Positions 1-64,000 of a stretch of DNA of 64,000 nt are shown here, piece by piece. The stretch is from Candidatus Mediterraneibacter surreyensis (GTDB lineage: Bacteria; Bacillota; Clostridia; Lachnospirales; Lachnospiraceae): the NCBI GenBank assembly GCA_019118885.1, contig DWYB01000072.1, forward strand, positions 1-64,000, written 5' to 3'. The notes beneath the pieces are model-generated. The model made no database searches and was not told the origin of the DNA. It worked only from the letters and a program-made list of their open reading frames with translations. Each line of letters starts with the position of its first letter. The first letter of the stretch is position 1. The position numbers and the translations under genes were made by a program.

Positions 1-527
1 GTGAGCACCTGGCGGTTCTTCCATATATAATCGATCAGTGAGATCACCGTAAGCGCCAGTGCGATCCAGACCAGGATCTCACCGATGAGATCGAACACGC
101 CGCCGAAATCCGCGATCAGCACGATGATCATTGCCATCTGAAACACAGTCTTGAACTTTCCCCAGTAACTCGCCGCAATCACGATTCCACTGTCGGATGC
201 TACAAGACGGAAGCCGCTGATAATGAACTCTCTTGCAATAATAATGATAACTATAGCCGTATTCAGCTTTCCGGTGGGGATCAGACAGATCATGGCCGAG
301 CAGACAAGAAGCTTGTCCGCCAGCGGATCCATAAACTTTCCGAAATTTGTCACGAGATTATATTTCCGGGCAATCTTCCCGTCCAGCATATCGGTCAGGC
401 TGGCGATGACAAAAAGGGCTAAAGCGATCCACTTATTTGCCGCACCTCCTACGTCAGTCAGCATGAAAAATACAAAAAACGGCACCATGATAACTCTAAG
501 AACAGTCAGTTTATTTGGCAAATTCAT
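1..527 (-). CDS. pgsA: CDP-diacylglycerol--glycerol-3-phosphate 3-phosphatidyltransferase, 3' end outside window
   Basis: Makes phosphatidylglycerol phosphate from CDP-diacylglycerol and glycerol 3-phosphate in the membrane, the committed step to phosphatidylglycerol and cardiolipin. The reading frame begins MNLPNKLTVLRVIMVPFFVF and carries the full CDP-alcohol phosphotransferase signature (D..LDG..AR........G...D...D, from LTDMLDG to MDPLADK, about residues 46-75), followed by hydrophobic helices. About 175 codons are present and the frame is still open at base 1, so only the last few residues are likely missing. The ATG overlaps the rimO stop as ATGA, which suggests translational coupling to rimO. 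Confidence 0.95.
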   Translation of the reverse strand, partial: MNLPNKLTVLRVIMVPFFVFFMLTDVGGAANKWIALALFVIASLTDMLDGKIARKYNLVTNFGKFMDPLADKLLVCSAMICLIPTGKLNTAIVIIIIAREFIISGFRLVASDSGIVIAASYWGKFKTVFQMAMIIVLIADFGGVFDLIGEILVWIALALTVISLIDYIWKNRQVL

Positions 528-1846
528 AATAATTCTCCTATCAGATCATAATCTACAGCCCCGGTCACTTTCACTTTAGCAAAATCACCGGACAACAGTT
601 CCTCATCTGTGTTGATGAAGATCAGGCCGTCCACATTGGGCGCATCCCGGTAAGTCCGGCCTACATAGGCGTTCTCATCAGCCACCTTTCCTTCGATCAT
701 CACGAGCACTTCGCGCCCCACCATATCCTCTGCGTTATCAAAGGCAATCTCCTGTTGAAGCTCCATCAGCTCCGCCTGCCTGTCAAGTTTTACTTCCTCA
801 TCAATCTGATCCGGCATCTCCGCCGCCGGCGTATCTTCTTCCGGTGAATACGTAAACACCCCGAGACGATCAAACTCCATCTCATCCACAAATTCCATCA
901 GCTCTTCATGCTGTTCTTTTGTCTCTCCCGGGAATCCTGTGATCAGTGTTGTCCGCAGACAGATATCAGGGATCTCGCTTCTTAACTTTCCTATAATATC
1001 CACAAGCTCCTGTTTTGAAGTTCTGCGTCCCATTCTGCCAAGTATCGTATCATTGGCGTGCTGGATGGGCAGATCCAGATAGTGACAGATCTTCGGCTCT
1101 TCTTTCATCACCTGGATCAATTCATCCGTGATCTCTTCCGGATAGCAGTAAAGGATACGGATCCAGCGGATTCCGGGAATTTTACAGAGCTCTTTCAGCA
1201 GAACATGAAGCGACTTTTTCCCATAAAGGTCTTTTCCGTATAAAGTCGTCTCCTGAGCCACAAGGATCAGTTCTTTCACGCCCTGATCCGCAAGTTCCTG
1301 TGCTTCTTTTAGAAGATGCTCCATGGGAACACTGCGGAAGTTCCCGCGGATCTTCGGTATAATACAGTAGGTACAGTGTTTGTCACACCCCTCCGCGATC
1401 TTCAGATATGCGAAATGTCCGCCTGTAGTCACAAGGCGCTTTGTATCAGGCAGGGGGAGAGCGTCCAGTTCTGAAAGGATCACTTCATGCTCTCCGGCCA
1501 GAGCCGCATCCACAGCATCCAGTATCTTGTCATATGCCGTTGTTCCAAGCACCTCATCTACTTCTGGTATCTCATCAATGATCTCCTGACGATAGCGCTG
1601 GGCAAGACATCCTGTCACAATCAGCGCCTTGATCCTGCCCTGCTTTTTATATTCTGCCATTTCCAGTATATTCTGAATGCTCTCCTCTTTCGCGTCATGG
1701 ATAAAACAGCAGGTATTTATCACAATCACATCTGCCTGTGTCTCGTCGTCCGTCATCTCGTATCCTCTTGATGCCAGGAGACCCAGCATCACTTCCGTAT
1801 CTACAAGATTCTTGTCGCATCCGAGAGAAATAAACAGTATCTTCAT
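524..1846 (-). CDS. rimO: ribosomal protein uS12 (RpsL) methylthiotransferase RimO
   Basis: Radical-SAM methylthiotransferase that modifies the conserved aspartate of ribosomal protein S12. The 440-residue protein has the family layout: an N-terminal MTTase domain with three cluster cysteines (C10, C46, C80), a radical SAM core with CxxxCxxC at C154/C158/C161 (CDKHCTYC), and a C-terminal TRAM domain from about residue 375. A GGAGG ribosome binding site sits 7 nt before the ATG. The stop overlaps pgsA by four bases. RimO rather than MiaB is favoured by the start MKILFISLGCDKNLVD and by the length; MiaB proteins usually carry an N-terminal extension. Confidence 0.96.
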   Translation of the reverse strand: MKILFISLGCDKNLVDTEVMLGLLASRGYEMTDDETQADVIVINTCCFIHDAKEESIQNILEMAEYKKQGRIKALIVTGCLAQRYRQEIIDEIPEVDEVLGTTAYDKILDAVDAALAGEHEVILSELDALPLPDTKRLVTTGGHFAYLKIAEGCDKHCTYCIIPKIRGNFRSVPMEHLLKEAQELADQGVKELILVAQETTLYGKDLYGKKSLHVLLKELCKIPGIRWIRILYCYPEEITDELIQVMKEEPKICHYLDLPIQHANDTILGRMGRRTSKQELVDIIGKLRSEIPDICLRTTLITGFPGETKEQHEELMEFVDEMEFDRLGVFTYSPEEDTPAAEMPDQIDEEVKLDRQAELMELQQEIAFDNAEDMVGREVLVMIEGKVADENAYVGRTYRDAPNVDGLIFINTDEELLSGDFAKVKVTGAVDYDLIGELL

Positions 1847-1885
1847 ATATTAACCTCCGGTCATAGTTTTCGCACTCTCAATCAC

Positions 1886-1916
1886 AAAAAAGGCAGATAC
1901 CACTTGTGCATCTGCC
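1886..1916 (-). terminator. intrinsic terminator between rpoZ and rimO
   Basis: Read on the minus strand, GGCAGAT and ATCTGCC (1892-1898 / 1910-1916) form a stem that is followed directly by a run of seven T. It lies 10 bases beyond the rpoZ stop, so it ends the yicC-gmk-rpoZ transcript or works as an attenuator before rimO-pgsA. I see no clear promoter between it and rimO. Confidence 0.8.
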
Positions 1917-1926
1917 CTGTCTGAAC

Positions 1927-2175
1927 CTATTCCTCTTCTTCTGCATTCTCGGCCAGGATCTTCAGTTTTCCCTGATTAAGTTCATCAATCGCAATGGAAA
2001 GAGGTTTTTCTCCCTCTTTCGCATCTACCAGAGGCAGATCCCCCGCAATAAGCTGTCTCGCTCTTTTTGACGTCGCCATAACAATGGAATACCGGCTGTT
2101 AACAACCTTTGTATCGCCCTCCTCGACATCTTTGTTTACTACTTTCATCAAATCCGTGTAAGATGGGTGCAGCAT
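1927..2175 (-). CDS. rpoZ: DNA-directed RNA polymerase subunit omega
   Basis: Small RNA polymerase subunit that helps assemble and stabilise the beta-prime subunit. The 82-residue protein has the family core: MLHPSYTDLMKVV at the N terminus, then NSRYSIVMATSKRARQL (about residues 26-42) and KPLSIAIDELNQGKL (about 57-71), with an acidic tail EENAEEEE-like end. The ribosome binding site GGAAAGGAG lies inside the 3' end of gmk, 11 nt upstream, and the two genes are only 3 nt apart. The gmk-rpoZ pairing is common in Firmicutes. An intrinsic terminator follows the stop. Confidence 0.95.
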   Translation of the reverse strand: MLHPSYTDLMKVVNKDVEEGDTKVVNSRYSIVMATSKRARQLIAGDLPLVDAKEGEKPLSIAIDELNQGKLKILAENAEEEE

Positions 2176-2178
2176 AAT

Positions 2179-2826
2179 CTAATATTCTCCTTTCCCTGAG
2201 TGTTTCATTCTTTCAAGATCTTCTTTTATCTCTTTCATAAATTCACGGTTGCGCGAACTTCTTCGGTGTTCTCCCCGGATGATATCATGCATCTCCTCAA
2301 CGCATCTGTCCAGATTGTCGTTGATGATCAGATAATCATAATTCTCCATCCCTTCCGCTTCCTCGCAGGCACGGCTCATGCGGGATTCGATCACATCCAT
2401 CGTCTCAGTTCCTCTTCCCACAAGCCTTTTCTTCAGTTCCTCTGCGCTGGGCGGTGTGACAAACAAAAGCAGTGTATCCGGGAACATCCTCTTCACATTA
2501 AGAGCTCCCTGAATCTCTATCTCGAGAATCACATCCCTGCCTTCATCCAGCTTCTTTTCTACATAGTCACGCGGAGTACCATAGTAATTTTCCACGTACT
2601 TAGCATACTCTATCAGTTCGCCTTTGGCAATCATTTTTTCAAATTCATCTTTCGACAGGAAAAAATATTCTCTGCCATCGGCTTCTCCTTCTCTCGGCGA
2701 ACGTGTCGTCGCTGAGATCGAGAGCGCGTATGTATCCGGATACCGGGTCAGAAGTTCTTTCATAATCGTTCCTTTTCCCGAGCCGGAAAATCCGGATACT
2801 ACGATCAATATTCCTTTTTCGTTCAT
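2179..2826 (-). CDS. gmk: guanylate kinase
   Basis: Phosphorylates GMP to GDP with ATP, in the cytoplasm. The P-loop GFSGSGKGT lies near the N terminus (about residues 12-20), followed by the GMP-binding segment TRSPREGEADGREYFF and later IEIQGALNVK, all typical of the family. I chose the second of two close ATGs (MNEKGILIVV, 215 residues), because the AGAGGG ribosome binding site abuts the first ATG (2832) and is correctly spaced for the second. The gene follows yicC by a few bases and precedes rpoZ by 3 nt. Confidence 0.97.
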   Translation of the reverse strand: MNEKGILIVVSGFSGSGKGTIMKELLTRYPDTYALSISATTRSPREGEADGREYFFLSKDEFEKMIAKGELIEYAKYVENYYGTPRDYVEKKLDEGRDVILEIEIQGALNVKRMFPDTLLLFVTPPSAEELKKRLVGRGTETMDVIESRMSRACEEAEGMENYDYLIINDNLDRCVEEMHDIIRGEHRRSSRNREFMKEIKEDLERMKHSGKGEY

Positions 2827-2837
2827 GCCCATCCCTC

Positions 2838-3716
2838 TTACTCTATATTCTGAATCTGTTCCCTGATCTTCTCAATCTCTGTCTTCAGTCTGATCGCACG
2901 GTCAGACACCTCGATGTCGTTTGCCTTGGACAGTATCGTGTTCGCCTCCCGGTTCATCTCCTGTGCGATAAAATCAAGCTTTCTTCCAATCTCGTCCTGT
3001 TCTTCCAGCGTATTTCTCATATGACTGATATGGCTTTTAAGTCTTACAACTTCCTCATCCGTACAGATCTTGTCAGCGAAAAGGATCACTTCCGCAGCGA
3101 TCCTGCTTTCTTCAATCTGAGTGTCGGCCAGAAGCTCTTTCATCTTATCCTCAAGTTTCGCACGATACTCGGCGACAATCTTCGGAGACCGCTCTTCGAT
3201 AAATCCGATCTGCTCACTTAAGAGATCCAGTTTGGAAAGGATATCTTTTTTCAAATTTTCTCCCTCTGTCTTTCTGGTCTCCACGAACTGGGTGAAAGCC
3301 CCTTCCAGCGCCTCTTTCAGGCCATTCCACAGCTCTTCCTCATCCTCGCTTTGCTCCTCCATCGTAAAGACTTCAGGGTATCGGGAAAGAGTAGAAACGC
3401 GAACGTCATTCTCCAGTCCAAAATCTTCTTCCATCTGTCTTAAATATTTCATGTATTCTGCTGCCAGCGCCGCATTATATTTCACGGACACCTGAGCCTG
3501 GGAGAGATCTTCATATGTAATAAAAATATCCACTTTTCCTCTGTTTGCATAGGACTTCAAAAGCGTCCTTATGGCGGTCTCGAAGAAATTCAGTTTCTTC
3601 GGCATCCGGATATTTACATCAAGATAGCGGTGATTCACACTCTTTAACTCTACGGTAAACTTTCTTGAATCTTTCTGGACCTCACATCTGCCGAAACCGG
3701 TCATGCTCTTTATCAT
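2838..3716 (-). CDS. YicC/YloC family endoribonuclease
   Basis: Member of the YicC/YloC family; characterised relatives act as endoribonucleases in RNA turnover, but the role here is inferred. The hallmark start MIKSMTGFGR is present, with the conserved VELKSVNHRYLDV segment after it and the C-terminal domain (KLDFIAQEMNREANTILSKAND) near the end. An upstream in-frame ATG at 3737 lacks a ribosome binding site, whereas AGAGGATGG precedes 3716, which gives 292 residues. It is the first gene of the yicC-gmk-rpoZ unit and has a good promoter upstream. Confidence 0.92.
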   Translation of the reverse strand: MIKSMTGFGRCEVQKDSRKFTVELKSVNHRYLDVNIRMPKKLNFFETAIRTLLKSYANRGKVDIFITYEDLSQAQVSVKYNAALAAEYMKYLRQMEEDFGLENDVRVSTLSRYPEVFTMEEQSEDEEELWNGLKEALEGAFTQFVETRKTEGENLKKDILSKLDLLSEQIGFIEERSPKIVAEYRAKLEDKMKELLADTQIEESRIAAEVILFADKICTDEEVVRLKSHISHMRNTLEEQDEIGRKLDFIAQEMNREANTILSKANDIEVSDRAIRLKTEIEKIREQIQNIE

Positions 3717-3780
3717 GTCAAACCATCCTCTGTACATTACTATTCTAGCTCACCTCCGCAGTGCGGAGTAAATCTATATT

Positions 3781-3809
3781 ATTATACCCTCTTGTACCGG
3801 AATGGTCAA
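3781..3809 (-). promoter_or_regulatory. vegetative promoter for yicC-gmk-rpoZ
   Basis: On the minus strand, TTGACC (3804-3809), a 17-nt spacer and TATAAT (3781-3786) form a near-consensus sigma-A promoter about 65 nt upstream of the yicC start codon. Confidence 0.75.
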
Positions 3810-3844
3810 CAGTTAATACCGCCGGCAAACGGCCGGACCAATGC

Positions 3845-5008
3845 TTAATACCAGCGCACCATCGGCAGATCATTGTTGATGCCTTTTGTCATCAGAATCT
3901 GATGGATATCAATGATACCGTTGTGGAACGTTGCCGCGCAGGCCGCCAGATAGAGATCCCACATACGGATAAATTTCTCATCAAACATTTTCCTCACTTC
4001 ATCGAGATGTTCCAGGTAATTCTTTCTCCAGCAGCGCAGCGTTCGGTTATAGTGGAGTCTCAGGTTTTCGATATCCATTGTGTGGAAATCATGTTCCGCC
4101 ATGGCGTTTACCATCTCACGCAGGCTGGGAACCGTTCCTCCCGGAAAGATATATTTCTTGATCCATGCATCGCCAGGATGCTCTTTCAGTGCACTGATGA
4201 AATGCAGGAGGAACAATCCGCCTTTCTTCATCACCTGATCCGCACATTTAAGGAAGAGATCATAGTTATCCCTGCCCACATGCTCTACCATGCCCACGCT
4301 CACGACACGGTCGAACTGTCTGCCAAGCTTTGGAAGATCGCGATAGTCCATAAGTTCAACATCCACATAATCCTCAAGTCCTTCCGCCTTGATCCGGTTC
4401 TGGCATTCCTTGTACTGCTCTTCGCTCAGCGTGATGCCTGTGCCGTGGACTTTATATTTCTTTGCCGCCTCGATCAGCAGGAACCCCCAGCCGCACCCGA
4501 TATCCAGAAGTGACATTCCTTCTTTTAAATAAAGCTTCTTCAGAATGTAATCTACTTTGTTGACCTGCGCCTGGTACAGCGTGTCGTCCTCGTGCGCAAA
4601 ATATCCGCAGGAGTAACTCATTGTCTCATCCAGCCACAGTTTGTAAAAATCATTTCCTATATCATAGTGGCTGCGCACCTCTTTTTCCTGGTTCTTCTTG
4701 CCTGATGACGTAAAGATCAGCTTCTTTAGCGCTTTTTGATCTGTAGAAAACTTTCCCATCTGTCCAAGGAAATGATCCAGCGCTTCATAGAGATCGCCCT
4801 CGATCTCCAGATCCCCGTTCATGTATGCTTCGCCCAGAGCGATCGATGTGCTTGTCATCAGATCTCCCACCGGAATAGACTTGTTAAACTTTACGGTAAA
4901 CGTAGGCTCGCCTTCTCCGATCTTATACTCTTTACCTCCCAGCTTTACAAGAAAAGGCTGCTCATCAAATTTCTGTAAAAAAGAGATCAAACCATGTTCT
5001 ACTATCAT
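3845..5008 (-). CDS. cfa: cyclopropane-fatty-acyl-phospholipid synthase family methyltransferase
   Basis: Transfers a methylene group from S-adenosylmethionine to unsaturated acyl chains of membrane phospholipids, by family knowledge. The 387-residue protein has the SAM-binding motif LLDIGCGWGF (about residues 167-176), the family segment SHYDIGNDFYKLWLDETMSYSCGYF (about 113-137, substrate and bicarbonate region) and EHVGRDNY. The N-terminal domain (residues 1-105) matches the SCP2-like lipid-binding part of Cfa. An AAGGAAGG ribosome binding site precedes the ATG. The gene is transcribed alone from a strong promoter and its leader carries a 15-codon reading frame. Confidence 0.92.
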   Translation of the reverse strand: MIVEHGLISFLQKFDEQPFLVKLGGKEYKIGEGEPTFTVKFNKSIPVGDLMTSTSIALGEAYMNGDLEIEGDLYEALDHFLGQMGKFSTDQKALKKLIFTSSGKKNQEKEVRSHYDIGNDFYKLWLDETMSYSCGYFAHEDDTLYQAQVNKVDYILKKLYLKEGMSLLDIGCGWGFLLIEAAKKYKVHGTGITLSEEQYKECQNRIKAEGLEDYVDVELMDYRDLPKLGRQFDRVVSVGMVEHVGRDNYDLFLKCADQVMKKGGLFLLHFISALKEHPGDAWIKKYIFPGGTVPSLREMVNAMAEHDFHTMDIENLRLHYNRTLRCWRKNYLEHLDEVRKMFDEKFIRMWDLYLAACAATFHNGIIDIHQILMTKGINNDLPMVRWY

Positions 5009-5023
5009 TTTCCATCCTTCCTT

Positions 5024-5071
5024 TCATATCATGTCGTCATAGTCTTTCATGATCTGTTCGTACTTTTTCAT
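5024..5071 (-). other. possible 15-codon leader reading frame upstream of cfa
   Basis: Between the cfa promoter and the cfa ribosome binding site, an ATG preceded by GGTGG opens a short frame encoding MKKYEQIMKDYDDMI, closed by TGA just before the cfa ribosome binding site. The codons look plausible and the peptide is highly charged. Whether it is translated is unknown; a chance frame in an 80-nt leader is quite possible. Confidence 0.3.
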
Positions 5072-5093
5072 ATTTATTTCCACCCAGAGAACA

Positions 5094-5123
5094 ATTATAT
5101 TCCTTTTTTTTGAAAAAAGTCAA
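5094..5123 (-). promoter_or_regulatory. vegetative promoter for cfa
   Basis: On the minus strand, TTGACT (5118-5123), an 18-nt A/T-rich spacer and a perfect TATAAT (5094-5099). Transcription should start near 5087, giving a leader of about 80 nt that holds the short frame at 5024-5071. Confidence 0.72.
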
Positions 5124-5231
5124 TTCTGTTGAAACTCTTTCTCGTTTGATCCGATTGTGTTATACTTTCTTTTAGTGCCGGCCGGAGAGATACCGGCAGG
5201 GAATTCTTAACCGAAAGGAAACTTAAAACGA

Positions 5232-6971
5232 ATGGCTTTTGACGGAATCGTCGTGGCAGATCTTGTCCACGAATTCAAAAAAGAACTGATAAACGGACGG
5301 ATTGCGAAGATTGTCCAGCCGGAGAACGATGAACTGCTGCTCACGATCAAGGCGTCAGACGGACAGAAACGGCTTCTCATCAGCGCGGACGCCTCGCTTC
5401 CGCTCATATATCTGACATATGCAAACAAACCGGCTCCTATGACCGCCCCCAATTTCTGCATGCTCCTGCGTAAACATATCGGAGGCGGACGGATCGTAGA
5501 TATCACACAGCCGAAACTTGAGCGCATCATACATTTCACAATCGAGCACTTAGATGAGATGGGGGATCTGTGCCGGAAAGAACTGATCGTGGAGATCATG
5601 GGAAAACACAGTAATATTATCTTCTGCACACAGGACGGAAAGATCATCGACAGCATCAAGCACGTCTCCGCACAGATGAGTTCCGTGCGGGAAGTTCTGC
5701 CCGGACGTGAGTATTTCATCCCGGATACCATGCACAAGGCTGATCCTCTCACGGCAGATGCAGAAACATTTAAAGAACTGCTGTCAACGAAACCTGTTCC
5801 TGTCTCCAAGGCAATTTATACCAGTTTCACCGGCATCAGTCCGGTCACGGCAGAGGAGATCTGTTTCCTTGCAGGTATGGATTCATCTGTTCCTGCTAAA
5901 GAATATTCAGATGACATCCTTTTACACCTGTACACACAGTTTGCGATCTATCTCTCCGCAGTAAAAGAAGAACGGTTCTCACCCGCTATTTACTATGACG
6001 GCAGGGAGCCCAAAGAATTTTCCGCACTGCCTCTGACCCATTTTTCGCAGTACGAGTACAGGGAGTATTCTTCCATGTCCGAAGTACTGCGCACTTACTA
6101 CTCCACCCGCAGCCGGCTCACACGCATCCGCCAGAAATCAGCGGATCTGCGCCACATTGTCCAGACTGCCCTTGAGAGGAACCGCAAAAAATACGACCTC
6201 CAGATCCGTCAGTTAAAAGATACAGAAAACCGGGAAAAATATAAAGTCTACGGCGAACTGATCAACACCTATGGATACAACGTGGAAGAAGGCGCGAAAA
6301 AGCTGGAAGCGCTGAACTATTATACAAATGAAATGATCTCCATCCCGCTTGATCCGACGAAAACACCGCAGGAGAATGCGCAGCGCTATTTTGCGAAATA
6401 CAACAAGCAAAAACGAACTTTTGAAGCGCTCTCCGAGCTGAGCCGGGAAACAAAGGATGACATCACTTACCTGGAATCCATACAGACAGCCCTGGATATT
6501 GCCCTTACTGAAGATGATCTTGCCGGAATCCGGGAGGAGCTTGTAAATACCGGTTATATCAAGCGGAGATTTACAAAGAAAAAGGTAAAGATCAAAAACA
6601 CGCCTCTTCACTATATTTCAAGCGACGGCTACCATATGTATGTTGGGAAGAATAATCTCCAAAATGACGAGCTCACCTTTAATTTCGCCACCGGAAACGA
6701 CTGGTGGTTCCACGCCAAACAGGCCCCCGGCTCCCATGTGATCGTAAAAACAAACGGGGATGAGCTGCCGGATACGACTTTTGAGGAGGCCGGACGGCTT
6801 GCGGCATACTACTCCAGCATGCGGGGCAGCGACAAAGTTGAAATCGACTATGTAGAAAAAAAACATGTCAAAAAGCCAAAAGGTGCGAAGCCGGGATTCG
6901 TCGTATATTATACAAACTATTCACTGGTGATCGACAGTGATATCAGTGGGATACAGGAAGTTACCGGCTGA
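5232..6971 (+). CDS. rqcH: NFACT-family ribosome quality control factor RqcH (Rqc2 homologue)
   Basis: In Firmicutes RqcH binds stalled 50S-nascent chain complexes and directs C-terminal alanine tailing, marking products for degradation. The 579-residue protein has the NFACT-N domain at the start (MAFDGIVVADLVHEFK; LLRKHIGGGRI about residues 77-87), a helix-hairpin-helix and coiled-coil middle (about 290-400), and the C-terminal NFACT-R/DUF814 domain (YHMYVGKNNLQND, then FHAKQAPGSHV about 498-508). The ATG follows GAAAGGAAA. This family was formerly annotated as a fibronectin-binding protein because of a streptococcal member; the ribosomal role is better founded. It is a single-gene unit facing the structured element at 6977-7660. 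Confidence 0.92.
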   Translation: MAFDGIVVADLVHEFKKELINGRIAKIVQPENDELLLTIKASDGQKRLLISADASLPLIYLTYANKPAPMTAPNFCMLLRKHIGGGRIVDITQPKLERIIHFTIEHLDEMGDLCRKELIVEIMGKHSNIIFCTQDGKIIDSIKHVSAQMSSVREVLPGREYFIPDTMHKADPLTADAETFKELLSTKPVPVSKAIYTSFTGISPVTAEEICFLAGMDSSVPAKEYSDDILLHLYTQFAIYLSAVKEERFSPAIYYDGREPKEFSALPLTHFSQYEYREYSSMSEVLRTYYSTRSRLTRIRQKSADLRHIVQTALERNRKKYDLQIRQLKDTENREKYKVYGELINTYGYNVEEGAKKLEALNYYTNEMISIPLDPTKTPQENAQRYFAKYNKQKRTFEALSELSRETKDDITYLESIQTALDIALTEDDLAGIREELVNTGYIKRRFTKKKVKIKNTPLHYISSDGYHMYVGKNNLQNDELTFNFATGNDWWFHAKQAPGSHVIVKTNGDELPDTTFEEAGRLAAYYSSMRGSDKVEIDYVEKKHVKKPKGAKPGFVVYYTNYSLVIDSDISGIQEVTG

Positions 6972-7043
6972 CTGTGAAATTCGTGTTTGTTTCAGAGATT
7001 ATGCGTTATACCGATTAAAAATGTCATATCGATAAGAAGACGC

Positions 7044-7224
7044 AAAAAAGGCGGAACTGCATCGCCATGCCGGCCCGCTCTACCTCAAAGATTTGAATGG
7101 ATGTAACGGCGAAAGGAAATGCTCGTTCATTGGAACTCCCATTTCCTTTCACCTAACATCCAGAACAAATACTTTTCGGAACGCTCCTGCCTTGATGCAT
7201 GGCTCACGCACTTCCGTCTTTTTT
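7044..7224 (-). repeat. structured arm, copy A
   Basis: Minus-strand copy of the conserved arm. In order it has an outer stem with an A6/T6 end, GCCATGC, the constant GGCAGGAGCGTTCCGAA, an ATTTG/CAAAT helix, GGATGT/ACATCC, a 14-bp apical stem (7108-7121 with 7140-7153, one G-U), a mini-stem GTTC/GAAC in the loop, then the constant GAGGTAGAGCGGGCC and closing GCATGGC. Constant loops and variable but paired stems distinguish it from simple sequence decay. Confidence 0.82.
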
Positions 7225-7292
7225 ACTGGTTCATCTAATCGATAGATTTTCCGTGCCGATAATCGCAACAATCGCTGAACAAATACTCATAG

Positions 7293-7344
7293 AAACGGGA
7301 AGAGATCGGGGCTTGTTCGATAAAACTCCCCTCTCTTCCCGTTT
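7293..7344. repeat. central hairpin of the two-arm element
   Basis: Perfect 13-bp stem, AAACGGGAAGAGA (7293-7305) with its complement at 7332-7344, enclosing a 26-base loop that holds a further GGGG/CCCC pairing and the segment CTTGTTCGATAAAA. It is the symmetry centre of the 6977-7660 palindrome. A diverged relative in the opposite sense is at 18730-18773. Confidence 0.8.
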
Positions 7345-7413
7345 TACGAATGTTGGTTGATAGAGTACACTGCGGATAACCAGGAAATCTGACGCCTGAT
7401 GCGGCAGCTGAGA

Positions 7414-7587
7414 GAAGCGGATACTGTATCAGCCATGCATTAAGGCAGGAGCGTTCCGAATACACCTGGTTCTCCCTGTTAGAAAAAAGCAAATGCAAGT
7501 TCCAATGGACGAGCATTTGCTTTTTCGTTACAGGGATTCCAGGGGATGAGGTAGAGCGGGCCGGCATGGCGCTACAGTATCCGCTTC
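7414..7587 (+). repeat. structured arm, copy B
   Basis: Plus-strand arm closed by a perfect 15-bp outer stem, GAAGCGGATACTGTA (7414-7428) with its complement at 7573-7587, then GCCATGC/GCATGGC. Internal helices are CCTGG/CCAGG, CCCTG/CAGGG and a 14-bp apical stem (7482-7496 with 7513-7526). The same helices in copies A and C have other sequences but still pair, while the loops (GGCAGGAGCGTTCCGAA, GGACGAGCATT-like, GAGGTAGAGCGGGCC) are shared. Confidence 0.82.
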
Positions 7588-7658
7588 TCACGGCGTCCGT
7601 AATTCAGATCAGATCCTTTTTTGTTTTCTGCAGAGTAATCTATACAACAAACACGGAT

Positions 7659-8963
7659 TTATTTCTTTTCGCCGTCCTGCCCCATCAGATAATCCACAAA
7701 CTGCTGCGCCGTCCTGCCCGACAATCCGCCATGGGCCAGTTCCCATTTATTCGCCTCTAGGAGCAGCTGTTCCTCCGGCATGTCAATGCCGCCCCGCTGC
7801 GCAAGCACACGGACGATCTCCTGAAACTCTTTCTTATCCGGCGATCCGAAGTAGATTGTCACGCCGAAGCGGGCCACAAGGGATAACTTCTCCTGTACAG
7901 TATCATTTGTGTGCAGATCTTCATCCCTGTCTGCTTTGTCTTTGAATGTCTCGCGGATCAGGTGTCTGCGGTTCGAGGTCGCATAGATCAGCACATTTTC
8001 CGGTTTTCGCTCAAGTCCTCCCTCGATCACGGCTTTCAGATATTTATATTCAATCTCAAATTCTTCAAAAGAAAGATCATCCATGTAAATAATAAACTTG
8101 TAATTGCGGTTTTTCACCTGGGCAATCACATCGTTCAGATCTTTGAACTGATGCTTATACACTTCGATCATGCGGAGTCCCTGATCGTAATACCGGTTCA
8201 GGATTGCTTTGATCGACGAAGATTTCCCCGTTCCCGCATCACCAAAGAGCAGGCAGTTGTTTGCTCTGCGGCCTTTCACAAAAGCCTCCGTATTGTCGAT
8301 CAGTTTCTTCTTGGCAATCTCATACCCTACCAGATCATCCAGATTAACATGAGCGATATTTGTGATCGGTACGATCTCCATATCTCCCCCTTCCGGATGC
8401 TCAATGCGAAATGCCTTGTGCAGTCCCAGTTTTCCGACTCCAAACTCTTTGTAGAACTGAGTCATCTTCTGCTTGAACTCTTCCGCGTCCGCGGCATCTC
8501 CAAGCGCTTTTGCCAGTGTACAGATCCGGTCTCTCACCCGCCGGTTAAAGACCTTTCCATTCCTGCTGCCATTTGTATAATCCATAAGTACCTGAATGCA
8601 GTCCGCCCCCAGATCTTTTTCAAGCTCACTGAAATCATAGTCAAACAGCTCCTTGAAAATGCCGAAGTCATGCAGAGCAACGGCATTGATACTTCCCTCG
8701 ATCTCTCCTACGATCTCGCAGGAAGTACTGTAAGCATTCTCGTCGTTTACAAGGAGAAAAGTCAGATAAGTATGCCAGAGATTCCCCTCAAATCCATGAC
8801 TCACCGACAGCTCCAGAAGTTCATTGACACATTCGAAGAGGAGACTTCTCAGATCTTCTGTATTATAGTATTCGTTCCCATGATTCTCCATGAGAAATGT
8901 CATATCCTGCAGGATGTCTCCATAGTCCATATTTTTATAAAGCATCAGCTCATTTGTGCGCAT
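7659..8963 (-). CDS. DUF815 family AAA+ ATP-binding protein
   Basis: P-loop ATPase of unknown specific role. The 434-residue protein has a helical N-terminal half (about residues 1-200) and a DUF815 AAA+ module with Walker A GDAGTGKSS (241-249), Walker B FIIYMDDLSFEEF (about 290-302) and a sensor-like YATSNRRHLIRE. The family is widespread in Firmicutes and Proteobacteria; no substrate can be read from the sequence. AGGAGG lies 7 nt upstream of the ATG. It follows pheA by 24 nt and is probably co-transcribed with it, though no functional link is known to me. Its TAA stop is shared with the edge of the 6977-7660 element. Confidence 0.88.
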   Translation of the reverse strand: MRTNELMLYKNMDYGDILQDMTFLMENHGNEYYNTEDLRSLLFECVNELLELSVSHGFEGNLWHTYLTFLLVNDENAYSTSCEIVGEIEGSINAVALHDFGIFKELFDYDFSELEKDLGADCIQVLMDYTNGSRNGKVFNRRVRDRICTLAKALGDAADAEEFKQKMTQFYKEFGVGKLGLHKAFRIEHPEGGDMEIVPITNIAHVNLDDLVGYEIAKKKLIDNTEAFVKGRRANNCLLFGDAGTGKSSSIKAILNRYYDQGLRMIEVYKHQFKDLNDVIAQVKNRNYKFIIYMDDLSFEEFEIEYKYLKAVIEGGLERKPENVLIYATSNRRHLIRETFKDKADRDEDLHTNDTVQEKLSLVARFGVTIYFGSPDKKEFQEIVRVLAQRGGIDMPEEQLLLEANKWELAHGGLSGRTAQQFVDYLMGQDGEKK

Positions 8964-8987
8964 TTTGTTTCCTCCTGATTTCCGTTC

Positions 8988-10118
8988 TTAATAATTGCCA
9001 AGGATCTTAAGATTCTGGGATTCCTCTCTTAATCCGCGGATCGCGTTCTTCACCGCCGGTTCCTCCAGATTTCCCTCAAAATCCACGAAAAAGCAGTACT
9101 CCCACGGCCTTCCTTTAATCGGACGGGATTCGATCTTTGTCATATTCAGGTCGTTGTAGATAAAATGTGACAATATTCCATAGAGAGAACCGCTCCGATG
9201 AGGCAGTTCAAACCGGATACTGATCTTGGACGCATCCTTTAAAAACACTTTCTGATTTGTCACAACAATAAATCTCGTGGAATTATCCTCATCATCGTTA
9301 ATCCCGTTCACCAGCACAGAAAGACCGTGCACCTGCGCCGCGTAAGAACTGCATACCGCCGCCTGCGAGATATCGTTCTCCTCAAGCACTTTCTTGGCCG
9401 CGATCGCCGTATTTACCACGCTGATCCGCTGCCAGTCCGGATGTTCATCAAGAAAACTTGTGGTCTGCATCAGTGCTTCCGCTTTGGAATAAACTCTCTT
9501 AATATCAGAAAGCTTTGCTCCCGGAAGACCTGACAGAGTATGTACGACCGGCAGTATCGTCTCCGCAACAATATAGTTTTCAAACTCATCCAGCAGATCG
9601 TACATCTCGATCACCGGTCCTGCTGTAGAATTTTCTATAGGAAGCACCGCATAGTCCGCCGCTCCTTCTTCGATCGATTCCATCGCCTCGCGAAATGTCC
9701 GCACATGGAAACTGTTCACACTGTCTCCAAAAAACTGATGCATAGCAGCCTGACCGTACGCGCCTTCAGTTCCCTGGAAAACGACTCTTGCATTCTGCCG
9801 GTCCAGATCGTCGATCCGGATGAACGGCAGTTTTCCCAGCGCCCCCGCTTCGACAAGCTGCCGGTACTGAAGCTTCCTGCTCATGGACATAAGCTGCTGG
9901 TAGAGCTCCTGTATTCCTTTCTTATTAAAATCTCCGCTGACCTTTGACGCAACATCGGCCAGCTTTTCTTTTTCCCTTTGTCTGTCAAACACTTTCCGTC
10001 CGGTTTTTACTTTATATTCACCGACCTGGCCGCAGACTTTCATTCTTTCTTCGTAAAGCGCTGCGATCTGGTCGTCTATCTTATCCAGTTTATCTCTGAG
10101 TACTTCCAGTGACTCCAT
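8988..10118 (-). CDS. pheA: bifunctional chorismate mutase / prephenate dehydratase
   Basis: Converts chorismate to prephenate and then to phenylpyruvate, the committed branch to phenylalanine. In the 376-residue protein an AroQ-type chorismate mutase domain (LEVLRDKLDKIDDQIAALYEERM, residues 1-90) is fused to a prephenate dehydratase domain (VVFQGTEGAYGQAA; catalytic NSTRF motif near 280) and a C-terminal ACT domain with the phenylalanine-binding ESRP segment, so feedback inhibition by phenylalanine is expected. I chose the ATG at 10118, preceded by AAAGGAG, over the ATG-like start at 10148, which lacks a ribosome binding site. aroF and aroC of the same pathway are elsewhere in the window. 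Confidence 0.95.
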   Translation of the reverse strand: MESLEVLRDKLDKIDDQIAALYEERMKVCGQVGEYKVKTGRKVFDRQREKEKLADVASKVSGDFNKKGIQELYQQLMSMSRKLQYRQLVEAGALGKLPFIRIDDLDRQNARVVFQGTEGAYGQAAMHQFFGDSVNSFHVRTFREAMESIEEGAADYAVLPIENSTAGPVIEMYDLLDEFENYIVAETILPVVHTLSGLPGAKLSDIKRVYSKAEALMQTTSFLDEHPDWQRISVVNTAIAAKKVLEENDISQAAVCSSYAAQVHGLSVLVNGINDDEDNSTRFIVVTNQKVFLKDASKISIRFELPHRSGSLYGILSHFIYNDLNMTKIESRPIKGRPWEYCFFVDFEGNLEEPAVKNAIRGLREESQNLKILGNY

Positions 10119-10147
10119 TTCACTACTCCTTTCGATTTGCTCAACCA

Positions 10148-10175
10148 CAGTTCACACATACATGCAAGTGAACTG
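10148..10175. promoter_or_regulatory. inverted repeat upstream of pheA
   Basis: Perfect 8-bp inverted repeat CAGTTCAC ... GTGAACTG separated by 12 bases, about 30 nt upstream of the pheA start codon. It could be a dimeric repressor operator or a short leader hairpin; nothing identifies the binder. Confidence 0.4.
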
Positions 10176-10218
10176 TAAATCAGTATAGTACATTTCTCGG
10201 ATAAAATCTACTTTGGAG

Positions 10219-10247
10219 TTGAAAATCGCTCTGATTTATTATATGAT
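10219..10247 (+). promoter_or_regulatory. vegetative promoter for the nitroreductase gene
   Basis: TTGAAA (10219-10224), 17-nt spacer, TATGAT (10242-10247), then GGGAGG and the ATG at 10276. Confidence 0.7.
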
Positions 10248-10275
10248 TATGTGGAGAATTTAGGGAGGTACACAA

Positions 10276-10812
10276 ATGAACGTCACTGAATGTTTAAAAA
10301 CCCGTAGAAGTATCCGTAAATACACGGCTGAACCGGTTGATCATTCTGTTATTGATTCTATTGTTTCTCTGGCATCTTATTCCCCTTCCTGGAAAAACAC
10401 TCAGATTACCCGCTATATTGCAATTGAAGATTCTTCTCTTCTTGCTGAGATCGCGGACAAGTATACCCCGGAATATAATTCAAACATCATACGTCAGTTA
10501 AACGTGCTGATCGCTGTCACCTTTAAAAAAGGGCGCTGCGGCTATGAGCGCGACGGATCCTTTACGACCAAAAAAGGCGACCGCTGGCAGATGTTTGACG
10601 TTGGAGTGGCATGTCAGAGTTTCTGCCTCGCAGCTTGGGATCATGGCCTTGGCACAGTGATCATGGGCGTATTTGACGAGGACGGAATCAGTAAACTGCT
10701 CGATCTTCCAGAGGATCAGGAACTGGCGGCTCTGATTGCGATCGGGCATCCTGATATCGAGCCCGCCGCGCCGAAGAGAAAGTCAGTTGATGAACTGCTT
10801 CAGTACAGATAG
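10276..10812 (+). CDS. nitroreductase family FMN oxidoreductase
   Basis: Flavin-dependent NAD(P)H oxidoreductase of the nitroreductase superfamily. The 178-residue protein begins with the family motif CLKTRRSIRKYT (FMN phosphate contact) and has SYSPSWKNTQ and the C-terminal GLGTVIMGVFDE and IAIGHPD segments. Physiological substrate cannot be told. GGGAGG precedes the ATG. The gene has its own promoter and lies 73 bp upstream of pyrB, which has a separate promoter, so the association with pyrimidine synthesis is probably positional only. Confidence 0.9.
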   Translation: MNVTECLKTRRSIRKYTAEPVDHSVIDSIVSLASYSPSWKNTQITRYIAIEDSSLLAEIADKYTPEYNSNIIRQLNVLIAVTFKKGRCGYERDGSFTTKKGDRWQMFDVGVACQSFCLAAWDHGLGTVIMGVFDEDGISKLLDLPEDQELAALIAIGHPDIEPAAPKRKSVDELLQYR

Positions 10813-10834
10813 GTATGCAAAACGCTGCCTGTCA

Positions 10835-10862
10835 TTGACAAATACTTTTTTGTAAATACATT
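10835..10862 (+). promoter_or_regulatory. probable promoter for pyrB
   Basis: Perfect TTGACA (10835-10840), 16-nt spacer and TACATT (10857-10862, four of six matches), followed by AAGGAGG before the pyrB ATG. The leader is too short for a PyrR-type attenuator. Confidence 0.55.
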
Positions 10863-10885
10863 TTCTATATTTAAGGAGGACACTT

Positions 10886-11806
10886 ATGAGACATTTGATG
10901 AGCCCACTGGATCTTACCGTGGAAGAACTTGACAAGCTTCTGGACCTTGCGCAGGATATCGAGGCTAACCCGAAAAAGTATGCACACGCATGCGAAGGGA
11001 AAAAACTTGCCACATTATTCTATGAGCCGAGTACTAGAACACGTTTAAGCCATGAAGCTGCCATGCTGAATCTGGGAGGAAGCGTACTTGGATTCTCCTC
11101 TGCTGATTCCAGCTCTGCATCCAAAGGCGAAAGTGTTTCCGATACAATCCGCACCGTATCCTGCTACGCAGATATCTGTGCCATGAGACATCCGAAAGAA
11201 GGTGCGCCGATGGTAGCCTGCCAGCACTCTTCCATTCCGGTCATCAATGCAGGAGACGGCGGACATCAGCATCCGACCCAGACACTGACAGACCTGCTGA
11301 CGATCCGCAATGTCAAAGGAAGACTCAACAACCTGACCATCGGTCTGTGCGGAGATCTGAAATTCGGACGTACCGTACATTCCCTGATCAACGCTCTTGT
11401 GAGATATGAAAATATCCGTTTCATCCTGATCTCACCGGAGGAATTAAGACTTCCTGAATATATCCGTCACGATGTGCTGGACCGCAACAATATTGAATAT
11501 AAAGAAGTTGTCCGTCTCGAAGACGCAATGCCGAATCTGGATATCCTTTATATGACGCGCGTGCAGAAAGAACGTTTCTTCAACGAAGAAGACTATGTCC
11601 GCATGAAAGACTTCTACATACTTGACAAGGCAAAGATGAAACTTGCTCCGGAAGATATGTATGTGCTGCATCCTCTCCCGAGGGTAAACGAGATCTCCGT
11701 TGAGGTGGATGATGATCCCCGGGCAGCATATTTCCGCCAGGTACAGTACGGCGTATATGTCCGCATGGCACTGATCCTGACACTGCTTGACATCCATGTA
11801 GACTAA
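10886..11806 (+). CDS. pyrB: aspartate carbamoyltransferase catalytic subunit
   Basis: Condenses carbamoyl phosphate with aspartate, the first committed step of pyrimidine synthesis. The 306-residue protein has the carbamoyl-phosphate motif FYEPSTRTR (45-53), [12 protein letters not shown] (about 125-136) and the aspartate-domain HPLPRVNEI near the C terminus. AAGGAGG lies 7 nt upstream of the ATG. It is followed by pyrI, so the enzyme is expected to be the class B-type dodecamer with a regulatory subunit, as in enterobacteria, rather than the PyrB-only form of Bacillus. Confidence 0.97.
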
Positions 11807-11878
11807 ACAGATCCGCCGCGCCGCGGATATAACATGAAACCACGCATTGACAGATACACGGATCATGATCAGGTTCAC

Positions 11879-11907
11879 TCATATCCCGAATCGATCATAT
11901 CCCGAAT
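11879..11907 (+). repeat. 13-bp direct repeat before pyrI
   Basis: TCATATCCCGAAT occurs at 11879-11891 and again at 11895-11907, a short tandem duplication directly before the pyrI ribosome binding site (GAAAGGAAA). A small hairpin ATCCGC/GCGGAT lies just after the pyrB stop. Role unknown; it may simply be a slippage product. Confidence 0.55.
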
Positions 11908-11924
11908 AGAGAAAGGAAACGACT

Positions 11925-12368
11925 ATGGTAAAAAATACATTGAACGTAGGAAGTATCTCTGAAGGCTTTGTTCTCGATCACATCGAGGCAGGCAGAAGCA
12001 TGGATATTTATAAATATCTGCACCTGGACAAACTGGACTGCTGCGTCGCTATCATCAAGAACGCAAAGAGTAATAAGATGGGCAGAAAAGACATTATCAA
12101 GATTGAGTGCCCGATCGACTTCATGGACCTGGATATCCTCGGATTCATCGATCACAACATCACGATCAATATCATTGAGGACGAAAAGATCGTTGAGAAG
12201 AAACAGCTGAAACTCCCGAAAGAGATCCGCAACGTGATCCGCTGCAAGAACCCGAGATGTATCACCTCCATCGAACAGGGTCTGGATCATGTATTTGTGC
12301 TCACTGACGAGGAGAATCAGATCTACAGATGCAAATACTGTGAAGAGAAATACAGCCGGAGAAGATAA
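11925..12368 (+). CDS. pyrI: aspartate carbamoyltransferase regulatory subunit
   Basis: Binds nucleotide effectors and transmits allosteric control to PyrB. The 147-residue protein has the N-terminal allosteric domain and the C-terminal zinc domain with the four ligands C107, C112, C136 and C139 (CKNPRC ... CKYC). It starts 118 nt after the pyrB stop with its own GAAAGGAAA site. The TAA stop forms the first three bases of the edge motif of the long-hairpin region that follows. Confidence 0.96.
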   Translation: MVKNTLNVGSISEGFVLDHIEAGRSMDIYKYLHLDKLDCCVAIIKNAKSNKMGRKDIIKIECPIDFMDLDILGFIDHNITINIIEDEKIVEKKQLKLPKEIRNVIRCKNPRCITSIEQGLDHVFVLTDEENQIYRCKYCEEKYSRRR

Positions 12369-12377
12369 ATTCGTAAT

Positions 12378-12603
12378 TTGTCGGACTGAATGCCGATGAT
12401 ATGAGGTCTGAAAACGGACGGAGATGAGGCACTGAAATACTTTTTTGAGATGAACGGCATGTGCTTCAGGCTCCGCTCCGTAATTCGGGAAAAATTACTT
12501 CGAAGTCGCCTTCCTCACATACCGTTCATCTCTTTTCAAGTCTTCCTGCGCCTCATCTCCGTCCGTTTTCTACTTCATCGAATCCGGCAGTCACTCCGAC
12601 AAA
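12378..12603. repeat. long hairpin, arms of about 85 nt
   Basis: TTTGTCGGA at 12378 pairs with the complement ending at 12603, and pairing continues inward through AAAACGGACGGAGATGAGGC and GAGATGAACGG to about 12463/12516. The loop region holds a smaller stem (GTAATT/AATTAC). It is far longer than an ordinary intrinsic terminator. Confidence 0.8.
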
Positions 12604-12691
12604 ACTGAAAGTCAAAGAAACCGGTTGAAGAAGGAAGTAATCGAGAAGAACTTATTTATAGGTCAGGCAGAGAACCGTTTCCGGTTATAGA

Positions 12692-12733
12692 GATTTCTGG
12701 TTCCGCTTGTCTGCTTTATATCTGCCAGAAATC
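12692..12733. repeat. short perfect hairpin
   Basis: GATTTCTGG (12692-12700) and CCAGAAATC (12725-12733) form a 9-bp perfect inverted repeat between the two long hairpins. Confidence 0.6.
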
Positions 12734-12902
12734 ATTGCGGCTCGAATCCGAACCCATAACTTAATGGATTTATCTCAGTTGAAATACATGGATCTTAGTC
12801 AAAAAAGTTTTGATTTCTTTCAGCTCATATGAGTATTTATCGAACCGGTGGATGGATAGGAAGTCGCGGAAAACAGATATATAGAAACGATTTGATGCGC
12901 CT

Positions 12903-13112
12903 TTCGTGGACAGAGGGGGATTGTTTCCGGCGACTACGTAAGAGTATTAGAGAAACTTAAAAGCAGGATGAATGCGTTAATCGATCAAACGGAGTTGTTT
13001 GACCTTTGGGAGTTCTCCGTTTGATCGATTTGTATTTAGCATTTGTCCTGCTTTGTTAGTTTCTCTTATACTCTGTAGCCGGAGCCGGAAACAATCCCCC
13101 TCTGTCCGCGAA
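12903..13112. repeat. long hairpin, arms of about 93 nt
   Basis: The outer block is a 23-bp perfect inverted repeat (12908-12930 with 13085-13107, starting GGACAGAGGGGG). The inner block is a 14-bp perfect repeat TCGATCAAACGGAG (12981-12994 with 13015-13028). Between them the arms remain about three-quarters complementary. Weaker pairing continues outward to about 12844 and 13180. Confidence 0.82.
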
Positions 13113-13192
13113 TACGTGAATCAGACAAGCTGTAAATATCTGCTTTTCGAAGGATTTTCCAATCGTAGCCGGTACGAAAAATTACGAATTTA

Positions 13193-14224
13193 TCAACACT
13201 CTTCCGCTATTTTATAGATAAGCCTCTCTGTATCCGCCCAGCCCAGGCACGGATCTGTAATCGACTTTCCGTACACTCTGTTCTCGTCGATCTTCTGGCA
13301 GCCTTCTTCCAGATAACTCTCGATCATGACTCCTTTGACCAGTTTCTTAAGCTCCGGGTTATAATTTCTGCTGTGGAGCACTTCGCTGACGATACGAATC
13401 TGCTCATGGAACTGTTTATTGGAGTTCGAATGGTTTGCATCCACAATAGCCGCCGGATTTTTAAGGTTTCTCTGTTGATAAGCGTCCAGAAGACGCACCA
13501 GATCCTCATAGTGATAGTTTGGAATACAGGTTCCGTATTTATCCACGCCGCCTCTTAAGATCACATGGGCAAGATCATTTCCGTTTGTCGTCACATCCAG
13601 ACCTCTATAAATAAATGTATGAGAACTCTGAGCCGCCACGACGGAATTGAGCATTACTGAGAAGTCGCCGCTTGTAGGATTTTTCATCCCCACAGGGATA
13701 TCCATGCCGCTTGCTGTCAGGCGGTGCTGCTGGTTCTCCACCGAACGAGCTCCGATCGCTTCATAGGATAAGATATCATCGAGATAGCTTCTGTTCTCCG
13801 GATAGAGCATCTCATCCGCCGCGGTCAGGCCGCTCTCCTCGATCGCCCGGGTATGCATTTTCCGGATGGCGATAATGCCGGCCAGAAGATCCGGCGCCTG
13901 GTCAGGCTCCGGCTGATGGAGCATTCCCTTATATCCTTCCCCTGTTGTACGGGGCTTGTTTGTATAAATCCTGGGGATAATCATGAGCCTGTCGGCAACT
14001 TTCTCGTTCACCGCAGCCAGACGGTTCACGTACTCGCAGACGGAATCTTCATTATCCGCCGAGCACGGTCCCACGATCACCACAAATTTATCTGATCTCC
14101 CCGTAAAGATATCTCTGATCTCACGGTCTCTTTCTTCTTTGATCTTCACAATATTATCTGAGAGCGGATATTCCGCTTTCAAATCTGCCGGCAGAGGCAG
14201 TTCTGCATTTATCTTCATTCCCAT
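13193..14224 (-). CDS. aroF: 3-deoxy-7-phosphoheptulonate synthase, class I
   Basis: Joins phosphoenolpyruvate and erythrose 4-phosphate, the entry step of the shikimate pathway. The 343-residue protein is the AroAI-alpha (AroF/G/H) type: VVIVGPCSADN (about residues 48-58), RIYTNKPRTTGEGYKGM, GARSVENQQHRL and IVDANHSNSNKQ are all present. Members of this type are usually feedback-inhibited by one aromatic amino acid; which one cannot be read. GGAG lies 9 nt before the ATG at 14224. The gene begins only 26 nt after the RNase P RNA. The symbol denotes the type; aroG or aroH would be equally apt. Confidence 0.94.
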   Translation of the reverse strand: MGMKINAELPLPADLKAEYPLSDNIVKIKEERDREIRDIFTGRSDKFVVIVGPCSADNEDSVCEYVNRLAAVNEKVADRLMIIPRIYTNKPRTTGEGYKGMLHQPEPDQAPDLLAGIIAIRKMHTRAIEESGLTAADEMLYPENRSYLDDILSYEAIGARSVENQQHRLTASGMDIPVGMKNPTSGDFSVMLNSVVAAQSSHTFIYRGLDVTTNGNDLAHVILRGGVDKYGTCIPNYHYEDLVRLLDAYQQRNLKNPAAIVDANHSNSNKQFHEQIRIVSEVLHSRNYNPELKKLVKGVMIESYLEEGCQKIDENRVYGKSITDPCLGWADTERLIYKIAEEC

Positions 14225-14250
14225 CTTTTTTATCTCCAGTCATAAAAATA

Positions 14251-14607
14251 GTGTCAAGCAAGACGATAAGCCGGGTTATGTCGTTGGACGATCATCTGTC
14301 TAGGCGCAGCGTCGCCGCTGCGCTCGAGCGACCTACCTGAAACGTGACGGGCAGCCACATCGTTTCTATCCGGTCTTGCTTCGGATGGGGTTTACATGTG
14401 CCCCTGCTGTTACCAGCAGGGCGGTAGTCTCTTACACTGCCTTTCCACCCTTACCGGGAAAAATTCCCGGCGGTTTATTTCTGTTGCACTGGCCTTGGAG
14501 TCGCCTCCACCGGACGTTATCCGGCATCCTGCCCTGTGAAGCCCGGACTTTCCTCGTATGCGGCCTTTCGGCTCCAGCATCCGCGATCGTCTGTCTTACT
14601 TGACACA
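14251..14607 (-). ncRNA. rnpB: RNase P RNA, bacterial class A
   Basis: Catalytic RNA that matures tRNA 5' ends. On the minus strand the universal 5' core GAGGAAAGTCCGGGCTTCAC is present, preceded by P1-P2 sequence, and the 3' end reads AACCCGGCTTATCGTCTTGC, as in class A RNAs. The terminal helix P1 pairs GTGTCAAGTAAGAC (14593-14606) with GTCTTGCTTGACAC (14251-14264), which fixes both ends to about 356 nt. A strong promoter places the start near 14608. P1 is followed by TATTTTTAT, so the helix may double as a weak terminator. Confidence 0.96.
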
Positions 14608-14614
14608 GTTACTG

Positions 14615-14643
14615 ATTATACTATTTTCAAACACCTTCGTCAA
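14615..14643 (-). promoter_or_regulatory. vegetative promoter for rnpB
   Basis: On the minus strand, TTGACG (14638-14643), 17-nt spacer and perfect TATAAT (14615-14620), seven bases before the expected RNA 5' end. The promoter overlaps the last codons of rnhA. Confidence 0.85.
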
Positions 14644-15100
14644 CAATAAGCTCCGTTCCGTCCGCCGCTGTTGTCGCAAGTTCATCGCACCTCTCATTCT
14701 GAGGATGGCCGTCATGCCCTTTCACCCAGTGAAATGTAACGCTGTGCTTTGATTTTGCCTCCAGCAGACGTTTCCAGAGATCTACATTTTTGACGGGCTC
14801 ATTCTTTCCTCTCTTCCATCCTTTTTTGAGCCAGCCGTCCACCCAGTGCTGGTTAAAAGCATTGACAACGTACTGGGAGTCCGAATAGACCTCCACCGTA
14901 CACGGCCGGTTCAAAGCTTCCAGTCCTGCGATCACCGCCATCAGTTCCATCCGGTTGTTGGTGGTTCGCACATAGCCCTGAGATATTTCCTTTACATGCA
15001 GCTCCCCTTTTGTATCCACATATTCAAGTATACTGCCATAACCGCCGGGTCCGTCAGGATTTCCCCTGGCCGCCCCGTCTGTATATATTTTTACAAACAT
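14627..15100 (-). CDS. rnhA: ribonuclease HI
   Basis: Cleaves the RNA strand of RNA-DNA hybrids. In the 157-residue protein the four catalytic acids are visible: D8 ([15 protein letters not shown]), E52 (NNRMELMA), D74 (YSDSQYV) and D139 (NERCDELA), along with the handle-type basic segment [17 protein letters not shown]. The ATG at 15100 is preceded by AAAGGAG; a start 10 codons upstream has none. It follows the MBL hydrolase by about 30 nt and its 3' end carries the rnpB promoter. Confidence 0.95.
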
Positions 15101-15131
15101 CGCTTTCTCCTTTCCTGCTAAAACCGTCATA

Positions 15132-15830
15132 CTATGACTCCAGCAGGAAAGTCTGCCCTTCCTGCCCGATCTTCATGATCCTGTCTCTGTATGCTTCCGT
15201 ACAGTTCTCCAGCATCAGCCGGTCGAAAACTTCATAATTTCCCCAAAAATGCATGGGAAATACACATTTTGTATCTGTTCTCTTCATAAAACAGTCGATT
15301 CCCCAGCAGTACTGTTCTCCCAGTCTCGGATCCACCGGTACGAAAGCAACGTCGATCTTCTCGTTCTGAAGCTTATTGATCTCGGACTGATAAGTACGGC
15401 GGATCATCTTATTGAAAGTTTCGGATTCTCCTTCCCAGTGCCACCAGTTCAAATCTCCTGCATGATAGATCGTTTTCCCTTCGCCATGGAGCAGATATGC
15501 CACACCCTGGTCATTTGACCGCAGTGTCCTGACCTGCATGCCAAATACATCAAACGATTCATTGGGAGCTGCGCATATAACATCCCCCTCATCCTCATAT
15601 TCCGTCACCGGTATATCAGATGAAAGGATAAAGCAGATCTCACTGAACACCTTACGCAGGCTAAAGATCGCTTTCCCGAAATGATCATAGTGGGCATGGC
15701 TTACGAATACCGCCATTTTCTTCCCCGAATCCCACTTCGGAAACTCCCCTTTATAATAATCAAACATACAGTAGATCCTGTCCATCTCCAGGAGAAATCC
15801 ACTGTGTCCCATATAAGTTACTTTCATCAT
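15132..15830 (-). CDS. MBL-fold metallohydrolase (UlaG-like)
   Basis: Small metallo-beta-lactamase fold hydrolase with the metal-binding motif HAHYDH (45-50), a GHSGF segment near the N terminus, HAGDLN (about 120) and a late histidine in FPMHFWGNY. At 232 residues it is a single-domain member resembling UlaG/YtkL-type hydrolases; substrate unknown. Its ATG overlaps the stop of the MogA-like gene by four bases (ATGA), so the two are translationally coupled. Confidence 0.88.
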
Positions 15831-16294
15831 ATGCTGATATTCTCCACTACCTGCACGACTTCCGGCAGGATATATTCCATATCTTCTTTCGATGTCTTTG
15901 CACTTTCCGGCAGATTGATCACAAGCGTCTTATTCCGGATCCCCGCCGCCATAGATTCGAGGATTGCTTTTTTTGAATATCTCAAATTATAAGCGCGAAG
16001 TGCTTCCGGGATTCCTGGCAGAAGTCTCTCAGCTGCGTCAGTCAGAGCTTCCGCCGCACAGTCTTCTTTCTGATATCCCACTGCCCCTGTAGTCAAAATC
16101 AGCTCCACAGATTCCGAATCTGCCAGCTGGGTGATCACAGCTGTGATCACCTGTTTTTCCTGAGGCAGCACCCCGGCTGCTTTTACCTCAAATCCCGTCT
16201 GCTCCAGAAGACGTTTCAGCGCAGTCGCCGCAGCGCTCTCCGCCTTTGCCTTATATGCCCCTGTATCAATCGTAAATATTGCTGCTCTCATCAT
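15827..16294 (-). CDS. MogA/MoaB-like molybdopterin-binding domain protein
   Basis: The 155-residue protein has the size and fold markers of MoaB/MogA: an N-terminal FTIDTGAY strand-loop, LILTTGAVGYQKED (about residues 83-96), PGIPEALRAYNLRYSKKA and GIRNKTLVINLPES. In typical members the binding loop reads TTGGTG followed by D.T.EA; here it reads TTGAVG and KEDCAAEA, so the pterin-binding site looks degenerate. No other molybdenum cofactor genes are in the window. AAAGGGG precedes the start. Function therefore uncertain; a non-cofactor role is possible. Confidence 0.75.
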   Translation of the reverse strand: MMRAAIFTIDTGAYKAKAESAAATALKRLLEQTGFEVKAAGVLPQEKQVITAVITQLADSESVELILTTGAVGYQKEDCAAEALTDAAERLLPGIPEALRAYNLRYSKKAILESMAAGIRNKTLVINLPESAKTSKEDMEYILPEVVQVVENISI

Positions 16295-16379
16295 ATGTTT
16301 ACCCCTTTCCTGTGTTTATCTTCTGTTCATCTTCCCCGTATGTTTCTTTCTCTTTACCGGATACCACTCTTCCAAATTC

Positions 16380-17681
16380 TTATTCTCCGAGTATACGCTC
16401 TGCAATCCTGTTTGCATTCGCATAGATATTTTCCGGAGTCTCCCCGATCCTGAATGCGCCATCCTGGTATAATATTTTCCCGTTGATCATTGTCAGTTTC
16501 ACATTCTGCTTGCTGCCGCTGTAAACAATATTTTTCTCAATATTGTGAAGCGGCTGCATATTGGGCTGCGTCAGATCGATCATGATCAGATCCGCACGCT
16601 TGCCCGGCGCGATCACATCACAGTCATCCAGCCCCATCGCCTGCGCTCCGTTTACCGTAGCCATTTTAAGCACGTCCATCGCCGGGACCGCCTCCGGATC
16701 ATCACACAGAACTTTCTGCAGTCCTGTCACAAGGAACATCTCTTTGAACATATCCAGACAGTTGTTGCTGGCAGCGCCGTCCGTTCCGATGGCAACCGGG
16801 ATCCCCAGATCAAGGTAACGTTTCACCGGTGCAATGCCGCTCGCCAGCTTCAGATTGGACGCCGGATTTGTAACTATACAGATTCCGCGCTGTTTTATGA
16901 TCTCATAATCCGATTCATCCATGTGAACCCCATGGAAAAGAACCCCTCCATGGCGGAAAAGACCCAGAGAATCCATGTAAGCCACCGGTGATAAACCTCC
17001 TGAGCGTTCCCGGCACTCCTCCACCTCTTTCTTCGTCTCGGAACAATGAACGCAGATGGGAGCCTGATGCCTGTCCGCTGTTTCAGCCAGACTTTCCATC
17101 AGTTCCCGGCTTGTCGTGTATTCCGCATGGAATCCCATGCGGTAGGATACGAGGCTTTCCTTGTCTTTATTGTATCTCAGATAGTCCTGCTCCACATCAT
17201 CCGCCGTACCTCCGAAATTATTGACATCTCCGCACAGCACCATACGGAATCCAGTCTCCTCGGAGGCTCTTGCCGTCTCATGTTTCAGCTTATACATATC
17301 TAATGAAGAAGTGATCCCGCTGGTCAGATATTCCATAATTGCAAGTTTGGTCAGCCAGTAGATATCGTCTTCCGTAAGTTTTGCCTCAGCAGGAAATACT
17401 TTGTCGAAAAGCCACTCCTGCAGCTTCATATCATCTGCGTAAGAACGCAAAAATGTCATCGGAGAATGAGTGTGTGCGTCTTTAAACCCGGGCATGATCA
17501 GATTGCCGCAGGCATCGATCTCTTCATCCCACCCCCTTGCTTCTGATACGTCTTTTTCCTCATTTTTTCCGTCGGATCTCACATCAATGATCCTGCCGTC
17601 CTCAATCCGGATCTCTCCGGTAAAAATCTTTCTGTTTTCTTCCATTGTCAGGATTCTTGCATTGTATATTCTTGTCCTCAT
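16380..17681 (-). CDS. amidohydrolase, S-adenosylhomocysteine/adenosine deaminase-like
   Basis: Metal-dependent deaminase of the ATZ/TRZ (MtaD) group; relatives deaminate S-adenosylhomocysteine, methylthioadenosine or adenosine. The 433-residue protein has HxH at H70/H72 (DAHTHSPM), GFHAEYTT, the late HGVHMDESD and the metal-binding aspartate in IGTDGAASNNCLDMF. The ATG at 17681 is preceded by AAGGAGAC; a longer frame starting at 17732 lacks a site. It lies 72 nt after PNP, and together they would convert adenosine-type nucleosides to inosine and then hypoxanthine. Confidence 0.87.
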   Translation of the reverse strand: MRTRIYNARILTMEENRKIFTGEIRIEDGRIIDVRSDGKNEEKDVSEARGWDEEIDACGNLIMPGFKDAHTHSPMTFLRSYADDMKLQEWLFDKVFPAEAKLTEDDIYWLTKLAIMEYLTSGITSSLDMYKLKHETARASEETGFRMVLCGDVNNFGGTADDVEQDYLRYNKDKESLVSYRMGFHAEYTTSRELMESLAETADRHQAPICVHCSETKKEVEECRERSGGLSPVAYMDSLGLFRHGGVLFHGVHMDESDYEIIKQRGICIVTNPASNLKLASGIAPVKRYLDLGIPVAIGTDGAASNNCLDMFKEMFLVTGLQKVLCDDPEAVPAMDVLKMATVNGAQAMGLDDCDVIAPGKRADLIMIDLTQPNMQPLHNIEKNIVYSGSKQNVKLTMINGKILYQDGAFRIGETPENIYANANRIAERILGE

Positions 17682-17753
17682 TATTGTCTCCTTACTGTCC
17701 TTCTCTTCCTGTTCCCGGATATGTGCAGACACTCCGTGAACAAGCAGGAGGAT

Positions 17754-18575
17754 TTACATTTTCTCGATACTCTTCGTCACAAGTCGTTCGAATTCCGACG
17801 CCCTCTGGTCTGCTACGCTCTGCACGTCCAGATGACTCAGCTCCTCCTTCGAGAGTCCGCTTGCCATATTGGAAATACAGGAAATGCCGCATACACGGAT
17901 TCCAGCGTGACGTGCTGCGATCGCCTCGCATGCAGTACTCATTCCCACTGCATCTGCTCCCAGCACACTAAACATGCGTATCTCGGCAGGGCTCTCAAAA
18001 TTCGGACCTGTCGTCTGAACATAAACGCCGCTCTGGAGGGAAATTCCTTCCTCCGCTGCCGTTGACCGGATCAGCTTCATCAGATCTTCATCATAGATGT
18101 GAGTCATATCCGGAAAACGATCGCCGAGTTCAGACACATTTTCCCCGATCAGCGGAGACGGCACGAAACTGGAAATCTGATCCGTGATCATCATAAAATC
18201 ACCTACGTGAAATTTTTCGTTTATTCCCCCTGCTGCATTCGTCAGAAAGAGGATCTCAATTCCCATCCGCTTCATCAGTCTTGTCGGAAGCACTACGTCT
18301 TCCATCTCATACCCTTCATAATAATGTACGCGGCCTTTCATTGCAACCGCCGGCACATTTCCAATATATCCCAGCAGGAACTTTCCTTCATGCCCCTGAA
18401 CAGTAGAGACAGGGAATCCCGGGATATCTCCGTACGGGATTTCCATTTCCACTTTCATATTCTTCGCATATCCGCCCAGTCCGGAACCAAGGATCAGCCC
18501 CACTCTGGGCACAAAATCGGTCAATGACCTGTAGTATTCATAACACGTTTCAAGCTTTTCATACTGTCTGCTCAT
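17754..18575 (-). CDS. punA: purine-nucleoside phosphorylase, trimeric type
   Basis: Phosphorolyses inosine and guanosine to free base and ribose 1-phosphate for purine salvage. The 273-residue protein has LILGSGLGG (phosphate loop, about residues 26-34), GRVHYYEGY (family signature), LTNAAGGIN and the VGMSTACEAIAARH segment, all of the PNP class II type rather than the hexameric DeoD type. AAAGGAGG precedes the ATG at 18575; the in-frame ATG at 18605 has no site. A good promoter lies upstream, just outside the 18657-19096 element. The symbol follows Bacillus usage. Confidence 0.93.
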   Translation of the reverse strand: MSRQYEKLETCYEYYRSLTDFVPRVGLILGSGLGGYAKNMKVEMEIPYGDIPGFPVSTVQGHEGKFLLGYIGNVPAVAMKGRVHYYEGYEMEDVVLPTRLMKRMGIEILFLTNAAGGINEKFHVGDFMMITDQISSFVPSPLIGENVSELGDRFPDMTHIYDEDLMKLIRSTAAEEGISLQSGVYVQTTGPNFESPAEIRMFSVLGADAVGMSTACEAIAARHAGIRVCGISCISNMASGLSKEELSHLDVQSVADQRASEFERLVTKSIEKM

Positions 18576-18617
18576 AGAGCGCCTCCTTTTATGCCTCATC
18601 TTCATGTCTCAAATGCT

Positions 18618-18646
18618 ATTATAACCTCTAAAACCGAAGTTGTCGA
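18618..18646 (-). promoter_or_regulatory. vegetative promoter for PNP operon
   Basis: On the minus strand, TCGACA (18641-18646), 17-nt spacer and perfect TATAAT (18618-18623). Confidence 0.72.
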
Positions 18647-18729
18647 GATAACTGGTCGTGTTTGTTATATAGATCTTCCACTGAAAACAAAAAAGGAATC
18701 TGTTTTGAATTGCGGACGCTAAGATAAGA

Positions 18730-18773
18730 GGGAAGGAAGGGGAGCTTTGTCGAATAAGTTCCGCTCTCTTCCC
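18730..18773 (-). repeat. diverged copy of the central hairpin
   Basis: Stem GGGAAG/CTTCCC (18730-18735 with 18768-18773) around the segment that on the minus strand reads CTTATTCGACAAAG, close to CTTGTTCGATAAAA in the 7293-7344 hairpin. The flanking minus-strand AACAAATACTCAT is shared by both loci. Confidence 0.68.
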
Positions 18774-18846
18774 GTTTCCATGAGTATTTGTTTAGAGATA
18801 GCTGTGATAGCCGGATAGAAAATATTCAGATCTGATAAGACAGCAG

Positions 18847-19025
18847 AAAAAAGGGGAACTGTTTGAGCCATGCGTCAAGGCAGGAGCGTTCCGAAAAGCA
18901 TTTGTTCTGGATGTTAGACGCAAGGGAATAGGAGTTCCACTGGACGAGCATTCCCTTGCGTCGTTACATCCATTCAAATCTTTGAGGTAGAGCGGGCCGG
19001 CATGGCGATGCAGTTTCCCTTTTTT
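18847..19025 (+). repeat. structured arm, copy C
   Basis: Third copy of the arm. The outer stem is AAAAAAGGGGAACTG (18847-18861) with CAGTTTCCCTTTTTT (19011-19025), then GCCATGC/GCATGGC. The ATTTG/CAAAT and GGATGT/ACATCC helices match copy A, and the apical stem is a perfect 13 bp of different sequence (GACGCAAGGGAAT, 18917-18929, with 18950-18962). The constant loops GGCAGGAGCGTTCCGAA, AGTTCCACTGGACGAG and GAGGTAGAGCGGGCC are all present. Confidence 0.82.
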
Positions 19026-19096
19026 CTGTGTCAGTTTATACATTTGAAAATTTTTGTTGAAAATATCGCACGATTTCTATAACAAACAAATCCCCC

Positions 19097-20569
19097 TCAG
19101 ATAATGATACACACCAGTCCTCCGTTCGTATCATTCACGATCTTCTGCATGGAATCCTGCAGCTTCATCTGGCTTTCATCGCCTATCATGGCAATCTTAT
19201 TTCTCATGCCGTCCATGACAAGTTCTTCCACTGTCTTGCCGAAGATATTGGTTCCCCACACGCCTTCCGGGGTCTCGCTCTCTTTCTTGATATACTCCGC
19301 CAGATCCTGAGCCTGTTTCTCGCTCCCCACAATAGGCGCGATCTCCGTCTCGATATTGGCGCGGATCATATGGATGGACGGAGCCTCTGAACGTATCTTG
19401 ACCCCGAATTTGCTGCCCTGTTTGATGATGACAGGTTCATCCAATCTGATATCTTCCTTTGACGGCGTAACTACGCCATAGCCTTTCATCTTCACATTTG
19501 TAAAAGCGTCTTTCAGACTGCTTAGTTCCTCTCTCATGGAAGAGAGTTCTTTTACTGTAGAGATCAGCTCATACTCGCCTGTGATCTGAGTACCGGTAAG
19601 TTCACTGAGTACCTCGTAGTAATAAGACTGCTCATACTGTATCTGGATCCGGACTTTTCCGGTGTCCATCTCGATCTGTTCCACTGTCATATCACGTATA
19701 TACGAGCTGTCGACATTCAGTTCTCTGGATACGATGCTCCGTACATCTTCGAGAGTATCCATCACTGCCCGTACCTGCTCGAGCAGATCTTTCTTGATCC
19801 GATGTTCCCGTGAGAGCATTTCCACCCATTTCGGAATAAAGAATTCAACTTCGGTGATGGGGAATTCGTAGAGTACCTGACGCATGATCTCATGGATGTC
19901 CTCGGGTTTCATCTGTTCGCAGTTTACCGCTACCACAGACGCACCGTATTTTCGTTCCAGTTCCTCTCTCAGCGCTTGTGTTTCATCTGCATATGGTTTT
20001 TTGCAGTTCAACAGGATCAGGAATGGTTTCCCGATGGATTTTAGTTCCCTGACTGTTTTTTCTTCCGCTTCTATGTAATTCTCTCTTGGCAGATCTGTTA
20101 CGCTGCCGTCTGTCGTGACAACGAATCCGATGGTTGCGTGATCATGGATCACTTTCTGTGTGCCGATCGCGGCCGCCTTTGTAAATGGGATCTCATACTC
20201 AAACCACGGTGTCTTTACCTGCCGTTCCACATCGTTTTCAATATGTCCGGAGGCGCCTTCCACCATGAACCCCACACAGTCTATAAGCCGGATCTTTACC
20301 TCCACATCTTCAGAGAGCTTTACCGAAGCCGCCTCCTTCGGTACAAATTTGGGTTCTGTCGTCATGATCGTCGTTCCGGATGCAGACTGGGGAAGTTCAT
20401 CCTTTGTCCGCTCTCTCGCATGTTCATCCGTCATGTTGGGAATCACGAGCAGATCCATAAATCTTTTGATGAATGTAGATTTGCCTGTCCGCACCGGCCC
20501 CACGACACCGATGTATATCTCTCCGTTTGTGCGTGCTTTCATATCTCTGTATACCTGAAATGAATCCAT
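19097..20569 (-). CDS. spoIVA: stage IV sporulation protein A (spore coat morphogenetic ATPase)
   Basis: Polymerises on the outer forespore membrane with ATP hydrolysis to form the base of the spore coat and is needed for cortex formation. The 490-residue protein is full length, with the N-terminal ATPase motif GPVRTGKST (24-32), LIDCVGFMVEGASGH (Walker B region), FLILLNCKKPY and the C-terminal GLVCIII end that anchors the protein through SpoVM. It is the last gene of the DUF512-der-plsY-gpsA-spoIVA series. A sigma-E-like promoter lies upstream. Strong evidence that the organism forms endospores. Confidence 0.97.
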   Translation of the reverse strand: MDSFQVYRDMKARTNGEIYIGVVGPVRTGKSTFIKRFMDLLVIPNMTDEHARERTKDELPQSASGTTIMTTEPKFVPKEAASVKLSEDVEVKIRLIDCVGFMVEGASGHIENDVERQVKTPWFEYEIPFTKAAAIGTQKVIHDHATIGFVVTTDGSVTDLPRENYIEAEEKTVRELKSIGKPFLILLNCKKPYADETQALREELERKYGASVVAVNCEQMKPEDIHEIMRQVLYEFPITEVEFFIPKWVEMLSREHRIKKDLLEQVRAVMDTLEDVRSIVSRELNVDSSYIRDMTVEQIEMDTGKVRIQIQYEQSYYYEVLSELTGTQITGEYELISTVKELSSMREELSSLKDAFTNVKMKGYGVVTPSKEDIRLDEPVIIKQGSKFGVKIRSEAPSIHMIRANIETEIAPIVGSEKQAQDLAEYIKKESETPEGVWGTNIFGKTVEELVMDGMRNKIAMIGDESQMKLQDSMQKIVNDTNGGLVCIII

Positions 20570-20596
20570 AAAATTACCCCCTTGTTCTGCTGATAC

Positions 20597-20626
20597 AATG
20601 TATGCTCAGAACAGCGGGGGTATGAC
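20597..20626 (-). promoter_or_regulatory. sigma-E-like sporulation promoter for spoIVA
   Basis: On the minus strand, GTCATAC (20620-20626), 15-nt spacer and CATACATT (20597-20604), matching the -10 consensus of mother-cell sigma-E (CATACA.T) and a plausible -35. It lies about 28 nt upstream of the spoIVA ATG, in agreement with sigma-E control of spoIVA in other spore formers. Confidence 0.68.
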
Positions 20627-20656
20627 ATTTATTTATTCATTCTATGCAGGTACGTT

Positions 20657-21670
20657 TTATTCATCCCATGTAAGCGCATGGTTCTCACTGCGTGATTCTC
20701 TCATCATCAGATCGTTCACTGCATCCGCAGGAGATTTCCCCTCAAAGAGAACCGCGTTGACTTCGTCCACAATAGGCATGCGTACGTCATATTTTTTTGC
20801 CAGCTTTGCCGCAGCTTTGGCGGAATAGACGCCTTCCACTACCATCTTTACCTCGTCCATCGCCTCCTTCATGGACATTCCCTGACCGATCAGATATCCG
20901 GCCTTTCTGTTGCGGCTGTGTACGCTGGCGCATGTGACGATCAGATCCCCGATCCCGGTCAGACCTGTAAATGTCTCGATCTTTCCTCCCATCTTGACCC
21001 CAAGGCGTGCGATCTCCGCGATGCCTCTCGTAATAAGAGCCGCTTTCGTATTGTCTCCGTATCCCAGTCCGTCCGCGATTCCGGCCGCAAGGGCAATGAC
21101 ATTCTTAAGAGAACCGCCCAGCTCGATTCCCAGGATGTCAGGGCTCGTATAGACACGGAATACATTGCTGATAAACATGGATTGAAGATACTCCGCCGTC
21201 TTCCTGGTCTTCGCTCCGATCACACAGGTAGTCGGAAGCCTTCGGCCTACTTCCTCCGCATGGCTGGGTCCCGAGAGCACAGCCACATCCGCCTGCGGAA
21301 TCTCCTGCTCGATCTGGCGGGAAAGGGTCAATAAGGTGGACTCTTCAATTCCTTTTGCCACGTCAACAATGATCTGCCCCTCCGCCACAAAAGGAGACAT
21401 CTTTCTGGCCGTACTTCTGGTAAAAGGAGACGGCACGGCAAGAACGAGAAAATCTTTCCCTTTTACCGTCTGTTCAAGATCTCCTGTGATTACCATATCA
21501 TCAGGAAGTTTCACTCCCGGGAGTTTCAGTTCATGCTCCCTCTTTTCACTTAGCATCTTCACTTCATTTTCATCAATGGACCACACTGTCACCTGATGTC
21601 CGTTGTCCGAAAGGAGAACTGACAGAGCGGTTCCCCAGCTTCCTGCTCCAAGTACGCCTACATTTGCCAT
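20657..21670 (-). CDS. gpsA: glycerol-3-phosphate dehydrogenase [NAD(P)+]
   Basis: Reduces dihydroxyacetone phosphate to sn-glycerol 3-phosphate for phospholipid synthesis. The 337-residue protein has the Rossmann motif GAGSWGTALS (8-17), LAVPSPFTR, SGPSHAEEV and the substrate-binding GSLKNVIALAAGIADGLGYGDN (about 186-207) with the catalytic lysine. AAAGGAG lies 10 nt before the ATG. It follows plsY, whose product consumes glycerol 3-phosphate, so the pair supplies and acylates the lipid backbone. Confidence 0.97.
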   Translation of the reverse strand: MANVGVLGAGSWGTALSVLLSDNGHQVTVWSIDENEVKMLSEKREHELKLPGVKLPDDMVITGDLEQTVKGKDFLVLAVPSPFTRSTARKMSPFVAEGQIIVDVAKGIEESTLLTLSRQIEQEIPQADVAVLSGPSHAEEVGRRLPTTCVIGAKTRKTAEYLQSMFISNVFRVYTSPDILGIELGGSLKNVIALAAGIADGLGYGDNTKAALITRGIAEIARLGVKMGGKIETFTGLTGIGDLIVTCASVHSRNRKAGYLIGQGMSMKEAMDEVKMVVEGVYSAKAAAKLAKKYDVRMPIVDEVNAVLFEGKSPADAVNDLMMRESRSENHALTWDE

Positions 21671-21712
21671 AATTTTGCCACTCCTTTATTGATCTTTTCC
21701 CTTATTCGTCTG

Positions 21713-22375
21713 CTACTCTTTTTTCTTTGATCCGAATTTGTTTTCTGTTCCCGCCGCAAGGCGCTTCAGATTCTCTTTGTGCCTGTACCAGGCCAGCGCT
21801 GTCATCAGACCGAGAATAACATACAATTCATAACAGTATGACTCCCTCATATCAAACCAGCCCATCTGTCCGATCAGGATCATCTCAATGAAAAAAACCG
21901 TATAGGCCGCAAGGGAACCTACAGATATGTATCTTGTCACGATCACCGGCACGAGAAAACATACCAGCGTGACCGGGATCATCAGAAGACTCGCCGGAAG
22001 GTGCCAGAAACTGTTGACCGCCACAAGTCCGGCCATCACGGCAATCCCTTTTCCGCCTTTAAAATTCATATAGAACGGGAAATTATGCCCCAGCGTAACT
22101 CCGGCGCCTGCATAGAGCGTCAGCAGCGGGCGACAGTCGCTTCCCCGGTACATGAAAAATACGATCAGAAATGCAGCTACGCATTTGATCACATCCCCGG
22201 CAAATGTCAGAATCCCCGCTTTCCACCCAAGCACTCTGAGCGCATTTGTTGTTCCCGCATTTCCGCTTCCTTTCTTTCTGATATCAACATGGCTCATCTC
22301 ACCTACGATATAGCCGGTCTGAAAAAGGCCGCACACATATCCGATCGCAAGACAGATCAAACGTTCCATAATCAT
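21713..22375 (-). CDS. plsY: glycerol-3-phosphate acyltransferase PlsY
   Basis: Integral membrane enzyme that transfers an acyl group from acyl phosphate to glycerol 3-phosphate to make lysophosphatidate. The 220-residue protein is very hydrophobic, with about five membrane segments, and carries the family motifs KKGSGNAGTTNALR (about residues 34-47), GHNFPFYMNFKGGKG (about 95-109) and a late SVGSLAAYT. AAAGGAG precedes the ATG. PlsX, which makes the acyl phosphate, is encoded at 33788-34819. Confidence 0.95.
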   Translation of the reverse strand: MIMERLICLAIGYVCGLFQTGYIVGEMSHVDIRKKGSGNAGTTNALRVLGWKAGILTFAGDVIKCVAAFLIVFFMYRGSDCRPLLTLYAGAGVTLGHNFPFYMNFKGGKGIAVMAGLVAVNSFWHLPASLLMIPVTLVCFLVPVIVTRYISVGSLAAYTVFFIEMILIGQMGWFDMRESYCYELYVILGLMTALAWYRHKENLKRLAAGTENKFGSKKKE

Positions 22376-22390
22376 TACTGCTCCTTTACT

Positions 22391-23719
22391 CTACTGTTCC
22401 TTTTCTTTCCTCTCCCTGATAAAGAACTTCAGCGAAGTTCCCCTGAATCCGAATGCCTCCCTGATCTTGTTCTCAAGATATCTGGTGTATGAAAAGTGCA
22501 TCAGTTCTTTATCATTGACAAAGATCACGAAAGTCGGAGGTTTGACCGAAACCTGCGTGATATAATACAGTTTCAGCCGTTTTCCCTTATCCGAAGGCGG
22601 CTGCTGCATCGCCACCGCCTCTGTCATGATCTCATTGAGCACTCCTGTCGCAATGCGCAGCGTCTGATTTTCAATGACCATGTCAATCATATCATACAGC
22701 TTATTCAATCTCTGCCCGGTAAGAGCAGACACATACATGATCTCTGCATACGGCATATAGGAGAGCACATGCCGGATATCCTTTTCGTACTCTCTCATCG
22801 TACGGTCATTTTTCTCTATGGCATCCCACTTATTGACCACGATGATAACTCCTTTGCCTCTCTCATGAGCAATCCCCGCGATCTTGGCATCCTGCTCTGT
22901 AACTCCCTCTGTAGCATCTATGACCATAAGCACAACGTCCGCCCGTTCCACCGCAGTCACTGTGCGGATGATACTGTACCGCTCCAGCTCCTCTTTGATA
23001 CGGCTCTTGCGGCGTAATCCTGCGGTATCAATAAAAATGTATTCTTTTCCGTTGTGGACGATCTCCGTATCAATGGCGTCTCGTGTCGTTCCCGCAATGT
23101 CAGAAACGATCACCCTGTTCTCTCCGAGCAGTTTATTTATAATAGAAGATTTTCCTACGTTCGGCTTGCCCACGATAGCAATCCTGGGCCGGTCATCCTC
23201 CTCTTCCTCACCGCTGCCCTCCGGGAAATACCCTGTTACCACTTCCAGCATATCCCCGATTCCCAGACGGGAAGCCGCTGAAATCGGAACGGGATCTCCG
23301 ATACCCAGATTATAGAACTCATAGACGTCAGGCATAAATTTTTCAAAGTTGTCAACTTTATTTACTACCAGGACAACCGGCTTCCCGGAGCGGCGCAGCA
23401 TATCGGCCACCTTGGAATCAGCGTCCACCAACCCCTGTCTCACGTCGGTAATGAATATGATCACATCTGCAGTCTCTATTGCAATCTGTGCCTGTTCCCT
23501 CATCTGAGAGAGGATCACATCCTTGCTGTCCGGTTCGATTCCGCCTGTATCGATCAGTGTAAATTCTTTATCCAGCCATGTCACATCCGCGTAAATCCTG
23601 TCTCTTGTCACTCCCGGCGTATCTTTGACGATCGAGATCATTTCGCCGGCAAGCACATTGAACAGAGTAGATTTTCCTACATTGGGACGTCCTACAATGG
23701 CTACTACTGGTTTACTCAT
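22391..23719 (-). CDS. der: ribosome biogenesis GTPase Der (EngA)
   Basis: Essential double GTPase for 50S ribosomal subunit assembly. The 442-residue protein has two G domains: [12 protein letters not shown] (8-19) with DTGG and NKVD, then [12 protein letters not shown] (about 184-195) with [10 protein letters not shown] and NKWD, followed by the C-terminal KH-like domain. AAAGG lies upstream of the ATG. It sits between the DUF512 gene and plsY, an order conserved in many Clostridia. Confidence 0.97.
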
Positions 23720-23745
23720 TTTTATATTCAGCCTTTCTGATTAAT

Positions 23746-25059
23746 TTACTCTCCCAGGATCGCATCGATCAGATCCTGTCCGCTTGATTTTACAATAACT
23801 ATAGGAACTTGTAAAGCGTCAGACACCTGACTTACCGTATAATCATCCAGAAAAATATCCTCATCCGCTTTCAACATATTACACGGGAGCAGTAGCTTTT
23901 CTCCCAGTTCTTTATCCGCAAGCTGAGCCATAATATCCTGCGCAGTCACAAGCCCCGCCACAGTGATCCGATCTCCGAAAAAGTCGTTTCGGATCGGATA
24001 GACGCTGATCCTGATGTTCGGATATTTTTCTTTAAGTTTCTGCGCCATTTTCTCCAGATACGGTCCGGCAAGTCTTCCTGTGGCAATAGAAACCGACCTT
24101 CTTCTGCCGTCTCCTTCTGCCTGGCTGTATGCCTCTTCAAACTCATTGATCAGAAGGCGCAGCATACCCACTCCGTTTTCCAGTTGGAGATAACCGTCAT
24201 AACGCTCTTCTTCCGGGATGTCCTGTTCCGCCAGCAGATACCACTCATCTCCGGCATGGATAAAGTGAACTCCGTACTCCTCATAGATTTTCTTCTGCCA
24301 TCTGTGTATGACAGAGAGCACTTCTCCCGCTTCCTCTTTCGTAAAAGGCTCCAGCGGATACAGCCCTTCCCGGAATCTCGTAAGCCCTACCGGCACTACA
24401 GATACACTTTTCAAAAGAGGAAGATACCCTGTCAGATCACGGATCGATCGCTCCAGCTCCTCCCCGTCATTGACGCCTTTGCAGAGGACAATCTGCCCGT
24501 TCATTTCAATACCGCCCTGATAGAGCTGGTCCACTTTCCTCAGCGCATCTCCTGCAAACCGGTTATGCAGCATCTTACACCGAAGTTCAGGATTTGTTGT
24601 CTGGAAGGATATGTTGATCGGTTCAAGCCGGTACCGTATAATCCTCTCAATATCGTGATCGCTCATATTGGTAAGCGTCACATAATTTCCCTGAAGGAAA
24701 GATAGCCGGGAGTCATCATCTTTAAAGTAAAGCGTATCCCGCATCCCTTCCGGCATCTGATCGATAAAACAGAACATACACTTATTCCTGCAGGAACGGT
24801 ATTCATCCATAAGGCCCGGACCAAATTCCATTCCCAGCTGCTCGTCCGCATCTTTCTCGATCTCCAGCTCCCACTGTTCACCGTCGGCTTTCTCCATCAG
24901 AAGAAGTATCTCCTCATCTTCAGAATAGAACTGATAATCAAAGATATCCTCGATCACATTGCCGTTGATGGACAAAAGTCTGTCCCCCGGCTCGATTCCC
25001 AGCTCATCGGCAATACTTCCGGGAACGATACTCTTTACAACATGTTCATGAATTTTCAT
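23746..25059 (-). CDS. DUF512 family radical SAM protein with PDZ domain
   Basis: Conserved clostridial protein of unknown reaction. The 437-residue chain from the ATG at 25059 begins with a PDZ-like domain (VVKSIVPGSIADELGIEPGDRLLSIN cut across residues 8-33), then a radical SAM cluster motif CRNKCMFC (C90, C94, C97), a FQTTNPELRCKML segment and a C-terminal DUF512 domain. The upstream extension to 25188 crosses the promoter and is not coding. GAGGAG lies 13 nt before the ATG, a rather long spacing. The gene heads the der-plsY-gpsA-spoIVA series. Confidence 0.88.
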   Translation of the reverse strand: MKIHEHVVKSIVPGSIADELGIEPGDRLLSINGNVIEDIFDYQFYSEDEEILLLMEKADGEQWELEIEKDADEQLGMEFGPGLMDEYRSCRNKCMFCFIDQMPEGMRDTLYFKDDDSRLSFLQGNYVTLTNMSDHDIERIIRYRLEPINISFQTTNPELRCKMLHNRFAGDALRKVDQLYQGGIEMNGQIVLCKGVNDGEELERSIRDLTGYLPLLKSVSVVPVGLTRFREGLYPLEPFTKEEAGEVLSVIHRWQKKIYEEYGVHFIHAGDEWYLLAEQDIPEEERYDGYLQLENGVGMLRLLINEFEEAYSQAEGDGRRRSVSIATGRLAGPYLEKMAQKLKEKYPNIRISVYPIRNDFFGDRITVAGLVTAQDIMAQLADKELGEKLLLPCNMLKADEDIFLDDYTVSQVSDALQVPIVIVKSSGQDLIDAILGE

Positions 25060-25093
25060 AACAGACTGCTGACTCCTCTCTTGATTCCTGTCA

Positions 25094-25121
25094 AGTATAA
25101 CACAATTCACAACCTGAGCAA
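25094..25121 (-). promoter_or_regulatory. possible promoter for the DUF512-der operon
   Basis: On the minus strand, TTGCTC (25116-25121), 16-nt spacer and TATACT (25094-25099), about 35 nt upstream of the proposed start codon. Confidence 0.45.
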
Positions 25122-25142
25122 AGGTTATTCTGCTCCTTGTAC

Positions 25143-25171
25143 TTGAATTTAGGGTATAAAAATGATATAAA
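25143..25171 (+). promoter_or_regulatory. vegetative promoter for prs
   Basis: TTGAAT (25143-25148), 17-nt spacer, TATAAA (25166-25171), divergent from the DUF512 promoter. Confidence 0.7.
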
Positions 25172-25213
25172 TGATATGTAAATTTCACTTTTTATATCAA
25201 ACAGGAGAAAAAA

Positions 25214-26398
25214 ATGTCTACAAATGTCGAACAATTAGAGAAAACACTTCCCGTTGCTCCTCTGAAAATAGCGGCTATGGAGAGCTGCCGGGAACTCGGC
25301 CGGAAAGTCAACGACTATATCGTATCTTTCCGTCAGAACACCATCAACGAAGTATCCGAATCTTCCCTGTATGTCAACTACAGATCAAACAATTACCTGG
25401 TAGACTGCCAGTGCCCCCGTTTCGGAACAGGAGAGGCAAAAGGTATCTTAAGAGAGACAATCCGCGGAACCGATCTTTTCATTATGACCGATGTCTGCAA
25501 CTACAGTCTCACTTACACTGTAAACGGACATCTGAACCACATGTCTCCGGATGACCACTATCAGGATCTGAAAAGAATCATCTCCGCCGCTACCGGGAAA
25601 GCCCACCGTATCAATGTAATCATGCCGTTTCTTTATGAGAGCCGCCAGCACAAGCGTACCAAGAGAGAATCGCTCGACTGCGCACTTGCTCTGGAGGAAC
25701 TGACAGCTATGGGGGTTTCCAGCATCGTTACCTTTGATGCCCATGATCCGCGTGTACAGAACGCCATTCCTCTGAGCGGCTTTGACAGTTTCAACCCGCC
25801 GTATCAGTTTATGAAAGCGCTCTTCCGTGCGGTTCCGGATCTCATCCCGGACAAAGAGCATCTCATGATCATCAGTCCCGACGAGGGAGCGATGCACAGA
25901 GCCGTCTATTTTTCCAACGTGCTCGGTGTGGACATGGGAATGTTCTATAAGAGACGCGATTATTCTGTCATCGTAAACGGCAAAAACCCTATCGTCGCAC
26001 ATGAATTTCTCGGAGACGACGTAAAAGGAAAAGATGTGATCATCGTCGATGACATGATCTCGTCAGGCGGCAGCATGCTGGATGTAGCGAAACAGTTAAA
26101 AGACCGCAATGCCGGACGCGTTTTTGTATGTACTACTTTCGGGCTGTTCACGGATGGCCTTGATAAATTCGACGAGTACTATGAGAAAGGTTACATCAAT
26201 AAAGTCGTAACTACGAACCTTACTTATCTTCCTCCGGAACTGTATGAAAAACCATATTTTGTTCCTGCAGACATGAGTAAGTTTCTTGCCCTTATCATAG
26301 ATTCCCTGAACCATGACGTGACAATCGGAACTGTAATGAATCCGACTGACAAGATCCATACGCTTCTGGAAAAGAAAGCGCGCGGGGAACAATTCTAA
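25214..26398 (+). CDS. prs: ribose-phosphate pyrophosphokinase, divergent long form
   Basis: Makes PRPP from ribose 5-phosphate and ATP for nucleotide, histidine and tryptophan synthesis. The PRPP-binding loop VIIVDDMISSGGSM (275-288) and the catalytic TFDAHD (173-178) are clear. At 394 residues it is about 80 longer than the usual 315-residue enzyme, and segments that are nearly invariant elsewhere (ARQDRK-type nucleotide loop) read differently here (FLYESRQHKRTKRES, 139-153). Such long forms occur in Lachnospiraceae. ACAGGAG precedes the ATG. It may be the sole or a second PRPP synthetase; the window cannot tell. Confidence 0.88.
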   Translation: MSTNVEQLEKTLPVAPLKIAAMESCRELGRKVNDYIVSFRQNTINEVSESSLYVNYRSNNYLVDCQCPRFGTGEAKGILRETIRGTDLFIMTDVCNYSLTYTVNGHLNHMSPDDHYQDLKRIISAATGKAHRINVIMPFLYESRQHKRTKRESLDCALALEELTAMGVSSIVTFDAHDPRVQNAIPLSGFDSFNPPYQFMKALFRAVPDLIPDKEHLMIISPDEGAMHRAVYFSNVLGVDMGMFYKRRDYSVIVNGKNPIVAHEFLGDDVKGKDVIIVDDMISSGGSMLDVAKQLKDRNAGRVFVCTTFGLFTDGLDKFDEYYEKGYINKVVTTNLTYLPPELYEKPYFVPADMSKFLALIIDSLNHDVTIGTVMNPTDKIHTLLEKKARGEQF

Positions 26399-26428
26399 GC
26401 CTGACCCAGACTCAGATAGAAAGAAAAA

Positions 26429-26466
26429 GAATGCGGAAACCGTATACCGGTTCCTGCATTCTTTTT
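26429..26466. terminator. bidirectional terminator between prs and the DUF1653 gene
   Basis: Stem GAATGCGGAAACCG / CGGTTCCTGCATTC around a short loop, with CTTTTT after it on the plus strand and a T run on the minus strand as well. It serves both convergent genes. Confidence 0.85.
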
Positions 26467-26476
26467 ATATGCCGTC

Positions 26477-26971
26477 TCATCTGAGCCGGCCGCTCTCATA
26501 CCTGCTCTTTGTTTTTAAAAACCGCATCAGGGCTGCGTATCGTTCTTCTACCGTATCGGAATTCTCCGTAAATTCCAGGCTTTCCGCTGCTGCCGTAAGA
26601 AATCTGGCGTCAATCTCGGGCCGGTGTTTCTGAAGGAACTGTATCCGCTCTTCATTGTCATTCAAATCAAGAAATTCAAGGATCAATGTCGTGGTATTTC
26701 CATGACGCTTCAGTCCCAATGCAGTTCCTGTTCTCTGATCTCTGCATAGTTCAAAACGGTATTTCTGATCCGAATGAGGATATTTCCCGGTATCCAGCGG
26801 ACTTAAAAAAGCCTCAAGAAAGCTGGCATACACTTTCCGTGTTTCTCCTGTCGTCTCAAATATGACCATGTCTTCTCCGGTTTCCGTACACACGGCAAGA
26901 TCCAGGATCCTGTACTTTTTCCCTTTAAAATGCCTGTAAATGTCTCCTTTTTTCGGAAGCCTTCTATCCAT
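26477..26971 (-). CDS. DUF1653 domain protein
   Basis: The 164-residue protein starts with a DUF1653-type beta domain (KGDIYRHFKGKKYRILDLA, residues 8-26; MVIFETTGETRKVYASFLEAFL, about 34-55; KYPHSDQKYRFEL). The remaining 90 residues are charged and helical (FLDLNDNEERIQFLQKHRPEID) without a recognised motif. Function unknown. AAAGGAG precedes the ATG; it lies 25 nt after ilvA and is the last gene of the rnc-smc-ftsY-ilvA series. Confidence 0.8.
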   Translation of the reverse strand: MDRRLPKKGDIYRHFKGKKYRILDLAVCTETGEDMVIFETTGETRKVYASFLEAFLSPLDTGKYPHSDQKYRFELCRDQRTGTALGLKRHGNTTTLILEFLDLNDNEERIQFLQKHRPEIDARFLTAAAESLEFTENSDTVEERYAALMRFLKTKSRYESGRLR

Positions 26972-26996
26972 GACGCACGCTCCTTTCCAAGCGGTT

Positions 26997-28211
26997 TTAA
27001 TATAGTTTCGCGCTTATCAGTTTTGGTCTGAACCCGTTTTTCTCCAGCGCATCCAGGATTCTGTTCTTGTGTTCTGTTCCAAAAGCCTCCATAGTGATCC
27101 TGAGCTCCACAGCCGCATTTCTGTTTGTGCTGACGAACTGATTATGCTCCAGTTTTATTACATTTCCCTGCTCATCAGCAATGGTCTTGGCCACCTGAAC
27201 CAATTCGCCCGGCTTATCCGGAAGCAGGACAGATACGGAAAAGATACGGTCTCTCTGAATCAGTCCGTGCTGCACGATAGAAGACATTGTAATCACATCC
27301 ATATTTCCGCCGCTTAAGATACAGACCACTTTCTTTCCTCTGAGATCCAGCTGTTTTAAAGCGGCTACAGACAGAAGACCGGAATTCTCCACTATCATCT
27401 TATGATTTTCCACCATATCAAGGAACGCCCCGATCAGCTCGTCGTCTTCTACGAGCAGCATATCGTCTACGTTCTCCTGTACATAAGGCAGGATCTTATC
27501 CCCGACAGCTTTCACCGCAGTTCCGTCTGCAATCGTGTTGGCGCTGTCAAGTTCCACTACTTCACCTGCACGGAGAGCCGCCGTCATGCTGGCTGCCTCC
27601 GCAGGCTCAACACCGATTACTTTGATCTTCGGATTAAGCATTTTCGCCAGAGTTGACACTCCGGAAATCAGTCCGCCGCCTCCCACGGGTACGAGAATAT
27701 AGTCCACTGTAGGCAGTTCCTGCACAATCTCCATTGCGATCGTTCCCTGTCCCGTCGCCACATCTGTATCGTTAAAAGGATGTACAAATGTATACCCTTC
27801 CTTTTCAGCCAGCTCACATGCATACTTGTAGGCATCGTCATAAACATCTCCGTGCAGGATTACTTCAGCCCCGTAACTCTTCGTCCGGTTCACTTTGATC
27901 AGGGGAGTTACGGTAGGCATAACGATTACGGACTTGCATCCGAACTTTTTCGCTGCGAACGCCACGCCCTGAGCGTGATTTCCCGCTGAAGCTGTGATCA
28001 GTCCGCGGGCTTTCTCCTCGTCGGAAAGCGTACTGATCTTATAATACGCTCCACGGATCTTATACGCACCTGTATGCTGCATATTTTCCGGTTTCAAATA
28101 CACTTTTCCGCCTGTCTGCTCACTTAAGTATTCGCTGTGGATCAGTTTTGTAGGGTTGGTCACTTTCTTGACCAGCTCACTGGCCTCTTCAAATTTTTCC
28201 AGTGTCATCAT
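26997..28211 (-). CDS. ilvA: threonine ammonia-lyase
   Basis: PLP enzyme that deaminates threonine to 2-oxobutyrate, feeding isoleucine synthesis or threonine catabolism. The 404-residue protein has the PLP lysine in HTGAYKIRGA (K51), the phosphate-binding VGGGGLISG (about 176-184) and a single C-terminal ACT-like domain (about 330-404). This short form is typical of TdcB-like or clostridial IlvA enzymes rather than the 510-residue E. coli IlvA with two regulatory domains. AGAAGG precedes the ATG. It follows ftsY by 24 nt; ilvB and ilvD are about 20 kb away. Confidence 0.93.
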   Translation of the reverse strand: MMTLEKFEEASELVKKVTNPTKLIHSEYLSEQTGGKVYLKPENMQHTGAYKIRGAYYKISTLSDEEKARGLITASAGNHAQGVAFAAKKFGCKSVIVMPTVTPLIKVNRTKSYGAEVILHGDVYDDAYKYACELAEKEGYTFVHPFNDTDVATGQGTIAMEIVQELPTVDYILVPVGGGGLISGVSTLAKMLNPKIKVIGVEPAEAASMTAALRAGEVVELDSANTIADGTAVKAVGDKILPYVQENVDDMLLVEDDELIGAFLDMVENHKMIVENSGLLSVAALKQLDLRGKKVVCILSGGNMDVITMSSIVQHGLIQRDRIFSVSVLLPDKPGELVQVAKTIADEQGNVIKLEHNQFVSTNRNAAVELRITMEAFGTEHKNRILDALEKNGFRPKLISAKLY

Positions 28212-28235
28212 TTTTTATTCCTTCTTTCCGATATT

Positions 28236-29168
28236 TTATTCCTCTTCCCTGTAGAACAAAGCGTTCACAAACTCTTCCGAATTGAATTTCTGCAGATCGT
28301 CGATTGTCTCTCCGACCCCGATATATTTCACCGGGATCCCAAGCTCCGCCTGGATTGCCACGGCTATTCCTCCCTTTGCCGTTCCATCCATCTTCGTCAG
28401 GATTACTCCCGTGATATCCGCCACTTCATTAAATTCTTTTGCCTGTGCCAGCGCATTCTGCCCTGTCGTTGCATCCAGCACGACGAGGGTCTCCCTGAAT
28501 GCTTCCGGGTATTCTCTGTCGATCACACGATTAATCTTTTTCAGTTCTTCCATCAGGTTCTTTTTATTGTGGAGGCGTCCGGCGGTATCGCAGAGCAGGA
28601 CATCCGCCTTGCGGGCTTTTGCAGCCGCTACGGCATCGTAGATAACCGAGGCCGGATCCGCTCCTTCCTGCCCTCCGATCATATCCACTCCGGCGCGGTT
28701 TGCCCATTCTTTCAGCTGCTCGCCGGCTGCGGCTCGGAAAGTGTCTGCCGCCGCAAGGACAACACGTTTCCCCTGATCTTTTAATTTCCCCGCCAGTTTT
28801 CCGATTGTCGTAGTCTTTCCGACTCCGTTTACACCGATCACAAAAACAACTGACGTCCTGTTTTCAAATTCATAAGCCGTCTCTCCCACATCCATCTGTT
28901 CCCTGATGCTGTCGATCAGGAGCTGCCGGCATTCCATCGGCTCCTTGATATGCTCAGAGCGCACCTTTTCTTTCAGATCATCCAGAATATTCATGGTGGC
29001 ACGCACTCCCAGATCTCCCATGATCAGCGTTTCTTCCAGCTCCTCATAAAAATCATCGTCGATCTTGGAAAAGCCATGGAATATGCTGTCCATACCGGAT
29101 ACGATATTATCTCTGGTCTTTGTAAGTCCTGACACAAGGCGCTTGAAAAAGCCTTTCTTTTCTTCCAT
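28236..29168 (-). CDS. ftsY: signal recognition particle receptor FtsY
   Basis: GTPase that docks SRP-ribosome complexes at the membrane. The 310-residue protein has an N domain (residues 1-100), P-loop GVNGVGKTTTIGK (112-124), the DTFRAAAGEQL and DTAGRLHNK motifs, and the C-terminal GVGETIDDLQKFN. It lacks the long acidic A domain of proteobacterial FtsY, as usual in Firmicutes. GAAGGAG precedes the ATG. It follows smc by 34 nt; rnc-smc-ftsY is a classic Firmicutes cluster. Confidence 0.97.
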   Translation of the reverse strand: MEEKKGFFKRLVSGLTKTRDNIVSGMDSIFHGFSKIDDDFYEELEETLIMGDLGVRATMNILDDLKEKVRSEHIKEPMECRQLLIDSIREQMDVGETAYEFENRTSVVFVIGVNGVGKTTTIGKLAGKLKDQGKRVVLAAADTFRAAAGEQLKEWANRAGVDMIGGQEGADPASVIYDAVAAAKARKADVLLCDTAGRLHNKKNLMEELKKINRVIDREYPEAFRETLVVLDATTGQNALAQAKEFNEVADITGVILTKMDGTAKGGIAVAIQAELGIPVKYIGVGETIDDLQKFNSEEFVNALFYREEE

Positions 29169-29202
29169 TGTGCTATCTCTCCTTCTTTTTCATTTACAGT
29201 TA

Positions 29203-32200
29203 TTATTTATCCAGCTCATTCTCAAGAAGATCCACAGATACCAGTGTGGACACTCCTTTCTCCTGCATCGTGATACCATACAGACGATCCGCCAGTGACA
29301 TTGTTCCCCGGCGGTGCGTAATCACGATAAACTGAGTATTTTTCGTCAGCTTGTGGAGATACCGGGCGAACCTGGTCACGTTGTTGTCATCCAGCGCCGC
29401 CTCAATCTCATCCAGAAGACAGAAAGGAGACGGTTTTAAGTTCTGGATAGCGAACAGCAGGGAAATCGCGGTCAAAGCTTTCTCCCCTCCAGAGAGTTGC
29501 ATCATATTCTGCAGTTTCTTTCCTGGAGGCTGAGCGATAATCCGGATTCCTGCCTCCAGGATATCCTCGTCTTCCATCAGCTCCAGCGTTCCTTTTCCAC
29601 CTCCGAAAAGCTCCCGGAACACAATATTAAACTCATCTGCGATCCGCTTAAACTGTTCGCTGAACTGCTTTCTCATAGCCGTATCCAGCTCATCAATGAT
29701 CTGGACCAGAGTAGCCTCGGCCTCCACAAGGTCGTCGTGCTGCCCTTTCAGAAATTCATATCTTTCAGACACATTCTTATAGTCCTCGATGGCATTGACA
29801 TTGACAGTTCCCAGCTGTCTGATTTCATTTTTCAGTGTCTGTATCTGCCGCTTCATATATGCAAGATCCGTAAGATCCGGATCCCGCAGTTCCATGGCAT
29901 GGTTATATGTGATCTCGTACTCTTCCCACATATAATTCATCTGTTTTTCAGAAGAAGCCTCGTAGGACTCTTTCTGGCTGTTCAGACGGAAACACTCTTT
30001 GTCAAGAGCCGCAATATGTTTCGAGAGTTCTTCCCGCATACGGAGAAAATCTTTATGTTTCTGATTGAGCTCATCCCTTTTCTTCGTCTGCTCTTCGATC
30101 TTACTTCCAATCTCCTCAAACAGCACTTTCGAGTCTTCGATAGTCTTCTTGAGTTCGGCAATCTGATCTTCCTTTGCGCGTATCTCCTGGGATGCACTGT
30201 CTTTGTTCTGATCCAGCTCCTTTAATTCGTCCTGGAATTTACCAATCTCCTCCTCAATACGTGATATATTTTCACTGATAAATTCATTCTGCTGTTCCAG
30301 AGCCGCGAGGGCAAGATGAACCTCTTCCGACTGCTTCAGACGAATATTTTCTGTCTCTTTCTCCTCCTCCAGATTTTTCTGCAGGCTCTCAATCCCGGTA
30401 TTTAACTCCTGTTCCAGGCTCTCGGATGTCTCCAGTTCCATCTGGATCGATTCTTCATTTTCAGCGATCTGACGTAACTGCTTTTCCAGAGTCCGCTGCT
30501 CGTCAGCAAATCTTTCATGCCTCTCTTTCGCCTCTCTCTGACGGATCCTGGTCTGCTCCACGTTCATCTTTTCCGTATTTTCCCGGACGGAAGCCCTGCG
30601 CAGTTCTTTCTGAATCTCGTCGATTACATTATAACATGAGGCCCGCTCGTTTTTCAGAGTGCCGACCTGCTTTTCCATGTTGTCCATATCCGTCTTCAAC
30701 ATGGCCACAGTCTTCTCAAATTCTTCAATCTCGCGGCGGCGGCTTAAAAGATTGCTTGAGTTCTTAAACGCACCTCCGGTCATAGAACCGCCGGGATTGA
30801 TCAGCTCCCCTTCCAGCGTAACAAGGCGCAGCGACTGACGGTATTTCCTCGCGATCCTGATCCCGTCATCAATCGTCCTGACGACAATCGTTCTTCCAAG
30901 CAGCTGATCCGCCAGACCTTCAAAGCGCTGTTCTACATGTACAAGCGTATTTGCAAGACCGATCACGCCGCTTTCTTTTAGTGCCTCCGGATTGCGGATT
31001 CCGCCGCTCCCGTGCATGCTCGTAAGAGGAAGAAATGTCGCCCGGCCGAATTTATTCGTCTTTAGAAAAGCAATCATCCGTTTTGCCGTATCTTCATTGT
31101 CTGTTACAATATTCTGAATACTTCCTCCAAGAGCGGTCTCAATGGCGATCTCATACTCTTTGTCCACTTTGATGATATCTGCCACTACCCCGATCAGACC
31201 TTTTTCCCTTTCCTTATTGGCCATCACTTTCCGGATGCTGTTTCCATATCCGTCATATCGCTCTGTTATATTTTTAAGAGACTCCAGTCGCGAGGATTCT
31301 CTGTGGTAAGCCGTCTGCCCGATCCGAAGTTTCTCCTGTTTCTCACTTAATTCTTTCTGAAATCGTTCGATCTTCCGCTCATTCTCCGCAATCTGCTCAT
31401 TGTATCCCCGAATTGTCTCCTGTACTTTCTCCAGCTCTTCCTCATACTGATTCAGACGCTCCGAAAGCCGCTCCGCCTCTTCAGAAATCTCCAGCATATT
31501 CCGGGCAAGCTCCGCCTTTCTGACAGCAATCTGATCTTTTGTCGTGTCATAATGCTGGATCTTTGCTTTTGTGGAAGCCCTGTTTCCCAGGATATCCATG
31601 ATCTCCTGTTTCTTTTCCTCGATCTGAGCTGTATGTTCTGCAATCCGGCTCTGCACCTCGATCAGGCCCGATTTTGCCTCTCTGTCCTGTGTCTGAGCCT
31701 TCTGAAGTTTTGTCTGAACCTCGGTTTTTTCCTGATCCAGCGAACTTTTCTGTTCCTGCCTGGCTCCAATCTCCGCATGAATGGTATTTGCACGGTTTCC
31801 ATAATGCTCGTCATTCATCCGAGCCGTATTGATCTGTTCTTTCAGTACGTTGATCTGCCCCTCAAGCTGCTGCTTGAGAAGATTTGTCTCATTCATCTGA
31901 TTTCTGGCAGTCTCAATGGCAAGATCAATTTCTTCCACTTCTTCTTCGATGGACTCGTACTCCTCTTTCATCTTGTCATAACGTTCATTGGACTCTTCCA
32001 TCTCAGACGACGCGATCGTATACTTTTCCTCCAGCTCTTTGATCCGTTCCCGGAGACGCTCCTCCTCCAGAAGGAACATATTGATGTCAAATGTTTTTAG
32101 CTCTTCCTTTTTCTTTAAATATTCCTTTGCGGTCTCCGACTGTTTTTCCAGCGGTCCGAGCTGCTTTTCAAGCTCTGCGAGGATATCATTGACACGGGTG

Positions 32201-32763
32201 AGATTCATACGCTCTTCCTCCAGTTTCTTCAGAGAAAGATTCTTTCTTCGCTTGAATTTCACAATCCCTGCCGCCTCGTCAAAAAGCTCCCGGCGTTCCT
32301 CAGGCTTTCCGCTTAATATCTTGTCGATCTGTCCCTGTCCAATGATCGAGTATCCCTCTTTTCCGATACCTGTATCATAGAACATTTCGTTGATATCTTT
32401 CAACCGGCATGCAGCTCCGTTGATCAGGTATTCGCTCTCACCGGAACGGTACAGCTTTCGCGTCACTGTCACTTCCTCGTAATCCACAGGGAGCTTATGA
32501 TCTGAATTATCCAGCGTGATAGCAACAGAGGCATAACTGAGCGGCTTTCTGTTCTCCGTACCGGAGAAAATGACATCCTGCATACTTCCGCCTCTTAACT
32601 GCTTTACACGCTGCTCACCAAGCACCCAGCGCACGGCATCGGCCACGTTGCTCTTTCCGCTCCCGTTTGGCCCCACGATACCGGTGATCCCGTTATGGAA
32701 ATCAAATTTTATCTTGTTCGCAAAGGACTTAAATCCCTGTACTTCTATGTTCTTTAAATACAT
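29203..32763 (-). CDS. smc: chromosome segregation protein SMC
   Basis: Condensin ATPase that organises and separates chromosomes. The 1186-residue protein has an N-terminal head with FHNGITGIVGPNGSGKSN (Walker A, about residues 22-39) and QLRGGSMQDVIFSG, a long coiled coil, a globular hinge (about 505-670, with FGRATFLPL and GGSMTGG), a second coiled coil, and a C-terminal head with the ABC signature QLSGGEKALTA and Walker B FCLLDEIEAALDD. Full length. It starts 12 nt after rnc. Confidence 0.98.
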   Translation of the reverse strand: MYLKNIEVQGFKSFANKIKFDFHNGITGIVGPNGSGKSNVADAVRWVLGEQRVKQLRGGSMQDVIFSGTENRKPLSYASVAITLDNSDHKLPVDYEEVTVTRKLYRSGESEYLINGAACRLKDINEMFYDTGIGKEGYSIIGQGQIDKILSGKPEERRELFDEAAGIVKFKRRKNLSLKKLEEERMNLTRVNDILAELEKQLGPLEKQSETAKEYLKKKEELKTFDINMFLLEEERLRERIKELEEKYTIASSEMEESNERYDKMKEEYESIEEEVEEIDLAIETARNQMNETNLLKQQLEGQINVLKEQINTARMNDEHYGNRANTIHAEIGARQEQKSSLDQEKTEVQTKLQKAQTQDREAKSGLIEVQSRIAEHTAQIEEKKQEIMDILGNRASTKAKIQHYDTTKDQIAVRKAELARNMLEISEEAERLSERLNQYEEELEKVQETIRGYNEQIAENERKIERFQKELSEKQEKLRIGQTAYHRESSRLESLKNITERYDGYGNSIRKVMANKEREKGLIGVVADIIKVDKEYEIAIETALGGSIQNIVTDNEDTAKRMIAFLKTNKFGRATFLPLTSMHGSGGIRNPEALKESGVIGLANTLVHVEQRFEGLADQLLGRTIVVRTIDDGIRIARKYRQSLRLVTLEGELINPGGSMTGGAFKNSSNLLSRRREIEEFEKTVAMLKTDMDNMEKQVGTLKNERASCYNVIDEIQKELRRASVRENTEKMNVEQTRIRQREAKERHERFADEQRTLEKQLRQIAENEESIQMELETSESLEQELNTGIESLQKNLEEEKETENIRLKQSEEVHLALAALEQQNEFISENISRIEEEIGKFQDELKELDQNKDSASQEIRAKEDQIAELKKTIEDSKVLFEEIGSKIEEQTKKRDELNQKHKDFLRMREELSKHIAALDKECFRLNSQKESYEASSEKQMNYMWEEYEITYNHAMELRDPDLTDLAYMKRQIQTLKNEIRQLGTVNVNAIEDYKNVSERYEFLKGQHDDLVEAEATLVQIIDELDTAMRKQFSEQFKRIADEFNIVFRELFGGGKGTLELMEDEDILEAGIRIIAQPPGKKLQNMMQLSGGEKALTAISLLFAIQNLKPSPFCLLDEIEAALDDNNVTRFARYLHKLTKNTQFIVITHRRGTMSLADRLYGITMQEKGVSTLVSVDLLENELDK

Positions 32764-32775
32764 ATGTCACCTGCT

Positions 32776-33465
32776 TTACCCTTGTTTACGGAACCTCAGT
32801 ATGGCCTGATAGGCTGCCTGCTGTTCTGCCGCTTTCTTAGTTCTGCCTTTTCCCTCACCGTAGGGCGTATCTCCAACCAGAACTTCCGCATAGAAAGCCT
32901 TATTGTGATCAGGTCCTTCCTCCTTAAGCAGGCGGTATGATATCTCTCCGCATTTTTTTGCCTGTACCATTTCCTGAAGGATAGTTTTACTATCATAAAA
33001 GAGTTTCTTATTTTCGAGATCCGTCAGGACAAATCTGTGGATAAACTCTTTTGCACTAGTAAAACCACCGTCCAGATAGACAGCGCCGATTAACGCTTCC
33101 ATCGCATCAGAGGTAACAGAATCTCTCAGTCTTCCCCCGGTAGCCTCCTCGCCCTTTCCCAGCAGGAGATAGTCTCCCAGGCCGATATCCCGCGCGCAGA
33201 GTGCAAGCGACGGCTCGCAGACCATACTTGCTCTCGTCTTGGTCAGTTCTCCCTCCGGAGTATGAGGAGATTCCGTAAAAAGATACTCGCTGGAAACCAG
33301 CTCGAGTACTGCATCCCCCAGGAATTCTAATCTTTCATTACATCTGTATTTCGGAAGATGCTTTTCATTTGTATAGGAACTGTGCATCATAGCCTGTTCC
33401 AAAAGAGAAAAATCCTTAAACGTATATCCTGTCTTCTTTTCCAATTCTTTTAATTTCTCAGCCAT
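32776..33465 (-). CDS. rnc: ribonuclease III
   Basis: Double-strand-specific endonuclease for rRNA and mRNA processing. The 229-residue protein has the signature ERLEFLGDAVLEL (44-56), acidic catalytic residues in DAMEALIGAVYLDGG and a C-terminal dsRNA-binding domain (ILQEMVQAKKCG to KKAAEQQAA). Start choice is uncertain: the ATG at 33465 has GAGG only 3 nt upstream, and the GTG at 33474 has no site. The gene follows the acpP terminator closely, so expression probably depends on read-through or on a promoter I cannot resolve. The long hairpins in this window are possible substrates for this enzyme. Confidence 0.96.
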   Translation of the reverse strand: MAEKLKELEKKTGYTFKDFSLLEQAMMHSSYTNEKHLPKYRCNERLEFLGDAVLELVSSEYLFTESPHTPEGELTKTRASMVCEPSLALCARDIGLGDYLLLGKGEEATGGRLRDSVTSDAMEALIGAVYLDGGFTSAKEFIHRFVLTDLENKKLFYDSKTILQEMVQAKKCGEISYRLLKEEGPDHNKAFYAEVLVGDTPYGEGKGRTKKAAEQQAAYQAILRFRKQG

Positions 33466-33490
33466 ATTCCTCACATTTTCTTATGAAAAC

Positions 33491-33514
33491 GAAAAAGCCC
33501 ACAGGGGCTTTTTC
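33491..33514 (-). terminator. intrinsic terminator after acpP
   Basis: Stem GAAAAAGCCC/GGGCTTTTTC with a 4-base loop, 25 nt beyond the acpP stop; on the minus strand the T-rich end continues as CGTTTTC. Confidence 0.8.
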
Positions 33515-33538
33515 GCTTCAGATTGTAGACTTTTTTAC

Positions 33539-33769
33539 TTATTCCACTGCTTTCTTGATCTGATCTACCGCATCCTGTACGGTCACGATCTTCTCCGCCT
33601 CGTCATTGTCGATCTCAATATCAAACTCCTCTTCGATCCCCATGATGATCTGGAAAATATCGAGGGAATCCGCACCAAGATCATCCACAAACGTTGTCTC
33701 CGGTTTGATCTCCTCTTTCTGAACGTTGAGGACATCCGCGATAATGTCCTGAAGTTTTTCAAATTCCAT
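33539..33769 (-). CDS. acpP: acyl carrier protein
   Basis: Carries growing acyl chains on a phosphopantetheine arm in fatty-acid synthesis. The 76-residue acidic protein has the attachment motif LGADSLD (S35) and the helix-II/III sequence IFQIIMGIEEEFDIEIDNDEAEKI. The ATG at 33769 is preceded by AAGGAGG at 8 nt; the TTG two codons earlier is not needed. It starts 18 nt after plsX, so the two form an operon that is ended by the terminator at 33491-33514. Confidence 0.97.
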   Translation of the reverse strand: MEFEKLQDIIADVLNVQKEEIKPETTFVDDLGADSLDIFQIIMGIEEEFDIEIDNDEAEKIVTVQDAVDQIKKAVE

Positions 33770-33787
33770 AATCAATTCCTCCTTACT

Positions 33788-34819
33788 CTACTGGCTCTCT
33801 TTACTTTCCGCCTGCGTCTCCTGGATCGCTGCCTTTATTTTTTCATTGATCTTCTGTTCTTTAAATGTGACGCACTGGATAATGGAATTACATACTTCCG
33901 TGGAAGTGGAACTTCCATGGGTCTTGACTACGAGACCTTTTAATCCCAGAAGGGGAGCTCCTCCGTACTCACTGGCATCAAAGTCTTTTAATGTGGCTTT
34001 AAGCGCCGGCTTCACGAGAAGAGCGCCGATCTTGCTGCGAAGATTGGACATCATACCCTGTTTCACTTTCTTGATCAGGGCACCTCCTACACCTTCATAG
34101 AGCTTTAGAATCACATTCCCGACAAATGCTTCGCAGACAATTACATCCACCTTGCCGTAGGGAATCTCTCTTGCCTCCACGCTGCCGACGAAATTGATAT
34201 CTTTACATGCCTTGAGAAGCGGAAACGTCTCTTTTACAAGGGCATTTCCCTTTTCCTCCTCTGCTCCGATATTTACAATGCCGACCGTAGGATTCTTCTT
34301 TCCCATCACGCTCTCCATATAGATAGATCCCATCTTTGCAAACTGCACAAGATGTGACGGGCGGGCGTCCACGTTCGCCCCGCAGTCGATCAGGAGCGAC
34401 ACTCCTGTCAGTGTCGGAAAAAGAGGGGCAAGCGGCGGCCTCTCCACGCCTTTGATCCTGCCTACAAGCACCTGGCCGCCCACAAGGACAGCTCCTGTAC
34501 TTCCAGCTGATACGAAGGCATCAGCCTCTCCGTTTTTCACAAGTTTCATAGCTACCACGATCGAGGAATCTTTCTTTCCTCTGATCGCCTTTACCGGCGG
34601 CTCCGCGGTCTCGATCACCTCTGTGGCATTGACGATTCTGATCTGTTCCTGGGGATAGGTATATTTTGCGAGTTCATTCTTTATAACACTCTCCTGTCCT
34701 GTCAGTAAGATCTGTATGTCTTTCCTTTTCTGTACTGCCTCTACCGCTCCCTTTACGATCTCAACAGGGGCGTTGTCTCCGCCCATCGCATCAAGAGCAA
34801 CTTTCGTAATCTCAGACAT
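33788..34819 (-). CDS. plsX: phosphate acyltransferase PlsX
   Basis: Makes acyl phosphate from acyl-ACP for PlsY. The 343-residue protein starts MSEITKVALDAMGGDNAP and has the conserved VSAGSTGAVLVGG, PLAPLFPTLTG and DCGANVDARP segments. I chose the ATG at 34819, which has AGGAGG; the open frame extends upstream to 34918 but that part crosses the rpmF terminator and is hydrophobic nonsense. It is co-transcribed with acpP from a promoter just upstream. Confidence 0.96.
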   Translation of the reverse strand: MSEITKVALDAMGGDNAPVEIVKGAVEAVQKRKDIQILLTGQESVIKNELAKYTYPQEQIRIVNATEVIETAEPPVKAIRGKKDSSIVVAMKLVKNGEADAFVSAGSTGAVLVGGQVLVGRIKGVERPPLAPLFPTLTGVSLLIDCGANVDARPSHLVQFAKMGSIYMESVMGKKNPTVGIVNIGAEEEKGNALVKETFPLLKACKDINFVGSVEAREIPYGKVDVIVCEAFVGNVILKLYEGVGGALIKKVKQGMMSNLRSKIGALLVKPALKATLKDFDASEYGGAPLLGLKGLVVKTHGSSTSTEVCNSIIQCVTFKEQKINEKIKAAIQETQAESKESQ

Positions 34820-34847
34820 CTTCTCTCCTCCTAACACTACTGAACTC

Positions 34848-34876
34848 ATTCTAATGTAAAACACTATAAAAATCAA
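34848..34876 (-). promoter_or_regulatory. probable promoter for plsX-acpP
   Basis: On the minus strand, TTGATT (34871-34876), 17-nt spacer and TAGAAT (34848-34853), immediately after the rpmF terminator. No clear FapR operator is visible. Confidence 0.6.
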
Positions 34877-34880
34877 TAAA

Positions 34881-34915
34881 AAAAAGACGCAAAACACAAA
34901 GTTTTTACGTCTTTT
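34881..34915 (-). terminator. intrinsic terminator after rpmF
   Basis: Minus-strand stem AAAAGACG...CGTCTTTT with A-rich lower pairing and a run of nine T, 15 nt beyond the rpmF stop. It separates yceD-rpmF from plsX-acpP. Confidence 0.85.
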
Positions 34916-34930
34916 CACCTGTGCTTTTAA

Positions 34931-35110
34931 TTAGTCAACAGAGATGATCTCACGCTTGTTGTATGCGCCGCATGCCTTGCACACGCGATGAGGCATCATA
35001 AGTTCGCCGCACTTGCTGCACTTTACAAGGTTCGGAGCGCTCATCTTCCAGTTGGCTCTTCTCTTATCTCTTCTTGCTTTTGAAGATTTATTCTTTGGAC
35101 AGATTGACAT
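34931..35110 (-). CDS. rpmF: 50S ribosomal protein bL32
   Basis: Ribosomal large-subunit protein. The 59-codon frame begins MSICPKNKSSKARRDKRRAN, and has the zinc-binding cysteine pairs C31/C34 (CSKC) and C44/C47 (CKAC), so this is the zinc-containing (C+) form. AAGGAGG lies upstream of the ATG, at the end of yceD, which is 3 nt away. The yceD-rpmF pair is conserved across bacteria and is followed here by a terminator and plsX. Confidence 0.97.
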   Translation of the reverse strand: MSICPKNKSSKARRDKRRANWKMSAPNLVKCSKCGELMMPHRVCKACGAYNKREIISVD

Positions 35111-35113
35111 AGG

Positions 35114-35641
35114 TTACACCTCCTTAAAATTCTTAAATAAGTCACGGACAACTGACATTCTAGGATCAAGCCCCGGATCTTCGCAGTCACAGAACCCCGT
35201 ATTCAGATTCTGGCCGCACACTCTGCACAGACCTTTGCAGTCGTCACGGCAGAGTACCTTTTCCGGCCACTCTGACAAAATCTCATGGAAGAGCATTTTG
35301 TCCACGTCAAGATGATATCCGTCAATAAAGTTTGATTCATCCAGCTCCTCTGTCAGTTCTGCGTCGGAGAGACCTATGTCTACATGCTTCGTACAATTTA
35401 TCACAAAGTCATATCTGACATCCTCCAGGCATCGGTCACACGGAATCAGAACAGTAATGACCGTATCGGCCGTAATAAACAGTTCCTTTCCCTTTATATG
35501 CTCTGCCCGGACGTGAACCGGCTCACTTTCGACAACCGGATAATCTCCGGATCTCAGATGGATTATATCCATCGTGAGCGGTACAGTCTCCTCCACTGTC
35601 TTATGCTGGTCTGACAAAACGTCTGATAGGTTAATTAACAT
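35114..35641 (-). CDS. yceD: YceD family protein (DUF177), rRNA accumulation factor
   Basis: Member of the YceD/DUF177 family, linked in other bacteria to 23S rRNA accumulation and always found before rpmF. The 175-residue protein ends with the cysteine-rich family signature LCRDDCKGLCRVCGQNLN (about residues 130-147) and CDCEDPGLDPRM. AGGAGAAA precedes the ATG. It is driven by a consensus promoter at 35670-35697. Confidence 0.9.
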   Translation of the reverse strand: MLINLSDVLSDQHKTVEETVPLTMDIIHLRSGDYPVVESEPVHVRAEHIKGKELFITADTVITVLIPCDRCLEDVRYDFVINCTKHVDIGLSDAELTEELDESNFIDGYHLDVDKMLFHEILSEWPEKVLCRDDCKGLCRVCGQNLNTGFCDCEDPGLDPRMSVVRDLFKNFKEV

Positions 35642-35669
35642 AGTTATTTCTCCTATTCACACCTAAATC

Positions 35670-35697
35670 ATTATATCACGGAAAATATGTTTGTCAA
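35670..35697 (-). promoter_or_regulatory. strong vegetative promoter for yceD-rpmF
   Basis: On the minus strand, perfect TTGACA (35692-35697), 16-nt spacer and perfect TATAAT (35670-35675). Confidence 0.82.
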
Positions 35698-35711
35698 CCA
35701 GGAAATGCACT

Positions 35712-36908
35712 TTATTTTACAAGCGCCAGTGTCTCTCTTGCAATTGCAAGCTCCTCGTTTGTCGGGATTACAAATACTCTTACTTTAGAGCCGGGCTTTG
35801 TAAGTTCTTTTTCTGTTCCTCTTAATCCGGTATTGACTTCCTTGTCAAAGTCAACTCCGAGATATCCGAGATAGCTGCACACCTGCTCGCGCACATAATC
35901 GTCATTCTCTCCGATACCTGCTGTAAACGCGATGCAGTCCACGCCGTTCATCGCAGCAACATATGATCCGATGAATTTGGCAACATTGTAGGAGAATACA
36001 TCCATAGCGATCTTCGCTTTTTTGTCTCCCGAGTTCATCGCATCCGTAAGATCACGGAAGTCACTGGAAAGTCCGCCGGAAAGACCAAACACACCGGACT
36101 TTTTATTCAGCACATTCATCACACCCGCAATATCAAGATTTTCTTTCTGAGCGATAAACTCCATGATCGCCGGGTCGATGTTGCCGGAACGGGTACCCAT
36201 TACAAGACCCTCGAGAGGTGTCAGACCCATGGATGTGTCAATGGATTTTCCGTTCATGACAGCTGTTACACTGGATCCGTTTCCAAGGTGGCACACGATC
36301 GTCTTCAGATCCTCGTAAGGTCTTCCCATGACCTCCGCAGCTCTTTTAGAGACAAAGCTGTGACTTGTTCCGTGGAAACCATAACGTCTTATTTTATATT
36401 TCTCATAATACTCATACGGAAGGCCGTACATATAAGCTTTCTCAGGCATTGTCTGGTGGAAAGCCGTATCAAATACAGCTACCATCGGTGTTCCCGGCAT
36501 CAGTTTCTCACATGCCTCGATACCGATCAGGTTTGCCGGATTGTGGAGAGGCGCAAGCTCGTTGCACTCTGCAACCGCCTTTTTCACATCTTCTGTGATC
36601 ACTACTGAAGAAGAGAACTTCTCTCCGCCATGCACTACGCGGTGTCCTACCGCTCCGATCTCATCCAGGCTCTTAACAACTCCTGTCTGCGGATTGGTCA
36701 GTGCTTCGATCACATACTGAATTGCCTCAGTATGGGTAGGCATCGGCTTGTCCGACTTCTCCTTTTCACCGCCTTCCGGCTGATAGGTCAGTCTGCCGTC
36801 GATACCGATTCTCTCACAGATTCCCTTTGCCAGCACTTCCTCCGATTCTGCATTGATAAGCTGGAATTTCAGAGAAGAACTTCCACAGTTGATTACTAAT
36901 ACATTCAT
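35712..36908 (-). CDS. ackA: acetate kinase
   Basis: Converts acetyl phosphate and ADP to acetate and ATP, the energy-yielding end of acetate fermentation. The 398-residue protein starts MNVLVINCGSSSLKFQL and has the phosphate-binding CHLGNGSSVTAV and FTAGIGEND segments. The ATG at 36908 has GGAGG; the in-frame TTG upstream is ignored. It lies 60 nt after pta, and together they turn acetyl-CoA into acetate and ATP. Confidence 0.98.
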   Translation of the reverse strand: MNVLVINCGSSSLKFQLINAESEEVLAKGICERIGIDGRLTYQPEGGEKEKSDKPMPTHTEAIQYVIEALTNPQTGVVKSLDEIGAVGHRVVHGGEKFSSSVVITEDVKKAVAECNELAPLHNPANLIGIEACEKLMPGTPMVAVFDTAFHQTMPEKAYMYGLPYEYYEKYKIRRYGFHGTSHSFVSKRAAEVMGRPYEDLKTIVCHLGNGSSVTAVMNGKSIDTSMGLTPLEGLVMGTRSGNIDPAIMEFIAQKENLDIAGVMNVLNKKSGVFGLSGGLSSDFRDLTDAMNSGDKKAKIAMDVFSYNVAKFIGSYVAAMNGVDCIAFTAGIGENDDYVREQVCSYLGYLGVDFDKEVNTGLRGTEKELTKPGSKVRVFVIPTNEELAIARETLALVK

Positions 36909-36968
36909 TTTTCTTTCCTCCAAACAACTTAATTTTCTCTATCCGGTTTTTATCCTGAGCCGCGCTTA

Positions 36969-37964
36969 CTACTGAGCCTGTGCCTGTACAGATGTGATTG
37001 CTACAACTCCTACGATATCCTCAGCGCTGCATCCTCTTGACAGATCGTTGACTGGAGCTGCAATCCCCTGTGTCAGCGGTCCGTAAGCCTCGGCCTTTCC
37101 AAGTCTCTGTACCAGCTTGTATCCGATATTTCCCGCATCCAGATCCGGGAAGATCAGTACGTTGGCATATCCGGCAACGTCGCTGCCCGGCGCCTTGGAG
37201 GCACCCACTTCCGGCACGATAGCCGCGTCAAGCTGAAGCTCTCCGTCCAGTTTCAGATCCGGAGCAAGCTCGTGGGCAATCTTCGTAGCCTCTACGACTT
37301 TGTCTACATCCGGATGCTTTGCGCTTCCTTTTGTGGAATGTGAAAGCATTGCAACGATCGGCTCGTGTCCGGTCAGTGTACGGAATGACTCTGCGGAGGA
37401 AATAGCGATATTCGCCAGTTTCTCCGGATCCGGATTCTGCTCCAGTCCTGCATCTCCGAAGATAAATGTTCCATGGTCGCCCATCTCGCAGTCAGGTACT
37501 ACCATAAGGAAGAAAGCAGAAACAAGCTTTGTTCCCGGTTTCGTCTTCAGGATCTGAAGACACGGACGCAGTGTGTCAGCTGTAGAGTGACATGCGCCGG
37601 AAACCATACCGTCTGCGTCCCCCATCTTCACCATCATAACGCCATAGTACAGGTAATTGCTAAGAAGCAGCTCTCTTGCCTGCTCTTCCGTCATCCCCTT
37701 CTTCTGTCTGAGCTCCACAAGCTTTGCAATGTAGGCTTCCGTCTTTTCATTTGTAGCCGGATCTACGAACCTGGCACCTGAAATATCATATGTACCTTTG
37801 TTCTTTTCGATCTCCTCTTTGCTTCCGACCAGGATCAGATCTGCGATCCCTTCTTTTAAGACTGTCTCCGCAGCCTTATATGTTCTCTCGTCCTCTGTCT
37901 CAGGCAGGACAATCGTCTTTTTGTCAGCTTTTGCCCTTGCTTTGATTTCATCAATAAATCCCAT
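36969..37964 (-). CDS. pta: phosphate acetyltransferase
   Basis: Interconverts acetyl-CoA and acetyl phosphate. The 331-residue protein is the short form without the N-terminal regulatory domain. It has LPETEDERTYKAA, GMVSGACHSTADTLRP and the C-terminal GPLTQGIAAPVNDLSRGC signature. AAAGGTGG lies 10 nt before the ATG at 37964. First gene of pta-ackA; its promoter holds a 10-bp palindrome shared with the Re-citrate synthase promoter. Confidence 0.97.
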   Translation of the reverse strand: MGFIDEIKARAKADKKTIVLPETEDERTYKAAETVLKEGIADLILVGSKEEIEKNKGTYDISGARFVDPATNEKTEAYIAKLVELRQKKGMTEEQARELLLSNYLYYGVMMVKMGDADGMVSGACHSTADTLRPCLQILKTKPGTKLVSAFFLMVVPDCEMGDHGTFIFGDAGLEQNPDPEKLANIAISSAESFRTLTGHEPIVAMLSHSTKGSAKHPDVDKVVEATKIAHELAPDLKLDGELQLDAAIVPEVGASKAPGSDVAGYANVLIFPDLDAGNIGYKLVQRLGKAEAYGPLTQGIAAPVNDLSRGCSAEDIVGVVAITSVQAQAQ

Positions 37965-38003
37965 GTTGAATGTGCCACCTTTCATTTTTAATCACATGAA
38001 TTT

Positions 38004-38032
38004 ATTATAAAGCAAATTATTTTTGTATACAA
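38004..38032 (-). promoter_or_regulatory. pta-ackA promoter with TTGTATACAA palindrome
   Basis: On the minus strand, TTGTAT (38027-38032), 17-nt spacer and perfect TATAAT (38004-38009). The -35 lies inside the perfect palindrome TTGTATACAA (38023-38032), which is identical to that over the -10 of the Re-citrate synthase promoter, suggesting a shared regulator. Confidence 0.7.
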
Positions 38033-38170
38033 GGGATTCCCCTGGATTTTGTCCGCATTTTATGTGCATTTTTAAGTACAATTCTCCTTATATATTCTTC
38101 TCTTTTATCTGATTGTTACAAAAATAACGATCTCCCCGTGATTTCAGATTCAGAACTGCTCTGTATCTTT

Positions 38171-39523
38171 TCACAGTTTAAAAAAAGCAGTCACGATATT
38201 AAAGTAAACAAGGATTGTACATGTGTCCAGTATCGTTGTGATAAGCGGCGCCGCCATGATCGCCGGGTCCAGTCCGATCTTCTTTGCCACCAGCGGGAGC
38301 ACACACCCGATGCACTTGGCCATGACCACGACAGCGATCATCGTAATCCCAAGCGCCAGAGCAAGCATCACATTCCAGTCATACATAAGGCAGATCCGAA
38401 TGCCGTTTACAAGAGCCAGAAGGGTTCCCACGATCAGAGCCACACGGATTTCCTTAAATATAACTCTAAAAATATCTTTAAACTCAATCTCTCCCACCGC
38501 CAAACCACGTATCATCAGTGTAGAGATCTGTGAGCCGCAGTTACCGCCCGTACCCATGAGCATCGGGATAAACGTGATGAGTACAGGCATCACCGCCATT
38601 GCGTTTTCATAGTATCCGAGTATCTCTCCCGAAACGGTCGACGAGAGCATCATGAGCATCAGCCAGGGCGTGCGGTTCTTCGCCTGCTGGAACACAGAAC
38701 TCTCAAAGTAAGAATCATCGTCAGGGCTGACACCAGCCATCATACTCATATCTTCCGTGGTCTCATCCTGCAAAACGAGCATAGCGTCGTCAACTGTAAC
38801 AATTCCTACCAGGCAGTCCTCATGATCAATGATGGGGATCGCCACAAGACCGTACTTGTTGATCATATTTGCCACATGCTCCTGATCGTCCAGCGTACGG
38901 GCGTAGAGCACGTTCTCATCCATGATTTCTTCAATCTTACGGGATTCACCTGCAGTGAGGAGATCCTTTACGTCCACCATGCCGATCAGTTTCTTCTTCT
39001 CCGTAACATAACAGGTATAGATTGTCTCCTTGTTGATACCGACCTGACGGATCTTCAGGATGGCATCCGCCACGGTCATCTCTTTACGCAGACTGATATA
39101 CTCGATATTCATGATGCTGCCCGCGCTGTCCTCAGGATACTGGAGAAGAGCATTGATCTTCTGTCTCGTATCCTCGTCGGTGACCATGAGCAGACGGTCT
39201 ACCACATTGGCCGGCATCTCTTCCAGAACGTCCACAGTATCGTCCACATACATCTCGTCCATGACTTCTTCCAGCTCGGAATCTGTCAGAGCATTGATCA
39301 GATCCTCACGCATGTCGCTGTTCATATCCGTAAACACTTCCGCCGCTTCTTCTTTTGCCAGCAGACGGAATACCAGCGTTCTCTGTTTCTTGTCCAGCTC
39401 CTCGAATGCATCAACGATATCCACGGGGTGCATGGATTCCAGTTCTTCCTTCAATTGTTTAAAATCATGCCTCTCCAGCAGATTTCCCATCTGCTCTGCG
39501 TCCAGCTTATAGTCTTTTTCCAT
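38171..39523 (-). CDS. mgtE: magnesium transporter MgtE
   Basis: Magnesium channel of the inner membrane. The 450-residue protein has the soluble N domain (DIVDAFEELDKKQRTLVFRLL, about residues 31-51), two CBS domains that sense magnesium (about 130-255) and five C-terminal membrane helices with MLMGTGGNCGSQISTLMIRG (about 330-349), the pore signature. I chose the start MEKDYKLD at 39523 (GGTGGAG nearby); the frame extends upstream to 39583 without support. No magnesium riboswitch is seen in the short leader. Confidence 0.94.
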   Translation of the reverse strand: MEKDYKLDAEQMGNLLERHDFKQLKEELESMHPVDIVDAFEELDKKQRTLVFRLLAKEEAAEVFTDMNSDMREDLINALTDSELEEVMDEMYVDDTVDVLEEMPANVVDRLLMVTDEDTRQKINALLQYPEDSAGSIMNIEYISLRKEMTVADAILKIRQVGINKETIYTCYVTEKKKLIGMVDVKDLLTAGESRKIEEIMDENVLYARTLDDQEHVANMINKYGLVAIPIIDHEDCLVGIVTVDDAMLVLQDETTEDMSMMAGVSPDDDSYFESSVFQQAKNRTPWLMLMMLSSTVSGEILGYYENAMAVMPVLITFIPMLMGTGGNCGSQISTLMIRGLAVGEIEFKDIFRVIFKEIRVALIVGTLLALVNGIRICLMYDWNVMLALALGITMIAVVVMAKCIGCVLPLVAKKIGLDPAIMAAPLITTILDTCTILVYFNIVTAFFKL

Positions 39524-39630
39524 GCGCTCCACCCTTTTCACGTTTTTCGTCCTTATGTTCAATTTTCCCCTATATGGGCCCATCTTTTTATAGTATAATA
39601 TGGTAGAAATTGATATACAAGGAGATTCTT

Positions 39631-40920
39631 ATGAAAATTGTCGGACTGATCACTGAATATAACCCTTTCCACAACGGACATCTTTATCATATACAGGAAG
39701 CGAAGCGGATCACCGGAGCAGATACAGTTATTGTAGTCATGAGCGGCGACTATGTACAGCGCGGTGTGCCCGCCATCATGCCAAAACGTCTGCGCGCCGA
39801 GATGGCTTTAAAATGCGGAGCTGCTGCGGTATTTGAACTACCCGTCTGCTATGCATCCGGAAGCGCGGAATATTTTGCCACGGGCGCTGTGGCTCTCCTG
39901 AGCAGCCTTGGCGTCGTTGACTGTCTCTGCTTCGGCAGTGAGTGCAATGACCTTAACGCGCTGGATCACATAGCGGATATCCTGCTGGATGAGCCGGCAA
40001 AATACCGTTTTCTCCTGAAAAAGCACCTGAAAAGCGGTCTGTCCTATCCCGCCGCACGCATGCAGGCAGTCACAGAGTATACAGGGAATGCCGCCTGTGC
40101 CTCTGTTCTGAGTGACCCGAATAATATCCTGGGCATCGAATATCTGAAAGCTATCAAAAAACTTGACAGCAGGATCACTCCTTACACAATCAAAAGAGCC
40201 GGCGCCCATTATCATGACCGCCAGCTCTCAGACGAACACCTAAGTTCCGCCTCCGCCATACGCTCTCTTCTCGCATACTCGGGAGCCGCCCTGCAGACAG
40301 ACCGTTCCGGCGGGACTTTTGATAACACACCTTTTTCCGGTATACTAAACGAACTGGAAGAACAAGTGCCCTCCTGTTGTCTCGAACTTTTAAAAGATTA
40401 CCACAGAGTGTCTTATCCGGTCTACCAGAACGACTTTTCACTTATTCTAAAATACAAACTTCTGAATAAGCATCCTGACAGTCTGATCCGCTACATGGAT
40501 GTATCGGAAGAACTGGCAAACCGGATCTGTGCACAGCTTGACAATTATTTTAACTATAAACAGTTCTGTGATCTCATGAAAACACGTGAGACAACTCAGA
40601 CCCGTATCAACCGGGCTCTTCTTCACATTATGCTGGGGATCAAAAAAGATGACATCACAGAATATATCAAAGGCGGCTTCCACTATTACGCCCGCCTCCT
40701 CGGAGTCAGAAAAGACCGTGAAAAAATACTTGCACGCATCGCAAAAGAGAGCCCCCTTACTCTCCTCACCCGCCTTTCGGAAAGCGAAAGCCTGCCTGCA
40801 GCGGGCAGGAAAATGCTCAGGAACGACATCCTGGCGTCCAACCTGTACACATCCGTGGTAACGGATAAGTATAAGACGGCTTATCAGAATGAATACAGGC
40901 AGCGGCTCCTTAAAATATAA
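39631..40920 (+). CDS. tmcAL: tRNA(Met) cytidine acetate ligase TmcAL
   Basis: Acetylates the wobble cytidine of elongator tRNA(Met) with acetate and ATP, by homology to the Bacillus enzyme. The 429-residue protein starts MKIVGLITEYNPFHNGHLYH with the nucleotidyltransferase HNGH motif (14-17), then VVMSGDYVQRG and SDPNNILGIEYLKAI. The ATG at 39631 has AAGGAG at 6 nt. It uses acetate, which pta-ackA next door produce. Its TAA stop is followed at once by the hairpin element. Confidence 0.9.
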   Translation: MKIVGLITEYNPFHNGHLYHIQEAKRITGADTVIVVMSGDYVQRGVPAIMPKRLRAEMALKCGAAAVFELPVCYASGSAEYFATGAVALLSSLGVVDCLCFGSECNDLNALDHIADILLDEPAKYRFLLKKHLKSGLSYPAARMQAVTEYTGNAACASVLSDPNNILGIEYLKAIKKLDSRITPYTIKRAGAHYHDRQLSDEHLSSASAIRSLLAYSGAALQTDRSGGTFDNTPFSGILNELEEQVPSCCLELLKDYHRVSYPVYQNDFSLILKYKLLNKHPDSLIRYMDVSEELANRICAQLDNYFNYKQFCDLMKTRETTQTRINRALLHIMLGIKKDDITEYIKGGFHYYARLLGVRKDREKILARIAKESPLTLLTRLSESESLPAAGRKMLRNDILASNLYTSVVTDKYKTAYQNEYRQRLLKI

Positions 40921-41116
40921 AATTCGAGATTTATCGAACTGGTAAAGTATCCGCCGGGAGGCAGGTATTGCTAACGCACCCGCTTTCGCTCGGAACGTAA
41001 CGCAGCGGTACATAGGAGCGCACAAAACGCGCTCCAAGTGCCGGCGTTACTCTACGGTGCGTACACAATACCTGCCTCCCGGCTACTTTCTTTCCAAGCC
41101 CGAAAATCCGGATTTA
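40918..41116. repeat. long GC-rich hairpin between convergent tmcAL and icd
   Basis: A 17-bp perfect stem CCGGGAGGCAGGTATTG (40954-40970 with 41066-41082) is extended outward by TAAAGTA/TACTTTC. It encloses a second nested hairpin (GTAACGC and GGTAC-type pairs around GGAGCGC/GCGCTCC, 41015-41021 with 41029-41035). The interval starts with the tmcAL stop (TAAAATTCG) and ends with the icd stop, reading TAAATCCGGATTTT on the minus strand, similar to the edges at 12366 and 13192. It may end both transcripts, but it is far larger than a terminator needs. Confidence 0.8.
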
Positions 41117-42310
41117 CAGTCTCTTTGCAATCGCTTTGATAAACTGCTCGCTGTTCAATACCGTCGGATTCTCAATGGTCGTGATCAGGGCAAGATCTTT
41201 TGTCATCTCGCCTGCCTCGATGGTATCGATGGTCGCCTTCTCCAGACGGTCAGCGAATTCCATCAGTTCCTTATTGCCGTCCAGCTCGCCGCGTTTACGG
41301 AGAGCGCCTGTCCATGCGAAAATCGTTGCCACAGAGTTTGTGGACGTTTCCTCGCCCTTTAAGTGTTTATAATAATGGCGCTGCACTGTTCCATGAGCCG
41401 CCTCGTACTCATAGTATCCTTCCGGTGATACGAGCACGGATGTCATCATGGCAAGGGAACCGAATGCAGAGGAGATCATATCGCTCATTACATCGCCGTC
41501 ATAGTTCTTGCATGCCCAGATATATCCGCCCTGGGATTTCATCACACGTGCTACCGCATCATCGATCAGAGTGTAGAAATACTCGATTCCCGCCTCTTTG
41601 AACTTCTCGTCGAATTCTGCATCGTAGATTTCCTGGAAAATATCCTTAAATGTATGATCATATTTTTTGGAGATCGTATCCTTTGTTGCAAACCACAGAT
41701 CCTGTTTTGTGTCAAGTGCATAGGAGAAGCAGCTTCTTGCAAAGCTCTCAATGGACTTGTTCAGGTTGTGCATGCCCTGTACGATGCCCGGGCCGTCAAA
41801 GTTATGTACCAGCTCTTTTGTCTGGCTTCCGTCTTCCGCCGTGTACACAAGTTCCACTTTGCCAGGTCCCGGTATTTTCATCTCGGATCCCTTGTAAACA
41901 TCACCGTATGCATGTCTTGCGATCGTGATCGGTTTCTTCCAATTTTTCACGCACGGCTCAATGCCTTTTACAACGATGGGAGCACGGAATACCGTTCCGT
42001 CGAGGATCGCACGGATCGTTCCGTTCGGGCTTTTCCACATTTCCTTTAAGTTATATTCGTCCATACGTGCAGCGTTTGGAGTGATGGTCGCACACTTTAC
42101 TGCCACTTTGTATTTCTTTGTAGCCATTGCGGAATCTACCGTCACCTGATCATTTGTTTCATTTCTGTGTTCAAGACCCAAATCGTAGTATTCTGTCTTG
42201 AGATCGATGTACGGGATGAGCAGCTCATCCTTGATCATCTTCCAGAGAATCCTTGTCATCTCGTCCCCATCCATCTCTACCAGCGGTGTTGTCATTTTAA
42301 TTTTTGCCAT
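41114..42310 (-). CDS. icd: NADP-dependent isocitrate dehydrogenase, eukaryote-like type
   Basis: Oxidises isocitrate to 2-oxoglutarate with NADP. The 398-residue protein is of the homodimeric type II group ([34 protein letters not shown]; the [21 protein letters not shown] metal/substrate segment; HGTVQRHYY for NADP), which resembles the mitochondrial enzyme rather than E. coli Icd. AGGAGG precedes the ATG. It is the last gene of the Re-citrate synthase-gntR-icd unit, pointing to glutamate-precursor synthesis. Confidence 0.95.
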
Positions 42311-42365
42311 TGTCTAGTCTCCTCCTGTTCTTTTTCATAAAAGCATAACTGAACTGTTACATGTT

Positions 42366-43043
42366 CTAAACTGACATATTCTTTGGTGTGATACCCTGTT
42401 TCTTAAGATTTTGCATCACGTGTATAATATGCTCGTTTGCAAGCTGTTCCGCCATCTCTGCATCGCGTTCTTTGATCGCGCGCAGAATCTGCCTGTGCTC
42501 TCTTATGGATTTTCTTGCCCGTTCTTCCGAAACGATAGACGACTTTCTCGCCATCTTCACATAATTATGGAAATCCGTCAGAACATGACTCAATATCCTG
42601 CTTCCCGAAGCCTCGTAGAGAATCGCGTGAAATCTTCCGTCAAGAGCGGCCACCTGCTGTACGCTGAATCCACTCTCTTTGTTCATCTGGAACTCAGAGA
42701 GCATCAGAGTCTCTTCCAGCTCGTCAAGCTGTTCTTCAGTAATATGCTCTGTCGCCCATCTGGCACATAGTCCTTCCAGATGTGACCGGACCATATAGAT
42801 ATCCCAGATATCTTTCTGGCTGATCCCCGTCACATACGCTCCCCTGTTTGGAATAATCGTCACAAGTCCTTCCAGCTCAAGCTGACGGAGCGCCTCCCTG
42901 ACGGGAGTCCGGCTTACGCCTAATTCTTTGCCGATGGTGTTCTCTCGGAGCTCGTCATTTTCCTTGTATTTTCCGTTGAGGATATCCTCACGGATCTTCT
43001 GGAAAACGCGCCCGCTCAGAGAATGATCCTGGTATTCTTCCAT
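42366..43043 (-). CDS. GntR family regulator with FCD domain
   Basis: DNA-binding repressor or activator. The 225-residue protein has an N-terminal winged helix (ENTIGKELGVSRTPVREALRQLELEGLV, split over about residues 33-60) and a helical FCD ligand domain with metal-binding histidines (DGRFHAILYEA; HREILRAI-like end). FCD members often respond to organic acids such as citrate. It lies between the Re-citrate synthase gene and icd, so it probably controls this operon, and TTGTATACAA at 44502-44511 is a likely operator. Confidence 0.92.
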   Translation of the reverse strand: MEEYQDHSLSGRVFQKIREDILNGKYKENDELRENTIGKELGVSRTPVREALRQLELEGLVTIIPNRGAYVTGISQKDIWDIYMVRSHLEGLCARWATEHITEEQLDELEETLMLSEFQMNKESGFSVQQVAALDGRFHAILYEASGSRILSHVLTDFHNYVKMARKSSIVSEERARKSIREHRQILRAIKERDAEMAEQLANEHIIHVMQNLKKQGITPKNMSV

Positions 43044-43059
43044 CCTGAAGTCCTCCTGG

Positions 43060-44448
43060 TCATAATGTCATATGCAGCTCTTTGCACACACTGTTTATTT
43101 TGTCAATTAATTCTTCATCTGTCAAGACCGTAACTCTTCCATCTTCGTATTCTTTATCCACACTGGCCTTTACTTTTCTCACCAGTTCGGAGTTCTTATC
43201 CACTTCCCGCTCGCCGGAAAGTTTATAATATGTATTGATCCAGTATGCGATGCCAGCTGCCCCTGAAGTATTCGAAACAGATACGAGAGCCGGCCGGTTC
43301 AAAAATTTATCCGTATCAAATATATTATAAATTTCTTCATTCTTCAGCATTCCATCCGCATGAATTCCTGCTCTTGTGACATTAAAATTCTTTCCAACAA
43401 AAGGTGTTCTTGATGGAATATGATAGCCGATCTCTTTCTCATAATATTCCGCCAGTTCTGTGATCACCGTCGTATCCATGCCGTCCAGAGATCCCCGGAG
43501 CTGCGCATACTCAAAGACCATCGCCTCCAGAGGCGTATTTCCCGTACGCTCTCCAATGCCAAAAAGCGAACAGTTGACTCCGCAGGCGCCGTACAGCCAT
43601 GCAGTACTGGAATTGTTCACAGCCTTATAGAAATCATTATGTCCGTGAAATTCGATGAGTTCACTGGGCACTCCTGCATGAGTCATAAGTCCGTATATAA
43701 TCCCCGGTATCGATCTGGGAATAACGGCTCCCGGATAATTGACCCCATATCCCATCGTATCGCAGACACGGATCTTCACCGGTATCTTGTACTCTTCCAT
43801 CAGCTTCATCAGTTCCACACAGAACGGGATCACAAATCCATAGATATCCGATCGTGTGATATCTTCCAGATGGCATCTGGGCCGCACTCCGGTTTCCATG
43901 CATTCACGCACAACTGAGAGATAGTGCTCCATCGCCTGTTTTCTCGTCATCTTCAACTTATAGAAAATATGATAATCCGAACAGCTTACAAGAATTCCCG
44001 TCTCTTTAAGCCCGATTTCTTTTACAAGCTCAAAGTCCTTTTTGCTGGCCCGAATCCAGCTCGTCACCTCCGGAAATTCATATCCCTTTTCCAGACAACG
44101 GTACACTGCATCTCTGTCTTTCTTCCTATAGAGGAAGAATTCGCTCTGACGGATCTTCCCATTTGGTCCGCCCAGCCGGTGCAGATAGTCGTAAATGGTT
44201 ACAATCTGTTCCGAAGTATATGGCGCCCTTGACTGCTGGCCGTCTCGAAATGTTGTATCCGTAATCCATATCTCATCCGGCATATGATGAGGAACGATTC
44301 TGTCATTAAAAGCAATCTTCGGTATTTCATCATAACGGAACAGATTGCGGAATACATTCGGGGTATCCACATCCACAAGCGGATACATATGCTCCTCGAG
44401 CTCCAAAAGATTCGTGTGCTCGTTTAAAAAAACTTTTCTGTCTTCCAT
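43060..44448 (-). CDS. Re-type citrate synthase (isopropylmalate/homocitrate synthase family)
   Basis: Likely condenses acetyl-CoA and oxaloacetate to citrate. The 462-residue protein belongs to the DRE-TIM family: ITDTTFRDGQQSR (62-74), EFHGHNDF (about 269-276, metal ligands) and FNVTRAGIHADG. Several segments (RNLFRYDEIPKI, GGPNGKIRQSEFFLY, HLEDITRSDIYGFV) recall the Re-citrate synthase of Clostridium kluyveri rather than LeuA, and no LeuA-type allosteric domain follows. The gene neighbours icd, which fits that role. Databases may call it 2-isopropylmalate or homocitrate synthase. GGAGG precedes the ATG. Confidence 0.78.
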   Translation of the reverse strand: MEDRKVFLNEHTNLLELEEHMYPLVDVDTPNVFRNLFRYDEIPKIAFNDRIVPHHMPDEIWITDTTFRDGQQSRAPYTSEQIVTIYDYLHRLGGPNGKIRQSEFFLYRKKDRDAVYRCLEKGYEFPEVTSWIRASKKDFELVKEIGLKETGILVSCSDYHIFYKLKMTRKQAMEHYLSVVRECMETGVRPRCHLEDITRSDIYGFVIPFCVELMKLMEEYKIPVKIRVCDTMGYGVNYPGAVIPRSIPGIIYGLMTHAGVPSELIEFHGHNDFYKAVNNSSTAWLYGACGVNCSLFGIGERTGNTPLEAMVFEYAQLRGSLDGMDTTVITELAEYYEKEIGYHIPSRTPFVGKNFNVTRAGIHADGMLKNEEIYNIFDTDKFLNRPALVSVSNTSGAAGIAYWINTYYKLSGEREVDKNSELVRKVKASVDKEYEDGRVTVLTDEELIDKINSVCKELHMTL

Positions 44449-44500
44449 TTTGTTCTTTCCTCCATTGATTCAAATGCAGTGCATTATGTATTCGTGTATA

Positions 44501-44529
44501 ATTGTATACAAGTGTACAATTATTGTCAA
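44501..44529 (-). promoter_or_regulatory. Re-citrate synthase promoter with overlapping palindromic operator
   Basis: On the minus strand, perfect TTGACA (44524-44529), 17-nt spacer and TACAAT (44501-44506). The perfect palindrome TTGTATACAA (44502-44511) covers the -10 and is flanked by related GTGTATA and TGTACA blocks. Its form suits a GntR-FCD dimer, and the gntR gene is in the operon, so autoregulation is likely. Confidence 0.72.
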
Positions 44530-44599
44530 CCATAAATCTTCTTATACTGGAATTTCAGACCAAAAATCCCTCGAACCTGCAGAGAACAATATAGACAAA

Positions 44600-44638
44600 G
44601 CCGGACAGACACAGTTTATTCTCTGTATCCTGTCCGGC
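44600..44638 (-). terminator. terminator after serA
   Basis: Stem GCCGGACAG/CTGTCCGGC with an inner ACAG/CTGT, followed on the minus strand by TTTGTCTATATT. The T run is weak but the stem is strong, and it separates serA from the Re-citrate synthase promoter. Confidence 0.68.
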
Positions 44639-44675
44639 CTCTTTGCCATCTTTATGAAATATTCTGTCCTGTTTT

Positions 44676-45839
44676 CTAACGGATCACTCTGACTTTCAGC
44701 ACCCCGCTTACAGATGCGATCTGCTCTTCCAGCTCAGCGGACACCGCGGTATCCACGTCGATCATCGTATATGCATACTCTTTTCTGCTCTTATTCGTCA
44801 TAAGGGCAATGTTCATGTTTTTCTCCGCCAGCAGTGTAGTAAACTGTCCCAGCATATTCGGGATATTCTTATGCAGGATCGTAATTCTCTCTCCTGCCCC
44901 TTTGACGCCCATATTACAATCCGGATAGTTTACCGAATGTGTGATATTTCCATTCTCGAGAAAATCTCTCAGCTCTGCTGCCGCCATCTTTGCACAGTTG
45001 TCTTCTGACTCTTCTGTAGAAGCACCGAGATGCGGGATCACGATGGCATTTTTCACGCCTACAATTTCCTTTGTCGGGAAGTCTGTTACATAGGAGCGGA
45101 CTTTTCCGGAGACAAGCGCATCCACGATATCTTCCTGATCGACCAGCACATCGCGGGCAAGGTTCAGGATTACCACACCGTCTTTCATCAGGCCGATCGC
45201 ATTCTTATCAATCATGCCTTTTGTATCCTCTGTTGCAGGCACGTGGATCGTGATATAATCACACTCTTTGTACAGTTCATCTACCGTTTTTGCATGGTGG
45301 ATGCTTCTGGAGAGCATCCAGGCAGCGTCAACAGACACATAGGGATCATATCCATAGACATCCATCCCAAGATGAACAGCCACGTTCGCAACGCGGACAC
45401 CGATTGCTCCCAGTCCGATCACGCCAAGTTTCTTACCCTGCAGCTCGGTTCCTGCAAAGGCCTTTTTCTTCTTCTCTGTGATTTTTGCGATATCTCCGTC
45501 CTCTTCATACTCCTGCACCCAGTTGATACCACCGATGATATCACGGGCAGCCAGCAGCATTCCCGCGATCACAAGCTCTTTTACGCCGTTCGCATTCGCC
45601 CCCGGCGTATTGAATACAACAATTCCCTCATCTGCACAACGATCCAGCGGAATATTATTCACTCCTGCTCCGGCACGGGCAATCGCCTTTAAGTTCTTAC
45701 TGAACTCCATATCATGCATCTTGGCGCTTCGCACGAGAATGGCATCCGCCTCTTCAACATCTCCGGTAACAACATAGTTTTCATCCAGCTGTCCTAATCC
45801 CACTTCCGAGATCGGATTCAGGCAATGATATTTATACAT
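44676..45839 (-). CDS. serA: D-3-phosphoglycerate dehydrogenase
   Basis: Oxidises 3-phosphoglycerate in the first step of serine synthesis. The 387-residue protein has ARAGAGVNNIPLDRC, the Rossmann motif GVIGLGAIGVRVA (about residues 138-150), NLARDVLVD, the catalytic-histidine segment IPHLGASTEESE and a C-terminal ACT domain (ITILHKNIPNMLGQF onward). The ATG at 45839 lies two bases after the serC stop, with GAGGAG inside serC. It is the last gene of leuB-ilvD-ilvB-serC-serA. Confidence 0.95.
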   Translation of the reverse strand: MYKYHCLNPISEVGLGQLDENYVVTGDVEEADAILVRSAKMHDMEFSKNLKAIARAGAGVNNIPLDRCADEGIVVFNTPGANANGVKELVIAGMLLAARDIIGGINWVQEYEEDGDIAKITEKKKKAFAGTELQGKKLGVIGLGAIGVRVANVAVHLGMDVYGYDPYVSVDAAWMLSRSIHHAKTVDELYKECDYITIHVPATEDTKGMIDKNAIGLMKDGVVILNLARDVLVDQEDIVDALVSGKVRSYVTDFPTKEIVGVKNAIVIPHLGASTEESEDNCAKMAAAELRDFLENGNITHSVNYPDCNMGVKGAGERITILHKNIPNMLGQFTTLLAEKNMNIALMTNKSRKEYAYTMIDVDTAVSAELEEQIASVSGVLKVRVIR

Positions 45840-45840
45840 C

Positions 45841-46923
45841 CTACAGATTCTCCTCTTCAAATTTCTTCATAAAGTCAACAAGTGCCACAACACCCTCATA
45901 AGGCATTGCATTGTAAATGCTCGCACGCATGCCGCCGACCGTCCTGTGTCCTTTCAGATTCTCAAGACCTGCTTCTTTGGCTTCTTTTACGAACTTCGCA
46001 TCCAGATCAGCATTTCCCGTTACAAACGGAACATTCATAAGAGAACGGTCTTTGGGCACTACGGTTCCCTTGAAAAGTTTGCTCTGATCCAGGAAATCAT
46101 AGAGGACTTTTGCCTTCTTCTCATTTCTCTCTTTCATCGCCGCAAGGCCGCCCTGAGCTTTGATCCATTTGAACACCTTGCCGCAGATATAGATTCCGTA
46201 TGCCGGCGGTGTATTGTAAAGAGATTTTGCATCCGCATGCGTTTTGTAAGTAAGCATAGTCGGAGTTCCAGGCAGCACATCCTCCGTAATCAGATCTTCC
46301 CGGATGATCACGATAACCACGCCTGCAGGCCCGATATTCTTCTGAACGCCGCCGTAGATCACGCCGTATTTCGTCACATCCACAGGCTCAGATAAGAAAC
46401 AGGAGGAAACATCCGCCACAAGTGTCTTTCCTTTTGTGTTCGGCAGTTCCTTAAACTTGGTTCCGTAAATCGTGTTGTTTTCACAGATATATACATAGTC
46501 TGCATCCTCGGATACCGGAAGATCGGAGCAATCAGGAATATAGGAAAATGTTTTGTCCTCGGAAGATGCGATCCGGTTAACCTTTCCATATTTCTCAGCC
46601 TCTTTTGCCGCTTTTTTTGCCCACTGTCCCGTGATAATGTAATCAGCTACACGATTCTTCATCAGGTTCATCGGGATCATGGCAAACTGCTGGGACGCTC
46701 CGCCCTGCAGAAACAGCACTTTATAATTGTCCGGGATTCCCATAAGATCCCTGATATCCTGCTCTGCAGTCGTGATGATCTCCTCGAACGCTTTAGAGCG
46801 ATGGCTCATCTCCATCACAGACATTCCGGTTCCCTTATAATCCAGCATTTCTGCCGCTGCCTCTTTAAGCACTTCCTCCGGCAGTACTGCCGGCCCTGCT
46901 GAAAAGTTATACACTCTGCTCAT
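45841..46923 (-). CDS. serC: phosphoserine aminotransferase
   Basis: PLP enzyme that makes phosphoserine from 3-phosphohydroxypyruvate and glutamate. The 360-residue protein starts MSRVYNFSAGPAVLPEEVL and has the PLP-lysine segment YGGVQKNIGPAGVV (about residues 189-202) and the C-terminal HRTVGGMRASIYNAMP. GAGGAGG precedes the ATG. Its first 17 bases overlap the end of ilvB, indicating coupled translation. Confidence 0.97.
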   Translation of the reverse strand: MSRVYNFSAGPAVLPEEVLKEAAAEMLDYKGTGMSVMEMSHRSKAFEEIITTAEQDIRDLMGIPDNYKVLFLQGGASQQFAMIPMNLMKNRVADYIITGQWAKKAAKEAEKYGKVNRIASSEDKTFSYIPDCSDLPVSEDADYVYICENNTIYGTKFKELPNTKGKTLVADVSSCFLSEPVDVTKYGVIYGGVQKNIGPAGVVIVIIREDLITEDVLPGTPTMLTYKTHADAKSLYNTPPAYGIYICGKVFKWIKAQGGLAAMKERNEKKAKVLYDFLDQSKLFKGTVVPKDRSLMNVPFVTGNADLDAKFVKEAKEAGLENLKGHRTVGGMRASIYNAMPYEGVVALVDFMKKFEEENL

Positions 46924-48595
46924 TTTTTATATCCTCCTCATCAAATGCCTCTTTGATATCCGCTCCCGGCGCCACCATCGGCCACACCTTGTCATCACTG
47001 CCTATCTGACAGTCGATCACGACCGGACGGTTCAGCGAAAGAGCTTTCTCAAATGCCTCTTTAAACTCATCCTGTGTCTCTACATGAATACCGACCGCAC
47101 CCATGGATTCCGCCACTTTTGCGAAGTCAACGGAGTCGCGCAATACTGTGGCGGAATAGCGTTCGTCGTAGAACAGATCCTGCCACTGACGGACCATACC
47201 GAGCACGTGATTGTTGACTACAACCTCAATGATCGGAATATTGTGTCTGACTGCCGTGGCAATCTCATTCATGTTCATGCGGAAACAGCCGTCTCCGGCA
47301 ATATTTACCACTGTTTTATCCGGACATCCGACTTTGGCGCCCATGGATGCCCCCAGACCGTATCCCATGGTGCCCAGACCTCCTGATGTGAGAAGCGTCC
47401 TCGGCTTTGTGTATTTATAATACTGAGCCGCCCACATCTGATGCTGTCCCACTTCCGTAACAATCAGTGCTTCTCCTTTTGTCTGACGGTAGATTTCTTC
47501 TACAATAAATGGACCAGTGAGCACATCCGGATGGTATTTCAGCGGATATTTTTCCTTGTATTCCCCGATCTTTTTAAGCCATTCTTTATGATCCTGCTGT
47601 CCCAATCTGCGGTTCAGTATACTCAGAACATCCTTCACGTCTCCGATGATCTCCTCTGAAACGAGAATATTCTTATTGATTTCTGCCGCATCGATGTCAA
47701 TCTGGAGTATTTTTGCGTTTTTCGCAAATGTCTGTGTATTTCCCGTCACGCGGTCGCTGAATCTTGCTCCCAGTACAACAAGAAGATCACATTCACTCAC
47801 ACCGTAGTTTGAAGTCTTGGTTCCATGCATGCCGAGCATTCCCGTATAGCGCGGATCTGTTCCCGGGAAAGCACCCTTTCCCATAAGCGTGTCGGTGACA
47901 GGTGCATCCAGTTTATCTACAAACTCTTTTACCTCGTCGCTTGCGCCGGAAAGGACGGCGCCGCCTCCCACAAACACATACGGCTTCTCGGACTCTTCGA
48001 GCATAGAGAGAACTTTCCGGATCTTTTCTTCATTTATCTGAGGATGCTCAGGAACATATTTTCCCAGTTCCTGAGGCTCATACTCCGTTACTGATGCTGT
48101 CACATCTTTCGGAATATCGATCAGCACCGGACCAGGTCTCCCGGACTTTGCGATCCGAAACGCCTTGCGGATCGTATCGGCAAGTTTGGTCACATCTTTC
48201 ACGATAAAACTGTATTTTGTGATCGGCATAGTAATGCCTGTGATATCGATCTCCTGGAAACTGTCTTTTCCCAACAGGGATACCCCCACGTTGCATGTAA
48301 TCGCAACAATGGGAATAGAATCCATGTACGCTGTAGCGATCCCGGTCACCAGGTTCGTTGCTCCCGGTCCGCTCGTGGCAAGGCATACGCCGACTTTTCC
48401 TGTCGCACGTGCATAACCGTCTGCAGCATGTGACGCTCCCTGTTCATGAGAAGTCAGGATATGACGGATCTCATTCCGGTGTTTATACAGCTCGTCATAA
48501 ACATTGAGGATGGCTCCGCCCGGGTACCCGAATACCGTATCTACCCCCTGTTCCTTCAGGCACTCTATTACTATCTCAGCTCCATTTAACTGCAT
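46907..48595 (-). CDS. ilvB: acetolactate synthase large subunit
   Basis: Thiamine-diphosphate enzyme that forms acetolactate or acetohydroxybutyrate for valine, leucine and isoleucine. The 562-residue protein has VFGYPGGAILNVYDEL (21-36), the catalytic glutamate E51 (SHEQGASHAADGYAR) and the thiamine motif GDGCFRMNMNEIATA (about 431-445). No small regulatory subunit gene (ilvN) lies beside it, which is unusual for a biosynthetic form. AAAGGAG lies 14 nt before the ATG, a long spacing. Confidence 0.95.
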   Translation of the reverse strand: MQLNGAEIVIECLKEQGVDTVFGYPGGAILNVYDELYKHRNEIRHILTSHEQGASHAADGYARATGKVGVCLATSGPGATNLVTGIATAYMDSIPIVAITCNVGVSLLGKDSFQEIDITGITMPITKYSFIVKDVTKLADTIRKAFRIAKSGRPGPVLIDIPKDVTASVTEYEPQELGKYVPEHPQINEEKIRKVLSMLEESEKPYVFVGGGAVLSGASDEVKEFVDKLDAPVTDTLMGKGAFPGTDPRYTGMLGMHGTKTSNYGVSECDLLVVLGARFSDRVTGNTQTFAKNAKILQIDIDAAEINKNILVSEEIIGDVKDVLSILNRRLGQQDHKEWLKKIGEYKEKYPLKYHPDVLTGPFIVEEIYRQTKGEALIVTEVGQHQMWAAQYYKYTKPRTLLTSGGLGTMGYGLGASMGAKVGCPDKTVVNIAGDGCFRMNMNEIATAVRHNIPIIEVVVNNHVLGMVRQWQDLFYDERYSATVLRDSVDFAKVAESMGAVGIHVETQDEFKEAFEKALSLNRPVVIDCQIGSDDKVWPMVAPGADIKEAFDEEDIKNEQSV

Positions 48596-48630
48596 GCTTT
48601 TTTCTTACGCTCCTTTCAATTCAGGCCTAA

Positions 48631-50310
48631 TTAGTCTGCTTTCTTCCCCGGTACTTCAAGGATGGCACCTCTGTTGCCGGAAGTCACCATGGCAGCATAT
48701 CTTGCAAGATATCCTGTCTTGACTTTCGGCTCTCTTGGCTGCCATTTTGCTTTTCTTGCAGCCATCTCTTCATCAGAGATATCAAGTTCCAGCTTAAGCT
48801 CCGGTATATTGATCTTGATGATATCTCCCTCTTCCACCAGTGCGATCGGACCGCCGACGGCCGCCTCGGGAGATACGTGTCCGATGGAAGCGCCGCGGGA
48901 AGCGCCGCTGAACCGTCCATCCGTGATCAGCGCAACCGTAGAGCCCAGACCGTATCCTGCAATTGCGGAAGTCGGATTGAGCATCTCTCTCATACCTGGA
49001 CCGCCTTTCGGGCCCTCGTAACGGATGACAATAACATCTCCCGGGTTGATCTTTCCGGTCTTGATCGCCTCCGTTGCCTCTTCATCGCTCTCGAAGATCC
49101 TTGCCGGGCCTTCATGCACCAGCATTTCGTCACAGACAGCAGAACGTTTTACCACGCTTCCGTCCGGCGCCAGATTTCCTTTCAGGACAGCCAGTCCGCC
49201 GGTCTCACTGTACGGATTGTCAATCGGACGGATTACTTCCGGATTTAAGTTCTCACATCCGGCAATATTTTCTCCCACTGTCTTTCCTGTAACTGTCATG
49301 CAGTCCAGATTTAACAGATTCCTCTTACTCAACTCATTCATGACCGCGTATACTCCGCCGGCCTCATTGAGATCCTCGATATATGTATGTCCTGCTGGTG
49401 CCAGATGACACAGGTTCGGCGTCTTCTCGCTGATACTGTTTGCAAAGTCAATCTCAAAATCCATACCGATCTCATGGGCAATAGCCGGAAGATGCAGCAT
49501 ACTGTTCGTAGAACATCCGAGCGCCATATCTACTGTAAGCGCGTTGAGGATGGCGTCTTCTGTCATGATGTCGCGAGGTCTGATATTTTTTCTCACCAGT
49601 TCCATCACCTGCATCCCCGCATGTTTTGCAAGCTGCAGTCTTGCCGAATATACGGCAGGAATCGTACCGTTTCCGCGCAGCCCCATTCCAAGCGCTTCCG
49701 TCAGGCAGTTCATACTGTTTGCAGTGTACATACCGGAGCAGGAACCGCAGGTAGGGCAAGCCTTATTCTCATATTCACACAGATCCTCGTCCGTAATTTT
49801 CCCTGCTGCGTGCGCGCCTACCGCCTCGAACATGCTGGAAAGACTGGTGCGTCCTCCTTTTACATGACCGGCAAGCATTGGCCCGCCGCTGACAAAGATT
49901 GTCGGTATGTTTACACGCGCAGCCGCCATCAGAAGCCCCGGTACATTTTTGTCACAGTTTGGGATCATCACAAGTCCGTCAAACTGATGGGCCATTGCAA
50001 GCGCTTCCGTAGAATCCGCAATCAGATCTCTTGTAACAAGTGAATACTTCATCCCGATGTGCCCCATGGCAATACCGTCGCAAACCGCGATCGCCGGAAC
50101 AACGATCGGAGTTCCTCCCGCCATGGCAACTCCCATCTTGACCGCCTCTGTGATCTTGTCAAGATTCATATGACCCGGTACGATCTCATTGTAAGAACTA
50201 ACAACTCCGATCAGCGGTCTGTCCAGCTCCTCCTGTGTCATGCCAAGAGCGTTAAATAAAGATCTGTGGGGCGCCTGCTGCACGCCTTTTGTCACTGTAT
50301 CACTTCTCAT
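48631..50310 (-). CDS. ilvD: dihydroxy-acid dehydratase
   Basis: Iron-sulfur dehydratase in branched-chain amino-acid synthesis. The 559-residue protein has the conserved cluster cysteines in NCDKNVPG (C119) and [19 protein letters not shown] (about residues 187-205), and the C-terminal [27 protein letters not shown] precedes the ATG. It lies between leuB and ilvB with gaps of about 40 nt. Confidence 0.97.
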
Positions 50311-50349
50311 CTGTCAATTCCTCTCTTTCTCTTATTTTGGGGTATACCG

Positions 50350-51435
50350 CTATTTAATATATGCACAGATCCTGTCTCCCATCTCTTTTGTGCCGATCTG
50401 TTTCATTCCATCGGACATAATATCAATGGTACGGTATCCGTCTTTCAATACTGAAGATACGGCTTTCTCAACAGCCAGCGCCTCCTTATCGAGATCAAAG
50501 GAGTATCTGAGCATCATCGCCGCGGACAGTATCGTTGCAATCGGATTGGCAATTCCCTGTCCCGCAATGTCCGGAGCCGAACCGCCGCTTGGCTCATAGA
50601 GTCCGAACTTTGTCTCATTTAAGCTGGCGCTTGCAAGCATTCCGATAGATCCTGTCACCATGCTTGCCTCATCAGAAAGGATATCTCCAAACATATTCTC
50701 TGTCAGGATCACATCAAACTGAGCCGGATCTTTTACAAGCTGCATCGCACAGTTGTCTACCAGCATGTGCTCCAGTGTCACTTCCGGATACTCTTTTGCC
50801 ACGTCCTCAACAACTTTTCTCCACAGTCTGGAAGAATCCAATACATTCGACTTATCCACGCTGGTCACCTTTTTGCGCCTCTTCATGGCGATATCAAATC
50901 CGCGTTTTGCGATTCTCCGGATCTCTGTCTCGCTGTATGTAAGTTCATCCTTTGCCACAAGGACGCCATCCACTTCCTGCGTGCTCCTTTTACCGAAATA
51001 GAGCCCGCCGGTCAGCTCTCTCATGATCATCATGTCAAAGCCCCGATCTGCAATCTCTTCCTTCAGCGGGCATGCGCCTTTTAGTTCCGGATACAGCACT
51101 GCCGGCCTTAAATTTGCAAACAGGTTCAGTCCCTTCCTCAGGGCTAATAATCCAGCCTCAGGACGTTTGGACGGCTCCAGCTGATACCATGGAGACGTCT
51201 TTGCGTCCCCTCCTATGGATCCCATTAGAACCGCGTCGCTTTCCTTTGCCGCTTCCAACGTTTCATCAGTAAGAGGGACTCCGTTTTCGTCAATGGATGC
51301 TCCCCCCATCAGAAGCTGTGTATAAGAAAAGGAATGACCATATACCTCTGCAATCCGGTCGAGTACTTTCATCGCCTCACCTACGATCTCAGGGCCAATG
51401 CCATCCCCTTTTATTACTCCGATTTTCATATTCAT
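50350..51435 (-). CDS. leuB: 3-isopropylmalate dehydrogenase
   Basis: Oxidatively decarboxylates 3-isopropylmalate in leucine synthesis. The 361-residue protein has [14 protein letters not shown] (8-21), [23 protein letters not shown] and the NAD-specific [18 protein letters not shown] (about 279-296). It is the first gene of leuB-ilvD-ilvB-serC-serA and is separated from leuA and leuCD, which are not in the window. Of its two nearby ATGs the first is used; AAGGATGAG lies upstream. Confidence 0.96.
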
Positions 51436-51472
51436 AACCGCTCATCCTTCCAAATGTAAAATATCACTGTTT

Positions 51473-51501
51473 ATCATACCTCATTTCAGAAACCGTTTCA
51501 A
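51473..51501 (-). promoter_or_regulatory. vegetative promoter for leuB-ilvD-ilvB-serCA
   Basis: On the minus strand, TTGAAA (51496-51501), 17-nt spacer and TATGAT (51473-51478). The leader is only about 30 nt, too short for a T-box or peptide attenuator. Confidence 0.68.
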
Positions 51502-51549
51502 GTAGTATAGTCAAAAAATAGAGGGCACTCTGAAATATGTCTATGAGAA

Positions 51550-51593
51550 AAACCGGACAGAAATATGCATATCAGCATATTCCTGCCCGGTTT
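51550..51593 (-). terminator. intrinsic terminator after yajC
   Basis: Minus-strand stem AAACCGGGCAGGAATATGC with its near-complement, a six-base loop and a following TTTTTCTC. It isolates the ldt-tgt-yajC unit from the leuB promoter. Confidence 0.83.
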
Positions 51594-51613
51594 CCGTTCT
51601 TAATCAGCCGCAA

Positions 51614-51892
51614 TTATTCTGCGTTTGGCTTCTCGATCTGAGCGATCGCTGATTTTTGCATCGGGATACGGCAGTTCTTATTATTTCCAAACTCAACGAT
51701 CACATCATCATCTGTGATATCAATGATAACTCCGTAGAATCCGCTTGTTGTCAGTGCTGTATCACCGACTTCCATGGATGCAAGCATTGCCTGCACTCTC
51801 TTCTGCTCTTTCTTCTGAGGACGCATGAGCAGGAACCACATAAGTCCGATCACAACGACCCAAAGAAGCAGCATACTAACCAATTCACCCAT
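51614..51892 (-). CDS. yajC: preprotein translocase accessory subunit YajC
   Basis: Small membrane protein of the SecDF-YajC complex. The 92-residue protein has one N-terminal membrane helix (MLLLWVVVIGLMWFLLM, about residues 7-23) followed by RPQKKEQKRVQAMLASMEVGD, the family signature. AGGAGG precedes the ATG. tgt followed by yajC is a common order. Confidence 0.95.
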   Translation of the reverse strand: MGELVSMLLLWVVVIGLMWFLLMRPQKKEQKRVQAMLASMEVGDTALTTSGFYGVIIDITDDDVIVEFGNNKNCRIPMQKSAIAQIEKPNAE

Positions 51893-51999
51893 AATATATT
51901 TCCTCCTAACTTTCTATCCGACAATAAGTCTACTATACACAAAAACGGCCCTTTCTTCAAGAGGCTTTTTCAAAAACCTGGAAATAAGCTGCAGATAGA

Positions 52000-53139
52000 T
52001 CACGCATCCACAGGCGGATGCATCATCCCTTCCAGTTTTCTCTTTTTATACGCCTTGTACTCGCCGGCGTCAATGGCGGCCCTGATCTCTTCCATCATTG
52101 TATTATAGAAATACAGGTTATGAAGGACGCACAGACGCATTCCCAGCATTTCCTTTGCTTTCAGCAGATGCCGGATATAGGCACGGCTGTAGCTTCTGCA
52201 CGCCGGACAGCCGCACCCCTCTTCTATAGGCCTATTATCCAGTTCATATTTTGCATTAAAAAGATTCAGCTTGCCGTGATTAGTATAGACATGGCCATGT
52301 CTCCCATTTCGGGACGGATATACGCAGTCAAAGAAATCAACGCCCCGATCCACTGCTTCCAGGATATTCGCGGGAGTTCCCACTCCCATCAGATAAGTCG
52401 GCTTATTGTCCGGCAGATAAGGTACTACCGCCTCCAGGATCCGATACATCTCCTCATGGCTTTCTCCTACCGCCAGACCTCCTACCGCATATCCATCCAG
52501 GTCCAGTTCCGTGATCATCTGCGCATGAGCGATACGGATGTCTTCGTACACGCCGCCCTGGTTAATTCCAAAAAGCATCTGATGAGGATTGATCGTATCC
52601 GGGAGGGAATTCAGCCTCGCCATCTCATCCTTGCAGCGCTTCAGCCAGCGCGCTGTGCGTTCCACGGAATTCTGGATATATTTCTTATCCGCCACACTGG
52701 ACGGGCACTCGTCAAATGCCATGGCAATCGTAGAAGCAAGATTCGACTGGATCTGCATGCTCTCCTCCGGCCCCATGAATATTTTGCGCCCATCTATATG
52801 AGAATGGAAGTGAACCCCTTCCTCTTTGATCTTCCGCAGCGATGCCAGGGAAAACACCTGAAAACCGCCGGAATCTGTCAGTATAGGTTTATCCCAGTTC
52901 ATAAAGCGGTGCAATCCTCCCAGCTTCTTGACGATCTCATCCCCCGGGCGTACGTGCAGGTGATATGTATTTGACAGCTCTACCTGCGTCTTAATCTCCC
53001 GTAGATCATCCGTCGATACGGCGCCTTTGATCGCTGCAGCCGTACCCACATTCATAAATACGGGCGTTTCAATTGTGCCGTGCACGGTATGAAACCGGCC
53101 CCGCTTTGCCATTCCGTCTTTTTTCAGTAATTCATACAT
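52000..53139 (-). CDS. tgt: tRNA-guanine transglycosylase
   Basis: Exchanges guanine 34 for the queuosine precursor in tRNAs with GUN anticodons. The 379-residue protein has ILTDSGGFQVFSL (about residues 86-98, general base), the nucleophile segment FFDCVYPSRNGRHG (about 263-276) and the zinc site CGCPACRSYSRAYIRHL with a later histidine. AGGATATATAAAT precedes the ATG. It sits between the L,D-transpeptidase gene and yajC. Confidence 0.97.
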   Translation of the reverse strand: MYELLKKDGMAKRGRFHTVHGTIETPVFMNVGTAAAIKGAVSTDDLREIKTQVELSNTYHLHVRPGDEIVKKLGGLHRFMNWDKPILTDSGGFQVFSLASLRKIKEEGVHFHSHIDGRKIFMGPEESMQIQSNLASTIAMAFDECPSSVADKKYIQNSVERTARWLKRCKDEMARLNSLPDTINPHQMLFGINQGGVYEDIRIAHAQMITELDLDGYAVGGLAVGESHEEMYRILEAVVPYLPDNKPTYLMGVGTPANILEAVDRGVDFFDCVYPSRNGRHGHVYTNHGKLNLFNAKYELDNRPIEEGCGCPACRSYSRAYIRHLLKAKEMLGMRLCVLHNLYFYNTMMEEIRAAIDAGEYKAYKKRKLEGMMHPPVDA

Positions 53140-53198
53140 ATTTATATATCCTGTCTCTATCTGTTTTATTCTGCGCTGTTATAAACTGCCATTTCGTT

Positions 53199-54884
53199 CT
53201 AATTATGCACGATAACCGGAGTTCCCGCACTGATCATCCCGAAGAGCTGTTCCGCTTTACTGTATGGCATATTCACACAGCCGTGAGAGCCATGCGACTT
53301 ATACCAAGAGCCGCCAAATTGAGCCTGCCAGGTCGCATCATGAAATCCATGGCCCTGCCATGTAAAAGGCATCCAGAACGCCACCGGTGTCTCATAACTC
53401 GGTTTCCCTGTAGCCGGATCTGTTTCCCCTTTCAAAGTGGAATCTCGTTCTGTATATAATATGGAATAAACACCTGTTGGCGTATCTCTTCCATCTGCCG
53501 GTAGTCCTGTGACCACATCCGACTCCATCGCTATTGAGCCATCTACAATATACCACATGTGCTGCGCGGCAATATCAACTTCAATATAGGTGTTACCCCA
53601 ATCCTGAGCGCTGTGAGAAGCCGCTGTCTGGTTATATTCAGGAGCGCGCTCCGCCACCTCACCTTTTTTGATACTGTTGATCAGCTTCTCTGTCTCTTTG
53701 TCCTCTGCAACAGACCAGCCGTATGTTCCCCCTGAGACCTGTGCGGATTTTCCGGTCGGCGTTGTAAGCGACCTGGTGGTGCCTACAGTATCATATTTAC
53801 TGCCGAATTCTCTCATCCACGCTCTTACAGCGTCTTCATCCAGAGTAACATTCATGTCATCATCATAGGTAACCCACTCGGAAATGAGATCCTTGTCAAC
53901 CACTATATTTTCATCCATCGGGTACGTAATACTTGCCTTCAGATAAGTGTTCATCTCATCACATGCCGCCTGTACTTCCGGCGAATCCGAAGTATACTTA
54001 GGCATGACATAACAGCCTTCGTCCATCATATCAAGAGTGGACGCAAACTCGGTGATAGACTGTTTGATCTTTGATGTAAGCGCATCCATATCCACAGTCG
54101 TACCATACTGTTCTTTCGCGACGACAAAAGAAGTACCGTCATATTCCGGATGCGCCGGCACCGGATCCGTCTGCTCTCCCGTCACTGCCTGGAGATTCTG
54201 GATCTTCTCATCCAGCGCAGCCTCATCGTACTCTACTTCTATCGTAACATCTGTATTGGATCGGGAAAATAACGAGGCGATCCACAGAAGCTGACTCTGC
54301 TGTTCAAGGGCGTCCGTCACCTGAGAGTTATCCTTGTACGCAAGGGATATGTCAGAACCATTGATCACATCAGACACATTATTCTGCTCAAGGATAGTCA
54401 GCTTATAATCAGCGACCTGCTCTTTTAGATACGCCTCCACATCAGCAACCGTCTTTCCCGAAAAGTCTTTCCCATTGATCGACGTGTTCACAAGAAAATG
54501 GCTCATGAAAAAGGCTGCGACTCCCAGATAAGCTACGACGAGCACTCCTAAAATGCTTGCCGCAATGATCCAGGGTTTCTTTCCCATGCTCTTTCTCTCT
54601 TTCCTTCTCCTGTTTCTTCGGGCTGCTCTCCTTTTCCTTCTCACTGCTCTTCCTGAAAGCGCCTCTGCACTCTCCTTCCCCTCTTCTTCTGTTTCTTCCA
54701 ATTTCTCTTCCTCAACCGGAATCTCCATATCAAACTCAGATGTCAGCTCATCATCCATTTCCTCTATATCCGCCTCCGCGGGATCTGGACTGCTGATCTT
54801 AATTTCATCTGTATCATCAAATGTACTTTCGTTATCTATATTTTCCTGATGTAATTCCGATTTATTCTCGTCATTTCTGCCCAT
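53199..54884 (-). CDS. membrane-anchored L,D-transpeptidase (YkuD domain)
   Basis: Cross-links or modifies peptidoglycan outside the cell. The 561-residue protein has an acidic, then very basic cytoplasmic N terminus (RRKRRAARRNRRRKERKS, about residues 82-99), one membrane anchor (WIIAASILGVLVVAYLGVAAFF within about 105-127), peptidoglycan-binding-type repeats, and a C-terminal YkuD domain with the histidine and cysteine of the HG...SHGSHGCVNM active site. AAAGGAG lies upstream of the ATG. It has its own promoter, divergent from aroC. Confidence 0.92.
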   Translation of the reverse strand: MGRNDENKSELHQENIDNESTFDDTDEIKISSPDPAEADIEEMDDELTSEFDMEIPVEEEKLEETEEEGKESAEALSGRAVRRKRRAARRNRRRKERKSMGKKPWIIAASILGVLVVAYLGVAAFFMSHFLVNTSINGKDFSGKTVADVEAYLKEQVADYKLTILEQNNVSDVINGSDISLAYKDNSQVTDALEQQSQLLWIASLFSRSNTDVTIEVEYDEAALDEKIQNLQAVTGEQTDPVPAHPEYDGTSFVVAKEQYGTTVDMDALTSKIKQSITEFASTLDMMDEGCYVMPKYTSDSPEVQAACDEMNTYLKASITYPMDENIVVDKDLISEWVTYDDDMNVTLDEDAVRAWMREFGSKYDTVGTTRSLTTPTGKSAQVSGGTYGWSVAEDKETEKLINSIKKGEVAERAPEYNQTAASHSAQDWGNTYIEVDIAAQHMWYIVDGSIAMESDVVTGLPADGRDTPTGVYSILYTERDSTLKGETDPATGKPSYETPVAFWMPFTWQGHGFHDATWQAQFGGSWYKSHGSHGCVNMPYSKAEQLFGMISAGTPVIVHN

Positions 54885-54936
54885 CAGTCGATTTTCTCTC
54901 CTTTACTCTGCCTCTGACTATTATCAGTCTCTGCCT

Positions 54937-54965
54937 ATTATATTACGAATATAATAAAAAGTAAA
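54937..54965 (-). promoter_or_regulatory. vegetative promoter for the L,D-transpeptidase gene
   Basis: On the minus strand, TTTACT (54960-54965), 17-nt spacer and perfect TATAAT (54937-54942). Confidence 0.7.
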
Positions 54966-54978
54966 GCTAAGGATATAC

Positions 54979-55008
54979 TTGTCAATCGCAGGCATTTTCC
55001 TATATAAT
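54979..55008 (+). promoter_or_regulatory. vegetative promoter for aroC
   Basis: TTGTCA (54979-54984), 18-nt spacer and perfect TATAAT (55003-55008). The open frame of aroC runs back through this promoter, which supports the later start codon at 55048. Confidence 0.75.
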
Positions 55009-55047
55009 TACCTTTGTGTACAGATTCAGAAAGGAGACATTTATAAT

Positions 55048-56142
55048 ATGAGTGGTTCATCTTTTGGAAAAATATTTCGCATCACAACATGGGGGGAATC
55101 TCACGGGCCGGGAATCGGCGTTGTAATAGACGGCTGTCCTGCGGGGCTGGCGCTTTCCGAAGAACAGATACAGGTATTTCTTGATCGGAGGCGCCCCGGT
55201 CAGAGCAGATACACAACTAAAAGGAACGAAACAGACTCCGTAGAAATCCTTTCGGGAGTTTTTGAAGGGCAGACCACGGGAACCCCTATCTCCCTTCTTG
55301 TCCGCAATCAGGACCAGCGTTCAAGAGATTACGGCAATATCGCCGAACTCTTCCGTCCCGGACATGCCGATTACCCGTTTACGGAAAAATACGGAATCCG
55401 GGATTACCGTGGAGGCGGGCGTTCCTCCGGACGCGAGACAATCGGGAGGGTGGCTGCCGGCGCAGTGGCATCTCTTCTTCTGAGAGAACTGGGTATCTCC
55501 GTCCGTGCATATACAAAAGCAATCGGTCCTTACTCAATAGATGAAGCTGATTATCATTATTCCGAAATCAAAGAAAACAGCCTGTACATGCCTAACAACG
55601 CTGTGGCAGAACAGGCTGGTGAGTATATTTCTTCGCTTATGGCAGAAAGAGACTCCTGTGGAGGAGTAATAGAATGTATTGCCGACGGACTCCCCGTCGG
55701 ACTGGGAGAACCTGTCTTTGACAAACTGGACGCTCTTCTCGGGCAGGCAGTTTTATCCATCGGCGCAGTCAAAGGTGTGGAAATCGGCGATGGATTTGCC
55801 GCCTCTCTGTCCTCGGGAAGCCGGAACAACGATCCGTTCTTTTCGGAGAACGGACACATCTGCAAAAAGTCAAATCATGCAGGCGGAACCCTTGGCGGCA
55901 TGAGCGACGGTTCCAGACTCATCCTGAGAGCGGCTGTAAAACCCACCTCATCCATCGCAAGAACGCAGCAGACAGTCAGTGTCTCAGGAGAAAACACTGA
56001 AATTACCGTACTGGGAAGGCACGATCCTGTTATCGTTCCCCGCGCAGTTGTCGTTGTGGAGTCGATGACCGCCATAACTCTGACCGATCTGCTCCTGCAG
56101 AACATGACGGCCAGAATGGAACATTTGAAAAAAATATATTAA
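55048..56142 (+). CDS. aroC: chorismate synthase
   Basis: Last shikimate-pathway enzyme; needs reduced FMN to form chorismate. The 364-residue protein has FRITTWGESHGPGIGVVIDG (10-29), RPGHADYPFTEKYGIRDYRGGGRSSGRET (cut over about 101-129) and the NDPF and HAGGTLGGMSDG segments. The ATG at 55048 has AAAGGAG at 11 nt; an upstream ATG lies in the promoter. Its stop is two bases from the stop of the convergent nucleoside kinase gene, with no terminator between. Confidence 0.96.
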   Translation: MSGSSFGKIFRITTWGESHGPGIGVVIDGCPAGLALSEEQIQVFLDRRRPGQSRYTTKRNETDSVEILSGVFEGQTTGTPISLLVRNQDQRSRDYGNIAELFRPGHADYPFTEKYGIRDYRGGGRSSGRETIGRVAAGAVASLLLRELGISVRAYTKAIGPYSIDEADYHYSEIKENSLYMPNNAVAEQAGEYISSLMAERDSCGGVIECIADGLPVGLGEPVFDKLDALLGQAVLSIGAVKGVEIGDGFAASLSSGSRNNDPFFSENGHICKKSNHAGGTLGGMSDGSRLILRAAVKPTSSIARTQQTVSVSGENTEITVLGRHDPVIVPRAVVVVESMTAITLTDLLLQNMTARMEHLKKIY

Positions 56143-56144
56143 AT

Positions 56145-57815
56145 TTACACGCGGAAACATCCGCCGCCGATGAATTCTCTTAACAGGGAATTCGTCGGCA
56201 CATATTCACTTCCGATTCCAACAAAATAGTCAAAGAATTTCAGCAGGCGCTTCGCTTCCAGATATTCTTCGGAATCCTTATCTACTCCAAACAGAAGAGG
56301 TTCTACATATTGTTTCAGTACAGCCAGCTCATAGAGAAGCGAAGAATTAAACATTTCATCCGCATGCTCCTGAAACGGGAAAATATTCTCCTCCTCTCCC
56401 TTTCTCACTGAAGGCCACATGGCAATCGTCTTCATGGCCGAAGATCCCCTTGTACGGGCATCCCGCACGATCCGCCTGATCAGCCTTCCGTCGGTTGAAG
56501 GAATCCTGTTGTGCTCGTCGATATTGAGCTGAGTGAGCGCGCTGATATAGATCTTATACTTATTCTCATCTTTCATCGTTTCTGTCAGTTTCGGATTCAG
56601 ACAATGTATTCCCTCGATGACCAGAATATCATCTTTCCCAAGTTTTTTCGGATGGCTTTCATACTTTCTCTTGCCGGTCTTAAAATCAAACACCGGAAGA
56701 TACACTTCCTCACCTCGCAAAAGAGCTTCCATATCCGTATTGAATTTTTCAATATCGATAGCTTCCAGACATTCAAAATTGTAATTTCCATCCTTATCCC
56801 TAGGAGTATGTTCCCTGTCAACAAAGTAATTATCAACAGCAATAGGATGGGGTTTCAGGCCGTTCACTCTTAGTTGAATGGATAACCTGTGGGAGAATGT
56901 TGTCTTCCCGGAAGAAGACGGTCCGGCGATCAGGACAAAACGGATATCCTTTTTCTCCGAAATCCGTTTCGCGATCTCGCCGATCTGCCGTTCCTGATGA
57001 GCTTCCTGAACAAGGACAACCTCACGCATATCGCCCTTTGTGATCATATCGTTTAATGCGCCTACCGTCTCAATATCCTGGCAGTCTCCCCACTGAATGG
57101 ATTCCTTAAGCACCTGAAAAAGCTTCGGTCTCGGAGTAAACGCAGGCACTGTCTCCGGCGCCTCCATTACAGGCATCTGCAGCACAAATCCATCGTCATA
57201 CAGATGAAGAGAAAAATATTTCAGACATCCGGCATCCGGAACCATATACCCGTAATAGTAGTCCTCAAACTCATTGATACTGTAAATATTTACTTTTGAT
57301 ACACGTCTGTACTCAAAAAGTCTTTCCTTGTCATACATCCCGTGTCTATGGAAAAGTTCCACCGCTTCGTCCGTATGGATGGAGCGCTTGTCAATCCGTA
57401 TTTTCTGAGCCGAAAGCTCTCTCATCCGGTGAGAAACCCGGCCAAGGAATTCTTCATCTACTTTCACATTTCCTTCCACCGTACAATAATAGCCTTTGTC
57501 CAGTGAAAAATGTATTCTCACTCTCTCTACTCTGTCATGGCCCGCCGTATCATGGACAGCCTTGACAAGCAGAAAACACATGCTTCTCTTATAGGCTTCA
57601 TGTCCGATCGCATCCGCTGTTGTAACAAACCGTAGCTCACAGTCTTCCTCAACCGTCTTCCGCAGTTCCTGCAGATGAAAATTTCCGACAAATACGAGCA
57701 CAATCTGATGCTCATATCCGGTCTGATATTCCTCTGCAATCTCCTGATACGTAGTTCCCGCTTTATATTCTCTCGTTTCTCCGTCAACCGTAACTTTGCA
57801 TATACGTTCGGACAT
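56145..57815 (-). CDS. nucleoside (uridine-type) kinase with N-terminal TGS domain
   Basis: P-loop kinase related to uridine kinase. The 556-residue protein starts with a TGS-like domain (VTVDGETREYKAGTTYQEIA, residues 9-28), then a threonyl-tRNA-synthetase-like second domain (HHD equivalents lost) and a kinase domain with Walker A AGPSSSGKTTF (297-307), the VDNYFVDREHTPRD lid segment and IEGIHCLNP. This fused form is common in Clostridia. Substrate is presumed to be a nucleoside; not proven. AAAGGAGG precedes the ATG. Confidence 0.87.
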   Translation of the reverse strand: MSERICKVTVDGETREYKAGTTYQEIAEEYQTGYEHQIVLVFVGNFHLQELRKTVEEDCELRFVTTADAIGHEAYKRSMCFLLVKAVHDTAGHDRVERVRIHFSLDKGYYCTVEGNVKVDEEFLGRVSHRMRELSAQKIRIDKRSIHTDEAVELFHRHGMYDKERLFEYRRVSKVNIYSINEFEDYYYGYMVPDAGCLKYFSLHLYDDGFVLQMPVMEAPETVPAFTPRPKLFQVLKESIQWGDCQDIETVGALNDMITKGDMREVVLVQEAHQERQIGEIAKRISEKKDIRFVLIAGPSSSGKTTFSHRLSIQLRVNGLKPHPIAVDNYFVDREHTPRDKDGNYNFECLEAIDIEKFNTDMEALLRGEEVYLPVFDFKTGKRKYESHPKKLGKDDILVIEGIHCLNPKLTETMKDENKYKIYISALTQLNIDEHNRIPSTDGRLIRRIVRDARTRGSSAMKTIAMWPSVRKGEEENIFPFQEHADEMFNSSLLYELAVLKQYVEPLLFGVDKDSEEYLEAKRLLKFFDYFVGIGSEYVPTNSLLREFIGGGCFRV

Positions 57816-57841
57816 CTGTCTCCTCCTTTTGTTTCCGTCTG

Positions 57842-58624
57842 TCAGACTACCTGGAACGGATGTATAATCGGAGTTGTCACAACTTCCAGCCCAGGCAGTT
57901 TTTCCTCCAGAAACTGTTTCATATCGTCGATAAATATATATTCTGTTCCATAATGACCGGCGTCGATCACCGCCAGCCCCTGCTCAACCGCATCCAGTCC
58001 GTCATGATGACCGATATCTCCAGTCACAAGCACATCCGCGCCTTTGGCGATAGCCGGACCGACGGCCGACTTTCCCGATCCCGGAGAAACAGCCAGCCGT
58101 GATACTTTTCTGTCCATGTCTCCGAATACCCGCAGACTGCCTAATTTCAGTCTATGCTTTACATATACGCTGCATTCCTCAAGTGTCATTGGTTTTTCAA
58201 GATCACCGACACGCCCGATCCCCTCTTCAACGCCGTTCTCGCTCATGGTAACATCAAGCACCTGCGTATTTCGGATCCCCAGTATTCTCTCTGCGAGCGC
58301 GGCCATCCCAAGTACGTCATAATTTGTGTGCATTGCATAGTAGGCAATATCATTACGGATCAGTTTCAGCACACGTCTGCTGACAAAATCTTCATCCGTC
58401 ACTTTTTTCAGAGGTGAAAAAATCAACGGATGATGAGTAATCAACATATCCGCGCCTTCTTTTACAGCGCGCTCTATCACACTGTCTGTAGCGTCAAGAG
58501 CCAGATATATCCTGTATATCTCTTTCTCTGATCTGCCCACAAGAAGCCCCACATTATCAAAATCAAGCGCGGCATCTTTCGGATATGTTGCCTCAATAAC
58601 CTGTACAATTTCTTTACACAGCAT
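57842..58624 (-). CDS. Nif3-like dinuclear metal centre protein
   Basis: Member of the Nif3/YqfO family, a conserved hexameric metalloprotein whose reaction is unclear; some are annotated as GTP cyclohydrolase I type 2 homologues. The 260-residue protein has FDNVGLLVG, LITHHPLIF (metal histidines, about residues 65-73), the GDIGHH segment and the C-terminal HYGTEYIFI. It overlaps the end of trmK by 11 bases, the usual pairing in Firmicutes. Confidence 0.92.
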   Translation of the reverse strand: MLCKEIVQVIEATYPKDAALDFDNVGLLVGRSEKEIYRIYLALDATDSVIERAVKEGADMLITHHPLIFSPLKKVTDEDFVSRRVLKLIRNDIAYYAMHTNYDVLGMAALAERILGIRNTQVLDVTMSENGVEEGIGRVGDLEKPMTLEECSVYVKHRLKLGSLRVFGDMDRKVSRLAVSPGSGKSAVGPAIAKGADVLVTGDIGHHDGLDAVEQGLAVIDAGHYGTEYIFIDDMKQFLEEKLPGLEVVTTPIIHPFQVV

Positions 58625-59342
58625 AATATTCCATCCCTTTCTCTGCAGTCTTTAATTCACGTTCCAGTTCCTTTCTCCGACGTTCTGCCTGTTCTGTAGC
58701 CGCCTTTTCCAGCCCTTCAAGTATATGCAGACGGATCTGTATCTCTCTCTGAAGATATTCTCTGAGAACAGGATGTTGTCCAACAAGCAGGAGCTTCCCA
58801 TATCTTAGCTCCGTCTCATTCCAGTCCTTTGTAAGACGACAAGAGTCTTTTCCGCTCTCTGCCGCGGACGGCGGCCTTACTTTCATCATGGAATAATATT
58901 TTCCATCTTCTTCTACCATCTCCTCTTTGAGAAAGAAAAAACCTTCCTCTAAAAGAAAGGTTCTCACTTTTTCGATCTCCGACTGAGGCTGCAGAATGCA
59001 TTCTTTCAATGTTCCAACAACAGATTCTCCCTCTTTTAAGAGCCGGATCATCAACGGTCCGCCCATCCCCGCTATGACCGCCGAATCCACTTCTCCGCAT
59101 TCCAGCCCGGCAAAGCCGTCAGAAATTCTTGTACTGATTTTATTCTCCTGACCATGCTCCCGGATATTTTCTCTGGCGCGAAGCAAAGGCCCGCGGTTCA
59201 CATCCATAGCCACGGCTCCCGGTATTTTGCCCGACTCAGTCAGGCTGATCGGAATATATGCATGATCCGTTCCGATATCGGCCAGTCTGTATCCGTCTGT
59301 TACGAGGGATGCAACTGTCTGTAATCTCTTTGATAGTTCCAT
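58614..59342 (-). CDS. trmK: tRNA (adenine(22)-N(1))-methyltransferase
   Basis: Methylates adenine 22 of tRNA with S-adenosylmethionine. The 242-residue protein has the SAM motif LADIGTDHAYIP (20-31), AMDVNRGPL, the family-specific AGMGGPLMIRLL and ILQPQSE. I chose the ATG at 59342, preceded by AAAGGAT. The frame is open for 60 codons upstream, but that part is the structured element 59398-59524 and should not be translated. The rpoD-trmK-nif3 order is widely conserved. Confidence 0.94.
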   Translation of the reverse strand: MELSKRLQTVASLVTDGYRLADIGTDHAYIPISLTESGKIPGAVAMDVNRGPLLRARENIREHGQENKISTRISDGFAGLECGEVDSAVIAGMGGPLMIRLLKEGESVVGTLKECILQPQSEIEKVRTFLLEEGFFFLKEEMVEEDGKYYSMMKVRPPSAAESGKDSCRLTKDWNETELRYGKLLLVGQHPVLREYLQREIQIRLHILEGLEKAATEQAERRRKELERELKTAEKGMEYYAV

Positions 59343-59397
59343 AGTATCCTTTCCGCCGCTGATTTCCCCGCGCGTCCACAGTTCAGCCGCGCCATTC

Positions 59398-59524
59398 GGA
59401 AATCCGCACTCCGTGCTTACTGCGGCTGTCGCCGCTGATTTCCTCATAGGCAGGCGCTCACTCCATGCGTGTCTATGTCCAGTTGAATATGCAAGCATAT
59501 TCCTTTGGACATAGGCACGCATGG
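59398..59524 (-). repeat. structured element between rpoD and trmK
   Basis: Read on the minus strand, a 62-nt hairpin comes first: CCATGCGTG/CACGCATGG outer pairs (59463-59471 with 59516-59524), TATGTCC/GGACATA and a GAATATGC/GCATATTC tip. It is followed by a compact three-way junction closed by GGAAATC/GATTTCC (59398-59443), with inner stems GCGGC/GCCGC and GCAC/GTGC. No T run follows. The element fills the gap between the rpoD stop and the trmK start. Its type is unknown to me. Confidence 0.72.
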
Positions 59525-59532
59525 CTGAACTG

Positions 59533-60651
59533 TTAATCCAAATAGTCCCTCAGTTTTCTGCTTCGGCTTGGGTGTCTTAGTTTTCTCAAAGCTTTTGCTT
59601 CGATCTGACGGATACGCTCTCTTGTTACATCGAACTCTTTTCCCACTTCCTCCAGGGTACGTGCGCGTCCATCATTCATTCCAAAACGAAGTCTGAGTAC
59701 TTTCTGCTCTCTCTCCGTCAACGTATCCAGCACTTCGTCAAGCTGCTCTTTTAACAGAGTCTGTGCAGCAGCCTCAGCCGGCACAGGCACATTGTCATCC
59801 TGGATAAAATCTCCCAGATGGCTGTCTTCCTCTTCACCGATCGGCGTCTCCAGAGATACCGGTTCCTGAGATATCTTCAAGATTTCTCTTACTCTCTCCA
59901 CCGGCATGTCCAGTTCCTTCGCGATTTCTTCCGGGAGAGGTTCTCTGCCTAATTCCTGAAGGAGCTGCCTTGATACACGAATCAGCTTGTTGATCGTCTC
60001 CACCATATGCACAGGGATACGTATTGTTCTGGCCTGGTCGGCAATCGCTCTTGTGATTGCCTGACGAATCCACCATGTCGCATACGTACTGAATTTATAT
60101 CCTTTATGATAATCAAACTTCTCTACCGCCTTGATCAGCCCAAGATTTCCCTCCTGGATCAGGTCAAGGAAAAGCATTCCTCTCCCTACATACCGCTTAG
60201 CAATGCTGACGACAAGTCGCAGGTTTGCTTCCGCCAGTTCTTTCTTGGCATCCTCGTCGCCTTCTTCCATTCTTTTTGCCAGCTCGATCTCGCGCTCGGC
60301 GCTCAGAAGGGGAACTTTTCCGATCTCTTTTAAATACATCCTGACCGGATCCTCGATACTCACACCTTCCGGAACAGAGAGATCGATATTTTCCATATCG
60401 ACTTCTTCCTCATCAGAGATGATGTCGTCAATGTCCATATCCGGTTCGTCATCCACATCGCCACTGATGCGGAGAACATCAATATTGTTTGCTTCCAGAT
60501 AATCAAACACTTTCTCCATCTGTTCGGTGGTCAGTTCCATATCTGTAAAGAAATCATTGATCTCCTGAACATCGAGTATACTTTTCTTTTTCTTGCCCAG
60601 CGCTACCAGTTCATTCATTCTTTCCAGAAATTTCTGTGTGTTCTCTTCCAT
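59533..60651 (-). CDS. rpoD: RNA polymerase primary sigma factor SigA
   Basis: Main vegetative sigma factor. The 372-residue protein has a short acidic region 1.1 (about residues 1-95), region 1.2 [11 protein letters not shown], region 2 ([17 protein letters not shown] for -10 recognition), region 3 and region 4 with the helix-turn-helix [22 protein letters not shown] near the C terminus. Region 2 to 4 suits the TTGACA/TATAAT promoters found in this window. The ATG at 60651 has AAGGATGG. It follows dnaG by 57 nt. Confidence 0.98.
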
Positions 60652-60708
60652 GTGTCCATCCTTCCTTTGCCCGCGCACATGCGCCGGCTATCATGTTTTA
60701 TTTTATCC

Positions 60709-62490
60709 TTAATCAATAGAAATATGCAGTGTCCTTATGCTCTCCAGCTTCCGTTTTTCTTCCATCAATCGCTGAAGCCCCGCCATATCGGCAGGATCAA
60801 GATTTCTCGTCCTCTCATCAATGCTGTGCGTCTTTACTCTGAGGATAATATCCTTAAGAGCCTGCTCTTCTTCCTCTTTTGTCCGAAGCTGTCTGATCTT
60901 TGTATTAAAAAGCGACGCCGCCTCCCGATGCTCCTCTTCCTCAGTAAAATGATTGAGTATTCTGGCCGGGTTCACTCCTCCGCTCTCATACTGTTCATAG
61001 ACAAGTTCCGCCACCTTGCGGTAAATTCCCGGAGTAAAATCATCCGGATGAATATAGCTGCTGATCTTCCTGAACAGTTTCTCATCTTCTATCATCCATG
61101 TAAGAAGCGCTTTCTGGGAAGTCATAATCCCGTCTTCCCGGCGTTTTTCCTTTGAAGTCCCTTCTGCCCGTTTAGGCCTGGACGCCGGTCTTGCCATTCC
61201 TGAACTCACAGCCGTCTTTGCGACAAGCTTTTCCAGGCTTTCTCTGCTCACCTTATATGCAGACGATACCGCTTCGATGTAATTATTCCGCTCCAGTTCA
61301 TCCTCAAAGCCCAACAGGCGTCTTGCCGTCTCTCGAAAGAATTCCGTCTTTCCTTCCGGCGATGCCATATCATACTCTCTCTCCAGCATCTCCAGACTGA
61401 ACATAAAGCCGTTTCTCGCTTTCTCTATACGTTTCTCGTACTCTTCTGCGCCCAGGTTTTTAATAAATTCATCCGGATCTTTATAGGGATCCATCCGCAC
61501 GACTTTCGCAGATATGCCTGCTTCTTTCAGGATAGGCACTGCCCGGAGGGCAGCCCGCGTTCCCGCATCATCGCTGTCATATGTAAGATAAACCTCTTTC
61601 ACGTACCGTTTGATCAGGGAAGCATGTCCCGGCGTAAGTGCTGTTCCGAGGGAAGCGACTGCATTGGTAAACCCTGCCTGATGGAGAGAGATCACATCCA
61701 TATATCCCTCGCACAGCAAAAAATACGATTTGCGCGATGTGCGCGCCCTGTTCAGGCCGTACAGGTTTCTGCTCTTGTCAAACACCGCCGTCTCCGGCGA
61801 GTTGAGGTACTTAGGCTTTGCGTCTCCCATCACACGTCCGCCGAAACCGATCACCCGGCTGTTCACATCCATGATCGGGAAAATAACCCTGTTCCAGAAC
61901 TTGTCGTAAACGCCTTTTTTTTCATCCGTATTGATCAGACCTGCCTGCCGGATCAACTCCTCACTGTATCCTTCTCCCCGGAGATATTTATACAGATCAT
62001 CACTGAATACATTAGAATATCCCAGGCCAAACGCTTTGATCGTGTCATCCGACAATCCTCTGTCCTTAAGATATGTATACGCCCTTTTTCCTCGTTCCGA
62101 TTTCAACTGTATATAGTAATACCGGGCCGCTTTTTTATTGAGCTCCAGAATTGATGCCTTCAGATCAGCCTTTGCTTTTGCCTCCTTCGAGTATTCCATC
62201 TCCGGCAGTTCGATCCCCGCCCGGTCCGCCAGAAACTTCACCGCCTCCACAAACGAAAAATTCTCATATTCCATAAGAAACGTAAAAACATTTCCCCCTG
62301 CTCCGCATCCGAAACAATAATACATCTGTTTCTGTCTGCTCACGGAAAACGAGGGTGACTTTTCATTGTGGAACGGACAGAGCCCAAAATAGGAACTGCC
62401 CTTTTTCTGCAGCCGTACATAGCCGGATATCACATCTACTATATCATTTCTTGTCCTTACTTCTTCGATCAGTTCGTCTGGATAGTACAT
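60709..62490 (-). CDS. dnaG: DNA primase
   Basis: Makes RNA primers for replication. The 593-residue protein has the CHC2 zinc ribbon (C38, H41, C59, C62), the RNA polymerase core with a TOPRIM domain (LLCEGYMDVISL, about residues 260-271; YDSDDAGTRAALRA, about 305-318) and a C-terminal helicase-binding region. TGGAGG precedes the ATG. dgt-dnaG-rpoD form a macromolecular-synthesis cluster. Confidence 0.97.
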   Translation of the reverse strand: MYYPDELIEEVRTRNDIVDVISGYVRLQKKGSSYFGLCPFHNEKSPSFSVSRQKQMYYCFGCGAGGNVFTFLMEYENFSFVEAVKFLADRAGIELPEMEYSKEAKAKADLKASILELNKKAARYYYIQLKSERGKRAYTYLKDRGLSDDTIKAFGLGYSNVFSDDLYKYLRGEGYSEELIRQAGLINTDEKKGVYDKFWNRVIFPIMDVNSRVIGFGGRVMGDAKPKYLNSPETAVFDKSRNLYGLNRARTSRKSYFLLCEGYMDVISLHQAGFTNAVASLGTALTPGHASLIKRYVKEVYLTYDSDDAGTRAALRAVPILKEAGISAKVVRMDPYKDPDEFIKNLGAEEYEKRIEKARNGFMFSLEMLEREYDMASPEGKTEFFRETARRLLGFEDELERNNYIEAVSSAYKVSRESLEKLVAKTAVSSGMARPASRPKRAEGTSKEKRREDGIMTSQKALLTWMIEDEKLFRKISSYIHPDDFTPGIYRKVAELVYEQYESGGVNPARILNHFTEEEEHREAASLFNTKIRQLRTKEEEEQALKDIILRVKTHSIDERTRNLDPADMAGLQRLMEEKRKLESIRTLHISID

Positions 62491-62556
62491 GTTCCGCCTC
62501 CATAAAGAATACCCTATAATATATATTCGACAAAACTTTCTGATTTCCTTTAATTT

Positions 62557-63558
62557 TTATATTTTCCATGCCTGAGGCACAAAATAATCCTGAAATTTCT
62601 TTACCGCATAGGAATCCGTCATTCCCGCAATATGGTCGCAAACGACCTGTTCGCGGCTGATATCAGTATTTTCCAGAGCATCTTTAAACTGATTCGGAAG
62701 GCACTCAGGATGTTTCATGTAATAATCATAAAGCTGTTCGATCATATGTACGGCCTTGTCTTCCTCTCCCTTTGCTTTTGGGTTGAGATATACGTTTTCA
62801 AACATAAACTTTCTTAAATCGGTCATTGCTTTTTCCACCTGGGATGACATACAGATCTCCGGCCGGTCCATGCTGTTTGTAATTACATCATGAATCAATT
62901 TATTAAGCCGGGCCTTGCAGGAATATCCCAACACATTGCGTATATCCGCCGGAATATCATCCTCTGTCAGAATTCCGCCCCTGATTGCATCGTCCATATC
63001 ATGATAAATATATGCCAGTTTGTCCGATATCCTCAAAACCTGTCCCTCCAGAGTATGAGGATGTCCTGCTGTCTGGTGATTTAAAATACCGTCTCTGACC
63101 TCCCAGGTCAAATTCAATCCTCGTCCTTCTTTCTCAATACAGTCGACAACCCGCAGGCTCTGCTTATTATGGGAGAAATGATATACCGTATTAAGAGCTC
63201 TTTCCCCTGCATGACCAAACGGTGTATGTCCCAGATCATGTCCAAGGGCGATCGCCTCCACAAGATCTTCGTTGAGTCTTAACGCTTTAGCGATCGTCCT
63301 TGCATTCTGCGACACTTCCAGCGTATGGGTCAGCCTTGTTCTGTAATGATCCCCGCTGGGAAGGAGAAACACCTGGGTCTTCTGTTTTAATCTCCGGAAT
63401 GACTTGCAGTGCAGGATCCTGTCCCGATCTCTCTGAAAGACCGGGCGGATGTCACACTGGGGTTCGTCACGCATACGTCCTTTTGTGTTACGGCTAAGCG
63501 TAGCATAAGGACTTAAGTATTTTATTTCCCTTTCTTCAAGCTGCTCCCTGATCGTCAT
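62557..63558 (-). CDS. dgt: deoxyguanosinetriphosphate triphosphohydrolase-like protein
   Basis: HD-domain phosphohydrolase that removes triphosphate from dNTPs. The 333-residue protein has the motif RTRLTHTLEVSQNAR (H78), the metal-binding GHDLGHTPFGHAGE (H107, D108) and YIYHDMDDAIRGG. It is the shorter dGTPase-like type common in Firmicutes; exact dNTP preference is unknown. AGAGGATTG precedes the ATG. It lies 4 nt after the PPK2 gene and upstream of dnaG. Confidence 0.93.
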   Translation of the reverse strand: MTIREQLEEREIKYLSPYATLSRNTKGRMRDEPQCDIRPVFQRDRDRILHCKSFRRLKQKTQVFLLPSGDHYRTRLTHTLEVSQNARTIAKALRLNEDLVEAIALGHDLGHTPFGHAGERALNTVYHFSHNKQSLRVVDCIEKEGRGLNLTWEVRDGILNHQTAGHPHTLEGQVLRISDKLAYIYHDMDDAIRGGILTEDDIPADIRNVLGYSCKARLNKLIHDVITNSMDRPEICMSSQVEKAMTDLRKFMFENVYLNPKAKGEEDKAVHMIEQLYDYYMKHPECLPNQFKDALENTDISREQVVCDHIAGMTDSYAVKKFQDYFVPQAWKI

Positions 63559-63562
63559 ATCA

Positions 63563-64000
63563 TCAATCCTCTTTCAAACGCTTTTCGATCGCATCCACTA
63601 CTGTCTTCAGAACTTTCACACGTGCATAATATTTACTGTTTCCCTCTACCACCACCCAGGGTGCATAATCAGTAGACGTCCTCATCAGCATCTCATTTAC
63701 CGCATCCTCATACTGGTCCCATTTTTCCCGGTTTCTCCAGTCCTCATCCGTGATCTTCCACTGCTTCTCCGGATTATTCTGGCGTTCCTTGAATCTGCGT
63801 TCCTGTTCATCCTTATCTATATGCATCCAGAATTTGATCACAATAGCTCCTGCATCATAGAGGTCTTTCTCCATGTCGTTGATTTCTCTGTACGCCCTTT
63901 TCCATTCGTTTGTTGTACAAAATCCCTCAATCCGCTCTACCATCACTCGTCCGTACCATGTCCGATCAAAAATTGCCACATGTCCGTCTTTTGGCATTGC
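63563..64000 (-). CDS. polyphosphate kinase 2 family / polyphosphate:AMP phosphotransferase, 5' end outside window
   Basis: C-terminal part of a PPK2-family enzyme that moves phosphate between polyphosphate and nucleotides. The frame is open at base 64000. Visible motifs are the Walker B-like FDRTWYGRVMVERIEGF, the lid segment KQWKITDEDW and the tail YYARVKVLKTVVDAIEKRL. At least half of the protein lies outside, so whether it has one or two PPK2 domains (Pap type) cannot be told. It stops just before dgt and is probably co-transcribed with it. Confidence 0.88.
   Translation of the reverse strand, partial: AMPKDGHVAIFDRTWYGRVMVERIEGFCTTNEWKRAYREINDMEKDLYDAGAIVIKFWMHIDKDEQERRFKERQNNPEKQWKITDEDWRNREKWDQYEDAVNEMLMRTSTDYAPWVVVEGNSKYYARVKVLKTVVDAIEKRLKED

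Follow-up and report, generated by a model that had tools for sequence, protein, structure and literature searches.

The window analysed here is a stretch of 64,000 nucleotides. Near its left end two genes converge, an NFACT gene and a DUF815 gene, and the space between their stop codons is filled by a 684-bp element with two outward-pointing arms. Read from the left, this element consists of an end repeat, arm A, a degenerate internal repeat, a central hairpin, arm B and a second end repeat; arms A and B are halves of one unit, not independent. The limits 6977-7660 had been drawn in an earlier reading made from the sequence only, and they turn out to be the true ends of a two-armed element bounded by 15-bp inverted repeats. 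Five base pairs lie between the NFACT stop codon and the element, and the DUF815 stop codon overlaps the other end. A one-armed relative, element C, lies farther along the window. The features are:

5232-6971, plus strand: NFACT gene, left of the two-armed element (Pfam)
6977-7660, no strand assigned: two-armed element (inverted repeat 6977-7001/7636-7660, exact end pattern, stop codons, Pfam neighbours)
6977-6991, plus strand: left terminal inverted repeat AAATTCGTGTTTGTT (15-bp repeat, exact end pattern)
7040-7228, minus strand: arm A, sense strand reading outwards, that is, leftward (model R1, 193.6 bits)
7278-7292, minus strand: degenerate internal copy of the end repeat, CTATGAGTATTTGTT, beside the centre (match with 4 mismatches)
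7293-7344, no strand assigned: central hairpin with 22-nt arms, 82% complementary (resembles a terminator by look only)
7407-7594, plus strand: arm B, sense strand reading outwards, that is, rightward (model R1, 195.3 bits)
7646-7660, minus strand: right terminal inverted repeat (its end reaches into the DUF815 stop codon, 7659-7661)
7659-8963, minus strand: DUF815 gene, right of the two-armed element and converging with NFACT (Pfam)
17754-18605, minus strand: phosphorylase gene, with element C upstream of it (Pfam)
18652-19094, no strand assigned: one-armed element C, approximate ends (by eye)
18730-18779, no strand assigned: central hairpin of element C (by eye; paired in the predicted fold)
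18842-19030, plus strand: arm C (model R1, 192 bits)
19097-20569, minus strand: SpoIVA gene, adjoining element C (Pfam)

By eye, element C lacks a second arm, and its left side is similar to the flank outside arm B. The internal copy of the end repeat is far clearer in the elements of G027, a single-contig genome, than at 7278-7292. A consensus terminator scan of 6960-7680, which includes 7293-7344, found none and so did not bear out a role for the central hairpin as an intrinsic terminator.

The sequence-only reading placed three arm copies at 7044-7224, 7414-7587 and 18847-19025 and proposed that compensatory change had kept their structure. The copies are there. A MAFFT alignment of the three displays the shared segments that it named, GGCAGGAGCGTTCCGAA, AGTTCCA.TG.ACGAG and GAGGTAGAGCGGGCC, as well as the exchange of ATTTG/CAAAT plus GGATGT/ACATCC in arms A and C for CCTGG/CCAGG plus CCCTG/CAGGG in arm B. 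The helices differ in sequence yet pair, as it had said, and each of the three arms folds into one long hairpin. In the outer stems of arms A and C a run of A faces a run of T (by eye).

The proposal of compensatory change also holds in a larger alignment. We reduced 358 hits to 183 places, 123 unique arms and finally 49 arms below 93% identity; six chimeric or truncated arms were dropped, and 39 of the remaining 43, from this and related genomes, were aligned over 196 columns, leaving out four arms from one genome (G007) that have another apical loop. RNAalifold predicts 65 pairs for this set, 52 of them with changes on both sides, and in the outer stem all 20 pairs show double changes. Standard pairs fill 95.4% of cells, compared with 71.7% (sd 0.6) in shuffled alignments; there are 623 double-change cells where shuffles give 196.2, and the covariation score is 0.640 against 0.199. 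None of 500 shuffles attains any of the five measures, in a test that is inflated by related rows. When the partners are slid by one to three columns, pairing falls to 38.4-49.3%, although such a comparison favours a structure that was predicted from the very rows on which it is tested. These comparisons support the view that the structure of the arm is under selection.

Could pairing be maintained without selection on structure? Long palindromes are prone to template-switch correction, and repair of this kind acting on imperfect palindromes might keep two sides of a helix matched; the loss of arms and of whole halves in some copies would also suit such a process. It would be expected, however, to work on the unpaired internal segments as well, and these are not made to pair: they are among the most conserved columns of the 39-arm alignment. 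Nor would it be expected to produce the lean of G-T over A-C mismatches towards one strand that is described below. We consider template-switch repair an improbable explanation.

None of the arms has a match in Rfam at the gathering score, which agrees with the earlier proposal of a new family. A permissive search returned 13 hits, all under the gathering score of their own family, the best with an E-value of 0.088. The window's sole Rfam match is a bacterial RNase P class A RNA at 14251-14602 on the minus strand.

On which strand is the structure read? The strand comparison used 84 of 180 unique arms, those below 95% identity, without a check by hand. In the structure of the outward strand, G-T outnumbers A-C by 220:78 among these arms. 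To guard against circularity, the count was repeated with pairs taken from the fold of the other strand, where the ratio is 135:81 and 30 pairs lean outward against 9; for pairs common to both folds it is 134:70. Base composition alone would give about 1.3:1, by arithmetic on the base counts. A modest lean towards the outward strand remains, in a set whose rows are related. Since neither strand should be favoured in a symmetric double-stranded cruciform, the cruciform version of the earlier proposal is weakly disfavoured. Folding energy was rejected as proof of RNA: although 82 of the 84 arms fold with lower energy as the outward strand, this is mostly an effect of composition, the difference being -11.6 where shuffling 40 arms once each gives -8.0 (sd 5.5).

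The strand lean invites the reading that the arm is primarily a functional RNA, active in 3'-end formation, processing or mRNA stability, which spread for its usefulness at gene ends, its mobility being secondary. The excess of G-U over A-C, present even on the fold of the other strand, speaks for such a reading. Next to the apical stem GA faces GA (by eye), and a single arm adjoins gene ends at 9 of the 11 loci found in other genera, which also fits. In the two-armed form, however, each arm is antisense to the gene that it adjoins, so that a transcript of the outward strand would require read-through or an internal start, and promoter-like sites occur at chance level (1 against 0.8 expected). 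The composition effect on folding energy likewise removes one argument for RNA. This reading is possible, but we think it somewhat unlikely.

The number and likeness of the copies argue for mobility. In the window's own genome, BLAST gives 47 matches in about 36 distinct places, the remainder being the opposite strand of the same arms; 'dispersed', the word used in the sequence-only reading, is apt. In G027, where 40 of 72 candidates were scored, at least 34 are arms of a single type and 96-100% identical. The exact end pattern occurs 56 times in that genome and its reversed control not once. Element ends there are sharp and, where examined, the flanks are unrelated, with the exception of the repeated Rpn cassettes discussed below. 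Length is 716-786 bp in 17 of the 26 G027 elements measured and 682-688 bp in 10 of 16 from the window's genome. The usual form is noncoding, cargo or nested genes being confined to some copies; the centre takes insertions, namely nested hairpins and IS630-like genes, and a minimal form (L111 2755-2799) has lost the arm and consists of two repeats set back to back. So many near-identical arms in unrelated flanks point to a mobile, MITE-like repeat rather than to one RNA gene. The sequence-only reading had offered 'possible new RNA or cruciform family'. The family stands; simply a new RNA does not, since the arms belong to an intergenic element that is mobile and has terminal inverted repeats.

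Insertion left no duplicated target that we could see. Equal runs of 2-6 bases on both sides were found at none of 26 G027 elements and at 1 of 16 in the window's genome, there at 3 bases only, and in these two genomes the bases before the two ends of an element do not match each other. A duplication of TA was considered and failed once the ends were paired. A search for a parent element with the same ends, covering exact-pattern ends in four genomes and those widely spaced pairs that were opened, found none. With one genome per species compared, no site lacking the element was seen within a species.

How widely is the element distributed? In the genus, 44 of 58 genomes match model R1, the window's own included and one (G009) by a partial match only. 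A family-wide sample yielded matches in 6 of 397 genomes, in four genera of which three are other than its own; this search scored six candidates per genome under strict filters, and absence in it is therefore weak. The 11 loci from other genera include the nine single arms beside genes mentioned above. In a BLAST sample, 23 of 61 genomes match and none of 24 from other families. A pattern scan of genome contigs gave at least 115 loci, 19 of which were confirmed by the model (11 of 26 and 8 of 89), and the rest were taken as chance. Among the confirmed loci listed in named records, 12 of 19 are titled Mediterraneibacter; the other seven come from [Ruminococcus] faecis, Clostridium sp. Marseille-P3244, Dorea, Lachnoclostridium, one 'bacterium' and two contigs of one Lachnospiraceae isolate. 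An exact-pattern search across the order hit 5 of 392 genomes, two of which (G724 and G658) look like chance by eye. In plasmid and phage collections a distant BLAST search at E 1e-5 gave no match, and none of 53 pattern loci in viral contigs (11 and 42) was confirmed by the model.

The position of the element relative to genes is unusual. For subsets of loci from two genomes we asked whether an open frame of at least 70 codons arrives at each element end. In G027 such a frame arrives at 48 of 61 ends examined, and at 29 of these 48 the stop codon overlaps the junction, a few of the ends being copies of one Rpn cassette and not independent. In the window's genome the corresponding figures are 34 of 36 ends and 22 of 34. 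Where there is overlap, the element's first A or AA completes the stop codon of its neighbour. Frames converge from both sides at 17 of 23 G027 elements with long flanks and at 14 of 16 from the window's genome. The element completes both stops in seven of the 17 G027 cases, one in six and neither in four; for the 14 cases in the window's genome the counts are five, seven and two.

The NFACT-DUF815 locus was compared among relatives. Thirty loci were opened, the window's own included, and 15 besides those of the window's genome (G000) and G754 show both genes. The spacer between the aligned gene ends measures 14-106 bp in ten of these, 266-1192 bp in four, and in one the ends overlap. G754 has the element at this same locus with the two arm types exchanged. 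In another relative (L381, genome G011) the locus holds a 1.2-kb insert in which an apparent alpha/beta hydrolase gene lies between palindromes (by eye). We read the fit to stop codons either as replacement of the spacer or as long residence with turnover of content, and the data favour no decision between them. In some relatives a different hairpin abuts the DUF815 stop codon with a similar end (by eye), an observation on the side of turnover.

Some copies carry genes. In four genomes (L350-L353) two arms flank different cargo at what is apparently one locus: by Pfam a ParE-type toxin and DUF2000 in L350 and a Rce1-like match below the cut-off in L353, while the cargo of L351 and L352 was assigned by eye. 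G027 has six cassettes with an Rpn/Transposase_31 gene (PF04754; L110 859-2139 and five more). An element end marks the exact start of all six and, in our own reading, the end of four as well; the cassettes have the look of composite units. A second type of hairpin, with the apical motif GTYTGAGC..GCGAGTT, is represented by 13 distinct strong hairpins, the 13 of 15 motif matches kept by energy in a search that skipped L153-L320. Several lie in elements with the same ends. Examples within these end repeats are L112 4766-5329, L113 2134-3439, L114 879-1310 and L015 997-1494; L015 has one hairpin of each type (by eye).

What moves the element? Two genes found within or beside copies were examined and set aside. 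In two G027 elements (L104 887-2077 and L108 2-1237) the tip of the central hairpin holds an IS630-like gene (DDE_3), but the ends of these genes look unlike those of the element and the genes look nested (by eye). As for Rpn/Transposase_31, we opened 30 loci with such genes outside G027, and 29 of them lack an arm within about 1.5 kb. Matches to Rpn occur in 30 of the 58 genomes and, at E 1e-10, not in G036 or G014; neither Rpn nor reverse transcriptase genes track the copies of the element.

In another scheme a transposase of the Y1/HUH type, an enzyme that inserts without target duplication, would recognise the folded arm as single-stranded DNA. No duplication was seen and one strand is favoured, both in agreement with this idea, and each of the seven carriers tested gives one or more Y1_Tnp matches. 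Yet 12 of 14 non-carriers have one too, and a domain found nearly everywhere says little about Y1 as the mover. G027, the genome with the most near-identical copies, has a single match, in a short IS200-like gene; no gene of the RAYT-like type (about 260-280 aa) was found there. Five other carriers have one, without adjoining arms. Six Y1 loci were opened, and no arm or clear end repeat lay beside them. Moreover, long terminal inverted repeats are not typical of IS200/605. We regard a Y1/HUH mover as unlikely. In the REPIN/RAYT system two inverted hairpins of tens of nucleotides form one mobile unit; the present element resembles it in this arrangement and differs in having hairpins of about 175 nt. 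In five genomes (L454-L458) a RAYT-like Y1 gene of about 260-280 aa stands beside an apparent gene for what we take to be glycyl-tRNA synthetase, or a similar neighbour.

Retrotransposition of an RNA by a reverse transcriptase would account for a structured arm at the 3' side. RVT_1 is absent, however, from G027, G036 and G014, three carriers with many copies, and it is present in 4 of 7 carriers as against 9 of 14 non-carriers. We think this very improbable.

We conclude that the sequence is probably a non-autonomous, MITE-like mobile intergenic element. An enzyme acting in trans would move it by its end repeats, and the same enzyme would probably also read the folded arm, which on either strand lies at the 3' side. 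After insertion the hairpins may serve as a tolerated 3' end that stops, trims or protects the transcripts of converging genes, and such tolerance would explain why copies persist there. That the element works like a MITE is well supported by its terminal inverted repeats and its many dispersed noncoding copies; strict membership of that class is not supported, because neither a target duplication nor a parent element was found. A more specific proposal is that the element is installed from stop codon to stop codon between converging genes. It would replace the spacer, supply the last letters of both stops without target duplication and be read as a folded single strand at the 3' side, with composites carrying cargo between two arms. 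This version we find doubtful.

The element resembles several known systems in part. Integron attC sites keep structure while their sequence is free, and they are placed at gene stop codons. The present element shares both traits and, in some loci, the carriage of cargo between sites; it is much longer. In the descriptions available from PMC2229807, Correia/NEMIS, RUP and ERIC are repeats of about 100-200 bp, most with target duplication, that have inverted repeats at their ends, many intergenic copies and transcripts predicted to form long stem-loops. The present element is like them in these last three respects. It differs in having two arms, a length of mostly 680-790 bp and a fit to stop codons, and in showing no duplication. 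The CIR repeat of Caulobacter and Brucella also has two hairpin arms and a linker; as described in that part of PMC2229807, it lacks such end repeats and has a GANTC motif at the loop. A literature search found nothing on the element; a term search of the main text of PMC8040213 gave no hit, and the supplementary candidates of that paper may include it.

Two things make the element of interest, its covarying single-strand structure and its unusual fit to stop codons. This bacterial repeat allows selection on a folded single strand to be measured over many dispersed copies. The fit raises the question of which kind of transposition, or of later replacement, puts an element exactly at the 3' ends of genes. 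For this gut genus, the element would account for part of the noncoding DNA, and its copies would serve as markers for the comparison of strains.
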